This document shows positions 1 to 64,000 of a stretch of DNA of 64,000 nucleotides, in pieces. The position numbers and the translations under genes were made by a program. The DNA is taken from the NCBI GenBank assembly GCA_013176395.1, contig JABMLP010000015.1, forward strand, positions 558,001-622,000, given 5' to 3'. Origin of the DNA: Venturia oleaginea (Eukaryota > Ascomycota > Dothideomycetes > Venturiales > Venturiaceae). How positions within the stretch are numbered: the first letter of the stretch is position 1; each line of letters opens with the position of its first letter. A model generated the notes under the pieces. It saw nothing but the letters and a program-made list of their open reading frames with translations. It was not told where the DNA came from and ran no database searches.

Positions 1-1930
1 GGGTTGTTGCTGCAGTTTCTGCCATGGTCGTTTGAAGGTCACCTCTTACACAGAGACGTGCTTTGAATTTGGTGACATAGCCGTCAGAATCCGATTTGTA
101 CGAGAATACCCACATCATAGGGAGTTGCACAATGCTGGGATCCATCTCAGAGGGTGATAGAGGTTTGAAGGTTCCTGCACGGCGGAGGTGGTTGAATTCT
201 TTCTCTGCAGCTGCAATGAACTGATCGGCGTATGGATGGCGAATCATTTGATGCCAGTACTTGGGAACTGGAGGCATGTCGCTAACATGAAGCCTGGTAG
301 TGGACGTAGCAAGAGAGAGGGCAAAGTTGAAGCCTACAAGATAGCCGGACAACTCATTGACAGCAGTGATATGAGCCTGATGACGAGTCCTCTTCCCAGA
401 AATGATGTTTCTGATGTCAGTTTCAGCACCAACTGCGGTGTATTCCTCAGAGAACTCTGCAGTATAGGAGGTTCTAGCAGTGGGAGCTGATGATAGTGCT
501 GGGGAAGGAGGTTGTACTTGACTGGGTTCAGCTTCATTTTCTCCGCTTTCCTTCTCATCATCGCCATCCTCATCAGATTCTCTGTCACCGGATTGTTCTT
601 TGTTACTTTCAGTGTCATAGGAGTCAGTGGTTGACTCTAAAGGTAGAGTGGCAGATGGAGTTGGTGATGGAGATGGAAGCTGAGATTGAGGTGCAGGAGC
701 TTTTGGCGAAGATGATTGGGCAGGAGAGGAGGGCTGAATTGGTTCAGTTACTGAAATTTCACCAAAGTTTGGTGGAGTGAACTGATAAGTGTCAAGTAGA
801 GACTCTTCTATTCCATCGTTGAGTGAGGGTAATGGCTGCTGGACTTCAATAGCTTCTTCAACCTCCATGATGATGCCCAAGTCTACTTCGGAAGGTTTGT
901 AGAACTTGGTGGAGTCAAAGGTAACATCTCGGCTTCTGACCACTCTCTTTTGAGAAGGAACCCAGATTCTGAAGATGTTTGATGAATCGTAGCCGACAAG
1001 GTAACCAATATGGGTGCGAGGTTCCATTTTGTCGAGTTTAGCGAGGCGATACCGTAGAGGATAGGCTCTGCAGCCAAAGATTTCAAGATGTGCAAGATTT
1101 GGTTTACGGCCAGTGATGCATTCGTAGGGCGTTTTCCATCCAAGGCGCCGAGTTGGCCAAAGATTGAACAGATATGCTGCACATTTAACGGCATCGGACC
1201 AGAGATTGTGTGGGAGTTTTGCGTGTATTATCATTGAACGAGCGATACGGCAGAGAAAATGTCCTGCTTTCTCAGCCCCTCCATTTTGGGCTTGAGTGTG
1301 TGCTGCAGAGGATTCTCTTTTGATGCCGTGTTGAGCAAGGAATGAATTGAGGCGTTGAGATCTGAAATCATCAGTTTGAAGGAATCGGATCTTGTAACCC
1401 ATTGACTCAATGAGCATTACAAACTCGATGATTGCGTCAACAGATTGGTGCTCTTCCCAGTGATTGGTGACTATATGGTAGCCAAACGTATCACATACCA
1501 GATGAGTTGAGTAGCGATTGTGGTCAATAGAGATTCCATGATGGACCATATCTACTGACACCCTCTCAAATGGGAGTCCAACAGCAACATCAGTATGCCC
1601 AAAACGTCTTGAGACCTTTCTTTGACCCTTGGCTAAGGAGCAGGACTCACATTTGGCATGATGTGGCTTGTGGTTGTTGGTTGTGATGTGTACACCTGTG
1701 GTATTTGCTTGTAGTTTTGTCAACGCCGCAGGAGAAACGTGACCAAGCATCTCATGCCATTCAAGAGCTGTTGCTTTCTTTGGCGGTCGAGATTGTGTTG
1801 TTTGTGAGGCTAGAGCTGCAGCAGCAACACCTTTGAAGCCAGTAGTGAGAGCAGTTGTCTCGAAATCGGCTGGAGTGTTATTGGGATAACATGTCGGTAA
1901 CGCAGTATCAGGTGATGTGATGGCGGATAG
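1..1930 (-). CDS. Copia Pol: integrase and N-terminal reverse transcriptase (partial)
   Basis: The frame of the Gag-protease ORF continues without any other stop from 1930 to the window edge. It shows the integrase HHCC zinc motif (WHEMLGH followed by CESC), the DDE core (VSVDMVHHG; FLQTDDFRSQ; then AQNGGAEKAG supplying the Glu), the Copia C-terminal region (GCRAYPLRYRLAKLDKMEPR), a long acidic Ser/Pro-rich linker, and the start of the RVT_2 reverse transcriptase (MMWVFSYKSDSDGYVTKFKA, then RLCVRGD). No start codon is evident immediately after the TGA, which favours expression as a fusion to Gag-protease. RT catalytic residues and RNase H are outside the window. Confidence 0.9.
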
Positions 1931-1933
1931 TCA

Positions 1934-3601
1934 GCTTGAGGATTCCCTGGCGATGACCCACATTGGGCCTTCTCTCTGAAAGATAATGAGTGGTTTGTCG
2001 TTCTTGGTGATGCGATTGAGGCGAAGATTGACATCAAAACCTTTGTCAATCAAGATAGAGAGAGAGATAAGATTTGTGCTGAAGCCTGGAGCATAGATAA
2101 CCCCAGATAGCACCAGGAAGCTGGGACCATTTGGCGTAGTAACCGGCAGTTTGACAGTGCCCTTAGATACAACGTGAGAAAGACCAGTGCCGGAGGTGAT
2201 AGTCGATCCTATTGGCATGGTGGATTCGGTCGTGTAATACTGAAGGCTGTTGGTGACGTGATGAGAGGAAGCTGAATCAAGATACCAGATATTGGAATGG
2301 ATGGTGATTTGAGACGAGAATGCGGCGGCAATAGGGTTACCCAGGGCTTCTACCACTGAAGAGTAGTATGCATTGATATGAACTGGCTCAACATCAGCAA
2401 CTTCTTCAGTGGGAGGGATGTGGATAGACGTAGCGTTTGCCATGATATGCTCTGGTGCCGCAGTCGATGGTAATGAGGCATCGTTTTTGAGTCTCTTAAC
2501 TGCTTTCTCATTCACTGTCTTGATGATGCCTACCAACTTCTTGTTCTTTTTGATGGCTCCATCAATCTTACTTTTCTTTGCCGGATTTTCAACCCAGTAG
2601 GGAGGGCGAATACATTCCACAATGTGGTTACAGTCACTCCAAAAGTGGACTTCTCCGCAGAGACATTCCTTTGGTGTGCGAGGAACCCGTGGGCCGGTAG
2701 AAGAGGCTTTAGTGTCAGAAGGTTCATCTTGGAAGGTAGCAAATGAAGCTAGAGGTGAATTTTGACCATGTGTGCGATGCTCAACGACTCTGAGACGTCG
2801 TGTATTGCGGAATCGGGCGACTACTTTGTCAATTGGAGGGAGGTCTAGGCCGTCGGAGAGGAGGTTGTTCATGAAGGCTTCTTGAAGGTCAGCCCAGTGG
2901 CTATCATACCGGCGAACTGCTGTGATGAAGTCAAAGATAGGCTGTTCATCTTCAACCTGACCAAGATTTAGTTTGACCGCTTGACCATGGGTGAACACCC
3001 ATTTGTTAATCCAAGTATCGACGTCGCTGCCTTTGGGACCAATGGAGTTAAGGTACTGATATTCGCGGCGAACCTCAATTTTGAGGGCGCGATCAGTAGG
3101 GCAAACATGCTCCTTCAAAGATGCCATGATCTCCTGAACTGTGTTGCAATCAGTAAGATGTCCTGCGTATGCAGCGGAGACGTTGGCGTAGATTTTGTTT
3201 TTCAGCTCCTTCATTGCCTTAACTTTCAAGTCGTGCTCAACTTTTTCAATCCTGAAAACACCCAATTCGTACTCAAATTCCCACCGTTTTGCCGCGTTGT
3301 CAGGAATGCCAATTGTTGCTGGCGTAAGGCCAACGTCGACGGGTAGTGGGGCCCTTCGGAGGTACAACAGAGGTTGCTCTGTATAGGCTTGAGCAGGGGG
3401 AGGGTTCTGGGCTTGCTGAGATGGAGTAAGAGCAATAGGTTTGGGCTCAAAATCTGGATCAATGTATTCCCAAAGATTGTCGGTAATTGCTATTTGACGA
3501 ATCCAATCGCGGAAGGCGTTCCACTTTGTAGGGTCCGAAAGGAAGATTTCAAGGGAGTCTCCCTTGAGCTTTGACGATGCTAATGCAGCTGACATCGTCA
3601 T
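1934..3601 (-). CDS. Copia Gag-protease polyprotein (first ORF, ends at an in-frame TGA at 1931)
   Basis: About 556 residues from the ATG at 3601 (a second ATG follows two codons later); the frame is open further upstream but contains no other ATG. The N-terminal half is a Gag of the UBN2/retrotran_gag type, with the KLKGDSLEIFLSDPTKWNAF segment near the start. A compressed zinc knuckle (CLCGEVHFWSDC, spacing C-x-C-x3-H-x4-C) follows at about two thirds of the length. A retropepsin-like aspartic protease comes next, active site WYLDSASSHHVT (Copia consensus DSGAS/DSGAT). The ORF ends in the linker after the protease at TGA followed by CTA. The same frame then continues as integrase, so Pol is probably made by readthrough or, alternatively, this copy has a nonsense mutation. 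Confidence 0.9.
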
Positions 3602-3781
3602 GGTGGTGGGTGGGGATCTTTTCGTATATTCCGAGAGGATGTTGGATCGATGGCAGAATCGTTGTAAACACTGAAAGATGGGCTTAATGGGACTAGTGTG
3701 TATGGGGTTTGATAGAGGGGGTTGTATCAATACACGGCGGTGAAACCAGAAAGGGTAAGGTGTGTTTACGAGGGTAGGCAA

Positions 3782-3795
3782 GCCGGGCTCATAAC
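3782..3795 (-). other. Primer-binding site complementary to the initiator tRNA-Met anticodon arm
   Basis: The minus strand reads GTTATGAGCCCGGC just inside the LTR. This is complementary to the anticodon stem-loop of initiator tRNA-Met (the stretch that contains the CAU anticodon), not to the tRNA 3' end. Copia of Drosophila and many fungal Copia elements prime from a 5' half-molecule of this tRNA. The exact match length depends on the host tRNA, which is not in the window. Confidence 0.75.
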
Positions 3796-3798
3796 TCT

Positions 3799-4003
3799 TG
3801 AATGATACACAGTGAAAAGATGAGGAGGATTAAGGATTGCATGAGGTTCATAATGAACCGGTGACCGAGCGATAGTTATACAGATGTGATTGCTTTGAAA
3901 TCAAAAGACGGGTACATGATTCCGACGGCTGTATGCCACCGATATCCACTTCGCGGCTAACTGAAATTGTGGTATCATCCAACAGCGGCTGTATCATCTA
4001 ACA
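3799..4003 (-). repeat. 5' LTR of the Copia element
   Basis: On the minus strand the segment starts TGTTAGATGATAC and ends with CA directly before the primer-binding site, giving TG...CA ends and a length of about 205 bp, short as usual for fungal Copia elements. The first 20 bases are followed by a close variant of themselves (TGTTGGATGATAC, 3972-3984). The outer end abuts coding sequence of the interrupted host gene. The other LTR is outside the window, so the boundaries rest on the TG/CA ends, the primer site and the split exon. Confidence 0.75.
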
Positions 4004-4261
4004 GCAACATGTTTAAAGCTGTGAAGATGTCTCAGCGCAAATCTTTGGAATAAAATCAGTCAAATTACCTGGAAAGACCTTAACGTTTTGGGCGGGAGTT
4101 GCAGTAAGCATTTTGGCATAGATCCGGACACCATCGCTGCGGAAGTGATTAAGTTTCGCCGGAAGTTCTACCAGAGGCAGTGGTAGCTGAAGGTCGGGAT
4201 CAAAGTAATTGATAATAGAATCGGGGCCTTTGAAAACATTGTTGAACGGGATTTCTGCCAT
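4004..4261 (-). pseudogene. PLP-dependent (cysteine synthase / tryptophan synthase beta-like) enzyme, 5' fragment cut by the Copia insertion
   Basis: Exon 1 (4261-4069) begins MAEIPFNNVFKGPDSIINYF and contains LPLPLVELPAKLNHFRSDGV and AKMLTATPAQNVK, the N-terminal signature of a fungal cysteine-synthase-like PLP enzyme. A 50-nt intron (4068-4019; GTAATT...CACAG) leads to exon 2, whose first codons complete the family motif (ALNMLL), and then the Copia LTR begins. Only about 70 codons remain here; the PLP-binding lysine and the rest would lie beyond the element, left of the window. Upstream in-frame codons up to 4294 lack an ATG, so 4261 is preferred. The ATP-grasp gene on the other strand starts about 1.06 kb away and probably shared its pathway. 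Confidence 0.72.
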
Positions 4262-5318
4262 TGCTGTTGGAAGGAAATCTTTTCTCGTCAGCACTCACGT
4301 TCTGTGGCAATAAGCCAAGATATAACTTTTGTGTGTATTTTATGTCTCGAGTTCTTGACTGGGCTCCAACATGGGCCACAAGGCTGGCGGCAAGGCAACC
4401 CCACTGGCCTGGGCGGGATAGAAACCAGGCGATAACGTGACAGCATCGTGTAACAAAATCCACCGGATTCCCTTTCCGGCAGATCTTCCATGCTTAACTT
4501 GCGCAAAGTCGCTCTCCATGCTTGAGTGGCCAAGCTTCACTTGGCACGAAGCTAACATGGTATCTGCATCTAGGCATGCAGAAGCAAGAGCACCCGTGAG
4601 AAAGTATGTGGAACTTACCAGACGGTTCGCTTCGACACTCTTTAACCTGGAATCTGGTAGAACTAGGTCGGTACAAGCTGAAATGGGAGCTTTAGTTCTG
4701 GACCGGCACTGTTGCCAACCGTGCAGAGCTTTTTGAGGTATTTGCACCTGGAATTTTCTTCGACGTCGTATTCGAACCAGTCAGAATTTTCTAAGGAGTG
4801 CTCGAACGCTCAAGTACTCCGGAATATTTCATTCTGACTATACGTGGACGCGGATACATCAGAGAAAGCGCGGCACAAATCGAATCTGGACGCTGTAGCA
4901 GGAAGATTAGCCCGAAGAAGGGCTGCACAGCCGAATCGGCCCTGCTGATTCGCAAAATTCGGCCCCCCTGCGCGAGCCAGTTGTAAGAGCGCTTTCCATG
5001 ATATCGGGAATCAGGGATGGTTGCAGAGACCATTTGTATGTTGGATGTGAGACTATATCACGGACTCAACCCGGCATTTGCCCAACTAGGATTTTGTCTA
5101 CAGGGCTCATTTTCCCTTGGAATCTTGCCGTCTATGCGCGGAGGAAGAGATCCGAGTGTGCGAGCACAGACCTCAGGGTACCTTTAGCGACTGCGCCGTT
5201 AATACATCCAGGCAGACTGGTCCTTGAACTAGCAGCTCATGAATTTCCAGCTCACGGTGGTCAGGAACACTGTAATCAATCACCACAATTAGCACCGAAT
5301 GAACTAGAAGCCTACACC
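4262..5318. other. Divergent intergenic region between the PLP-enzyme and ATP-grasp genes
   Basis: About 1.06 kb with no convincing coding sequence; the short ORFs on both strands are unrelated to known domains. A partly palindromic segment around GGAGTGCTCGAACGCTC followed by AAGTACTCC (4797-4822) is the only conspicuous structure. The region presumably held a shared promoter. Confidence 0.5.
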
Positions 5319-7528
5319 ATGAGCTCTCAGTCACAAATCGTTGTGGCCTTCCAAACCACCCTTGAAGAGAAACCAATTTATGGTTGGTGACCGACTCGAC
5401 CAGAATTGGGATGGGTAACTGACGAAAACCAGTGAAAGTAGACTTCGGAAACACTACAAATATGGACCATGCCCGGTATTGGGCCTTGGATATTGTAGTG
5501 CGTCCTCTTCCAGAAGGCAGCAGCCACGAAAATAAATCGACAGACATTGTTCGACTCGACGCTTTAGCCTCGCAACATCACGCATTTCTAGCGGATGGCT
5601 TGAGAGTCGCCCGCCTAAAGGTCGGCGCCCACTGCTCTACGGTTCATTTTTCCAGCACAAGATGGCCACCTGACACGGAGCGACTTTCTGGAGCAGCGAT
5701 TGGAATGTAGCGAATTCGTGGCCAGAGCTGAAACATTTGCTTCTCCGCTCCAACCTATCAAAAGCATAGCGCCTTGCCAGGTTACCAAGACCAATGTAGC
5801 CGACATTTTGACCAAATCTATTGGTGGCATCCTTGCCCAGCTTGCCACAAGCGATCCTGCATTGGTGCTTACAGGTCTGGAGAAGGAAATGAGCAACAAG
5901 TTGTCCTTCCCCTGGATCGTTCCAGGTCCACTGCAGCGGAAACGAGTTGCATGGGTTCAAGGGCGCGAGAATATTGATGTAAGCCGGCGTGCCTACCAGG
6001 CAGCACGCGCACTTGGCATCACTCTCGTCATCATGGACAACGAAGGACATTGGCTCCAGGTAGGTCTATCAATCCACTTCCCCTCGAATGCACCTTTTTT
6101 GAAATCTAGAGCTTAATCCATGTTCAATACTGGCAAATTCCTGGCGATTCAGTTTCCTTAGGTTACCAGAATTTATCGATTTTGATCCTGGGTTATGGGT
6201 TTCCAAAATGAGAAGCATAGCAAAATGTTGTGCAATCTGGATAGGGCGCACGCAGAATTGACTAATCAGTGTTGCTACAGGATGAAGCATGGGCGCATCT
6301 TCGAGAATCTTTCGTTCCAGTGGACATCGAAATTGACCATGGATTGGCACAACGTATTGTGGATGCTGTGCGGGAATATCCGCATCCGATTGACGGAATA
6401 GTGACCATCAGCGATTTCCGCTTGCCAGCGATTGCAAAAGCATGTGAGATTCTTGGTCTGCCAACAGCTCCTTACGAAGCATATGCTATAGCCAAGGACA
6501 AAGCGAGGACCAGAATGCTGGAACCTGATGCGAACGAGGCGTTCACTGTGTCGAGTGTAGAAGGTTTGCAGACCTCTCTGGCCAACCGCTCGCTGCAGTT
6601 TCCACTCATCGTCAAGCCATGTCATGGCTACAACAGCGATTGTGTTTCCAAGGTTTGGAATGAACCTGATTTGGCAGGAGCTGTCCGCAGAGCTTCGGAA
6701 AGACATGCAGATGCAAAGGATGCGAATACCAGTGTTGTCGTTGAGCCATATATTGATGGTCCTGAGGTCGACATAAACTTCGTACTTCTGGACGGCGAAA
6801 TCATCTCTTGCGAAATCAGCGATGAATTTCCTTCCGACGGTGATGCAGATGACGCCAACATGGATGCAGGGTTCCAGGAAACCAAGACGGTGATGCCCAG
6901 CGCCCTGCCTGAAAACGAAAGACAGGCTCTCCGAGAGTCGTTGAAGCAAAGCATCTTGCGACAAGGCTTCCAATCGGGGGTGTTCCACTGCGAGGCTCGA
7001 GTCAGGAACTCACGAGTACAATATTCGAGCAAGGACGGCATTCTTGATCTCCAGCAAAAATCAGAACCCCCAACCAGCGAGATCAGCGCCTATCTTCATG
7101 AGATCAACGCTCGCCCTCCTGGCTATCTTGAAACAGCAGCCGTAAGTATGACCTATGGCTTGGACTACTTCGCCATACGGCTTCTTTTGTCTCTAGGGGC
7201 TGAGGAAAACACTCGTGTCCGGGCGCTTACTCAGCCGTTTCTGAAGGGTGCTCAATTCCATCTGTCCATCACCATCATGCCTCAAACTCGGGCAGGAATC
7301 ATGAAGACAGAGGATGCTGTCGAGACTTTTCTTGACGAGTATCCAGAAATCCGAAAGCAGGTGGTGGACTATGACACCCAGATGAAGAAAGGCGCGGTCC
7401 TGGAAGGGCCAGCAGCTGCATCTCTTTGGTGGGTTGCATACTTGTCGTTGATATCGAGGGAAAGCCGCCAGAAATGCCTGGAAGTGGTGGAGTTTGTTCA
7501 CAGGAACTTCTCGTATGAGTTGGAGTAG
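5319..7528 (+). CDS. ATP-grasp ligase (carboxylate-amine ligase type), apparently frameshifted
   Basis: Model: exon 1 5319-5382 (ATG in a good context), intron 5383-5432, an exon from 5433, and a last exon 6281-7528 after a 221-nt intron (6060-6280, branch GACTAATC). The frame of 5433-5620 does not match that of 5622-6059 and no plausible intron joins them, so a one-base indel near 5621-5631 is suspected. The C-terminal domain is a clear ATP-grasp fold: the ATP-binding lysine in FPLIVKPCHGYNSD, the adenine-side motif VVVEPYIDGPEVDINFVL, and the metal-binding ExNxR motif in LHEINARPPGY. Such enzymes ligate a carboxylate to an amine or thiol via an acyl phosphate. Beside a PLP enzyme, an amino-acid-derived dipeptide-like product is my inference. 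It may be a pseudogene. Confidence 0.72.
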
Positions 7529-8504
7529 GCTAGCGAGATGGATTTGATATTGTTGATATTGTTGTTTGTGTCGTTGATGAATAATCAAGTTCGTGTCAGT
7601 TTCGCGATCTGAACCACGTGAGAGTGAGCATGACTCGGTCGCTGTGATTTCTCTTCCCTGGTCCCATCTCCCGTCCTTCTTCTCACACAGAACCTCAGCC
7701 ATCAAAAACATCTATTCTCGTCCGACAACAAGATCTGCCAAGCCCATTCAAGCTTCTCTTGAAAACGATGGGTCCTCTTGGCTGAGCAAGTTCCTGCCCT
7801 TTCATTTCACACGGTTTCCGGGATGCCCCGGTTGATCAGAGAACCAGGACTTCATGAACTTGATACGCTAGCTGTTCTGTCCCCCTTCGCAATCGTTCAC
7901 AGCAGAATCGTCAAAACCGAGCTTTCCTCACGAGAGTCCTGAAAATTGCCGACGCACTCCACAATCGGCTTCTGGAAACGAGCAATGGAAAGTCTAACAG
8001 CATCTCCGAAGGCTGAATGCCAGCAATCTTCTCAGACAAAGCTGTCTTCGGTCTTCTTCGGTCTCAAATGGCCGCAGTCACCGCCTAGAGTAGATTCTTT
8101 CTTTGTGCACCAATGATATCATCGCTGGCAACCCTTTCTTCTTCAATCAGTCTTTGTTCCGTTTTTGCAAGGGAAGCGGCAGCATTTGAGAGCAATTGAG
8201 GTAGTTTCGGTCTTCGCCCAGGCCAACCCGCATGAACCTGGTCGCTTGGCGCAGAGGCGACTCGGGCCAGATGTCTTCCAGACACATGTTAGTAGAATCG
8301 TCCTTAGGCAAGAGATTGATGCCAATGCTCTATAGTAATGCCGGGATAATCATTCGTGGTAGGCCATTTTCTGGGCTTGCGAACTCGACTCTACTTCATA
8401 ATCCTTCCAGGAGCGTGAGAAGACCTTAAACAAGCTCTATGCCTGGCTTCTGAATAACTAATCCTCTATCTACAATTGCTACGTTTCTGACTTGTACCAC
8501 AAGC
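7529..8504. other. Intergenic region, ATP-grasp 3' side to ferric reductase promoter
   Basis: No coding signal seen on either strand over about 975 bp. A CACGTG box lies at about 7615 (GAACCACGTGAG). The rest is presumably the 3' UTR of one gene and the promoter of the next. Confidence 0.5.
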
Positions 8505-10959
8505 ATGGCTCACAGGTCGTTGCTCGTGCTGTCGCTCGCTCTTGCGAACATGGCTGTCGGCCATGTCACCACTGGTCGTGCGGGTCATGGTCTTATCGGC
8601 TTTGGAATTGTAGGTCAAAAGTCTGACACATGTGAAGTGCTGTTGTACTAACAATAACAGGAAATGTACAAGCCTGGTTGTGCTTACGCATGCCGCGCTG
8701 TACTTGCAAAGTCCTCGCTGAGCTGCACGCCCCATGAAGGGATGAATATGCCAGGAATGAGCCATATGGACGCCGAGACTGAGCCTGAGTGCTATGCCAC
8801 GGATGATGCCTTTCTCCAATCGCTCGCATATTGTATTTCAACTCGCTGCCAAGGAGTTCCAGCCTGGGAACTGGAAAGATACTGGAAAATGAATGTTGCA
8901 GGCAGGGGACAGTACGTCTCTCATTCGCAGTCAGAATGGTATTCAAATATAGCTGACCACGTCGCAGAGTACAGCCGGATCCTAAAGAAACATATCAGCA
9001 AGCTCTCGAGAAAGCAGGGACACCTACAGAAACGCTCGTCAAGGGCAATCCTCTGAATAAGACCAGCAAGATTCCAGATGATACTTATACTTCGAACTAC
9101 AACGCTCTGGTTATCTTTGAAGAAATGGAAATCATGCACGAGAGGAGTGGGTAAGTCTGTCTGGTTTTTTTTACGCGTTTTCTTCCCATTTGATAATCGA
9201 TGCAGCATTTTTGAAAGGAGTCTCTTACTAGGCATCGATGTTGCTATAGTCTTGGCAGATTTTGTACATCAGATCGCCGGAAACTCAGTGATATCGATCC
9301 CAAGTCTACAAGATCAGCCTGGTTCCCCCCAGCTGTAGGATGGGATGGGAGAGACATGATGACGGCTCCACTGTGTTGCAATGTAGAAGAAGCGGCATTC
9401 TAACATTGTCTCTCAGTATCATCCTTATCGTACTCGGCTTTGCGTTGCCAATCCTTCTTTCTTTGCTAAGATTTGTTCCATGGCCACAATCAATGGCTTC
9501 CAAGTTCAATGCCATATTCATCGATGCGCCCCTATTTGGTCGCCGACACAAACAACCCATTGGCAACATCGCGCATGTACCCACGCGAGGCCAGGCACTC
9601 TTCATCTTTTACATGTTTGCCATCAACGTCATCCTGGGAGCCATTTCTTTCCGATCCAAATCTCCCAACGCTTGGTTTGAAACTGTGACTGCCGAAATTG
9701 TCGGAGATGTTAACAATCGAATGGCTGTACTCTCTTTCGCAAATTTGCCGCTCGTCATACTGTATGCGGGCCGCAATAACATCCTGCTGAAGCTCACCAA
9801 CTGGTCTCATGGCACGTTTCTGCTTCTCCATCGCTGGCTGGCTTTCATTTGCACCTTGCAGGCTTGCCTACACTCTGCTGTTTGGCTACAGACCGACCTT
9901 GCAAACGGAACGCACTCCTCGGAAAGCAGATTGGGCTACTGGATCTGGGGGGCCGCCGCCACTGTCGGCATGTCCATCTTGTTCCCAACGTCCATGTTGC
10001 CCATCCGACAGAAGTTTTACGAACTATTCCTTGCCTGGCATGTCGCGATATCGATTATCATAATCGCCGGTTGCTACATGCACATATACCTACGCTTCGT
10101 TCATCAGTGGGGTTACGAGAACTGGATCTTTGTTGCTATAGCCGTATGGGGCTTTGACAGATTCGTGAGGGTGCTCAAGTTAGCTCGCAATGGTGTGAAG
10201 ACTGCAAAAATCACCGTCATTGACGAGGACTATATCAGAGTTGATGTTGAGGGTGTGAGTGGGGAAGGGATGGCCTATCTCTATTTCCCCACACTAACAT
10301 GGAGAGTATGGGAGAATCATCCATTCTCTGTTGCGGCGACTGTTCTCCCGTCGAACGACCACAAGACCCGCCATAGCTCATACACAACAACCGAGCTGAC
10401 GGACATGGAAAAAATTGGCGCCCAACAAACATCCGTGTCGAAGGCCTTCGATGGCGCCAGCGATGCGAACTCCTTGCACAAGCGTACTCGCAAGATTGTC
10501 GGACTCACCTTCCTCGTACGTACTCGTGGAGGGCTCACGGCATCCATGCGATCTTGCACTTTACTGCCTGTTCTCGTGGAGTCGCCATACGGATCCCACC
10601 CAGATCTCTCAGCCTACTCCCTCCTCATCGGTGTCGCCGGTGGCGTGGGTATCACCGCCGTCGCACCCGTTCTGCAACACCATCCCGGCCGCACCAAGCT
10701 CCTTTGGGGCGTACGAACGGCCGGTATTGTCGACGAGATGCGCGATCAACTGGCTGGCATCGACAAAGACATATTCGTTGGACAGAGGATGAACGTCGTG
10801 GAAGCGCTTGAACGGGAGTGTGTTGAGAAGGAGAGGATTGTTGTTGTTGTTAGTGGGCCGCCGGCTATGGCTGATGAGGTGAGGATGGCTGTTAATAACC
10901 TGGCGAGGAGCAAGAGAAATTTTTCGATACATTTGGTGGAGGAGTCGTTTAGTTGGTGA
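8505..10959 (+). CDS. Ferric/cupric reductase transmembrane component (FRE family)
   Basis: Four exons: 8505-8609, 8661-8911, 8968-9150, 9393-10959, giving 701 residues. Introns 1-2 are 51 and 56 nt (intron 1 has a perfect TACTAAC branch); intron 3 is 241 nt and its acceptor (9392) was chosen because it joins HERSG to GILTLSLS in frame. The protein has a signal peptide, an extracellular N-terminus with GCAYACRAVLAKSSLSC, several membrane helices with the heme-ligand histidines (LLHRWLAFICTLQACLHS and AWHVAISIIIIAGCYMHIY), the FAD motif HPFS, the NADPH motif GVAGGVGITAV, SGPPAMADEV, and the family ending EESFSW. It reduces extracellular Fe(III)/Cu(II) at the plasma membrane for uptake. Confidence 0.95.
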
Positions 10960-12498
10960 GCGATGATGGGATATATTACTGGGGCTGGCTGGAAAAAGAA
11001 TAATGTCGGTGTGATTTTATATTTCTCATTTGTATGCGCTGGAGGTCTTTGTCGGTATATGGCATCATTGATGCATTCGTGAGCGCGGATACTGATCTTG
11101 TTTTTGATCTGCTCCTTCGTCATTGGGTTTTCTGATGGTAGTGTCGCGGCAAGAGATCTGTATTGATGCATCGCTGGCACACTCACCTAGTATTCATCAG
11201 GAATATTTCCGGTATCTATCTTTCCGTTCACCGAGTCAGAATAGATACACAGCGTCGCTAGTTAAACCCGCCTCTCGCAATCATATCCACATTATACAAA
11301 ACCAAAGCGAATCGTCCCATAATCAATCAACCACTAGATAGAGGTGGACATCAGCAAAGCTCAAGGCTAAATACAGAGAGCCTCAACCGCGTCTCCCAAC
11401 CCCAAGTACCGAAATATCAGCACGATACCTACGATGGTATGTAATATCCCCCCCTCGTTTGATATCCCCCCCTCGTTTAATCTCTCCCCCCATCCCATCC
11501 TTTCCAACAACCAAGTCTTCCACTTCCCTCCCAATCCAGGTAAACCCATCCATCCCTCCTCCCCAACAAAAAAAACCCCCTCACAAAATACCCTCCTTCC
11601 CCCTCTTTCCCAGTCCCGTACTTAAAACCTACCTACCCACCCCCGCCCATTTCCATCCAATTCCCATATAATCTCTTTCCTCTTGCTTACTAGAAAAAGC
11701 AGCACTACTACAAGGCTTAGATGAGTAAGGAAAGATGTGTTCGACTACCGGATATGGGATAGGTATACTTGCAAGTACAAAGGGAAGGGGTTCTCCTTTC
11801 TACTTGATACTTATACTTGATACTTACTATCTCGGAAAAGACGTACCCGTTTCGCCTCGCCTCGCCTCGCTACGTTGTAAAGCCCATCGTGTTTGGAAGA
11901 ACGAGGACGGGAATGGACTGTTGTAAACTACCAGGGGAGAAAGAGCCTAAAGCCAGATGTTCAAAAGAATGTGATCCTTCAAAAGAATAGAATCCTTCAA
12001 AAACGCAAAACACACAACCAAAGACCGCGGACAGAATTCGAAATAAAATAGACGATACTTAGCAGCGCAGTTTCGCAGTAGCAACAAATATGTATATGTA
12101 TTTCTCCTTTCCGTTCGTTCATCAAAACTCTGAAAAAGCCCGGGGGGGGGGGGGGGGGGGTATTTATAGAACATCTGCCTCCAACAACTAAACCAGCATC
12201 TTCCCAACAAACCACCTACCTTCCTTTCCTTTCCTTTCCACACCTATCGCATCAGCCACGCCCACAAAAGGCCCCCACACCCTCCCCAAAATTATATTTG
12301 TATGTATACAAGTCCGTCCCAGACGACGCGCCCCAGCGCCGAATAGAAAGCCGAGCCCTTGCTCCGGCAATGTTCCAGTAATATATCCCTCCCCATTGAC
12401 CCAAGAAGAAACGCCGCTCGCTGTGATATGGTATAAAAACAAATGAAACTCTCTTCCTCTTCCTTTTCTCCGTTCTCTAGTGAGCTCATACAACTCGC
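10960..12498. other. Intergenic region with C-rich tracts and a G19 homopolymer
   Basis: About 1.5 kb between two convergent genes; no coding evidence. It contains CCCCCCCTCGTTTGATAT-type repeats near 11450-11500, a run of 19 G at 12142-12160, and TTTCC-type repeats at about 12222-12240. It must hold both 3' UTRs. Confidence 0.5.
12142..12160 (+). repeat. G19 homopolymer
   Basis: Nineteen consecutive G on the plus strand, preceded by CCC. Mononucleotide G runs this long are rare and can form G-quadruplexes; the exact length is error-prone in assemblies. Confidence 0.9.
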
Positions 12499-14542
12499 TC
12501 AATCACTCGAATCAACGACCAGACCTCTCCACCCCGCGGCACCCGCATCCACATTTCTCCACTGCCCATTCGTAACAGCTTTCTCCCATCCCAGCATAAC
12601 GCCAAGGATCCTACATCCAGCAGCTGAAACAGCGCAGACAACGGCGTCACTCTGTCCCAGTACTGCCAGGTCGAGTAAATATGCTCGTCCAACGAGACGT
12701 CGCACGTTCATCGCCGCGTCGGTAGGTGGATCCAGAAAATCCGGATTCTCGTCCTCAAGCATGACGCCGGCGCCTTTGCGACTTTCACCCTCGGCACCAG
12801 ATGCTTTCCATTTGCCAAGATGTAAGAATCGCAACGAATCATCCATTCCGAGACCGAAGAATTGATCCCGGTAGAAGCCACCCTCCCAACCGTGAACCTC
12901 GTCAATCCACTGATTCTTCTTTCCACCGCTGGCGGCTTCGAGTTGGGATTTTGAGGCTAGAGCAATGCGATCTTGTGCTCGCATGGCGCGGGACACCTCG
13001 GCTGAGGAGTAGACATCTGGATCGTCGGATGCGAGGAAGAGTTGAGAGGCCATAAAGCCAGGTGCGCCGTGCCGTGGTAAGAGACCAGTGCCGTTAGGCG
13101 TCTCTGCTCTTCTCCTCTCCCTCCGTTTCCTTTTGGCAATTGCCGTTGACTCTGGTTTGTGAGGGTTGATGTGGATCTTGCCATCCTCCTTTTCTTCCGC
13201 CTCGACCATCTCCTCCCCATGCTCTTCGTCATCATCATGTTCGTACTTTGTGATCAGAATGTCTCGCACTTCATCCATGTATCGTGTCAGCGGTAGGTAG
13301 TCTTTCGAGTACTGGAGCTCCCATGGGTGCAAATCTCCGCGGCGAACCTGCAGTCCCACATTCATCCCACCCTTGTCCCGAGCTTCTGCAAACTTGATCC
13401 CTGTCCGCTCAAAGACATAATGTGAGTCTCCGTTATCTGCCAGGCGGAATAGCGTCTCATACCCAACGCGCATGAGGTGGTATAATTTCTCCTCGCGGCG
13501 TGTCTCGGGCTTGCGTTGATCGGTAAACTCGGCGTTAAAAGCAGCGCCGAAGGTGAACGGGAAAGTTGCGGCTGAGACGACGAGATGTCTAGCAGAGTGA
13601 GGGCACGGAAGTCGCTCAGTTACCGGTGGTGGAAGACAATTCGGATGTGGTGGTGGCACGAAGTAATCAGTGTAATTGCCATATGGCCTGTGATACGAGT
13701 CAGTCGTGGGCCATGATGTGGTGCAAGGAATATACTGACCACCTCGTATCGTCCACGAAGAAGACTCGACCCTCCTTTTTTGCCAGTCCGTATGCCGTCC
13801 ACATTCCCATCAGCGTGTTACCCATACCAGCGTCCGAAGTCTCCATGACATAGGTCACACTCATCCCGCACGGTCTCCTGCCAGCGATGGGATTATCCGG
13901 GACTTCCACCTCTCCAATCTTACCCTGCTTGTTCGGATTCGGTATCAGGCCTTTTTCCTGAGCATCTTTGACGTCCACGAATGACGGATCCCGCTTGTAG
14001 TAGTCGGTACTGTGCTTCCATTTCTTTCCAGCCCCACGCGCCAGCTCTTCCTGGATCTGTTCCGTCTGCTTGCAGATATCATAGTACTGCGATGGTAATA
14101 GCGGAAAGTCGTGGTGTGGTGGGATCGAGACAGTCCACTTTTTCCTGCCCCTGCTGTCGCTGACCATGACTGCTGAAGGCTCATCCGGTAGGTCATCTCC
14201 ACCTACGATTTCGTAGTCGCCATTCCGACGTCCAGATGGTAATGGAGTGACCGAGACAGTCCTCATTCCAAGCCATGTCAAGATGACTACGGCACCAAAA
14301 ATCATAACCACCCTCCGCAACTTGCTCCGCAGACTCGTCTGGACCTTCTTGCCATGGCGGGGTATTAGTGATGGAAGCCCAGGCGAAGGCGGCGGTGAAG
14401 GCGATAGTAGATAGTCGGAGGGCGAGACGAGCAAACCCTTCCTCGGACTCACACCAGGTGAGATGCAGGCAGACGAAGAGGTTGAAGAAGCAGAAGCCGT
14501 CGAAGAAACGGACAAATTAGCAGCTCTATATGAGTGCTTCAT
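12499..14542 (-). CDS. Type II membrane protein resembling GT23-type alpha-1,6-fucosyltransferases
   Basis: Two exons, 14542-13740 and 13687-12499, with a 52-nt intron (GTCAGT...CACAG) that restores the motif DDTRWPYGNYTDYF; 663 residues. A Ser/Pro-rich cytosolic tail is followed by one membrane anchor (about residues 78-95, MIFGAVVILTWLGM) and a lumenal domain. That domain has MGNTLMGMWTAYGLAKKEGR, resembling the nucleotide-sugar fold start of fucosyltransferases, and MNVGLQVRRGDLHPWE, resembling the GDP-fucose-binding VxxHxRRGD-type motif. A Lys/Arg/Glu-rich insert of about 60 residues interrupts the second half. Likely a Golgi glycosyltransferase; the substrate is unknown and the family assignment rests on two motifs only. 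Confidence 0.75.
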
Positions 14543-17500
14543 GGTGAAGACAAAGGTGGAAAAGCGGGAAGTCTATGGGGTATCAAATAGTCATGTAACA
14601 ATGAAAGAACGGAGGCCAGCCGTGGTAGAATGAAGTGGTATAACGAACACGAAGCGTCGACAGGTGGTGAAGGTGAGGAATGAAGGATCCGAAGATGTTG
14701 GTGCTCAGAATTGAATAGAAAAAACCGGGTCGAAGCGCGAGCAGTTTGTGAAGGGGCTCTCGGCTACTACATGATCCAGAATGCAGACGAAAAGAGGGGT
14801 GAGAGGATACTGGAGTGTCGACTGAAGGCCGTAGATGTCGAAACAGGAGAGTTTCGAAGTTGAAGTAAGGAGCTTTCACGTTATAATGCTCAAACATTGA
14901 CTGCTCAGCAATGGGGGATCGTCGAGGGGGAGGGCACCTGGCACGTAATGGAGGCACTGGGAGGGCAGACAGATGGGCTTGATGGGCGGGGGGAATACTG
15001 TAATGAGGTTCGAGCAGCAGCCATCATCGACCGGCTCTCTTTGCGCGAACCATTTCTGGCCCCTGCGATGCAGATGATGCGCCGTGCGTTGCACCAGAGA
15101 GTACTTGAAACATGCTGGCCGAACATCGTGAGCACACTAAGCCCGAGACACGCTCTCTGATTGGGCCATGTGAATGCGGCTCCCAATTTCCCCCTCTGTC
15201 GCAATGAATATCCATTCCCGATTCATGATGCTTTTTACCAGCTACCACAGTATAGTCAGTACTCGGCCTTCCCAAGCCTCCGTACATGGTCAACAGACCT
15301 GCACAGCTGCGATGTGTTGCTTACTATAGTACAGCCCACATGCATGATGTATGCCAAGGAGATCATGCTCCTCCAGGGGACTAAAAGCCCTACTAGGACT
15401 AGCACTAATGCACCTGGTGTGCCTATTCTTGTACCCCAAATCCGGCTTCACCATGTTCCAGCTCCCGTGTGCTAAACAAATGCTGCGAGGTTACAAGGCG
15501 AGGACTTCCTGAATCCTGGTCTAACACCCGTTAAGATGACATCCGCTCCTTCAGTCCGTCTTCTTGGGTGGTACGTGGTAAATGCAACAAGGGCAAGCGA
15601 CGCATACGAAGACCGAGATGAATCAATCGCGACTCGAGGGAGCATTCCCGTAATATCAACACGTCGCCTGGTAAGGCGATGAGTTCCTTCTTTCATCTAG
15701 ATCTAGACGAAATGCTCGCCGTCGGTGGTTACATCTTGGTCGTACTGAGTACAGACCACAAGAACGGATCTTTGAATCGAAACGAGGAAACATGTCACAA
15801 TCATCTTCATATGTCCCGAGCCACTGCCACGAGCCAAAACAGGACAGATGGAGCAGAGGCCTGATGTTAATGCCAAACATGCAATCATCCCACATGCTTC
15901 CAAACCTCTAGCTCACAGAAGAAACTCACAACACCACGCCAACCGCGCAGAAACAGATCGCAAACAAAACAGAACAGACGAAACTTTTCCACCCACAACT
16001 TCTCCCAAAGTTTGCAGTCTTCGGCCGAAGGAGCGTGTATCAACTTGCCAGATCTTCAGAGCAAAGTCAAGCTGTTTTGAACATTGACTTCATATATAGG
16101 AGCATTCTTAACCATCTCTTCATCAGCCAGTCCTGTAATGGATCCATTCCCTCATTAATCGCTTTCCATTTGTTCCTTACATCAACATTCCGTTTCGTCG
16201 AAACTACTCTCCACCTTCTAATACGATACTAAACCAGACCAAGATATGGAATTGAAAACAATCCAAACCTCATCATTCCCACCTCACTCCAATCACCGCC
16301 AATACCCCAACTCATCCCAACCATTCCATTCTAAGCTGTCAATTCCATAACCTCCATCCCCGCCCAAAGCATCCCATAAACCCCCCCAACAAACGCCCAC
16401 AACAAAATCACACCAATCACCCACCCTTATCTCTCCTTCAAAAACCACCATCCCTTAAACATCCATCACACCCAACCCCTCACAAAACTCTAGATACAAA
16501 CCCCCCCATCCCCCCAAATCAAACCAAAAAACACAGCACCCGAAAAATATCTCCCAACAACCCATCTCCATACCCAATCCAACCAACCAATCAAAGACAA
16601 CAAAGATCACAAAAAAACAAAAAAACGAAAGCACAAACCATTCCAGCAAAAACACCACCGTCCCCCCTCTCCACCAAAAAGTACAGAATCCAAAAGCACA
16701 AAAGAAGATCGGAACCCCGCCCTCCCCTTTCAAAGTTACCTACATCCAGGATGTAAGCAAAACAGACATCTACACACCTCCTACCCACCCACCCACCCAC
16801 CTACCTACCTCCTACACAGCTTCGAAAATACCATGTATTCCAAATAAAAGAGAGAGAGAGAGAGAGAAGAAAGCCCAAACCTCACGCAAACCTCACACAA
16901 CAGACGCAGATAAGCATACTCACAAACCCTTAAACCAACTCACCACCAAAGACCAAAGCAAATTCATCTTCGAAAAATCTCTTTGAAATTCCATACTCAT
17001 TACATTCATTCCCCCATTCCCCATGTCTATTCCATTCTCTTCTTTTCTACACACAAAGTCCCCCCATTCACCATACTTTCCATATTCATACAAAGTACAA
17101 ACACCCAACACAAGATAAAGCTTCCACCAGCCCCAGCCAAAGGGAACCAACCGACTTTGCCGTACCTCTTCCTTCCCCCAAGCTTACACCATCTATCCAC
17201 GCTGCATACAGCTCACAAGACCAAAAAACGGGTATCAAAAAAAAAAAAAAGGAAAAAATAACATCGACAAAGAAAATAAATACAAGTGAAAGGCCCAATC
17301 CAACCGGGTCAAAGAGCGAAGGATAAGAATCGAAAAACCTCAAATCCAAGAAAAGGGTCAAGAAAAGAGTGTCCCCCCATCCAATCCAAAATCGTTGGGC
17401 CACGTTCGCTGAACATCCGAGTCTTTCGTCTCAGTCTTTGGCCGCTGAAAATTACCGCCAAAATGCATGCACCGTCCATCGTCTTTTGTCCAGATCTTTT

Positions 17501-17588
17501 CATCGAAAACTCCGACATCAAGCGATATGCCCTGGCTAGTACTCCAAGAAACCCACAACGTCCATCTTTTCACAGTCCAGATTCTTTC
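14543..17588. other. 3-kb intergenic region with strong C/A strand bias and microsatellites
   Basis: No coding sequence recognised. From about 16240 to 17290 the plus strand is very rich in C and A and almost free of G, and the ORFs there are low-complexity. Simple repeats: CCCA/CCTA type at about 16780-16810, (AG)n at 16849-16867 and an A13 run near 17239. The left half holds the glycosyltransferase promoter, the right end the kinesin 3' UTR. Confidence 0.5.
16849..16867 (+). repeat. (AG)n microsatellite
   Basis: About nine AG units in the C/A-biased intergenic stretch. Confidence 0.85.
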
Positions 17589-20500
17589 TCAACTGGCAGT
17601 CGGTTCAGAGATCCTCACACTCGTCTTTCTCTTTCCTTTCATAGCGCCACTGCCCGTTCGTCCAACAGAGATAGCGCTGTCGACACGCAAGTCCTGAGCC
17701 GAGTCCCCTCTCTTGAGAATCACAGGCCCACCATTCATTCCCTCACTTGAGCTTTTCCGATCGATGCTCACTTTGCGGTCGAGCGAACCCGAGGTGGCGT
17801 TGTGGACACGTTCAGTGATCATTTCGTCCAGAAGTTTCGTCATCTCATCAACACTTTTGGTCTTCTTCTCAGGAACACCCGTCATCGAAATTCCTAACGG
17901 CGACTGAAGACCGCAAGATATCCTCGGGCTGGTGGCGCTGATACGCGGAGAAGCACTGTGTACTCGCACTCCACCACCATTCATATGAGGCCGTGCCGAA
18001 AGACTGGCTGTTGACGAGTTACTCCGTCGGTCGACTGGGCTGGAGTGCGCAGTGTCCACGGTGAGGTCGGCTACATCACGCTTGCGGGCTGCCGAGCGCA
18101 ATGCAGAGACCATTCGTTCTTTGTCGTCCAGACGGGCACGAAGTTCTGCAATCTCTCCGTCCTTCTCACGAACAACTGCTTCCCATCCTCCGTCCTCGCC
18201 CATGACCGTCCGTTGACCAAAGGACATGCTCACACGGGAATGGCTCGATCTTCGTGCTTGTAATAATCGTTTCTCCAGGGTCGAGATATATCGATTCTTA
18301 TCAGCAAGATCCGCCTGCAGTGCCCGGACTTGCAGGGTAGCGGTTGCGTTACCATCGCCATTCTCACCCATTGAGTCCTCCTCGTCCTCATGGCGAGCTT
18401 CGTTGATTGTCGTGGAGGCCGTAGATTGTCGGATTGACCGCATGGAGCCGGAGGAGGAATTCCGTCCCAGTATTGGAGGAGAAAGTGTGGCCGTCGAAGA
18501 TCTTGCAGACTGCATGCCGCTCATCATCATCATATCGCCATTCGTCATGACAGACTGCCTTCCATTGTTGCTCATCTGCGACATCGAACGTGAATTGTTG
18601 ACACCAACCGATTTGGAACTCAGGATCAATCGGTTGAGATGTTCTATCCTCTCTTTCAGTGCCGTCCGTGCCAATTGCATCTCAAGCATCTGCTCTTCAT
18701 GCCGTCGTTTGTGTTCCAACTCTTTGACTCTAATGTCCTCCACTGTCTCTATCGGTGATTCCTCCTCCTTCTCGGGCGTCTTCTCTTTCTTGCCTTGGGC
18801 ATTGAGCTGCTTCTTCAATTCGTCAATCTCCATTCGGTATCGATCGAGGAGAGCGCGAGATCCAGCATCCCCCGCGCTTCCAAAAGCGTCTTCTGCCTTC
18901 TTCGCGTGGCTGACAATGTTGTTCTTGGCCCGCGAGGCAAACTTGAGCGTGTTGAGGGTTTCGAGAGTGTGGTTTTGTGCCGATGCCGTGCTGCCTGCAG
19001 AGCCGATTTGAATTGTACACAGAATACTGATGAGCGAACTTCCTTGGAGCGCGGGCTGCAGTAACCGAGTGAGTTTGCTGTCTCGGTACGGCAGATGTTT
19101 GCCGTCCTTGTCCACTGACAATTTGCCAATAACTGTTCCCAAGGTGAGCAGCGACTTGTTGATGTGCGCGCCTTCGGTCCGTCGTTCTTTGTCCTCAGCT
19201 GCCCGTTCGGAGCCCGCCAGATCAATCAAGCTGAGCGTGGACACACGGACACCGCCTGGGAGCAGTGCTTGTCGTTTACTCTCCGCGCTGGAATTCACCG
19301 AGATCCGCTCTCGGCTTTCCACCACAATCTGTACCACGGCGTGAGAGCGTGATGACCGAGCGTTGAATTGAGTGCCGGCCACTCGTCTTGCAAGGTCACC
19401 CCTGGCAATGACCCGCAGAAGTTGGGTTGGACTTTGGACAATCTCTTCCTTTAGAGGAGTTGCATAGACTCCTCGCTTGCTGTCCTCCCTCAGCTTAATC
19501 TCTTCTTGTGCTACGCCGGGAGCAGGCTGTCCAGCCAGGAGGTCGTGGATTTTTTCGTTGTAAATTTCGAGGTAACTCACACGGAGGAGGAATTCTCGCT
19601 GCGGCGTCTCTCGAATGAAGGAGAAAATGTCTGTGATGGCAAGGGGTATTATACCGGGAGACGTGGCAGTCCCTTGCATGGAGAATGTCTTTCCTGTTCC
19701 GGTCATACCGTAGGCAAAGACGGTTCCATGGTAGCCTTCCATGACTCTCCGCACTAATCGTTTGGCAGAGGCATCGTACACTTTGCCGTTCTTATCGTTG
19801 ACGGAAAAGACGTTGTCTATGATGATAATTAGCAAGAGTCATTCACAATTGTTCGATACCCACCATAAGAGTAATCACCGCCCTCCCGACCGCGATATGC
19901 GATATGGGAGTGACGTCCATCTACCAGCCATTCCACATCGCTCTTATCTCGTTCGGCAGGCGCTTGGTCGGGCCGCACTCTGACACTGACAATGACGTTT
20001 CCCTTGCCATCTTTACCATGTTTCTCGTCAAATAGCTTGTCCTCCTCGGCCGTGGTTCTCCCTCGCGACTCGTCGACGTCGTTGTCGATTGCAGAATCAG
20101 GTGGTGAAGAGGATCGGCTCGCAGGCGGAGATGGTAGGCTCATCAAAGACACGGCATTGCCTCCACCGCCGTTCAAAAAACTGGTTCCATTGGAGTACGT
20201 GGTTCGCAGTGAGCTCTGGCGCATGGCCGGCTGTCGTAGAGAGGCTTCGTCGCCTCGTTTCTTTAGTCCCGAAGTGCCTCGCGTTCCTACGTCTGAATGT
20301 CGTTGCAAGGGCGCAGACAATGGTCCATCGGGTGATGTGGCGCCAGATGTTGGCGGCTGAGGGAAAGCGCCGATACTGATGGTCTTGCGCAATTTTCCGG
20401 CGGGGATTGGAGCAGGCATATTGCCTGGGAGAGTCGAAGTTAAGGCATGATTCTTTTTCTCTGAGCCCGGTCGCTGGGGAAGTGCTGAGGAGGCAGAGCG

Positions 20501-20668
20501 TTGGGCAATTCCAGTTGTAGGTAGGAGTGAACCAGACTCTCTTCGCGACTCTAACGGCGAGGCTGGGGAGTTGACCGGTCTTCGCGATTTCGAAACTGGT
20601 AGAGAGGGCAATGGAGTATTGGGAGGGCCCAAGGACGGCCGGGCTGGGCGGGGCAAAGTCGTCGCCAT
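17589..20668 (-). CDS. kipA: Kinesin-7 (Kip2/KipA-like) motor protein
   Basis: Exons 20668-19864 and 19816-17589 with a 47-nt intron (branch TGCTAAT) inside the motor; 1010 residues. An in-frame ATG at 20704 would add 12 residues; MATTLPRP at 20668 is preferred. The first ~220 residues are Ser/Pro-rich. The motor has the P-loop GMTGTGKTF, switch I NARSSRSHAVVQI, switch II LIDLAGSERA and HLPYRDSKLTRLLQPALQG. It is followed by the coiled-coil neck motif ERIEHLNRLILSSKS typical of CENP-E/Kip2 kinesins, two more coiled-coil stretches and a basic Ser-rich tail. Members walk to microtubule plus ends and carry polarity and dynein-associated cargo; in Aspergillus KipA keeps hyphae growing straight. 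The gene symbol is by family resemblance. Confidence 0.93.
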
Positions 20669-20704
20669 TGTGGGATGTGTGCTACCGAGCAAAAATGGAA
20701 GCAT

Positions 20705-23700
20705 CGGTCAAGGTCGCTCTTATGGCTTCTGCTGTGCTTCAAGAGCGTGCTTGGACCGTTTGGCAAAGAGGGAAATGGGCCGAAAGCATGGGACGTCTGG
20801 TATGTATGCAACGGCCGTTCTTGGATGCGGAGAGCTGGGGTGTCTGTCTACTCCATCCCAATGTCGCTGTGGTCCAATGGACGGAGCTGTGTTGTGGGTT
20901 CGAGTTGTGCGGTGGGTTGGGATCCGGGTTGCTCTGTTGTACCCCTGTGGTGTGGGAGAAGAAGAGGTTTGGTCAGGGTTCTCTGCGGGTAAGGTGCAGA
21001 AGATGGCGTTTGCAGATTTGTCGAGAAGTCACTCACAAAATCGGGGGAGCCTGAACAAATAGCGTCTATCCTACACTGTTGGGCCTTGTGTTTGCCTGGG
21101 TCAAAGGAGTGTATGGAGTATAGAATTGTTGGTTGCTTGGGGGAGCAAGGCAATGTTGGACTTTCTCTGCTTGACTCGCCTGGCAATCTCGAGAGGGGGG
21201 CACAGACTACAGACGATAGGACGGTTCGACGGCTGCAGGATAATATCACAGTATGCTAGCCTGATCAGGCAGTCAGGGGCGCTGTGTGAATTGCGGATTC
21301 GTCAATCGCTGTTGGGTTTTCTGGGATGCTATGAAGTACTCAGTAGAAGAAATGGCACCAGTAGTTGTACGAATAGCTGTCCAAACCACTCCCCAGGATG
21401 AAGACAGCCCTGATGATTGGAACGATCAAAGGACTGCATCTTCACAAGGACCCCCGCAGCCTCCTCGCTAACTCGAAACGGCTTCGTCTCAACGTCAAAA
21501 GCTAGTTAGAAGAGTCCTGAAGATCCAAGTCTCCGAACAGGGTCCGAATCTTCACGCATTATTATAGACACCTCATTTCGGAGAGGCAGCCTCGGATACC
21601 TCAGAAACAAGGCCGCCAGTAGTCTTGTGTCGTGTGCGTGTGGTCTCTTCGCGGGCTTATATCCTTGTTTTCAGCGTCAGAATTCATCACCACATAGCTC
21701 GTCTCACTTACGCCGCCACTGGAGAGGATAACAAATTCTAGCCCGAATCTCCCCCATCACCACCTCCCTCATCTAAACCGCCATCTTGATATGACATTGG
21801 ACTGATGCACAATACACCAGCCCTACCACTACACTCCTGTCTCAATCCAAACACCACCAATGCACTGACTGACTGATCATTGACAGCCGGCACCTGCACA
21901 TCATCGCGCTGTTCAGGCGCCTATTGCATGAAGATAATGAACCTTACCATGTGTTGCCAAACTCCAACTTGTTCTTCCATTTCCAATATCTCGAATCAGT
22001 CTTGTTGGTCGTTTGGGTGATGCACAAGCCATGTTCCACCCTTTGAGACTCGCCATCGACATCGTATCATCATAAGATTGCCTTTTTGTGTGCTTACCAT
22101 GTCCACAGCATCGGTAGGAATTCCGGCATACCACCTGCGGAGTACTCTCCTTGTTTCTCACCAAAACCCCCATTTTCCCGACCTCTTCCTTTGCTTTTCT
22201 CGTGCATCACAGCCGTACGTTTTTTTGAAAACAATTACCAATTACCCCAGCTTCCAACTCGTCATCCCCGAGGATCTACTTCCTCCCGCAAACGATTCTC
22301 GATCATGGCACCCCGCGTAACCGATGTGGCAAACGGCATGTTTCGTGGCGTTGCCCCAGCCTCGGCTTTGTTCCATGCTTGCGCCGCACAGCACGCGAAA
22401 TAAAGCAAACAACCGCTTGCAGGGCTCGCAAATACATGGACTGCGGCTTAAAGAGATGAGAACATGAAGTGGACCGAGTGCAATCCTGTGTTCACCTTAT
22501 GAAAGCTACTAATGTATTCATGCGGGCAAGGCTGAACCTATGCAAGTTTTTCGCTTCTAGAAGAACACCTTCAGTTTCACACATATCATGGCCTCTCAAC
22601 CCTTATGAAAGAGCATGGTGTTTATCTGCAAGTCTTTTCTTCTTTGGTCCCGATTACACGTGGGACGAAGGCGATGGCCATGCTTTTCTACGGCATTTCC
22701 CTTTTGAGACAAGCACGAAACGAAACACAGTATGGACTAGCTTGTATGTGGTCTGATAAACTTACGTTGTTTCCATGGCCGAACAATACTTGCGAAAGAG
22801 CAAGGTGGCTCCTGGTCGACATGAATCGCGAGAGTCTGATCCGGTCTCACTATGCTACACGGCACCCTTACAATCGCTTCGTCGGCTTTTCTCCCTTCGA
22901 GATAGGGGTATATATCTGTACTGGAACCGTCATCTGCTGTCGCGATCGACATCGATACATTTCTGGCAAAAACATTTCTTGAAGTCGTCAGACATTGGAC
23001 GATATCGATACCTAGTCAGGCGTTATCAACCATCTTCAGTTGCCTTCCGAGCTGACTGGGATCTTTGGAGAATTTGGAGATGACTAGGCTGAAACTACGT
23101 TCCAGCAATACAATCATGCGTGTCACTTCCCTTCCAGTCAAAACACAAAAAACAAGACACTAGCTGAAGACATCGACACCGATATGCTTGCATGAAGGAA
23201 AAGGCAACCCTGATCAATCGAAAACATCGCCGTAAATAAAAGCATAGCACGTTATGAGACTGAATTCAGACTCAGGACCAGCCCAAGAGAAATCCAACCT
23301 CGGTCACCCAGCTTGACATCGATAAACCTAAATTGAAAATATCTGCATCCCACCCATGCAATCCAATCATTCAAACAAGGAACAAAGAAACCTACGAAAA
23401 CTTAGTAGAGCACGCCAGTAGCATTTTGGAACTAGTCCTAACCTAAATCACTCCGTGTTATTTCAATAAACTTCAGCAACGCAGTAAATCCGAAAAGAAC
23501 GGTTCCTCTTGCAAGACCCACATCAATCATTGCTAGAGTGTGATTGCCATCGTCCTTGCTATGGTGATCTCTCCTTACAAATATACTTCTGATATTCACA
23601 CATCACGAGTTTGCGCCCGTGGTTGTCACCGAAGGTATGTAAACTAAGCATTAAGCACTCTTCAAACACGCAAAGACCTAGAAAATCATTGCAGGCCAAT

Positions 23701-24374
23701 GCGTCCCAAATAAGAAAAAAAAGTTCGATTCTAGGTACTCCTTCCCACGTTCTTCCCTCGCCCCATTGGCACGACGAACGCCTTGATGGAGTATTCGTAG
23801 CTAAGATATATAATAATAATCGGATTTTACGTGGTATGTAATGGCGTATGTGCCGTGTGCCCACAATCTCTATCTACAACTGCAAAAACCCAACTCTCTG
23901 GGATAAAAAAGCCTTTCGTCACTTCCCAGACCGCGCCCCGTCCATGGACCGGCGCCGTCGAACTATGCCCCCCCGTTCACTACCCAAGTCATCTATACAG
24001 TGGTCAGTATAGGACACCCTCCGGTCCTGATGCTCCCAATCCTCTGTTCTGGGTCCGGTGTTGTCCAGATTCCGAGTTGGCCATTGTTGTTGTAAATCCA
24101 GGGTCCAGAATTATTACAACACCAGGATCCAATATGCCAAGCATCGTGAGGACCCAAACATTGCGAGTCCAGGTAGGGCGTGGTAACGGACACGGCGCGC
24201 CCTGGTAACGCGCCGTCAATAATTAAACAACTTTCATCCCCATCTCTCCTCTCTCCTTCATCTCACAGGAATCTTCAGTCCACACCTCCTCTTCTCTCCT
24301 CAGTCCCTCCTCAAGACCCTCATCGCACCTTCAGCTCTCCAACGCTTCCTCCTGGTTGGCTAGAGTTCGTACTG
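20705..24374. other. Long intergenic region, no gene recognised
   Basis: About 3.7 kb. It starts with the kinesin promoter. ORFs of 100-160 codons near 20571-21062 overlap the kinesin 5' end or are not protein-like. Nothing between 21500 and 23900 shows a conserved motif or a convincing exon-intron structure. The last few hundred bases (23930-24240) contain repeated GTCCAG/GGATCC-like words and may already belong to the 3' side of the LINE. Confidence 0.45.
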
Positions 24375-24398
24375 ATGGACGGTGTTTGTACCGTCCAT
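24375..24398. repeat. Perfect 9-bp inverted repeat at the LINE 3' side
   Basis: ATGGACGGT, a six-base loop (GTTTGT), then ACCGTCCAT. A perfect hairpin 90 bp beyond the last LINE codon; it may be part of its 3' UTR. Confidence 0.6.
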
Positions 24399-24487
24399 GG
24401 TCTGGGAATTCCGCTCATTTCTCACTTCAGCTTCTCCCCCTTCCCGTCCGTAGTCTCTGCTCGTCCCCCCTCCTATCCTGTATCTTC

Positions 24488-26465
24488 TTACTCAACTCTC
24501 CCCACCAGGCGCGGCGTCACGGAGAAGTTTGAACTGTCCTCCTTTTGTGTGTTGTTTGCCACGGTAAGATAGGGCAGGATATTATTGTCGAGCATCCACC
24601 TAGCGGCAGCCTTGCATCCCTTGCTGGTATTGAGTGCCGTGCGTATCGATGTTGTACCAGTTTCGCTTCTCAGATGGTCTCTATTGTATCTGGGGCAGAA
24701 GTCAAATACATGGATTAGTGTCTGGTGTCGCCATCCACACGCGCATTCCGGGGTTATCCCTGGCACATGTATCGCTGCCAGCCAGGACCGGAGTCCCAAT
24801 ACCTCTGTTCTCATCAAAAACACCGCTGTAGCTTCAAGTTTCGTGAGGCCATCGTACAGTCCCAGTGTCTCGTCCTCCCACTCCTTAGACCAAGTCGCAC
24901 CGGCCTTGTTCCTTCTCTTCTCCTCCCACCTCGCCCTCCATAACTCCTCCAGCAGCGCGGAGATTATGGAGGGCAGCCTATATTTATGCACGTTTCCCCC
25001 CCTTCGAGCTCTCTTTCTCCTAGTTTCGGCTCCCGGTGCCTCAGCTTCGGGCCTTCCTCGCTCCCTTTTTGTCCTGGCAATGGCCCGTCTCTGGTTGTAG
25101 GGTCCCACTTCATGTGTAGGTCTCCCTAGCGTTGGTCTTGGCTCTGGCTTCGGTCCTTCATAGTATAAGTTGGGTAGCTCTGCGGGAGCATACTGAGGCA
25201 TTTCGTTGGACTGCTTCTCCTGTAGTGCTAGTCTAGCAGCTCCCATTTCCGCTGGTGTCTCCGGTCGCCGGGGAAGTACCCTGGGTCTTCCTCTCCTTCT
25301 TCTCCCCCTTGGTGGTGGGAGGACAGCCTCCATGTCCTTCCACATGAGTTCAACTGTGTGTTGTATCTCTTTTTCCACCGGATGGTCCTTTTACCGCTAC
25401 CACTCGTTCCAGGACGAGCTGCTCTACGTATAGGTCAATTGGCTGGACCGACGTCTCCCTTTTCATCGCCACAACGGGGGTTCGCCTAGTAGACCCCGGT
25501 TACCTTCCTCAGGCAGTCCCTCTGGACTCTTGCCAATTGCTCCATGTGCGGTGCCCGCGTAATACCTCCAGCTCGGTCATTTCATCCCCACGCCTGGATC
25601 CCATATAGAAGGGTAGTTCTTACCACTGCTATAGAAATGAGTCTGGACTTCCGCAATGATGGTCCAAATATTCCGGCTACCAGCCGCCCCATTGCTCCCA
25701 TAGCTGCCCTGGCCTTGCCGATGGCCCTGTTCATATGGGACCTCCCAACTCAACGACGGATCGAACCAGACCCCGAGCATCCTGATCTCCTTCTTCAGTA
25801 CCTTTACTGGAGTCCCATCAACCACTACTGTAGAGTCCATGTCCCCTGGCTGGGCCTCCGTCCGTTTGGACTGCTTGAAGTGCATTAGTTGGTACTTTGT
25901 GGGGTTAAATATCGCCCCATGTCTCTTTGCCCAAGCGATACATCTGTCATGTGCAACGATTAGTCTCCGGCAGTTGTCTGCGGCTGATGCCCCCCAGGCA
26001 ATCAAGTTTATGTCGTCCACGAAGCCAAAGCCGACCAGCCCATCATTTGGTGTCTGGAATTCCTCGAGTAGCTCCGAGATAAAGAAGAGGAACAGTATCG
26101 GTGAGAGGCTGGACCCCTGCTATATCCCGGTCTTGGCTGAAGTCCACTCGCTCGTAAATCCGGTAGAGGACACCTTGATTCGCCTCCCTTCCAAGAAACT
26201 TTCGATAAACCTCAGGATCCATACCGGCACTCCCTTGCTCCATAGTATGTGCATTAACCTCCTGTGCGATACATGGTCGAAAGCCCCTTTGAGGTCGAGA
26301 CTTAACATGGTCAGAATCTTTTTGGCGGTTGATTTCCATGACATGCGCAGGAACGTTACCGCGGAGAGGGTGGACCTCTGCTTCCTCCAACCAAACTGGT
26401 TAAGATATATATGTACGAGGCGCATCGCGTAGTTATTGGTGCATGGATATAACACGGTGCTGAGG
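24488..26465 (-). mobile_element. Degraded, 5'-truncated non-LTR retrotransposon (LINE, Tad/I-like)
   Basis: Minus-strand RT fragments: MLSLDLKGAFDHVSHRRLM (RT block with catalytic Asp) near 26290, an in-frame TAG where the PQG motif is expected (IxQGSSLSP, 26120), then FGFVDDINLIAWG, the FxDD active site, near 26010. A frameshift follows near 25730 and further stops interrupt the frame between 25640 and 25380. The last open part (25378-24488) carries the CCHC-like C-terminus ECACGWRHQTLIHVFDFCP found after RNase H in fungal LINEs. The endonuclease and the N-terminal RT part are missing, a usual result of incomplete target-primed reverse transcription. The copy cannot be autonomous. Confidence 0.85.
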
Positions 26466-27670
26466 AGAGCTGGAGTAGCAATGCAATGAGGACGGTTATG
26501 AGTACGACCAATGCTACTTCTGCGTTTATACCTGCTTTGGCGCCTGACACTAGTCTAGACTTTGTGGAGGATGGTTCCTGACTGCTCGATATAGATAGAA
26601 CAGTGCAAATAATGAAGCGACATATGTAATGCCACATCGCTCGTTGCCAAAGACGCAGATGAGCTAGTTGAGGTGGAAATGGCCTGTGGAAGTGGAGACA
26701 GTACTCGTACGTGATAAACGTGAGGAGCGGACAGCCTATAACATATCCACGCACTCACAACGATACTCCAGAAACATAACCAGCACCCCTATTATCAAGA
26801 CCCACTTCTTATAACAGACTAGACACATTCCGAGGTCTTATGCAGAACAGTGCAGTCTACTACATAGTTCACCTCATACAAACGCGAAACCAACTTCTTT
26901 TTCTTGGTTCGGTCGTATCGCCCACCTCCCAATGCCCCTCCCTTCTCGAGGATAGTAAGATACCGCTGGCTTCCGGTCCAACATGTCTTGCTAATTCGGC
27001 CTGGAGTGCCGAGTTTAGTTCTGATCGCTGCGTTATGGGCAGCGGGGCGGGAAACTTTCTGTAACCGAGGGGCGCCGTGTGCCTCCGGCGTCTAATGGCT
27101 GATGATTGATCCCACCACCTGGAACTTTGGAAGTCTTCTCTTGCGACCTCTAGAGCCTTGGCTCTCTCTCTCTCTCTCTCTCTCTCTGTTGATGTTCTCG
27201 GCGTCGGCACGCGTTCTTCTTGCTTGTTCTGTGAAGATTGGTTTTGTAGCATTATACTTCTGCACATGGAATAATTGATTTCGTAATGACATCTTTCCCA
27301 GTGATGGATGGGCAGCTTGCAAGTATTGGTCAGCCCGCAGCAAGTGAAAACAATTGCAATTGCAATAGCAAAACAACGAATCCAGAACCCTCAAAAGCAG
27401 ATATTTCAGCGCATACCTTTAGATTTAGCCGTACTTGCAGAGCAGGCTAGTAGATCTACGATGGTTGTCGCTTGCGCGGTGGACAGTAGTGAGGCGAGAA
27501 TGGAAATGTTTTGATAGCTTTCATTGTCGACGGGGACAGGACGGCATGCAATAAGCGATACAAGAGATTGTCCTGGAGATCTATCCGCTCAGCAACAATC
27601 ACTTCGTAGCCGATTTTTTGGAAACTCGTTGTGTTTTGGAGATCTAGGGTAGATTTTTGCATGCACAGTG
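26466..27670. other. Intergenic region with a CT microsatellite
   Basis: About 1.2 kb without a recognisable gene. A minus-strand ORF at 26869-27267 has Arg/Glu repeats only because it crosses the (CT)n run at 27162-27187. The rest shows nothing. Confidence 0.5.
27162..27187 (+). repeat. (CT)13 microsatellite
   Basis: Thirteen uninterrupted CT units. Confidence 0.9.
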
Positions 27671-28500
27671 CCGTGGTCAGCGGCTGCATGTATTTCTCAA
27701 TTCGTGAAGGAATTTGGAGTCGAGCATCCACATGGGAATGCAATTAGAGGGGTCGTTCAGATGAATTTTTGCTTGCAGTTCATTCAGCTTGTTGAAAAAT
27801 GCCTCAGCAGTCCCGCCGCTATTCTCTAGAGTGGTGCTCCAAAACCTTTGCGTCATAAAACAAAGATCTTGTGCAGTAGGTTTTTATATGGCTTCGAGGC
27901 GTGCGAAAGCTGCTGATGGATTGATATCAGAACCACGGGTTTCAAACGGTCTTGTATTGACCTGGCAAGCTGCTTGAAGGATGTCGAGAGCCTTCGAAGC
28001 GATATCTTGGAACCAATTGCGCTCGTGTATGTCTTCGGATTTTCTCAAGTGGTCGTACTTGCCCAGATAGACTTCCTCAAGGTGGTAAGACCGGGCATTG
28101 CTCAGAAAATCAGCCTTCCAGCTGACAAAGTTTTCTCGCCATTCCAATTTTGTGAAGTACTCGGCGATGATAGAGCGACAAAAGTTGAGATAGTTCAGCT
28201 CTGGCAATCGTGGAGCTGGGAGCATAGAATAGCAAGTGAGACTGCACAAGGAGCCATGTCTTCTTCACGAAGCTTGTCATAAGCATATAGAATTGCCACC
28301 ATATCCTTCGACGTCAGCGGGGTAGGATCAAGCTTTCGCACAATTTTGAGAACTTTGCTCTCGTCTCCAGGGGCCCATTCTCTCCCGATGTCCCGTCTTG
28401 CTGTAGTCTGTGGACTGTGATGAGAATCGTTTCCGTTGCAGCGAGCTGAAGAGAGGCGGCGTCCGTCTCTGGCTCGGGGTCGACTTGAAGATCCATGGAG
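27671..28500 (-). pseudogene. Broken gene of unknown family
   Basis: The minus strand from the ATG at 28500 reads protein-like in pieces: DESKVLKIVRKLDPTPLTSK and ILYAYDKLREEDM, then in another frame LNYLNFCRSIIAEYFTKLEW and WFQDIASKALDILQAACQ. That frame continues past a single TAA (27884) into CFMTQRFWSTTLENSG and LNELQAKIHLNDPSNC before a TGA near 27671. At least two frameshifts and one in-frame stop are needed for one gene. I do not recognise the family. It could be a multi-exon gene whose introns I cannot place, but no good GT/AG pairs fix the frame changes. Confidence 0.4.
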
Positions 28501-29389
28501 TAATAATTTGACAACGAGATGGTTGAAAAGACGTTGATGGTGTGGAGTGATGGAGGAGCGTAGAGATGGAGGTGCAGGTGTTTAAGACAAGACCCCTGAC
28601 TGACCTCACTCCGTGAGCTCCTTGGCACGCAACTCGGCCCAATATTCCAGCGAGACTTGCTAACGAAACCCAGCTTCTTTCTCGAATCCCTTCTCCTCCT
28701 TGACACATATCAAGTACGAAAAGAAGTCTTACCGCACTGGGCGCTGATATCCTCACAGAATATCTCCATCAAACAGAGATCAAGGCTCGAAAATACTAAC
28801 CAGGTCCAACCACGAGTTAAGAATATTGAACCATTTAAAAAGGAAGGCCCAAGGATCATCACACTCCCATTATTTCAGTGCTCAATTCATTCGCGGTCCG
28901 AGATATTTATTGCCACTACCCCGAGAAAGAGTAAAAGAGCGTGTTCCGCCAGTGCCCCAGGATCATTCTCAACAGGTATCCCCGCGTCGAGGCCGAACTA
29001 GAATCTTGCTCGACGGACTGACCACCAACCATTCGTATACCCGATCTATTGGCTGCGAAGCCAATCACGCTAATACCAGAGGCACAATGTCCACGTCTTC
29101 ACAATCGCTCCATCAATTCAACGCCCTCTGACTATCCAGACATCACGAGAACAGCTACGTATAACGGTCAACAAAGCCTACATCGATATCACAAGAATTT
29201 TGGCAACTTAATGCCGAAAGTTCACCCAAAGTGTTCTCACATCAACCTCAAGCCAAGCTCGTACAATAATGAAAACAAGTTGAATTGAGCCAAACGAGTG
29301 AGTCCTAAAGTCTCCTATCAAGACATTCTACCAACGTCAATGTCTGCAAAGCTTTAAAAGCTCCAATACTATCAGCATTGCCACCGACG
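28501..29389. other. Intergenic region
   Basis: No coding, RNA or repeat signal recognised. Confidence 0.5.
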
Positions 29390-30413
29390 TCAAAGTGAAT
29401 CTCTGCGTGTTCCGTTCGGAAAGAGGAATCTCCAGCTTCTGTCCAATGTGCCAAACTGTCTAAAGAAACGCCGTCGAACTGGAAGGCGACCGGGATTGGG
29501 AGTTCTTCTTCGCCAGCGAGCAGAGGTGGGTTGTGGAGGTGGCAAACCCTCTTGTTCGGTGTTCAAGTCTGGGTCAGATATTATCCGAATTTCTGAAGTT
29601 GAAAAAGTATCCTTCAATTCAGCAGGGGAAGGCCTGCGTTGTACCCGACCTCGAATGCCCAATTGAAGGAATCTTCTGCCGCTTGTATCCGTATCCTCAA
29701 AGACCTCGGAGTCGTCCGGAACATGCCAGCGAGAAGATGGCACGCCATTGGGGAACGTGAATTTGAGGCAGTGATTAACGTTGTTCACGAAAGCTGGGGC
29801 AAACCCAGCGGAACTCCCAATCCAGATGGGTGATGGTCGCATAGACCGCGCGACATGATACACGAGCAGAGGGCCCAGTGCACTGGCTAGTCCCCCGGTG
29901 CGACAGAACCAAACTGAGAACTCCGGTGATAGAAAGGGCCATGTTTTTGAGCTCAGCCAACGCGCCAGAAAGTCCAGGATTTGATTTTGCACTACTGGAA
30001 CATGGCACTTGCTGGCAAGGTTCCAAAGGGATACTGTCGTCGTAAAGCTGTGTGATACTTGTGGTACTAACATTGCCAAGTCGCATCAAGATTCCAAGCT
30101 TCCCTAAAAGTAGACGTGACAGACTCACCTGCACTCTCACCGTGCTTATTCAGAGTATCGGCAAATACTGAGAAGGCGTCGGGATCCCCGTCAGACAACC
30201 AGATAGATCTTCCTTGGCGCGCAGCTTCTCTGAATGGAGCCCAGAAGGCTGCGTACCTACTGAAGACTGGCGAATATTTGCAAAAGAAATCAAGGCGAAT
30301 GATCGATGCCACTTGATTTGGGCCCACTTCGATGGTTGCTAGTTCCAAGCTTCTGATGTAATCAGTATATGAAATCCTGCGACTCAAGCTATTACGTACG
30401 GTTCCGACGACAT
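29390..30413 (-). CDS. BTB/POZ-domain protein
   Basis: Three exons: 30413-30400 (a 14-nt exon), 30352-30129, 30057-29390; 301 residues. The introns (47 and 71 nt) have GTACGT...CATCAG with a TACTGAT branch and GTGAGT...CACAAG. After a short N-terminus comes a fungal BTB-like fold: FFCKYSPVFSRYAAFWAPF, then SIWLSDGDPDAFSVFADTL, then SFTTTVSLWNLASKCHVPVVQNQI, the helical part that usually follows. The C-terminal third is basic, Arg/Pro-rich and has no recognisable domain. Such proteins are a large, poorly characterised fungal family, some acting as adaptors for Cullin-3 ligases. The tiny first exon is the least certain part. Confidence 0.7.
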
Positions 30414-32565
30414 TGTTGCAGCTATGGATAGCAGTGATAATGGGTATGGATAATAGTGATAGTGGCTGTGGATAGCAGTGATGTTGACAACCGTTTGTTT
30501 GTTGTTGAAGCCAAGATGAGGACTCGGCTGCCATGAAATGACAAAGCCATCAAGACCTTGCCCTTTCTGCTCTTGCCTGAAATCAATCACCCAGGCTTGG
30601 AAATTGCGTCCCACCATCCCAGAGCAAGAAAAGTTCTGCATTTCAAACACAAGATCGAGATCCATACATCCCTCCTAGCAATGTCAAATTCCAAAAGACC
30701 AGAAAGTTATTGTCGTCGATTTTGATCAAGGAGAAATATCTCCGAGCATGAGCTCGATTTCTCAATGGTGGGAGAGAGTGTCCTGCTGTGGAAGTAGCGA
30801 ACCAAGAGATGCTCTTCACAGTAGTCGCAACTTCTGTGACGACTTTGCAATGCCGTTTCCGTACCTTTCATGCTTTTGATGCTGAGTTCTCATGACGAGT
30901 AATTCTGGGAGGAAAGAGCGTCGGCGGCAGTCCAGGACTGTTGTTGTTGAATTGGCTTCATTCGGTAATGGAAACAAAGGAACTAAGGTAGACTAGGAAA
31001 TAAAAACAGCGAGATAAGGGGGGGTAGTTCCTGTATTCTTATCTAAAGAAGAAGAGGGAGAGGGAGGCCCTCCCTCTTCTTAAGTACCGAGATACTTGGC
31101 ACATGATTGAAACCACAGTTGTGGAAGCGTTGCATAACATTGGAATATCACGTGCAAAAGTGATTCTCATGGGAAGAGGCTTCGGGATGTTCTCGACAGT
31201 ATTAAGCATGTTGAACATCAAGTCATATCTAGATACAGTTAGGATTCTCCTTATTGAGACTGTTCTCAGTCGCTCGCTCTTGTATCTCTGTGTGATCTAG
31301 GTAGGAGACGACATGAAGTGAGCGGTGACCACCGGAAATCTACCGCTACTGACGAACGCGTTAGCTGAAGGCCTTTACTCCCATGATATGGCGAGGTCGG
31401 ATCGTCAGTAGACAGTACTTCACCCTCGCCTCATGAGATTCGCAGTCACCACCGGCCCGTACATGGATCTTGACATTTGTTCTCTTCTTTGTCCAGGCTG
31501 TTCTCGATGACCTTCCCACAAAATGAGTGGATATTCTTCCGTTCAATGTCCACCTCGCTGTCCTTGCCATAGCCGAACAGCCGAGCGCCTCTTTAGGAGG
31601 CCAGATATTGCGGCGAGGAAGACAGGCTCGCAGCAAGAACCCACGCTGTACAATAGTGGCATTGGAATTGGGGGAGGAAAACCGAGGTTGTGAGATCAAA
31701 AAGGGGACTAATGGTATAGGGGCGCTTAAATTGCGGGTCGGATCTCAATTTGCGGCTCTAGGGTTGACAGTGTGATAAAATGAGTTAAGATGATCAAGCT
31801 TGATTTAATCTACGTGGCAGAAGTGAGGAATATATATGCTGCATCATGTGCTGTCACATGCAATCACATGCACAATGTGGTGATCGCCTTTATTCTAACA
31901 CAATGTTTGTTGCTGCTGGTTGTGCACAGCATCTCCCTCTTAAGGACTCACTCTGGACGCTTTGCTGTCCATAAAGAGGCTATAGTTCAATGCCTTACTC
32001 TGACCATCGCTCACCCTTAAGATCAGGGTCGATCGTATCGAACTGGTGTATAATTCCATGAAAGCTAGGTTACCGCTGCGGAAGCGATTGCCCGGCACAG
32101 ATCCAGCTCGCACATCTTTCCAAATTACCACTTGGATCTTCCGAACAACAGAGTTTTATATCACTCATCCTTCGGAGTTGGACCCATCTGGAAATGTGAC
32201 CGGTTTGTTGCGAGAGTTTGGTGCGCCGCAACACTGTGACTATGGCCAAGAAGGAGAGAATCTACAAACATAAGTCTTGACGACCTCGTGTCTCTAATGT
32301 GTTTCTTCACTAGGCTTGTGTCTTACACTAGGCACAGGTCTTCGGATCTTGCACTCTTTTGTCTCTCTCACATACGACGAGATCTTCGACTCTTTGAGCA
32401 TCCATCATCATCAGGCTCTCCGCTGTTCTCAGCAGTCTCATCTGCACGGCCGCGGTTTTTCATGGCCTCATTAGCAAAGATACGAAGCCGTTCGAATCTC
32501 TCCGAGAAATTCCTCCAGGATGGCAGTCCAAGTGGAAGAACGTGATCAAAATCCGAACTCTGAAG
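30414..32565. other. Intergenic region with a hairpin at 31046-31081
   Basis: About 2.1 kb without a recognised gene; a 112-codon minus-strand ORF (31361-31699) has no known motif. A 12-bp inverted repeat (AAGAAGAGGGAG ... CTCCCTCTTCTT) lies at about 31046-31081. The sequence before 32566 may contain eroded 5' parts of the protease pseudogene. Confidence 0.45.
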
Positions 32566-33506
32566 TATTCCTTGCCTCAAGTACTTTTTGAGCACATCGA
32601 TTTGATCCAGCCTACCACTCGTTTCGCGCAGATCAAACCAGAAGGAAGTGCTATACATGACAAACAGATACTGGACAATACTAGATTAGCTTCTTCAGTT
32701 CTTCCTCCCGCTCCGCTTGTTGTTGATTGCAATACCACGACCACTACAACCTGTCTCAGGGATATGTACAACATCAAGGGTTTCACACCAGATCCCAAGA
32801 AAGGTGGTCCAATCGGTATCAACGGCTTTCTCGAGGAGTATGCTCGATATGGAGACCTAGCACAATGAATCCCAGACTACGCTCCATGGGCCGCTGGAGC
32901 CAACTTTACCTGGACGTCTGTAATTGGTAAGTTCTCGATGATTGTCTTGAACTCTACAGCTAACATTAGCACAGGTGCCCCACTTATTGAAGTTGCTAAT
33001 GATTCATACGACAGTGGTGAGGCCAACGTCGATATCCTTTACACCGTCGGATTGACATATCCCATGAGAAACAACTTCTACAGCACTCCCGGACGTGGTC
33101 CACTGGTTCCAGAGCTGGACCAACCCACACAAGATGGCAACACTAACGAACGTCGCGGCTCAGGGACGACGTTTTCGTGTCCGACGTGGCTGAGTATGCA
33201 GGAACCTCGTGTTCTGATCCGACCGTCGCTGCCATCATCGCACTTGTCAATGCTGCTCTGGTCTAGTCTGGGCGATTGCCACTTGGATGGCTCAACCCTC
33301 GTCTCTACCGCGATTTAAAGGGAGCCTTCACTGACATTGTGAATGGAGGAAATGATGGATGCACTGGGGTTGATCAGTGGTCCGGCCTCACGACGCCGAT
33401 CGTTCCTTATGCCAGCTGGAATGCCACCGTTTGTTGGGATCCAGTGACAGGACCCGAAAAACCTTTATTCAACAAATTGCTGGCGATGGTAGCACAAGGT
33501 GTTTGA
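32566..33506 (+). pseudogene. Sedolisin-family (S53) tripeptidyl-peptidase pseudogene
   Basis: The fragment begins in the propeptide (HIDLIQPTTRFAQIKPEG) and enters the mature enzyme (CLRDMYNIKGFTPDPKK, GGPIGINGFLEEYARYGDLA). An in-frame TGA (32865) follows, then a possible intron, then GEANVDILYTVGLTYP with the family E..xD catalytic pair. After DQPTQDGNTNE the sequence jumps to AAQGRRFRV and, with a frameshift, to the nucleophile region YAGTSCSDPTVAAIIALVNA (SxSxP-type serine). A TAG and a clean C-terminus (GWLNPRLYRDLKGAFTDIVN ... NKLLAMVAQGV) finish it. Roughly the middle third of the catalytic domain is deleted. Intact members are secreted acid proteases or lysosomal-type peptidases. Confidence 0.85.
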
Positions 33507-33600
33507 TACAATTGAGTATAACGTATTCCACCATCGAGTGGGTCAACCCATCGAGCGGGTCAGTTTATGCCAAGACCAGCTGCTCCCTTATCAACACAAT

Positions 33601-34029
33601 ATGTCTCAACAACAAAACGCGCAATCATCTAACAGAGAAGGCAGAATCCAGCTTGCCCTTTCTGCCTACAATACCCACCAATTCCGAAGCCTCCGGCGCG
33701 CTGCTGAGGCGTTTGATATACCTCCTTCAACATTAACTAGGCGATATAACGGAATTACGTATCGCCTAGATACTCGCAACGCCCGACACAAGCTCACTAC
33801 GACTGAAGAGCAGACAATCGTCCAATACATCCTCGACCTCGATTCGCGAGGATTCGCGCCCCGGCTGTGTGAGGTAGCAGATATGGCGGATAAACTACTG
33901 GGTGTACGCGGTGGAGAGCCAGTAGGGAAAAACTGGGCTGAGAGGTTCATAACGCGCTCAGATAAGCTCAAGATGGCCTTCAATCGAGCTAAGGATAGGA
34001 TACAGGCTGCTTATTTTGGACGGCCATGA
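33601..34029 (+). CDS. Truncated pogo-type transposase, DNA-binding part
   Basis: From ATG at 33601 (MSQQQNAQSSNREGRIQLAL) to a stop caused by the internal deletion, about 142 residues. It keeps both helix-turn-helix modules but none of the catalytic aspartates. If expressed it could bind element ends without cutting, and so might compete with active transposase; this is inference. Confidence 0.65.
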   Translation: MSQQQNAQSSNREGRIQLALSAYNTHQFRSLRRAAEAFDIPPSTLTRRYNGITYRLDTRNARHKLTTTEEQTIVQYILDLDSRGFAPRLCEVADMADKLLGVRGGEPVGKNWAERFITRSDKLKMAFNRAKDRIQAAYFGRP

Positions 34030-34089
34030 GAGCCATCTCAGCCAGGATTTCAAGGACTACTGCCTCGAAAACAAGATATAACCCTCTGC

Positions 34090-34860
34090 ATGCCATCGCA
34101 CTCGTCGCATATACTCCAGCCCCTTGACGTGGTCTGCTTCTCGCCGTTGAAGCGCAAGTACTCCCAACGCGTCCGGGACTTGGCACGCCGACGCGTGTAC
34201 CATATCAACAAGGAAGGCTTTCTCCCTGCCTTGAAAGACGCGTTTTTCGACGTGTTTACGAAAGAGAACTGTCAAAAGGCTTTTGAGGCAGTAGGGCTAG
34301 TCCCTATCGACGCGCAGGTGGTGTTGGATCGCCTTGAAGTACGGCTACGAACCCCGCCAGAAACCCATCTCCCAGAAACGCCGTGGCAGTCCAAGACTCC
34401 AAGTAATACTTATGAATTTGGATCCCAATCCAAGCTCGTAAGCGAGTCTTTTACTCGGTCACCAGTTACTGCGCAGGCAGGCTTTCCCCAGCTTGTTAAG
34501 GGCGCTGAATTGATGCTACACCAAAACGCTCTGCTTGTTGCGCGTAACCGCGAGCTTGAAGAGCAATTAGCAGTAACAACGAACCGAAAATGGCGCAAAA
34601 GGAAGTGGATCCAGCAAGGTGGTACTATTGAGTATGGGACTGCAGCAGCGCAGGTAGCTGCAGAGGCGTCTATAGCGCCTCAGGGATCAAAGAAGGCTCG
34701 TGGTAGTGGTGGTCAAGAAACAGCCCGACCAATTCAACGGCGCTGTAGGAACTGCGGCGCAGCTGGGCATAATGCGCGAACTTGTAAAAAAGATATCAAG
34801 ATATCTTCTGAATCAGATAGCAGCACGACGGACTTAGAATCTATTGTTGATAGCAATTAA
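34090..34860 (+). pseudogene. Pogo-type transposase C-terminal part with CCHC zinc knuckle
   Basis: The frame starts with the end of the DDE domain (MPSHSSHILQPLDVVCFSPL, the third catalytic region of Fot/pogo enzymes) and continues through a helical region to a Ser/Asp-rich tail. Near the end is a retroviral-type zinc knuckle, CRNCGAAGHNARTC (C-x2-C-x4-H-x4-C). It is separated from the N-terminal part by the deletion and one frameshift, so it is not a separate gene. Confidence 0.8.
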
Positions 34861-37847
34861 ATTGAAGAGTCGTAACATAAGTTGGTCGTGCCAAGCCTTT
34901 TTGACCCGCTCGATGGTGGAATACGTTAATACACGCGGCAGGATCAAGTTTAGAGGCTGAAAAAGGTTGACACTAAATCTACAAACCCCCCTTCTGACCT
35001 AGGCGGCTTTATCAGGCTCTCAGCCCCTACCGCGTATCTTTTTTCGCCCGAGCTCGAAAATTCAAAATCCTTATTAAGATTCCAGCTCTAAATTCTCGAT
35101 ATTTTTAAGAGAATCTAAGAATCGAGAGAATACGAAATTTTCATTTTCTGCTTTCAGAAACAACGAGGTCAACAACTTTTTCAAACCGGCCTTGTTCTCT
35201 GAGCCGCTAAGAAGACAGGCAGCCAGCTGGGGCCAATCGGACTCGCACTGTCGGTCACACACGTCGCTTAACGTCGATTCATGGATCTTTCGGGTTTTGG
35301 GTGCGCCATCGTGGGGCCTTCTGATTGGTCAAAGAGAGCCATCGCCTCGGGACATCTTCAAGCCCTACGGCTTGGCTTTTCTTACTACAAACTTCCTGTT
35401 CTGTGGTGGTGTTCCGGATTTGACTGGGATCTTAACATGGTATTAAAGTCCCCTGAAGATCTACGTACTACTATGCTAGTAATGGAAACCCTGAGGATTC
35501 TGATCTACAGGGCAGTTGTCTTGGCCACTTAGAAAGCTCCTATAAGTTTAAAAAGTTTGTTGTCCTCGCTGTCCATGAAAGCACGATACTGGGAAGTAGT
35601 CGACTTGCCATTTCTCCTTGATATCTAGTGGTCTTCATCGTCTCAGCCGTCTAGCATATAATCTCTGCAGTATCTCTGCTGAGGGAATCATCCAGTCAAG
35701 TCTCGATTCGGCCCGCGCAATCGAATTATCAATCCATTACCGTATTAACGGGCGAACTTATCAAGCGTGGAAGGGGTCAATTTCTCGTACCAAATACGTC
35801 GGGTACCTATGCCATCCCATCCAGAATCCACCCTAGAAAATTTCGCCAGTTTATATGGTATACGACGCTCTAGCGCACCAAATCTGAAGGACACCTTTCA
35901 TGTCGGATCGACACATCTCGAGATCGATATTGATGGAAATTTGCATTCTGCGACCCTTCTGAATAATGTCAGAAAAATGTGGATATCGTATCATTCTTGA
36001 GGTGAATACGTGCTTGTGTTCAGCTCTTGCGCGACGCAGTGGAGTGGAGATTCTGCCATGTCCACGCTCTTCTCATTTTATCGCGTGTTGTGGGGGTACA
36101 TCCGAGAGTTCAACTACACCGCAAGACCTGTGAAAACTCAAAAATCATACCACCATCCTTCCTCTTCTTCATGCTTGGTCTCACCCTGACCTTTCTCGCC
36201 AAATCCCCTCTCAAAATGGCGTAATTGCGGACTCGAAACATCCAGCGATGATCCTGGAGAAATCTCAAAATAGAAGTCGCTAGGAGGAATTCGGACTTGA
36301 ATCGGTTGCTTCCATGTTTATTGTGGTTTTGCGTGATAACGGGGACGGATTCGATAAAAGGGTTGAGTGGATCTACTAGAATGCGAGCGGGTCCACCCGT
36401 TAGCACTTACTACGTACGGTGATCCGACGCCCTGTCCTATATTCCGTAGTAACCGTATACCACGGTTAAAGGTGTACAGCCTACAGGGGTGCCTTCAGGC
36501 CCACCACAGACACTTTTTGTATGGACCATCCTCAGCCATCATACAAAGTTCGTCGGTGCGCTGAACCCTGTGGGTACATCTTTAGGTAGGTAGTATCTAG
36601 CTCTTCACAGGCCCTGCATTTATCCGTTCATCTGATGATTGACCCCGGGATGAAGGGCATGTTCAGGAGGTCATCTATCCGATGAACCTGTTCAGGTCTG
36701 TCTGTGCAACTAGGCCAAAAGAGGGCCTCTATACCAACCATTTGATATAGAGGCCTTATACACCATTTCTGCTATTCAACACTGCCATGCACCTCATCTC
36801 TCGCGATGAATGATAATTTAAGGTGGCGTAGTGCCTCAACTACTCCTAAATAGGTCTTACCTAGATAAGGATTTCTTCTCATCAAGTTTTCGGAGACGGA
36901 TGATATCAAGAAACCTCATCCATCCCTATCATCGGATGGATGCGATTGGATGTATGCCGGACCTGTCTTCATCTAGGTATCTATCCTACTTAACCTGTAT
37001 ATCCAATCTAGAAAGCACACTCGGGTTCCTCTTAGCTACAGTTTCAGTCCGGTGGGGCTATGGTGGATTCTATCGTACTCAACAATAATTTTTTTCCTGA
37101 CGACTTTAGAGAAAAAGCGGAGAAGACTTGTGCACTAATTAGGAATGTTAGTTGACAAAGCGGACGAGAATAACTGGAAAGACAGATACGAGAATTCACC
37201 ACCGTGCTGCGGGATTGATAGGAACGTGGAAGGAGGGACGTGTAGGAGTAGGTAGTATTGCGCTTGAGGTTCATATTACGTTACGAATCAACTTCGGTGA
37301 AAAGCGATCCGAGGGAAGGAGAGCGCCTCATGAAGTGGGAGGGCTGACATGTGAGAGGCGCGGGGATAATGGGGAAGCGTGGAGTACTTCGAAACATGTT
37401 GATTGCGCTGTAGAGCCGCCATCGCACCACGTTCTTACGGGAACGGACTACGTTCATGCTAAACGTTCTTTCAGCTCCCCGGTCCTTCGAGAAAATTCGA
37501 AAAGTGGATCTAGCGAGGATCCCCCCACGTCGCAAGTACTGTGGGATTCTTCCCACCTCGGTGGGGATTGTAATTCTGTGACTCTGCCGAGTCAAGATTT
37601 TGGTGAGGCGAATTGTAATCCCCACTGTTGTGCCACGTCGTTTTCAACCTGATGAAAATTTGTCGGTCGGTCATATCAAAACATCTTTATTGGTCCAACA
37701 ATCCGGCTGCTTATAGGTATCCTATGTCAGGTGTATGCGGATGACTAAGAAAAGCAAGGCTGACGACAAGGCCGAGTTGGTCGGCCAACGTTCCAGCCTC
37801 AAATTGATATTACAAACTACTTTACCACGTTTTCAGAACACGAAAGC

Positions 37848-38055
37848 AATGTTCGAATCGGGAAGGGTGATTGGATAGGGATACAATACAGCCTCAAGCC
37901 CACTTCCTCTCATCAACGTTATCCGGTCCTCCCCGTTGTTACAACACGACATCGATGTTCGAACCGAGAAGGGTGACTGGGTAGCACTGGCTCACAAGTG
38001 GAGGCAAGACAGCCTCAAACCCACTTTCTCGCATCAACGTCAATCGGTCCTCCTA
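37848..38055 (+). repeat. Two diverged tandem units of about 120-130 bp
   Basis: Both units contain ATGTTCGAAxCGxGAAGGGTGA, CAGCCTCAARCCCACTT, TCATCAACGT and CGGTCCTCC in the same order; the second starts near 37956. The differences include many transitions. Confidence 0.6.
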
Positions 38056-38484
38056 GCGGCCGAAAAAATACCCTTATTCGTTCACCTCACGAGGGAAGGG
38101 ACGGACCCTCCCGGTACTAGTATCTCAGCAGCCAATCGCTATCGATCTGTACCTTTCCTTCGCAAAAGTCGCCCACCGTATGAACTGGCGAACTCTATCT
38201 TTGTAAGTAAAAAAGTGACCCAGACAAGTATAGACGTATTTAGTATAAGAAATTGAACCCTTCCACGCTAGAAAAGCTCGCCCGTTAATATGGTATCTAG
38301 AATACTCCGTACCTCAGTCGCTAAAGCCCCTTCTAGTAATTCCGTCAACCAACGTGACTCCACCCATGGACTTATCCGCATGGACATCTCATCGCACCCA
38401 GACTAGGATACCATGATCTGTTGCTTAGAAATTTCACCACTCTTTGTCATGCCCCATAAGGTACCCATATTCATACACGGCGAA

Positions 38485-38885
38485 AACCACCACGTGCGAT
38501 TATGTCTGGACGTTATGAGTTGCAAAAGTTTTCGTTGAACAATACCACCGCCTAGCGTCGTCACTTCAAAACCTTATCAAGTCGATTCTTGAAACAACCT
38601 GATCCAGATTGAAGATACGAAGCACACAACGAGGATTACATTTGACGTTGACAACCACGTGTAACTGGTCTGGCTCCCGAAGCGATCAAGCAACTCTCAT
38701 GAAGTCTGGTAACTGAGCGATATTCCAGACGTGGAGAGTGCGACCACCGAAAAGGAAGCCGTGTCAGAAGTTACTCGACAATGCCACCCGCGCGAATATG
38801 GGTTACTTTCCTAATTAGAATTACAAGTTAGATTTTTCCTTCTATTTACAGTGCATAGCAGCAACCACGTGTAGACAAAGGGGAC
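38485..38885 (+). promoter_or_regulatory. Cluster of three CCACGTG boxes upstream of the secreted-protein gene
   Basis: CCACGTG occurs at about 38490, 38655 and 38873, the last two as AACCACGTGTA. CACGTG is the core site of bHLH regulators (Cbf1/Pho4 class). They lie 480-880 bp before the ATG at 39366. A role is inference. Confidence 0.35.
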
Positions 38886-39195
38886 GTTTACTGTCCTAAA
38901 ACGTTCTCACTCACTGTCTTTCACCAAGGACGTAGATAATTGGCTACTAAAAAGGTTCAGAGCACAGACGGATTGGCCTCACATAGGGCTTAGCCAAGGA
39001 GCGTGGGCATAGTTGCTCAACCGAAATCCGTTGCACGAGGAGTTGGGAAGAACTTTCAAGAAGTTATCTTGGGGGTGGAGAGAAGTGTACAAAAGACTGG
39101 AGGAAGACCACGAAGAATCGATCAGACAAAGCATCAGCAATCATCAGCAACAGTCAGCCTTTATCAAAACTCACCAGCAACTATCATCAACCAAA

Positions 39196-39330
39196 GAGCT
39201 TCAGCCTCACCCTTCTTCTCTCACTCTATCACCAACCAACGAGCTTCAGCCTCACCCTTCTCTTCCTACTTTACTACCAACCAACGAGCTTCAGCCTCAC
39301 CCTCCTCTTCTCACTCTACCACCAACCAAC
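39196..39330 (+). repeat. Three tandem 45-bp repeats in the leader of the secreted-protein gene
   Basis: GAGCTTCAGCCTCACCCT recurs at 39196, 39241 and 39286, an exact 45-bp period. The frame through the repeat is open and in phase with the signal peptide, but contains no ATG, so it is read as 5' UTR. Confidence 0.85.
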
Positions 39331-39365
39331 CAATCAATCAACCGACCAAACACCAAGTCTTCAAG

Positions 39366-39934
39366 ATGCAATTCCAAACCCTCCTCACCATCCTCCCATT
39401 CCTCGTCTCCCTCACCACCGCTAGTCCAATCGACCTCACAGTCGCATCCACAGACGTAACGGCCGAAACAGCAAACACCGATAAAATCTGTCTCCTAAAC
39501 AAATGCCTCGGAAAAAACAGTGGTGGTGACAAAAAGGGCAACAACAAAACCAACGGTTGCAACATCGATCGTAAGTAACATACATACACCACACCAACCA
39601 CCTCCCCTCAACCACAAAAAAAAGCCAAAAAGAGAAAGAAAAAAACCTCAAGAGCCCAACTAACCGCGATGACAGAATGTATTTCCGCCGTCGCTCCCAC
39701 TGCTTCAACCTGCTTCAAAGCCGCCCACAAGCCAAAATCCGACATGTACGACAAACTCCAGTGCGCCACTACTATCCTCGCTTTGGGCGGAAATATGGTA
39801 TGTCCCAACCTCATTCATCACCTCCTTTTTTTCCTACGTATATATGTTTGTCCTTGAGACTGACTAACGCCCACCAGCCAAACACCTGCAAGGACTGCCT
39901 TGAGAATTTGAAGGATGTCATCGCCGGAATCTAG
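39366..39934 (+). CDS. Small secreted cysteine-rich protein (candidate effector)
   Basis: Three exons, 39366-39570, 39676-39797 and 39878-39934, joined by introns of 105 nt (GTAAGT...GACAG) and 80 nt (GTATGT...CTAACGCCCACCAG); 127 residues. It starts with a typical signal peptide (MQFQTLLTILPFLVSLTTAS). The mature part is about 107 residues with eight cysteines: ICLLNKC, GCNIDQC, STCFKA, LQCATT, TCKDC. An even cysteine count suggests four disulfides. A Gly/Asn/Lys-rich linker (GKNSGGDKKGNNKTNG) lies between the first two cysteine pairs. I recognise no domain. Size, cysteine content, secretion signal and a repeat-rich neighbourhood fit a secreted effector-like protein; role and host are unknown. 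Confidence 0.78.
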
Positions 39935-40399
39935 GATGAGAGTATTGACAGCCGAGCCGGGCTGAGTTGCGAACAGTGTGTTAATAGAGAGGCGGGTTCC
40001 TTTTGAGTGCGAACCATGATGAGTTGATGTTTTCTTTTTCTTTCCTTTTTTTTAAGGGCTGGGTTGGGATAGATTTAGATGTGTACAGTATACTAACATG
40101 CTGAGCTTCTTCGCTTCTTGGTAGCAGAGATTGAGGGATCATCCTTTTCTCTGTTTTTGTTTTTTTAGCAGTTCAGAACATTTCTGGAATCTAAAAGCAC
40201 GGGGTATAGGTTATAGATTTGAGAATAGAGTATCGTCCTGTATCATCCTAGAAAAAATCTTGAGAAGATTTTTCATCTTTTTCGTCTTACAATTTGGGGT
40301 TTATCTTGCTTCGATTGGTGATTGTATTCGATGCTGTAGTTGTGTTGACGGTGATGAATAGTCCGAGCCACAATTTCCAGCTCGGCTAATCAATGAGAC

Positions 40400-42050
40400 G
40401 AGTACCGAACCTTAGACATCATTAATCTATTGCTCCGAAAGTAGAGTCGCCAGTAGGACAGTTCATTGGTACACCAGGTAGCAAGTCTTCACTGTTACAA
40501 AATGGTTAAGTGACAGATTCAATCTCTTGATCCAAAGGTGTTTTGAGAAGTCCTGTGATGGTGTACGATCGAGAGAATGTGTGATATCCGATGGCTCGGA
40601 AATCGTTGCGTTTGAGTGATCAAGCACACGCACGATAGGATAGCTGAGAATGCGTTGGAAAAATCCGTTCAATGGCAGAGAAAAAAGAACAACAGCTGCA
40701 CCTATTGTAGCAAGTGTTCTAATTCCATTAGTATTATATTTCTTCCGCCTGGTCAGACTTGACCTACTACACCTTGCGGGTTCGAATTAGTAGAACGAGC
40801 GAGCCCAACGGGCCCCGACTAGCTGAGTCCAGCTGTTCGAAGTCAATAATCTTATAATTGATTTGGCAAAACCAATCCCATATCAATTATCCCAAAGCTA
40901 ACGTATTCGATCACCCAACCCGTCAGATCACCCAACCCGTCAAAATTTGCCAAGACCCCAACTACTCTTCTTATTCTACTATGTCTCAACAACGTAATGA
41001 GTTACTACTCCAACACGAAGGGAGAATTCAGCTTGCAATCCAAGCTTTGAATACCGGCCAACTCCGAAGCCAACGGGCTGCTGCGAGCGCCTTCAACGTT
41101 AAACAACAAACCCTCTCCGATCGCGTCAGAGGAGTCCCATTTATCCTCGAAAGACCACCAAACGGTCGGAAACTTACCCTTACCGAAGAGCAAACGCTTG
41201 TCCGATATATCCTCGACCTCGATTCGCGAGGATTTGCGCCCCGGCTGTGTGAGGTGGCAGATATGTACTATAGAGTATGGGACTGCAGCAGCGCAGGTAG
41301 CTGCAGAGGCGTCTGTAGCGCCTCAGGGATCGAAGAAGGCTCGTGGTAGTGGTGATCAAGAAACAGCCCGACCAACTCAACGGCGCTGTGGGAACTGCGG
41401 CGCAACTGGGAATAATGCGCGAACTTGTAAAAAAGATATCGAGATATCTTCTGAATCAGATAGCAGCACGACGGACTTAAAAATCTATTGTTAATAGCGA
41501 TGAAATTGAAGAGTCGTAATACAACATGGTCGTGCCAAGAAATTTTGACGGGTTGGGTGATCTGACGGGATGGGTGATCGAATACGTTATAGCATATATG
41601 CGTTAGCTGTTGAAGATAAGTAAACCAAAGTATTGACAAACATACCTTCAGCAGTTGGGAGGGGTAAGGCTGACTTAGCAAACCCAGAGAAACTAGATAT
41701 GAACGATCCGATCGAAAGCCCGATTCTCCATTTAGGTTCTGGTTTCCCGGTATATCTTAGCAACACTACTATGATAACAACCATACAGATTAGTCCGAAG
41801 AACCAGCTGAGAATCACCATCATCCACCATCCTAGGAAACATCTGGTGTATCAGCTTCTCTGCGCGGGAGGACAGGCCAGAACTTCCGGGTTGGTCGGAC
41901 TGGAACCTGTGCTCCTGCCATTATTCTTGGGTTCTTGTTCCTCTGAGAAGCTCGTGCATGATGAAGCCGTGCTGAGCGACGTTTTGGGAAGGATTTTGTT
42001 CTCGATATCGTGTTCAGAATCGAGGGTCAATTCAAATGGAAATGGCGGTA
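40400..42050 (-). pseudogene. DUF3176 membrane-protein pseudogene split by a Fot element
   Basis: On the minus strand exon 1 contains MVILSWFFGLICMVVIIVVL and PKWRIGLSIGSFISSFSGFA, the N-terminal hallmark of DUF3176 proteins, preceded by one in-frame TGA. The intron starts at 41645 (GTATGT). After the Fot element (40901-41587) the gene resumes at 40897: ALG*LIWDWFCQINYKIIDF with TAA where Gln is expected, then ASRGPLGSLVLLIRTRKV, two TAGs, and in another frame LATIGAAVVLFSLPLNGFFQ and NCPTGDSTFGAID. The order matches DUF3176. Homologues are multi-pass membrane proteins of unknown function. The C-terminal half is not found. Confidence 0.8.
40901..41587 (+). mobile_element. Fot/pogo-type transposon, short deletion derivative (copy 2)
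   Basis: 687 bp, flanked by TA (40899-40900, 41588-41589). The inverted repeats are about 48 bp with one mismatch (ACGTATTCGATCACCCAACC...), each containing two tandem GATCACCCAWCCCGTCA words. It keeps the transposase N-terminus (ATG at 40981, MSQQRNELLLQHEGRIQLAI, helix-turn-helix) up to LCEVADM, then jumps at about 41265 to the C-terminal tail (EYGTAAAQVAAEAS, CGNCGATGNNARTC). Nearly all of the transposase is deleted, so it needs an enzyme in trans. In the tail the knuckle His is replaced (GHNARTC in copy 1, GNNARTC here). Confidence 0.92.
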
Positions 42051-43115
42051 ATTGAGGCAGGGAATCTCCCTGTACATTTGAGCTGCATTATACATGGAAG
42101 TTGATAGTGCAAAAAACGCTGTGCAAATCACACAAATCGAACAAAGCTGAAGTATCTCTCTGGGTTCTCAAAAACAGCCCCATGCTCTTGATCTCAGTCC
42201 CAGAAAGGTAGCTGCAAGATATTCGCAGCGAGGGGTGAAGCAAGGCTAAGTGCATGAAGTTATGCAGTGAAGTCAGTACACATGCGCGTAAGCGAATGAG
42301 ATGAGGCTCCAGACTGCCTGTATACTAGCGCATCTGCAACTACACACTTTGTAGCCAAACAAGTCTCTGTACTAGTCGCCAGGGCGAATATCAAGAATTA
42401 CTGGACCAATCTTTTGCGCCCAGGCTCCGAGAGTCTATGCGTAAGCGATTAACAAGGCCTTCACAGAGGCTGTGATTTCGTGATGGAAGAAGGGCAAGCT
42501 TTAGATGAGAAAACTTTTCCAAGAGCATCGCTAAGCCCAAATTTCTGTGCTCAAGGAAAATTCTTCATCAGATACAGTGTGCAGTGCAGCAGTGAAGGGT
42601 AGGGCAGACCGTGCCAACGAAATGGCGACAACAAGGGCATCCGTGGTCAACACAGGAGACCGTGTGTTCGGGATTGGCGGGTAAGAGATGAGAGAGACGG
42701 GGACGAGGACCATGGATGTCTTGATGCTGGAGTTCGATGAAGGGAGAGAAAAGGACGGATCCCGCCCGGTGGGATCGAGATGAGATGGTGCTTGGTAATC
42801 ATGACGTCGTGTATATACCTCAGGCTCAAGCTCAGGCTCAGGGCTCTACCCCTTTCCTCTCCATCAACACCAAAATTCCTTCTACTCGCTCAACCATTGA
42901 GTTTTCTGAGTCCCCGACTACGTCCCCTCCCTCTCTCTCCCTCTCTCTCTCTGTATCTCCTTCGCGTGCATAATGGCTTCATCAGGGCATCATCGCCAAG
43001 AACCAGTTCCAATTTTTGGTCCTCGTCAGCTTCATCGCGATCTTGAACAGTGAAACAAAAACCCTTCCGGAACTTTGCCAAATCAGTACCGTGTTGATGC
43101 AGTGACATGCGGAAG
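42051..43115. other. Intergenic region
   Basis: No gene recognised. Short CAGGCTCAAG-like repeats near 42820-42840 and a CT-rich tract at about 42925-42955. Confidence 0.5.
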
Positions 43116-43920
43116 CTATTTTGTCGCAACCCAAACTCCTGCGCACTCGGCTTCTCCTTCAACATGTTCATGATATCGACACCGATCTACCATCCACGGT
43201 CGATTCTTCCGAGCATCAATCTTATGATGAAGTAAACCAGCAGACGTCCGACCCACCTCAATCCAAAACTCTTTCGGCGCAGCCTTGGCCTTTTCAGATG
43301 TGAACCAATCTTCAGTGCACCCGTAAGCATAGAAATCGATGAGAAGTCTACACAAGGAAGAGGATATTGGTAGTTGCTCACATGCTGTGACCGGAAGGTG
43401 AATTGGGTATTTATTGGACAGGCAAACGTGGGCGATGAACGCGTCAATTATCGCGTTGCGAAAGTGTCGATCTTGGATGAAGGTTCCCAGTTCGTAGAGT
43501 CCATAGACGAGCTCGAATCGGCCTCTCGGTACGGTCTGACCTTTTTTGCCTTCGAATTGTGGAAGAGAAGAGGGGCCCTCGTACAGCCATTGCATGTAGT
43601 TCTCGAAGAGGTCGGAGGTATATACAGGGAGTTTGATGATGCCGTCATTCTCATGGAAGTTTCCATTCAAGGCTTTTGCGAAGAAGTCGGATGAGATTGC
43701 GATGAGATTGCGATGGATCACGAAGGGTTCGTTATCTGGGCCAACGTAGATGGTCGCCATCTTTTTGCCCAGTCTATACCGTTAGTCGCCGTAGTTGAGC
43801 AAACGATTCAGGTACGTACTTCACTTTCCTATTTCCGCTTCCGCGTGGATCCACTGCTTGCGAAATGTGAGGCTTCATGGCTTGATCAGGCCAGGTCGTC
43901 AAAGATGTTGTCAAGGCCAT
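43116..43920 (-). CDS. BTB/POZ-domain protein
   Basis: Exons 43920-43820 and 43773-43116, with a 46-nt intron (GTACGT...GTATAG); 252 residues. The N-terminal 35 residues are unstructured, then the BTB fold: MATIYVGPDNEPFVIHRNLI, then SSDFFAKALNGNFHENDGII, YMQWLYEGPSS, VYGLYELGTFIQDRHFRNAI. The conserved DRHFRN helix and the terminal DRCRYHEHVEGEAEC are shared with the broken copy at 44308-45054. These short BTB proteins form expanded families in many Pezizomycotina; partners are generally unknown. Confidence 0.85.
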
Positions 43921-44307
43921 TGGGGTGAGCAAAAAAAAATTGAAGTGGTAAGACGGAATGTGTGTTTTAAGTGGTTGGTTCCCGGTTTCAGTGGAGGTTT
44001 GTTGTTGTGTACAGTATCGCTGCGTGACAACAAATAAATTCACTGATGATGACTTTGAAGCTAGTTCCCATGTCCAACCTTTTACGTCTTCAAATCGATA
44101 TCGGAAAAATCCTGACGAAACCAGAACCAAGTTGGCTGAAATTTATTTTTAGACCGACTACAAGGACTTCATCTTCAGTCGGAACATTGGAATGATTCTT
44201 ATAACATGTCCTGTGGATTTTGCCAAGATTCGGTTTCTACATGCATCATCTGTCCTCCATCCATACGCCCATCCTTTCTATGCCTGCGCCACTCGATCCT
44301 TTTCCTC

Positions 44308-45054
44308 TCAAGTACACTTTGCCTCTCCCTCGATGTGCTCGTGATATTGGCAGCGATCTATGTCCCATGGTCTCTGTCCCTTCATATTATTGGCCCTCTT
44401 CTGCGGATTGATCACAAACTGTTTCGCAACCTCAAACCAGAATTCCGCTGGGCCAACACTCCACGCTCCAACACTCTACGACTCCGGATGGCTCACACAG
44501 ACCGAGATATCAAAGACAAGCTTCCTCCATGGTGAAGCTGCTGGGAATTCTGAGTAAATTATCACTGCCAGTGCATTGGGGTAGCTGCCAGTTTTGATCA
44601 TTTGGTCGATGAATGTATCCATAACCCGATTTCTAAAGTGGCGATCTCGAAGGTAATTTCCAAGTATAGCTCCACGAAGTATGTCGGTTTTGTTTCCGCA
44701 GAATTTTCGAATCGACCCTCATACAGCCACTGGACGTAGGCAGAAAAGTGTTCTGATTTGTGTTCCGGAAGCCGCGCCTGACCATCGCGCTCATTGAAAT
44801 CGCCGTTAAGAGCCTTGGAGAAGAAATCGGACGTAGCGGTAATCAAATCGTGGTGTACTGTAAACGGTGTGCTGTCATTGCCTACGAAGATAGCCGCCAT
44901 TTTCTTTCCCATTCTATCCACTCATCAGCCCGCGTCCTTTTGTCCGAGTTCGCCATCTATTGACTTACTTGAGAAAGCCATTGGCGCTTTTGCGAGGGTC
45001 AGAAGAATCGGTGGGAATCGTCGGTGTCGGTGTTGATATTGCAGCACTTGCCAT
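44308..45054 (-). pseudogene. BTB-domain pseudogene, paralogue of the neighbouring BTB gene
   Basis: Exon 1 45054-44969, intron 44968-44914 (GTAAGT...GATAG), exon 2 from 44913. BTB part: MAAIFVGNDSTPFTVHHDLI, SDFFSKALNGDFNERDGQ, YVQWLYEGRFEN. The total coding length is one base short of a multiple of three: the frame is lost in VELYL near 44665 and resumes as GNYLRDRHFRNRVMDTFID. A TAG follows before PAEFWFEVAKQ, and the gene ends with DIDRCQYHEHIEGEAKC, matching the intact paralogue. The tandem, same-strand arrangement with equal intron position indicates duplication followed by decay of this copy. Confidence 0.85.
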
Positions 45055-45966
45055 TCGTCAGTACGAGTTGGGTAATGGAGTGGTGTTGGACTCACTAGAG
45101 GACGCTATTAGCACCTGTGCTTGCATTGGGCGAGCCTACGGCCGCTTGCGACGCCATCATCGAGCCGCCCGCCTTCTTTGACGCGATTTTGAGGCTGGTG
45201 TTGTGGTTTGGAAGAAATCTGCGATTCGCGAAAGTGATGTGAACCAGCACAAACGTCACCTTGATACTGTCAACACGTAAATAACCCACTAGGATTATTC
45301 GATGCTTCCAATCCAAATCTTTTCGCAAAATTAGTCCTTTCCCTCTCAGCAAAGTCTAAAGAGCATTAGCTCAACTATAATGGTTGTTCGTAATGAATTC
45401 ACCAACACTTGCAGTTTTCGTACACCTCACTTGATAATCCAAATTCCCTCCCCGCCTATTCTTCGTCGCAACATCAAAAGCCTCAATCTCTCCAGATCTA
45501 CCACTACTAACAACCTCAAAAACCTCCACCCTCCCACCAAAACCCCCATCCAGCCTTCCAAGCATATAAACAACCACATATCTCAACTCCAGACCAAAAA
45601 CGGTATATAAACCTTGAGAATATCACCTATACCCCACAATCTCAACCGACAATCACCTCTAGGTGAGAAATCTGCCGTCCAACTGACTTTAACAATTTGG
45701 AGGTCAGTAGATTGCGCGTTCTCAGATTGTCGTATTTGTTTATTTTATTTCGTACGCTAGCAGTAGTATCGGGCTTACTGTAGTTTGCCCCGGTCTTTGT
45801 ATCTACCGGAATATATAAATGAGGTTAGTTATTGTGTAGTGAATTAAGGTAGTTGGTAGAGTATAATCGGATTTTTGTGGTTCTAGCAGTATCGACAGTA
45901 GATATCACAAGATCCTAAACTTAAACCGTCCCAGTTAATCTTGACAGTCGAGATTTGGGAGAATAG
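45055..45966. other. Intergenic region
   Basis: Upstream side of the BTB pseudogene and downstream side of the F-box-like pseudogene. No gene seen; AT-rich after 45660. Confidence 0.5.
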
Positions 45967-46670
45967 TCAGATAAGATAACCTTGACATGTTTCGGGATAC
46001 TGCAGACTAGTCTTGATAATCGGAACTTCAACGAGGCTAACTCCGATCCCTGTCCCTTTGGTCAAGATGTAATGGCCTTTGCTACCATAGTTCGTGATTT
46101 CGATAGTCTTCAGATAGTGGAACGCAGCGAAAATGCGCTGTGCAAGTGTCTCGTCGGGAGGCGGGAGACTAAGCTGTTGGTCCCGAAAATTGAGGTAATC
46201 AAACTGTAGATGAATGGACTCAAAGCGGGACCGCTAAGCAGTGTCTATCAGCACATTTCCCTCTCTCGAGTGGTTGCACCAAGCGCGCCCGCCCAGAGCG
46301 TTCGCGAAGATCGTTTCTTGCTGTGTCCACAACCGTACGGGTCGCTTGAAGACGATATTTGCGGCCTCCTGGTAGATTTTCCGACAGGCGAGCAGCAGCC
46401 TAAGATCCCTACTAGATCGTGCAATAGGGCCATTGAGATTAACGCGCTGGTGTTGATAGAAGGCGATTTGATGAAGCTCAATGACGTCGCTCCGTGAACC
46501 TGGAACACATTTATAGACGATGACACGGACCTCTGTCGGCAGTTCCATAAATGGAGACGTTCGGCATGGTTCTTTTTCCTTTGATCTGGAGTGGCCTTCG
46601 CCTGGTCGGTCTCTATCGTCTTGTCGAAGACGGTGGTGTTGGCCATAGCAGCGATATTGTCCTCGTCCAT
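45967..46670 (-). pseudogene. F-box/2EXR-like protein pseudogene
   Basis: From ATG at 46670 (MDEDNIAAMANTTVFDKTI) the frame breaks in an A-rich run near 46580 and continues as SPFMELPTEVRVIVYKCV, the LPxEVRxxIY motif of fungal F-box-like/2EXR proteins. LRLLLACRKIYQEAANIVF follows, where such proteins keep an LxxCRxIyxEa motif. An in-frame TAG (46234-46236) interrupts, after which FESIHLQFDYLNFRDQQLSL and LKTIEITNYGSKGHY continue to a TGA at 45967. One indel and one nonsense codon are therefore present. Confidence 0.72.
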
Positions 46671-47422
46671 GGCTTGTGTGTGAGGGGAGTTTTGTAGATT
46701 TATGGAAGAGGCTTGTGTAAGAAGAAAAACCGGCCGCGACATGTAAGTCAAGCCTAAGTCGAACATAATTTGATGCAACCACCCGTGACTGTACCAAGAG
46801 ATTGGTAGGTTACGACTTAGTTTTAAGGTACTCTCAAATTATGATCGATACCGCTGTATTTCTAGAAAAATTGAACGTCTTCATTCCCGGAGTCTATCGA
46901 TATCGATATCAAAGTAGTGTCACGGAGTGTTGAGTTGAAGTAAGATCTCGGCGAATGTGAATTGATGATCTTACCACCACCACTCACCACATTTGATCAA
47001 CCTCGATTCCGCGGACGCTATTCGCTCCTGTGCTATTGGATGGATGAAATCAGATCGCTCGATCAATCCTTAGATGGGTTTCAAACCATGGTACCGACTG
47101 CCGCCCGTCGAAGCCTCGCTCGCGGGGTCGTTTCGCTAGCTTCGAGCACTTCGGACAAGAATGAGAATCATTTCACATCTGCTTGGGAAGAAGAGGCGTA
47201 GCTCAATCTAAGAGCTTGGGAGAGATGGCATAGCACATTAGCAGCCAACCTGTGGAAGAAGCACTGCCGGGGAGACCGTACGAAACCTTGGACGGTAACC
47301 AAGGCTTGTTCGAGCGAACAACAAGATTCAACGAAGTTTGTCGAACGAGTTTGATCAAGTATGTTCAAACTCTATCCATTGCCAGGAAAACGTTCTAACA
47401 TCTGACCCAGACCCTGTACAAC
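46671..47422. other. Intergenic region
   Basis: About 750 bp between divergent genes; no coding or repeat signal recognised. Confidence 0.5.
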
Positions 47423-48067
47423 ATGTCCGTACCACCACCACCTTCCTCTCGTCGAAGGAGCTCAGCAATCTCCACAAGCACATGCAGGATCCAATTCCAA
47501 TCATACTACTGCCGAGGCACCACAAATTCACCATGTACAAAATGTACAAAAGGGTGGATTACAGGGGCAGAAGAGATAGCACGGCACATACGCCAATGGC
47601 ATGAATGTACAAACCTCGCCATGGAGACATTCTATGAATGTCCAATCTCCTGTCATGGTGCTGCATTTGCCACGATGGGTGATTTGCTTTTGCACATCTC
47701 GCAGGAGCATCCGCAGAGGCTTTCTCAGCATGAAAGGACTGAACAAAGCCCTGCACCCGATGATATCGAGGGCGATACTGAGGGCGTGGAATTGGAGTCG
47801 GAGGAAGAAGGTCTCACTATGGTTACGTACAGGCAGATGTCTAGGGATGAGGGAACTTCGGAGGGGCGACAAAACTCCGTGAAGAGGCCTGCATCTGTAC
47901 AGGATGAGCGAAAAGACAGTGCTTGGTATGAGGACGGCATCATGCCCAGGGCGAGAAGTGAGCATGCTAACACGGGCGATGGAACACCAAAGAGACGGCC
48001 TTCGTCTCTTCCCGACGAGCGAAGAGACAGTGCTAGGAGTTTCAGTTTGAGCTGCAGTGTGCATTAG
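47423..48067 (+). CDS. Small hypothetical protein with C2H2-like zinc-finger motifs
   Basis: Intronless, 214 residues, ATG in a good context (ACAACATGT). Two possible zinc-binding units: PCTKC followed by RHIRQWHEC, and YECPISCHGAAFATMGDLLL followed by HISQEH, with C2H2-like order and spacing. The second half is acidic, then basic and Ser-rich, and carries a near-duplicated word: KRPASVQDERKDSA and KRRPSSLPDERRDSA about 35 residues apart. There is no signal peptide or membrane segment. I do not recognise the family; a nuclear protein is plausible from the zinc-finger-like motifs and basic tail. Confidence 0.6.
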   Translation: MSVPPPPSSRRRSSAISTSTCRIQFQSYYCRGTTNSPCTKCTKGWITGAEEIARHIRQWHECTNLAMETFYECPISCHGAAFATMGDLLLHISQEHPQRLSQHERTEQSPAPDDIEGDTEGVELESEEEGLTMVTYRQMSRDEGTSEGRQNSVKRPASVQDERKDSAWYEDGIMPRARSEHANTGDGTPKRRPSSLPDERRDSARSFSLSCSVH

Positions 48068-49403
48068 CAAAAATGAAATTTGTCACAATAGCGAAATGAC
48101 CGAGCGGTCCTCAATACTATTCACTTCGTGTCGACTAGGCTGTGAAGCAGCGGAACCTCGTCGGACAATGCAACACATTCGACTCCACCTCAACTCCACC
48201 TCAAAGCGTTCAGATTCTCAACCATTACATCATAGACACATGTCCCCACCGAAAGATCGTTCACTCTCATGTGAAAAGACACCATGATGGGAGCAATATC
48301 ATTTGCCTCCTTCGTACACAGTTTATGCCCTTTATGCATTTCATAGCATTATAATATTTTTGAAATGGGAAAGCCACCATTCAAGTATTATAGCCGGTTC
48401 CTGAGGTGAAGACTTCGACCCCTCCCAATTTATTTTAACTTGTCATCAGACCGAACATATCTACCACCTCTACTTTCACCTTTGTATGCGTCTTCTATAT
48501 CCTTCTTTCCAAAGCGATATAATCTTGTAGACCAAAGGATGTTTCAAGCAATGGATATAATCGATCTTTTGGTGCAGTTGAGGACATCGAAGTACCGTCT
48601 TCTCCAATGCAAGCTCAAGGTGATTATGGTGGGTTCGAAGGCTTGCTGGTGGTTTGGAAGGCTTGCGATTCGCGAAGGTTGGCGTCATCGTGTAGTCCGG
48701 CTCCCGTTAATAGAATCTCAAGGGCTGTAGGTTATTAGTAGGCATCGAAAAAATCCCATACCGCTTTCTGCGAACGGGTCCAGGAAATAAGCGCGATTGG
48801 ACTCTGATCGAATATGTAGTACTTATCCCACCCCTCTGTACTGAAGGGTGGGAGCCTGAGGTCGGTGTTGGTGTTCGTGGTTGGTGGCATTTCGGGAGCG
48901 TGGAGTTTACCAAGGGCTCCTGAGACTTGGCAGGGGAATAAAGCCAGTGACGATCGAACAGCAACCATCACGAACACCAATCACACCGATCAGACTCTGA
49001 GGGCATTATCGACGAATACCAATGCAGATATGTACAACAAGTACCCATGAGAGCACACCAAGGCGCGTACAAGTACTTAACGCGTCCCGTCCAAGACATT
49101 AGACTGACGATTAGATAGTCACCACACGAGGCATCATTCACAATCGCATTGCTCGCTGCTTAATCTACCGTATAGTCATACCTTCATTTCACCCCATCGA
49201 AGCACCACATTTTGCTGTACCGGGTTACGCCAATCGCCTTCAATCCACCCTCATACCACACCATTCGCCTTCAACCCACCCTCGTTCACGCCATTCGCCT
49301 TTAATCCCCCCTCATACCACGATACAATAAGCCGCATACAATACAATATTATGTCACCCCACAAAGAAAACACTGGAACGCACCTTCAAAGCACATTATA
49401 CAC
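48068..49403. other. Intergenic region
   Basis: No firm gene. An 81-codon minus-strand ORF (48735-48980, MVFVMVAVRSSLALFPCQVS) has no known motif. A short block at about 48640-48680 resembles sequence upstream of the BTB pseudogene. Near 49230-49310 CATTCGCCTTCAAYCCACCC-type words repeat three times. Confidence 0.45.
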
Positions 49404-52400
49404 TCATCCATGACGAAGCTTCGTTCTCTTAAGCATGTGAGGGACGTTCCTCATCAAGCTCTTCCAAGGGGCCCTCGCCTCCTGCTCGGATTCAAAGCTC
49501 ATATAGCCTGATCCGTCAACCGAGTTGTTCTGGTGCATCGCGAAAGGTGGCGTGAACTCGACATCTTGCAGGCTCTCGTCATCCAGCGGTGTCCCATCCA
49601 GCCCGTTGTCTTTGGGCGGAGCCTTTAGGCCCAAAAGCTGACCTGGCTTCCAAGGTCGAGGCCGATCCTGAAGCTGCAGCGTATGGAATGTGGACGTCGA
49701 CTCTCCTGACTCTCCTGACTCTCTTCGTTTCAAGCTGGGCATCATCTCCTTCAATGGAGGCTCGATCGAGGTATTTGGCGAACTGATTGTGCGGCTCAAC
49801 GGGCTGTATCGGATCATTTCCAGCTTCTCCGCAAGCGATAGTGCGCCCTCTTCCTCCTCATATGAATTGTCAGTGGTAGTGCTATCTGTTAGGTTTGAGC
49901 CCGCCCTCGTGGTAGCATCGATGGTGACAACTTTTCGCAAAGAATCGCTCCTTGGACTAGGCGCCACCCATACTCGGCTTTCAGGGTCAAATACCCCGAA
50001 TTGCGTCCGTGTGGATGATTTCCGAGGTGGCAGCGACATTTTTGTAGCTGGATCAAAGATGCCGACAGGCGATAGCGGAGTAGGCTGGACTATACTTGGT
50101 TTCGGCTCTGACTCTGATATCGGTTTGGTTGGCACCGTGTTCGTCGAGGTTTCTGTCTCTGATGTCGTGCCGCCACTCTCACTGCCGCGCAACATTTTCG
50201 AGGGCCGACGGAAAAGCGACCGAATCCGACTGCTACCATCCGAAACGTTCCTCTGATGACCCGCGCCATCTGACTTTTTCGAGAGATTTGTGAGTCGGGA
50301 GAATGACTTCTTGAGCCGAAGATGGCGCTGGGGCGATTCAACTTCAAGCTTTGGTGGTGGAGGGGGCGGAGACGGCGAGTTCTGTACCCCCTTCAATCCT
50401 CTGGCTCTGGACCTCAACTCTTCGATGGGGTCTTCTAGAGCGCTCAATGGACTTCGAGGCAAATCACTCCCATCCAAAGCTGGCGTTGAATTGAAACTCA
50501 ATTTATTGGGTCCCGGAATGGTCCGTGAGGCAATAGTCGGCCGCCCCACGTCGCTGGATTGTGATTGTGTCATCTTTGGGAACAGTGTCCAGACATGATC
50601 CTTTGTCTTAAGATCGCTGGTTGTTCTCGATCTGCGCAAAGCTGGCAGTACTTCTGCCATGCAGTCCAAAGATTTCGAACGGCCAACTGGGCGTCGGGGA
50701 ATGGGGGGCAGTTCTTTATCTGCTAGATTTCGAGGAGACGTCAAGCCAGATGAGATGGAAGGTCGCGAGGGAAGTTCTTTCCAACATCCCATACCCGGAC
50801 GCTGAGACACGGGGCTTGCGCTCACACCTGGACGCTGAGAAACCGGGCTTTCACTCACGCTGGGTGATGTGATGAACCCTACGCGAAGAATTGCTTCACG
50901 ATCAGATAGCACGTCGTCCTGATTGTAGCTGAGCACAGCAGACCGGGAACGGCGATGACTCATCGGCATCATGGGAATACCGTCCATCCACCTGAAAAAT
51001 TAGCGATTGCGATGGTTGAATCTCATTTGGAATACTTACCTCGACGTTCGCTCGTCTTTCCACGACCGTAGCCCGCCCGCACTCGCAGATCTCCTCAGTA
51101 CTCGGGCTGGTGGTGTTTCCATTACTCCAACTTCAGATGTATCATCGTACTCAGCAACCACTCCAACAGAAGGCATCTCCAGTATGCCCATCTCCGACGC
51201 AGCATCATGCCCCGAAACAACAATTGGTTGCATAGCAGCAACTGCCCTTCCAATACCCTCCACCTCATGATCCATCTCAGACAAATGATGTATAGAATTC
51301 ACCGGAGAAGGGAGGCGCCGTGGTACTAGTAGGTTGTCTTCGACGTCGGCATCATGCCACTTCTCGAGGAGACCCAATTCACTATTCTTGTTGCGAAGAG
51401 AATGCACCACTCGGTCGAATGTCGCTCTCGTCTCTCGCAGCTGTTTGACCTCCAAGTCATACAGTTCTTCTGCCGCTTCAACCTCTGGAAGATGGTCCGG
51501 TCTCGTGTCCGCCGAGCGACTCGAGCTCCGGTTGGTTGTAATTCTGCTTCCTGATCGCATGTCGCTGCATTGGCTTGTCGATCGGGCCAAGATGTCGCTT
51601 GGACTGAGGCCCACACTCTTCAACTCCACCATCTCCCTTGTCATTATGTCCAACTGTTCCATTAGATTATCATTGGTTTTGTGCAGCGTCTCAATCTCCT
51701 TCTGATGAGCACTCAGCTGTTCCGCAACGTCTGTCAAGGTTTCTGGCGATGCCCCTCGTTCTTGGTTGTTCTTGGCAACAATCTCTTCCAGATGGTGAAC
51801 TGTGGCTGCCCTTTCTTCGACTGCTACATTCAACTCGGTCTCGACCTTTTCAACCATCATCTCCAAATCCTCGTTTCGCTTCCGGACTTGGGCAAGCTCC
51901 ATCCGAAGGACCTGGATCTCAGTCTCGACTTCTGTCTTGACCGTCTCCGTGGCCGTCAGCTGCTCTCTCGTCGCTCTTAGCCAAACATCGACCTTGGCTT
52001 TGTCCTTCTCCATCTCTCGAAGATGCGTCTCAACTTCCTCCCGAGATGAAAGTGCCATGCGTGTCACCTCTTCCAACTCAACCTTCGCCTTCTCCGACTC
52101 TTTGAGGCTCTCCGACAGAGACAGAATCGACTTGTCCATTTCTTGAATACTTTGATGGGCCGATTGTAGCTCATCCTCGAGTTGGGTTACCCTCAAGCGA
52201 GAAGCGTCTAGATCGAGTTGCATGGAACGTTCTTGCTTATGGAGCTGGTTGAATTGCGTGCGTACCTCGATCTCAAGTTCAATCGCAGCGCACAGGCGAA
52301 AATTGACAACGCGAAGCTCCTCCTGGAGTTCTTTCTTGGCTGCTTCCAGTGATGATATTGTCTCTCCCCCCGACTGAATCGAGTCATGCCGAAGTGATTC

Positions 52401-53489
52401 GAGCTTCTTTTGGAGCTCCTGGTTGACGATGGCACTTGAGGCTTTGAGTGAGCTCAGCTGATCCTCGAATACTTCTTTCGAGCTGACCGCCGCCTGCAAC
52501 TGGTGTTCCAAGGTCAATTTCGAACTCTGAACCTTCCCAAGATCTTCCTCAATATTATGACGCGCCAACTTTGCGACTTCAAGTTCAGACCTCAACCCAA
52601 CATTCGCATCACCCAGTTCCTTGATCTGTGTGTGCAAGGCCACCTTTTCCTCTTCGATCTGCTTTTTCGAATCTTCCAGCGAAACGATTCTTGCATGTGC
52701 CTTTTGGCTCTCATCGTCCAGAGTCTTCGATTTCTCCCTCTCCAAATTATACTTTTCCCGCAGCAACGCCTGCGACTCAAACAATTTGTCCAGTTTCCGC
52801 CGCGTGATCTCCAGCTCTTCCTTCAAGCCCACGCGTGAAGCATCCATCTTTATCAGTCTAACTTCCCCATCATCAATTACCTCTTGGATCGAAGCCGTAT
52901 CATGCCACGGCGAAGTAAATCTTACTACACTTCTCTGGCTGGTGCTATCAGATCGAGGCAGCGTGGGCAGAGCTTTGTTGGGGGCCGGAGACTGTGGCGG
53001 TGATATCGGAACGCTCCCAGATCGGGCATGTGATGAATCCAATAAATTCCGTTGCTGCTGCTCCAAAAGATATTGATTCATTCGTGCTTTCGCAAGTGCT
53101 TTGGAATGCAAAGCTATATTTGCTTCTTTTACTGATATACGAACAGCCAATCGAAGCGCTAATTTTCGGAGGGAGGAAATCGACCTTTTCGCGTCTACTG
53201 CGCTTGCTTGTTGTTGTCGTAATTCTGACTGCAACGCGTTCCGCTGATTTCGAATCAAACCCAGGTGTCCGAGGTGTGATAAAGGCGACTCTGGACGGGT
53301 CAGAGGTATCTCTATTGGCATTTCTGCAATCGCATCGTGGAAAATGTCCTCTGTTTGGGTGGACACGGGGGAGGATTCGGCGGGTGTCCTCGCATGTGAG
53401 ACCGAACTCTCGACTCTTTTGGTAGAGATGTTCATAGGGCTGGGCGTCGATAACCTCAATCGCAACGAGCTGAGAACCAAATCCTCCAT
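49404..53489 (-). CDS. Large coiled-coil protein of unknown function
   Basis: Exons 53489-51040 and 50991-49404 with a 48-nt intron (GTAAGT...TTTTTCAG); 1345 residues from MEDLVLSSLRLRL. The frame is open upstream to 53561 but without an ATG. Residues about 75-650 are nearly continuous coiled coil, with heptads such as ELEITRRKLDKLFESQALLR and LEEVTRMALSSREEVETHL, one Pro/Ser gap near residues 170-200. The C-terminal half is Ser/Pro-rich and basic (MDGIPMMPMSHRRSRSAVLS, a PPPPPP stretch) with many potential phosphorylation sites. No catalytic domain is seen. Architecture suits a cytoskeletal, polarity or septum scaffold, but I cannot name a family. Confidence 0.82.
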
Positions 53490-54571
53490 AAGGCTGATCG
53501 GCAGCTCTTCATTCTCGAAATAGCAAGCAAAGGGATCATGAAAGAACGACAGTTGTCTCACGGAGGCACGGAGAAAAGTTCGTTGTTGTTTGCTGACAAG
53601 GTGATCCGCCTTCCAAGGTTGACTTCGTGTCCGGAGTCCGGGCAGCTTGGTATCTCAGAGAACCTTGCATGTTCTTCATCTGGCAGTCTGCAGGTTCGTC
53701 TATTGGTTATTGATTGCTGCGAGGTATGAGATTGGACATATGCGTTATGCGTACCTTTAATGCGGGTTCTGACATGAATATGCCCAATCATACCCTAGAT
53801 ATAATCTAAGCCCCTCATCTATCAAGACACGTCCGCGTGGCTAGCACGAGCAGGCCCGAGAGTTTTGGCAACCTACTTTATTCTTAAGGAAATAAAGATA
53901 CCATCGACTGAAACTGTTTTCCATGGATCACTGCCAGGACTGCGTTAGGTATCGGTGTTTTGGAAGAACGCCTGATAGCGATTTACGTACGATGGGTAGA
54001 GTTTACTAATCTTAGCGGAGTGTTTACTCGCATTTCTATTAGTAGTCTTGCCGTCCCGTTTACGGAATGGCAATGGACAGCAATAACATTCGGTATCGAT
54101 TTTATGTTGCTGATAATATTGCGGCCTCACGTGCTTGTGTTAATTGCCTAAGGTGTATAAGAAACTTTTGAAAAAGAAAGTGGACGTCCGCATGTGTCAA
54201 CTCGTCGTTAGCTCCCGCAAGAATATCCTTGCTGCAAGGATTTGATGGATCGATCACCAAAAACCTAGATAGAGAGGGGAAATCGATCTAGATACCTGGC
54301 AGAGTGGGCAGAGTCGTATATTATTCATGCCATTCTCATTCTGAATGATCGACATATGCTCAATGACACATTATCAGGCGAGAATTAATCTCGGCAAAAA
54401 AAAAAAAGGGAAGAGGTTGAAGCATAGGTTTGTCCAAACTCAAATTCCAATTGGCATTCGCAAAATCATGTGCCTAAAGCTCTATCAAGTACAAATCCAA
54501 CTCCATCAACTATCCAACCAGCGGAAAACACACACGGGTATCTCTTCACCACATCGCTGGAGCAGCAGCAT
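53490..54571. other. Intergenic region
   Basis: Promoter side of the coiled-coil gene and 3' side of the DUF3712 gene. No gene recognised; an A12 run at about 54397-54408. Confidence 0.5.
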
Positions 54572-55472
54572 CTACTGAATAATCAACTGCTTCATCTCAG
54601 CAGTCAACTCAATAGGAACATTGAAGTACTTGATCGTCTCCTTCAACCAAGACTCAGTAGCAACATCCACACCCATCAAGTTGATCTTCCCAGACGCAGT
54701 CTTCCCCTTAACGGTACCATTAACCTCGTGGTAGGAATCTCCACGGGGGATATCGAGATGGCCACGCTGCTCCGCGAGGACCAAACCAGCCTCATCCACG
54801 AACTCGAAGGTATTCTCGCCCAAGTCGATTTATAGGGGTGATGGATTGAAAATCTTGATTGTGTTCTTGAAACCGCCGTCGATTTGGACCGTCTTTACGA
54901 GTTCGGTCTTTGGGCCGTTCATGCCCAGTAACTCGACGTTCTTCTTGTAGACGATTTTGCTCTTCATGCCCAGGGCCTTGATGGTTCCTTGACCGTTCTC
55001 GAGGCGGAGGGTCAATTTCTCGTCGAGCTGGATGGATTTGACGAATGCTTGGTAGGCGACTTGGTCGATGATTTTGATGAGTTGTTTTGGGATGTTGACG
55101 ATTGTGCCTGAGGACTTTGTCTTTACTTCTGGGAGTTCTAGTTTTCCGAAGATGCCGGCTGGGCCGACCATGTCGACTGTTAGGGGGGATTGGGTGGCGC
55201 TGACGGGGCCGGTGTTGGTGACTTTTGATTCGATGGTCATCATGAAGGTGCTGGGTAGGGTGTTAGTGGTGCGTCATTGCGGGTGAGAAGTGTATTTGAG
55301 ATGTGAAAATGAGATACTTCTTGTCGAAGTGGGTGTGGATATTTATCGCTAGTAGGAAAAGTAAACTATATTCTGGTAGAGAAAAGACTTACTCTGGGGT
55401 AGCATCCTCAATCTTGATGAGAGAGACCTCCAACTTGGAGAGGTTGAGAATGGCTTGTACGATGGCGTCCAT
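54572..55472 (-). pseudogene. DUF3712 protein gene with a premature stop
   Basis: Exon 1 55472-55393, intron 55392-55251 (142 nt), exon 2 55250-54572. The frame is open over 252 codons except for TAA at 54830-54832 in NPSPL*IDLGENTF, where homologues continue. Features: MDAIVQAILNLSKLEVSLIK, then TFMMTIESKVTNTGPVSAT, VDMVGPAGIFGKLELPEV and, after the stop, GHLDIPRGDSYHEVNGTVKG. This is the beta-rich DUF3712 (LEA-2-like) domain found in many fungal membrane-associated or cell-surface proteins. The usual N-terminal membrane segment is absent. The truncated product would be 166 residues. A sequencing error or readthrough cannot be excluded because everything else is intact. Confidence 0.78.
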
Positions 55473-57334
55473 TTTGGCTGTTGATTGTGGTTTGTATTCT
55501 GGTATAGAAAGATAAGGTAGGTGCTGTGCTGTAGTGGATATCTCTGAGCAAGGGAAGTGAATCTTGTATGAGTGATGGGATCTAATCTTTTTTCTGGTCT
55601 CTGGGGGTGAGTATATATACAATTCCCCAAGGGAACCTGTTACGCACGTGAAGCAATAGCTGACATGAGCCAAGACCAGCCTTCTCGGCTGTTTCGTCCC
55701 AATGCACTCTGATGATTGCCCCGCGGCAGTGCCGAGGAAGGGGTAGTTGTTTTGAACATGAAAACATTTGATCGCGCGATGGTTCTTATTTGGGAGTTGG
55801 GACCATTACACTGGACCTGGAAATATTACTTCTAAAGAAACGCGGTTCTTCTGGTCGATGCTGTCTCTGCTGGCGGATATTATGCTATCACAGCATTTGC
55901 AGCAGGCAAGTCTCTACATCATAGAGCCTGCCGAAGTAAATAGTCAAGCTCTTCACATGCACGAGGTGCATAGTACGGCGCAGCAAACAAAACAGTGCAC
56001 TGTGCCTGTGATCTGCTGGGAAGCAACTTGCGCAGAGAGCTTTGGTTCAAGCTAGGGAATAAGAGCGCGGGTTCTACTTCCTACAGTGATAAAGTGTAGC
56101 TGCCCGACAGTGACTTCATAAGGCAGAAGCCAGATCACCATGCGGGACCGTGCGTTAGAGAGCATGAAATGTCCGTGCCTATTATGGGGCGGACTTACGT
56201 GCGGTTCCTGTTTTGTAAAAAATGTAACAAAGCGGTCGTGAGAAGCTGAAGGCAGCGGGAGCACATACTCATGTGGTGATTTTACTGTTAGAATGAAGAA
56301 CGAGGCCATAGAGCTGGCAACAAAGATATGCTGGATGTTCCTAAAGCCGAAGAACATTCTTCTGGAAAAGTCAGGCAGAAAAGGGGTGCTGAGGAGGATG
56401 TGTTTCAAAGCTAGGTTTCAAAATGCCCGAAACAGCGCGTTAGGCGCGAATGATTCGTGTTTCCAGTAAAGTGTAGGTAGAATACACACAATGGATGACC
56501 TGGAGTCGTTATCTTGAAGAGCCTCAGATGATTCGTGGTTTTTGACTCACCCATGAGGGGATCGTGTGCTCTTTTCCATCTTTTGACGGTAGCGGTACTG
56601 CGCGCAATATTAAGAATCCGAGCAAGTGCCTTTCCCGTCCCTTTGCCACGTGCGCCTAGGGGCTCATGGTGTCGAAAATAGACGTAACGTGTAGGCGGTA
56701 ATGTCTTTGAAACATGCGACTGGTGGCAGCGAATCCTACATGATCAGTGCTTGGATTGTGGGAGGTTAACGCGCTTTCCGGATTTGTGGCTGGTTCGCAT
56801 GTGAGAGTGATGTAGTACCATCACGATCCGTGCTTGGTTGCCTTCTCAGCATTTGGAACAGAGGGTATTGCTGATGATGATATTGACATTGTGGCGGAGA
56901 GACGTGAAGTTCAGAGAATCTCGGCCGTCTCAAGATTGGAGCGATGCTCTCTGGATTTGTTACTGGTTCGCATGTTAGACCGACGCACGAAGACAGTTCG
57001 TGATTGGATGCCTTCTCAGCCTTTCGAACAGGGTGACATTGTGGAGGAAAAACGTGGAGTGGAGAGAATCCCGGAAGTCTCAGGAGGATAGCGAATCGGC
57101 TTGCGCCAAGACCCGTCTAGTGTCGGCTTTCTACCCGGCACCTTTTCGACGACATACACCACATCATCTAGATAACCATCAGCATTATCTCCCGCTCATA
57201 CGCGTTTTCCATCTGCACTCAAACTTGAATTGATTTTTTACACCTATAACCTAAGTCAGGTATCCCACACTACTCGCGCAAATCTGAAACATGCTCTCAA
57301 TTAGTGAAGAAAGCCTTCCAGGAGTAGCATCACA
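55473..57334. other. Intergenic region with a tandem repeat
   Basis: No gene recognised over about 1.9 kb; a tandem duplication lies at about 56768-57092. Confidence 0.5.
56768..57092 (+). repeat. Two diverged tandem units of about 150-175 bp
   Basis: Shared words in the same order: GGATTTGTxxCTGGTTCGCATGT, GCCTTCTCAGC, GAACAG, GACATTGTGG, GAGAGAATC and GTCTCA. The second unit begins near 56945. Confidence 0.65.
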
Positions 57335-57734
57335 TTACAATATAATGTCAGTATTCTCATACAAACAAACCGCCACAGTTTCATATTGGACTTGTGAATT
57401 AACTTGGCTTAGACGGCATAGATCGACTATGTCACTCCGGTTGGAGACAACGGTCAATCGTGGTTTCCGAATATGCTCCTTTACGTACACCAGCGCGTAG
57501 GAGGGAGGCTCCATTGCGTGGTTCCAAATTTGGTCGCGTAGTTCGGTGGAAAGTCCTATCAATGTATTCGGCTAGTCGTCGCTTCAGATTCTTCTTCTTG
57601 AAATCTCACAGGTGGTACTGACCTTGGGTTTCAAAATGCTTGCTGCGCGTGACTGCGACAAGGACCTGGTTATCGAGCTTCGTGGTTCGAATGAATGTGC
57701 TTTTGGGAGGTGTAGGCTTTGCGAACTGAACCAT
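57335..57734 (-). CDS. Short 2EXR/F-box-like protein, probably truncated
   Basis: Exons 57734-57623 and 57555-57335 with a 67-nt intron (GTCAGT...GATAG) give 110 residues. The motif GLSTELRDQIWNHAMEPP is the start of the fungal 2EXR domain (LPxELRxxIW), and VDLCRLSQVNSQVQYETVAV matches its second conserved block. The protein ends soon after, whereas family members usually continue for 150 or more residues, so this is either a shortened gene or a fragment. Confidence 0.5.
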
Positions 57735-59059
57735 GAGGCTTCTGCATCGAGCCGCCGAATATAAGATGGTAAGGACATTTTTGTTTAGCTGATAGAAAAG
57801 TGTCGTGTGAGGATGGTGTTTAGTATAAACCTTGCTGACTTTAAGGAAGTTATATCACAGGATCACCTGGATCACAGGAAATCAATTCAGAGGCACCACA
57901 GCTGGCCAAACTGTACAAAATCGAAGATACCGATCGCTTTGTGGATTCCCTCTGCATATTAGCAAAATCCTTAGATAATTAACGACTTTGATCACATCTG
58001 CGGCGACATATGGCTAGCATGACGAAGCAGGGAACTGGCAGGCCCGCTGGAGCACGGAGAGTGTAACTCTATACCGGATCACCTGCAGAAGATGATACAG
58101 CGGTCTCGTCGATCCATATCCTCCCTTCCAAACCTGTGGGTACCAGAAGATGCGCTTCTACAGATCAGTCTATCAAGTCCTTTTCGAGCCCGCTCAATTT
58201 CTACCAATCCATCTTTCCAGATTTGCCAAAAATCCGTCGGTATCGATATCACATTTAGGGTGACATACAGGAGTTAGTATATTCCCTAGCTGACATCAAT
58301 TAATGAGACCACTATGGCCATGAATCCTTCCCAGATGATGTTTCGCATCGCCAGAATCCTTGGTAGATATCTCTACTTTAAACTGCAGATTTGCATCGAA
58401 ATATCGACCTCACGGTTGCAACCGGTGGTATTTCTTGACTTACATCCAAAATACTTTACGATCCTCTTTGGACATGAATTCACAAAGATAAGTCCAGTCC
58501 GCTTCGTTATTCCGTTTTGAATAAGTGGACTCGATCGCTAATACGTCGTTTTCAAGACTAATTCCTCTGTGCCTTTTTCCATCTATCTCCAATCAGCAGC
58601 ATAACTCGTCGTCCGAGCGAGCGTGATAATTTCTAAAGGACAATCTTGTATTCTGTACTCCCTTGCTATTGCATCATTCTTGTAGCTTTTTCATCGCCTT
58701 CATTCCACCCGAGCTATAGACCCTTAATGGTCAGATTTTTCCATTCCGAGGGGTAGCGAATTTGCCGGATTGGCGCAAAGAATTCTACTTCGTGCAGATT
58801 GGCTATTTGAACCAGTTGCTGAAGACAATGAAATCCGGCAACACACCCTGATGTTGCTTTTCCGTAGGTCTGTCTGCATCTGGTCTGTCTGCATGTGTTC
58901 TTGCTGTTCCTCGATCTCCGAATAACTCTAGGACCAAAATACTGTGAATTCCATGCAAAGTTGTAGACGAGCGATCAGTGCACGGCTAGAGTTTGTATGA
59001 GAGATCTGGAGGCAAATCAAGTGGACCAGAAAGCACTAATAATAACTGTAGAAGCCACC
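57735..59059. other. Intergenic region
   Basis: No coding, RNA or repeat signal recognised. Confidence 0.5.
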
Positions 59060-59651
59060 CTAGTTAGTCTCTTCTACAACTTTGCACGGAATCTACGGTA
59101 CTGCGCATTAGAACAATCTTTGAACAGATCGAAGAATTCGCTGTTTGGGTTTCAAAGAGCTGCAGGATTGTGTCTGGTAGCATGTCTTGCGAGCTCCCAG
59201 ATCCGTGGACATGGAAGCTTGAATTCGGGATTGAGCCGAGGGAAGTCTCAGATGCAGTACTCGGTAAATAGATCGTCAATTTTTAGCTTGATCCTTCGAA
59301 CATCAATAACCTGCGCGTTGGTTGAGAGCCATTTGCGTAATGCTGGTATGTTTCTCTGGTCGACGAGGAAGCTTTGGTTGAGGCAGATGCGTGTCGGTTC
59401 CTGACGAATATTTCTGCTGACTTTGAACAGCGCTATGCGTTTCTTCACGCCAGATCTTTCTAATAGGATTGGAAAACCTTTTAGACTTGATTGCTACGGT
59501 ATTTGAGATTTTCGCGCCCTGTTGGGTTTGCGTCCAACGACAGTCCCACAACGTTGAATTTCCCCTCTTCACGGGTGTTGCAAGACAAACTCCCGGATCA
59601 TCTCGCGAAGTTCCTGGGGCAAATCTATCAGGGGTTTTGACCAACGATTAG
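59060..59651 (-). pseudogene. 2EXR/F-box-like pseudogene
   Basis: The minus strand shows LIDLPQELREMIREFVLQHP near 59600, the first conserved block of fungal 2EXR proteins, followed by a TGA. In another frame comes LFKVSRNIRQEPTRICLNQS, then FLVDQRNIPALRKWL and RRIKLKIDDLFTEYC, a TGA, then FPRLNPEFKLPCPRIWELAR. At least two stops and one frame change separate blocks that appear in the order expected for one gene. Confidence 0.6.
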
Positions 59652-60939
59652 GTAAGAAGACTTCTCGCAACGGATCTGAGGTGCACTTGGCATCGCTTCC
59701 AGATCGCCGATTTGTAGCTGATTCGAGTCAGGCTTGTGAGGCAGAATTCATGCCGGAGTCGGCGGTAGGTTATTTTCAACGTTGATTAATTATTTGCTTC
59801 AACAATTAATGAGCCTCAAAAAGCCGAAGTCCCACAAGGTCTAAAACAAATTTAGTTCTATCCACTGCCTGCCACGGCCTCAAGCCCGACTATGGCAGGT
59901 AATAACAGCTACTTTCACAGGCTCTTTCAGAACTAATAATGTACGTCGCTCATCGCGATCTCCCCTAGCCCAGGAATACTTTCTATTTTCGCAGCTTCCA
60001 AAAATACCGCCTTAATTGGCAAACCTGGGTAGCACGTCTTGGCAAAATTAGAGCTTAATCGAGTAATAAGCGGAGCTTTCATCACGTTACTAAATTTTCA
60101 AAAACGCAGTCTTACTCTGGTAATAGCATCATCGGAAACCTATCGACACAAAGGTTAATCATACCTAAGAATATGGAAAGAAAATAATGTTCTGAAAATA
60201 GGAAGGCTGGAAAAGAGCGTAATCGCGCCAAGATGAGCTACCCAGTTTCGCCAATTATGGCGGTATGTTCTGACAGTCACACAACCGAGCCAGATGCTGC
60301 TAGCGAAAGTCCATCGCGCGACCTTGGAATGTTGGCACGCTCGAGCAGTCGGACCGAAAGACGGACGACTTAATCCACATCTTGGCCCTATTATAAGGCG
60401 TTAGCGCGTATTTGCGGCCTGCCATACCATTGTGTATGAACACCGTCAAGACTCAACCTCGCAACACTCCATCATCTCCTTCCATCAACGTTCCAAACTA
60501 AAGAACTCGTTGTCGGCCCACAGAGAAGCCCATTCTTAGAACATTCTACCGGCATCGAGATGAATGCGCTATAACTACCACCTCCGCAAATGGGAAAACT
60601 TTCGCGAGATGAGCAATTGCCTAGACGAAACCTCTATTCGGGAAAAATCGAGGCCGACGTCGACGAAACAGAGACGTGCTCCTCCTGGTCGTGCACAGCT
60701 GTCGTCCGTCTTGGGCGAACGTTATATTTTTCTTGGCCCTTTAATGCATCTTTAAGCAGCGAATCTCGTGTCCGAAAGGCCTGATCGATGCATGGAGATC
60801 ATTGCACCAACCTCCCAGAATTGCCAATAACCGCATCAGCTGGACGAGTACATTACACCTCGCCTAACACACACTCTTTTCAAGTGCCCAAATCGCACTT
60901 CTCACTCACTTCCCGTTCATACATGCTCGTATTCTCGCG
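59652..60939. other. Intergenic region
   Basis: About 1.3 kb; no gene recognised. The last part is the GH43 promoter. Confidence 0.5.
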
Positions 60940-62054
60940 ATGATGTCTAATATCTTATTCGTTCTTAATGCATTGTTATGCTTCATCGGATATGCTGAGG
61001 GCGCTCGCAGGATCAGGTACAACCTCAATGAACCTACGACAGCTTCGTTCATGGACGATTTCCCCGATCCCTCGATTCTAAGAGCTGGCGATACGTGGTG
61101 GGCATACGGGACGAACAGCAACGGAACAAACATACAGCTCGCGACCACCCCAAAAGAGAGTTTTGATGGGAAATGGAAGAGACTGGTGGGAAAGGACGCC
61201 CTACCAAAACTCCCACCTTGGGTCTTCCAAAACCGAAGTGACGTCTGGGCTCCAAACGTGGTTCAGATTGTAAGTACCAGCTCACTACGATACCATCCAG
61301 GTAGAGCAGAAAGACTAACATCATCTCATCAAAGTCCCCAAATAACTTCGTAATGTACTTCGCCGCAACCTATGCCAAAGAACCAAAATTCCACTGTATC
61401 GGCACAGCCACCGCCTCCACCCCAGATGGACCTTTCACACCTGCTACAGAACCCTTCACCTGTAACCTGGAATCCGGCGGCGCCATTGACGCCTCAGGAT
61501 TCCAAGATCCCGTCTCAAAGAAACGCTACGTAACCTGGAAGTTCGACGGAAACTCTCTCGGCTCAGGCGGCTCCTGCAACAACGGTTACTCTCCTCGGAA
61601 AGACACACCCATCGCCATACAAGAAGTCGGCGCAGACGGAGTCCAAAAAATAGGTCAGCTGAAAACCCTCATCAATCGGGAGGATTCAGAAGGTCCGTCC
61701 ATTGAAGCACCCTCCATCGCATACATCAAGGAAAAATACTTCCTCTTCTACTCCGCCAATTGCTTTGACAGTGGTTTCTACGACGTCCGATTCGCTACGG
61801 CCGATTCCGTGCTCGGTCCTTACAAAAAGAGGGGCCGGTTGTTGTTTAGTCCTAATTTGGGGTTGGTAAATCCGGGTGGTGCCGAGACGACGATTGACGG
61901 CAAGTTTGTTACGTTCCATGCTGGACCGGTGGGGAAGAGGTATATGTATACGGGGAGGCTTGAATTTGATGGGGACGAGACCATTACTATTTGTACAAAT
62001 GGAGGGTGTAGGTCTGCGGAGACTGATAACGAGGAGGCGGGGGATGAGTATTGA
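60940..62054 (+). CDS. Secreted GH43-family glycoside hydrolase
   Basis: Exons 60940-61269 and 61335-62054, 65-nt intron (GTAAGT, branch GACTAAC); 349 residues. A signal peptide (MMSNILFVLNALLCFIGYAE) precedes a five-bladed propeller-type catalytic domain. The three acidic residues of GH43 are visible: the base Asp in DDFPDPSILRAGDTWWAYG, the pKa-tuning Asp in GAIDASGFQDPVSKKRYVTW, and the acid Glu in SIEAPSIAYIKEKYFLFYS. DVWAPNV is the usual N-terminal blade motif. Family members release arabinose or xylose from plant cell-wall polysaccharides; exact substrate cannot be told. No carbohydrate-binding module is present. Confidence 0.9.
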
Positions 62055-63558
62055 GTTGTGATACCTCGACGGCAGAAATGGTAGCGGTTGTAATGTGCTG
62101 GGAGTTTTTACTGTTGACAAATTGGATGTTTAATAGCAGTTGAGGATTTCTTAGACCATTTTGTCATCGATCATTTTTTTTAGCATACTTTGAGATGAGC
62201 ACGGGAAGAAGTTTGATCGCCACCGATACTGATCTGTATGGAGGGCTGAGGCATCCCCTTCCGCGACGAACGTTCACTCACTTCGCACCGCACCTCGCAT
62301 CCTGTAATCCACACTTCACCTCCCTCCTTGACCCATCTCATTCCCCGCCATCCCCACGGACGAAAAATAAAATAATTAACATCCCAGACACATTGCTCAA
62401 AACCAGCACACACCTCAATAATCCCATCTCTCAAATACTCATCAACCTCGAGCTTATTAACCTCAATAATCGCGATATAGTCATTTAAGATTATGCCGAG
62501 GTAAAACGGTAACGGACGCGGGGGTAACTGATTGCTCTAGTTCGAACTGGTTTAGTTCGATTTAGCCCTAAGAAGCCAGTACCAGACGGAGTATATACCG
62601 CGTATTATGCCACAAAAGGAAATATCCAAGACAGGGATATATCTGCGTATACATTCCGTCTATGCGTAGGGTGTTGTCGGATGTTTTTTTTGCTACGGAG
62701 GGGACGATTAACGAATTTGGTTATGGTATATGTATCCCTGTTTGAAGTTTACTTTCGTGGGAGATTACGACGTATGGCGAGGACCTACCGCGGAGCACGT
62801 ACCTATCGATCTCGGTCTCGATCGGGGAATGGTAGCGCTACTCTTTTTGGTTGTGGGGAGTTTCTTGTTGAGAGTTCTTGTGGGAAGGGAAGATTTTTTT
62901 TGCCTGGGAAAGGAGATGTCTCTCTTTCTGACGTAAAGAGAAGACTTCTCTCGCGAAAAAAAAAAAGAAGTCTTTCTCTCTCTTTCTCTCTCCCAAAAAG
63001 AGCAAGAATCTCTCTTCCCCTTCTACAAAACACTTTTACCTTTGATGTCGTATACGTTAAAAGGATTACTAGCCTAGGTAGGTGTTCATTCCCCTTTAGA
63101 TCTAAAAAAGCGAGCGCAGGTGCTCGTTTCCACTTTAGTACAAATCAATCCAAGACTCCAAAATAGGAAATCAGCAAGCCACAGAACTAAGAACAATCTA
63201 TCTTTTGTTGCTGTGATAGATTTCCCCAATCGGCAAGTATTAAATAGCAACGCTAAACCCCAGATTTTGTTCCGTGGTGAGGGATCGGAGATACGTAAGA
63301 TAGCGTAGATGTATCGTCACTGGTGAAGTTCAGGTTCAAATTGTTTGAAAAGGATGATTACGTCTGGGGGTAAGGAACTAGCTACATTAAAGCTGGAAGC
63401 GACTTCTATAAAGGGGCGTACCTCCTAACTCCCGCAGCAAGCCATGGGCTAGTTAACGTTCTGTCTACTCAATGCGAGCCCCACAAGACATAAATCCTCG
63501 ATTCCCTCTGAAGAATTCAAGCCACATCGCCATGGAGAGTAAAAAGCAAAGCAGCCTT
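62055..63558. other. Intergenic region
   Basis: No gene recognised. A 161-codon plus-strand ORF (62681-63166) is Arg/Ser-rich because of TCTCTC and A-run low-complexity DNA near 62940-63000, and has no domain. Confidence 0.5.
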
Positions 63559-63998
63559 TCAAACATCATACCCAACAATCTCCCTCGAGAACACTTTCCA
63601 CTCTTTAACGCCATCCATAGACGCAAACATCTCATCAACCATCCCAAGCGCCTCTCCATCCCGCGATTTCACCTCTTTAGTAATCCCCCAAAGCACATCC
63701 CTCAACGTCCTCAAAGCCTCAACATGCGAACGCCATGCCTCCTCCACAATCCCCGCTCTTTCCTAGTAGGTTTCTTAATCTCCGCACTGATTATGCTTCG
63801 GACGCGATAGCAATCCACGACCAAGCGCCGGCACGCCTTTCTTAACCCAACGAGATCCCGTAGTTCGCAGCTGTCGAAAATATATATTCCCAAAGTGTAA
63901 TTCGTCGCTGGATGATTGGGATCCTGCGCGGATGAGATGGGCACAGCTCGAGGCGTACTCGGGTAACTTTCAAGGCTCGGGGGCGAGGAACATTTCAC
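63559..63998 (-). pseudogene. Unidentified gene fragment, frameshifted, at the right edge
   Basis: The minus strand reads protein-like from 63998 (YTLGIYIFDSCELRDLVGLR, then KACRRLVVDCYRVRSII) to KKPTRKER, where the frame shifts by one and continues as AGIVEEAWRSHVEALRTLRD and GMVDEMFASMDGVKEWKV to a stop at 63559. The helical pattern resembles what follows BTB domains in fungal proteins, but I cannot confirm this. The gene may extend beyond the window. Confidence 0.35.
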
Positions 63999-64000
63999 CG

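What the first reader, a model, noticed from the sequence alone, without database searches (positions are those of the whole stretch)
1925..1936. Copia Gag-protease and integrase-RT separated by one in-frame TGA in the readthrough context TGA CTA
Seen: a single frame runs from the Gag ATG (3601) to the window edge, broken only by AGC TGA CTA at 1931. The stop falls exactly in the linker between the aspartic protease and the integrase zinc finger. Known: UGA CUA is the context that gives efficient ribosomal readthrough in fungi and animals (peroxisomal isoforms of glycolytic enzymes). Inference: this element sets its Gag-protease:Pol ratio by stop-codon readthrough, unlike typical one-ORF Copia elements or frameshifting Ty1. 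A random nonsense mutation would not be expected to land both in the domain linker and in this context.
Basis: partly seen in the sequence, partly recalled or inferred. Interest (0 to 1): 0.78.

Follow-up and report, generated by a model that had tools for sequence, protein, structure and literature searches.

The report
Leaky stop codon in fungal retrotransposon
A family of fungal jumping genes keeps one special "leaky" stop signal between its shell-plus-protease part and its copying enzymes, very probably so that the cell makes many shells and few enzymes from one message; the trick is known from other elements, but this exact form looks like a new variant.

Summary
The window's Copia element (minus strand; 5' LTR 4003-3796, Gag ATG 3601) has one in-frame stop before the window edge: TGA at 1933-1931, followed by CTA, between protease and integrase zinc finger. 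In the host genome (a Venturia relative, judging by one gene) all 14 same-family copies read carry AGC TGA CTA TCC; 8 of 14 have fully open Gag-PR and Pol frames. A sister subfamily (about 80% DNA identity) has in-frame TGA CTT, 2 of 2. A far group (about 55% aa identity, synonymous sites near saturation) has TGA CTA TCC G, 4 of 4. Five other Copia loci of this genome lack the stop. UGA CU is a published sufficient readthrough signal in a fungus. No consistent RNA structure follows, and no AUG lies between stop and zinc finger in the far group. Best reading: programmed UGA readthrough sets Gag-PR against Gag-PR-IN-RT. It has precedents: Tca2 and VdLTRE5 (Copia, UGA), Tj1/Tosmo (gypsy, TGA CTA/CTG). 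Apparently new: UGA CU in Copia, kept across lineages, with protease on the Gag side. Readthrough itself was not measured.

The parts
4004..4008 (-). target-site duplication GTTGC (5 bp)
   Evidence: the same 5 bases follow the 3' LTR of this insertion in L009; matching 5-bp duplications in 5 of the 6 other loci with both LTR ends in view: L014, L023, L024, L025, L027, not L012 (read by eye)
3796..4003 (-). 5' LTR, 208 bp, TGTTAG...TTCAAGA; 0 differences from the 3' LTR of the same insertion
3785..3795 (-). likely primer-binding site GTTATGAGCCC, directly after the LTR; resembles the anticodon arm of initiator tRNA-Met (half-tRNA primer type; recalled, not tested)
   Evidence: sequence
1931..3601 (-). 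Gag-protease reading frame, 556 codons plus TGA
2036..2287 (-). aspartic protease domain (Pfam Pol_BBD; motif WYLDSAS, Asp codon 2278-2276)
   Evidence: that the motif is the protease active site is recalled
1931..1933 (-). in-frame TGA proposed to be read through
1924..1933 (-). conserved ten-base word TGACTATCCG (stop plus seven 3' bases)
   Evidence: identical in lineages A, C, D: 10/10 positions against 9/60 upstream and 4/53 downstream, ungapped; lineage B shares 6/10
1..1930 (-). Pol frame (IN and start of RT), open to the window edge; 1095 codons in all
1628..1780 (-). GAG-pre-integrase / HHCC zinc-finger region (residues 51-101 of Pol)
1304..1573 (-). integrase core (rve, residues 120-209; below Pfam's cut-off)
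899..1114 (-). SH3-like domain of the polymerase (residues 273-344)
1..124 (-). start of Copia reverse transcriptase (RVT_2 from residue 603)

Best explanation
The element is a Ty1/Copia retrotransposon whose RNA is translated mostly to the UGA, giving Gag-protease. A minority of ribosomes misread the UGA because it is followed by CUA, and continue into integrase-RT-RNase H. Leaky termination so keeps Gag-PR in excess over Gag-PR-IN-RT-RH. Shown here: one in-frame UGA at a fixed place between PR and IN, UGA CU kept in four element lineages, frames on both sides open in 8 copies and constrained between lineages, and no AUG or common intron found that would bypass the stop in the window family. 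Inferred: that readthrough occurs, its rate, the inserted amino acid, and that the ratio is what selection acts on.
For: (1) 14/14 same-family copies with a junction have TGA CTA; in 8 of the 14 both Gag-PR (556 codons) and Pol (1095 codons) are open. (2) Sister subfamily B (about 80% DNA identity): in-frame TGA CTT, 2/2, beside an 18-nt length difference. (3) Distant group C and D, about 55% aa identity in Pol: TGA CTA TCC G in 4/4 loci that have a junction. dS between A and C or D is 1.6 to not computable, so ten identical bases are not mere lack of time. (4) dN/dS between lineages after the TGA is 0.08-0.21 (IN) and 0.15-0.34 (linker plus finger) where computable. (5) First in-frame AUG after the TGA is codon 61, inside the zinc finger, in A, and codons 123 and 128, beyond it, in C and D. 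(6) Recent movement: identical LTRs and a 5-bp duplication at this insertion, and duplications at others. (7) CUA after UGA suffices for readthrough in Ustilago maydis, mainly through its first two bases (PMC4207609). (8) Five other Copia loci of this genome have no stop in the 80 codons read at the border.
Against: No expression data. The B and C copies and 6 of 14 A copies have further breaks, so they report an ancestral state only. The 14 A copies are not independent: the evidence is four lineages in one genome. Lineage B lacks CTA TCC G (6 of 10 bases shared) and has an in-frame AUG at codon 15, before the finger. Within lineages dN/dS reaches 0.54-0.87, as for decaying copies. Tca2, a Copia with UGA, showed no readthrough from its junction in a yeast reporter (PMC2194720 abstract). 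The only relative read as DNA from outside this genome has one open frame without the stop (L038).
Confidence: 0.86

Rival explanations
1. Pol is made without reading the UGA: from a shorter RNA with its own promoter, by internal ribosome entry, or by start at a non-AUG codon after the stop (as debated for Tca2).
For: A minor promoter was found in the Tca2 gag-pol junction (PMC2194720 abstract). Lineage B has an in-frame AUG at codon 15 after the stop.
Against: In A the first in-frame AUG is codon 61, inside the finger; in C and D it is codon 123 or 128, beyond the finger. Conservation sits on the stop and the seven bases after it, not further down. A non-AUG start cannot be excluded by sequence.
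Confidence: 0.08
2. A chance nonsense mutation fixed in a master copy and amplified in trans or by hitch-hiking.
For: Twelve of the 14 A copies are at least 99.5% alike to the window copy over the aligned part, and defective forms of the family have moved too.
Against: The same stop in four lineages, three of them with the same seven following bases in spite of synonymous divergence near saturation; all 8 copies open on both sides have it and no junction read has a sense codon; Pol is constrained between lineages.
Confidence: 0.03
3. An intron that removes the TGA from part of the RNA.
For: Drosophila copia sets its Gag-plus-protease product against full length by splicing (PMC11835246 passages). 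One candidate intron exists in D.
Against: Frame-keeping introns of 45-250 nt over the TGA with GTRNGT or GTANG donor, CTRAY and YAG: 0 in the window copy, L017, L018 and L021, 1 in L029 (the other loci were not scanned). Longer or otherwise signalled introns were not tested.
Confidence: 0.03

Closest known systems
VdLTRE5, Copia of Verticillium dahliae (PMC3441728, passages read)
   Same: filamentous ascomycete Copia; [quoted passage not shown] the authors infer a leaky stop and note the absence of CARYYA
   Different: LTR 159 bp against 208; the bases after its UGA and the side on which its protease lies are not given in the passages seen, and its DNA was not compared here
Tca2, Copia of Candida albicans (PMC2194720, abstract and Background read)
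   Same: Copia with in-frame UGA between gag and pol
   Different: purine-rich spacer and predicted pseudoknot after the stop; junction gave no readthrough in S. cerevisiae; with a gag of only 972 bp (PMC7175516 passage) its protease is probably on the pol side (inference)
Tj1, Tcry1, Tosmo1-3, Ty3/gypsy of fission yeasts (PMC10085805 and PMC4600332, passages read)
   Same: TGA CTA or CTG between the reading frames; Tj1 without its stop gave virtually no integration
   Different: Ty3/gypsy, not Copia; stop between Gag and a Pol that includes the protease; preceded by an invariant GAA
Drosophila copia (PMC11835246, passages read)
   Same: makes a separate Gag-plus-protease product that processes itself
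   Different: does so by splicing
[quoted passage not shown]
   Same: UGA CUA; three bases after the stop suffice
   Different: host enzymes with short peroxisomal tails, not a polyprotein ratio

Membership tests
Ty1/Copia LTR retrotransposon | integrase before reverse transcriptase; RVT_2 | tested here: met
   rve at 120-209 (E 0.00015, below Pfam's cut-off), RVT_2 at 603-823, E 6.9e-33
Ty1/Copia LTR retrotransposon | LTRs and short target duplication | tested here: met
   208-bp LTRs, 5-bp duplication
UGA CU stop codon readthrough | UGA followed by CU | tested here: met
   16/16 A and B copies, 4/4 C and D loci with a junction
UGA CU stop codon readthrough | conserved coding frame after the stop | tested here: met
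   dN/dS 0.08-0.34 between lineages where computable
UGA CU stop codon readthrough | extended protein is made | not testable with these tools
   no expression data
structure-dependent readthrough (MuLV, Tca2-like) | stable RNA structure 3' of the stop | tested here: not met
   z 0.09 and -0.26 (A), -1.75 (B; 10 of 200 shuffles fold as well), -0.49 (C), 0.08 (D); pseudoknots were not modelled
Tj1/Tosmo gypsy readthrough group | Ty3/gypsy domain order and GAA before TGA CT | tested here: not met
   Copia order; codons before the TGA are AGC, AGT, AAT, AGG, TGG
splicing-controlled copia | intron at the Gag-PR/IN border | tested here: inconclusive
   only introns of 45-250 nt that remove the TGA were sought, in 5 loci: 0 in four, 1 in L029
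VdLTRE5-like Copia | UGA between Gag and Pol in a fungal Copia | tested here: inconclusive

The most novel reading that the evidence does not exclude
A whole clade of fungal Copia elements uses a structure-free ten-base readthrough word, UGACUAUCCG, placed after the protease, so that Gag-PR is the main product. Recoding in translation here does the job that splicing does in Drosophila copia, and it may explain the unexplained UGA elements such as VdLTRE5.
Probability: 0.6. Interest if true: 0.58.

Novelty: new variant of a known kind. Interest (0 to 1): 0.47.

Why it matters
How UGA-interrupted Copia elements make Pol is open: Tca2's junction failed in a reporter, and VdLTRE5 was reported to lack the known signal. 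This family offers a short, conserved, testable signal that matches a host readthrough motif, and a layout with protease on the Gag side. It also cautions annotators who discard such elements as broken.

Tried and rejected
A search of the protein collection with the Gag-PR piece gave no relative at E <= 1e-8 among 7992 candidates scored; its length limits exclude fused full-length proteins. Viral-contig scans with the Pol frame and with an alignment gave no relative. The genome-contig scan gave one, L038, on a contig filed under an Acidobacteria MAG: one open frame of 1588 codons, no stop at the border. P0002, the closest Pol homologue (58% identity, 1038 aa, metagenome), starts about 30 residues before the zinc finger, which would fit a stop upstream, but its DNA was not seen, so its junction is unknown. 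No solved structure matched the protease piece at E <= 10. RNA structure after the stop: no consistent signal; B is the strongest at z -1.75. Intron rival: one candidate, in L029 only, of 5 loci scanned. Passages of PMC3562529 and PMC5014426 held no Copia with such a stop.

Rows dropped. L001-L008 are shorter stretches of places also held in L009-L028 and were not counted again. Of the 20 loci, L019 and L020 lack the junction; L021 and L022 were read. Of the nine loci, L030 has unrelated sequence with other stops where the junction should be, and L032 has no protease match and an integrase match only from residue 185. Junctions read: 14 A, 2 B, 3 C, 1 D, 5 other Copia loci (L033-L037), plus L038. 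Of those five, L035 and L036 lie in loci with a stop elsewhere in integrase. Other places listed were not read; the genome search says its counts are lower bounds.

Full report
WHAT IS THERE. The minus strand of window 1-4008 is the first 4.0 kb of a Copia element: target duplication GTTGC (4008-4004), 208-bp LTR (4003-3796), Gag ATG 3601 and a frame with one stop to the window edge, TGA at 1933-1931. The rest lies outside the window; the insertion spans G000:C7:556381-562003 (5623 bp), and its two LTRs are identical. The Gag-PR piece (556 codons) ends with a Pol_BBD/protease domain with the motif WYLDSAS; the piece after the TGA has the GAG-pre-integrase finger, integrase core (weak), SH3-like domain and RVT_2. 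A ferric-reductase-like host gene at 9340-10959 is 79-83% identical to proteins of Venturia inaequalis, V. effusa and V. nashicola, so the host is probably a Venturia relative (one gene).

COPIES IN THE GENOME. A DNA search of the junction region gave 22 matches. Fourteen loci are the same family (A). All 14 have TGA CTA TCC. Gag-PR is open in 13 of 14 and Pol in 8 of 14; 8 of 14 have both. Two loci (B, about 80% DNA identity) have in-frame TGA CTT beside an 18-nt length difference. A protein search reached a group at about 55% aa identity: three loci C (L021, L022, L031) and one D (L029), all TGA CTA TCC G. Five other Copia loci of the same genome (L033-L037) have no stop in the 80 codons read around the border, and in four places (C36, C12, C1, C3) one open frame of 1558-1640 codons holds both the Gag-PR and the integrase match. 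An 18-row tree of the integrase region puts A, B, C, D and the metagenome protein P0002 in one group (98/96), apart from the five loci without the stop (98/97). The root is for drawing only, some rows are short and some outside branches long; with that caution, one old gain of the stop is the simplest reading. The junction state of P0002 is unknown.

IS IT SELECTED? Between A and C or D, synonymous sites are near saturation (dS 1.6 to not computable), yet the stop and the next seven bases are identical in A, C and D: 10 of 10, against 9 of 60 positions before and 4 of 53 after, in an ungapped comparison that understates flank likeness where lengths differ. B shares 6 of the 10. With the flanking rate 13/113, seven identical bases after the stop would come by chance about 3 times in ten million (my arithmetic; it ignores that Leu-Ser is also the shared peptide). 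Integrase after the stop shows dN/dS 0.08-0.21 between lineages where dS can be computed; within lineages the ratio is higher in several pairs of relic copies, up to 0.87. Recent movement is shown by the identical LTRs of this insertion and by 5-bp duplications. Seventeen further loci match the Gag N-terminus alone, 92% over residues 1-165, with near-equal scores. The two of these 17 that I read are a 1.88-kb deletion derivative with the same LTRs that lacks protease, integrase and RT, so it must have moved in trans. Among the junctions read, no same-family source of Pol without the UGA was seen; other Copia families of this genome cannot be excluded as helpers.

HOW IT WORKS. UGA CUA is enough for leaky termination in Ustilago maydis, and the first two bases after the stop matter most (PMC4207609). 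All four lineages keep UGA CU, TGA CTT included. No consistent stable structure follows the stop (pseudoknots not modelled). Start at a downstream AUG would cut into the zinc finger in A (codon 61) and lose it in C and D (codons 123, 128); in B an AUG at codon 15 exists. A short frame-keeping intron has a candidate only in L029 of five loci scanned. So I infer readthrough: mostly Gag-PR, some Gag-PR-IN-RT-RH. The rate and the inserted residue are unknown. The constraint on TCC G beyond the published core is unexplained, and B lacks it.

WHAT IS KNOWN. Drosophila copia makes a Gag-plus-protease product by splicing (PMC11835246 passages). Tca2 has UGA between gag and pol, but its junction failed in a yeast reporter (PMC2194720 abstract and Background). 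VdLTRE5 of Verticillium dahliae is a Copia with a UGA between GAG and POL, called very rare by its authors, without CARYYA (PMC3441728 passages). Fission-yeast gypsy elements keep GAA TGA CTA/CTG (PMC10085805 passages), and Tj1 without its stop gave virtually no integration (PMC4600332 passages). The listings of eight searches of the open library (four of them showed only part of the papers found) named no report of UGA CU in a Copia element; subscription papers, among them Gao et al. 2003 (not held), were not seen. Hence: a new variant of a known kind, moderately interesting, well supported by comparison and easy to test.

Noticed in passing
L039 625-2501, L040 566-2442; 17 loci: A 1.88-kb deletion derivative with the family's 208-bp LTRs joins the Gag N-terminus region to the C-terminal (RNase H) end of Pol. 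Two loci were read (99.8% alike); 15 more have the same kind of Gag match, so it may outnumber the 14 larger copies.
   Followed up: partly
L023, L025, L027: Three insertions with different target duplications (GAATC, GACTC, GTATG) share an internal deletion of about 0.92 kb, so this defective form too seems to have moved.
   Followed up: partly
L012 and L013 (G000:C14, about 497 kb and 445 kb): GTACC sits before the 5' LTR of L013 and after the 3' LTR of L012; the two opposed copies may have recombined and inverted the 50 kb between them.
   Followed up: no
window 1924-1927: TCC G after the CTA is as conserved as the stop in lineages A, C and D, although the published core needs only CU. Reason unknown.
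   Followed up: partly
L038: A fungal-type Copia (one open frame, 1588 codons) lies on a contig filed under an Acidobacteria MAG, probably mis-binned.
   Followed up: partly
window 16001-18000: Strong strand bias (GC skew -0.43, AT skew +0.22) at the edge of a kinesin-like gene (17589-19835).
   Followed up: no
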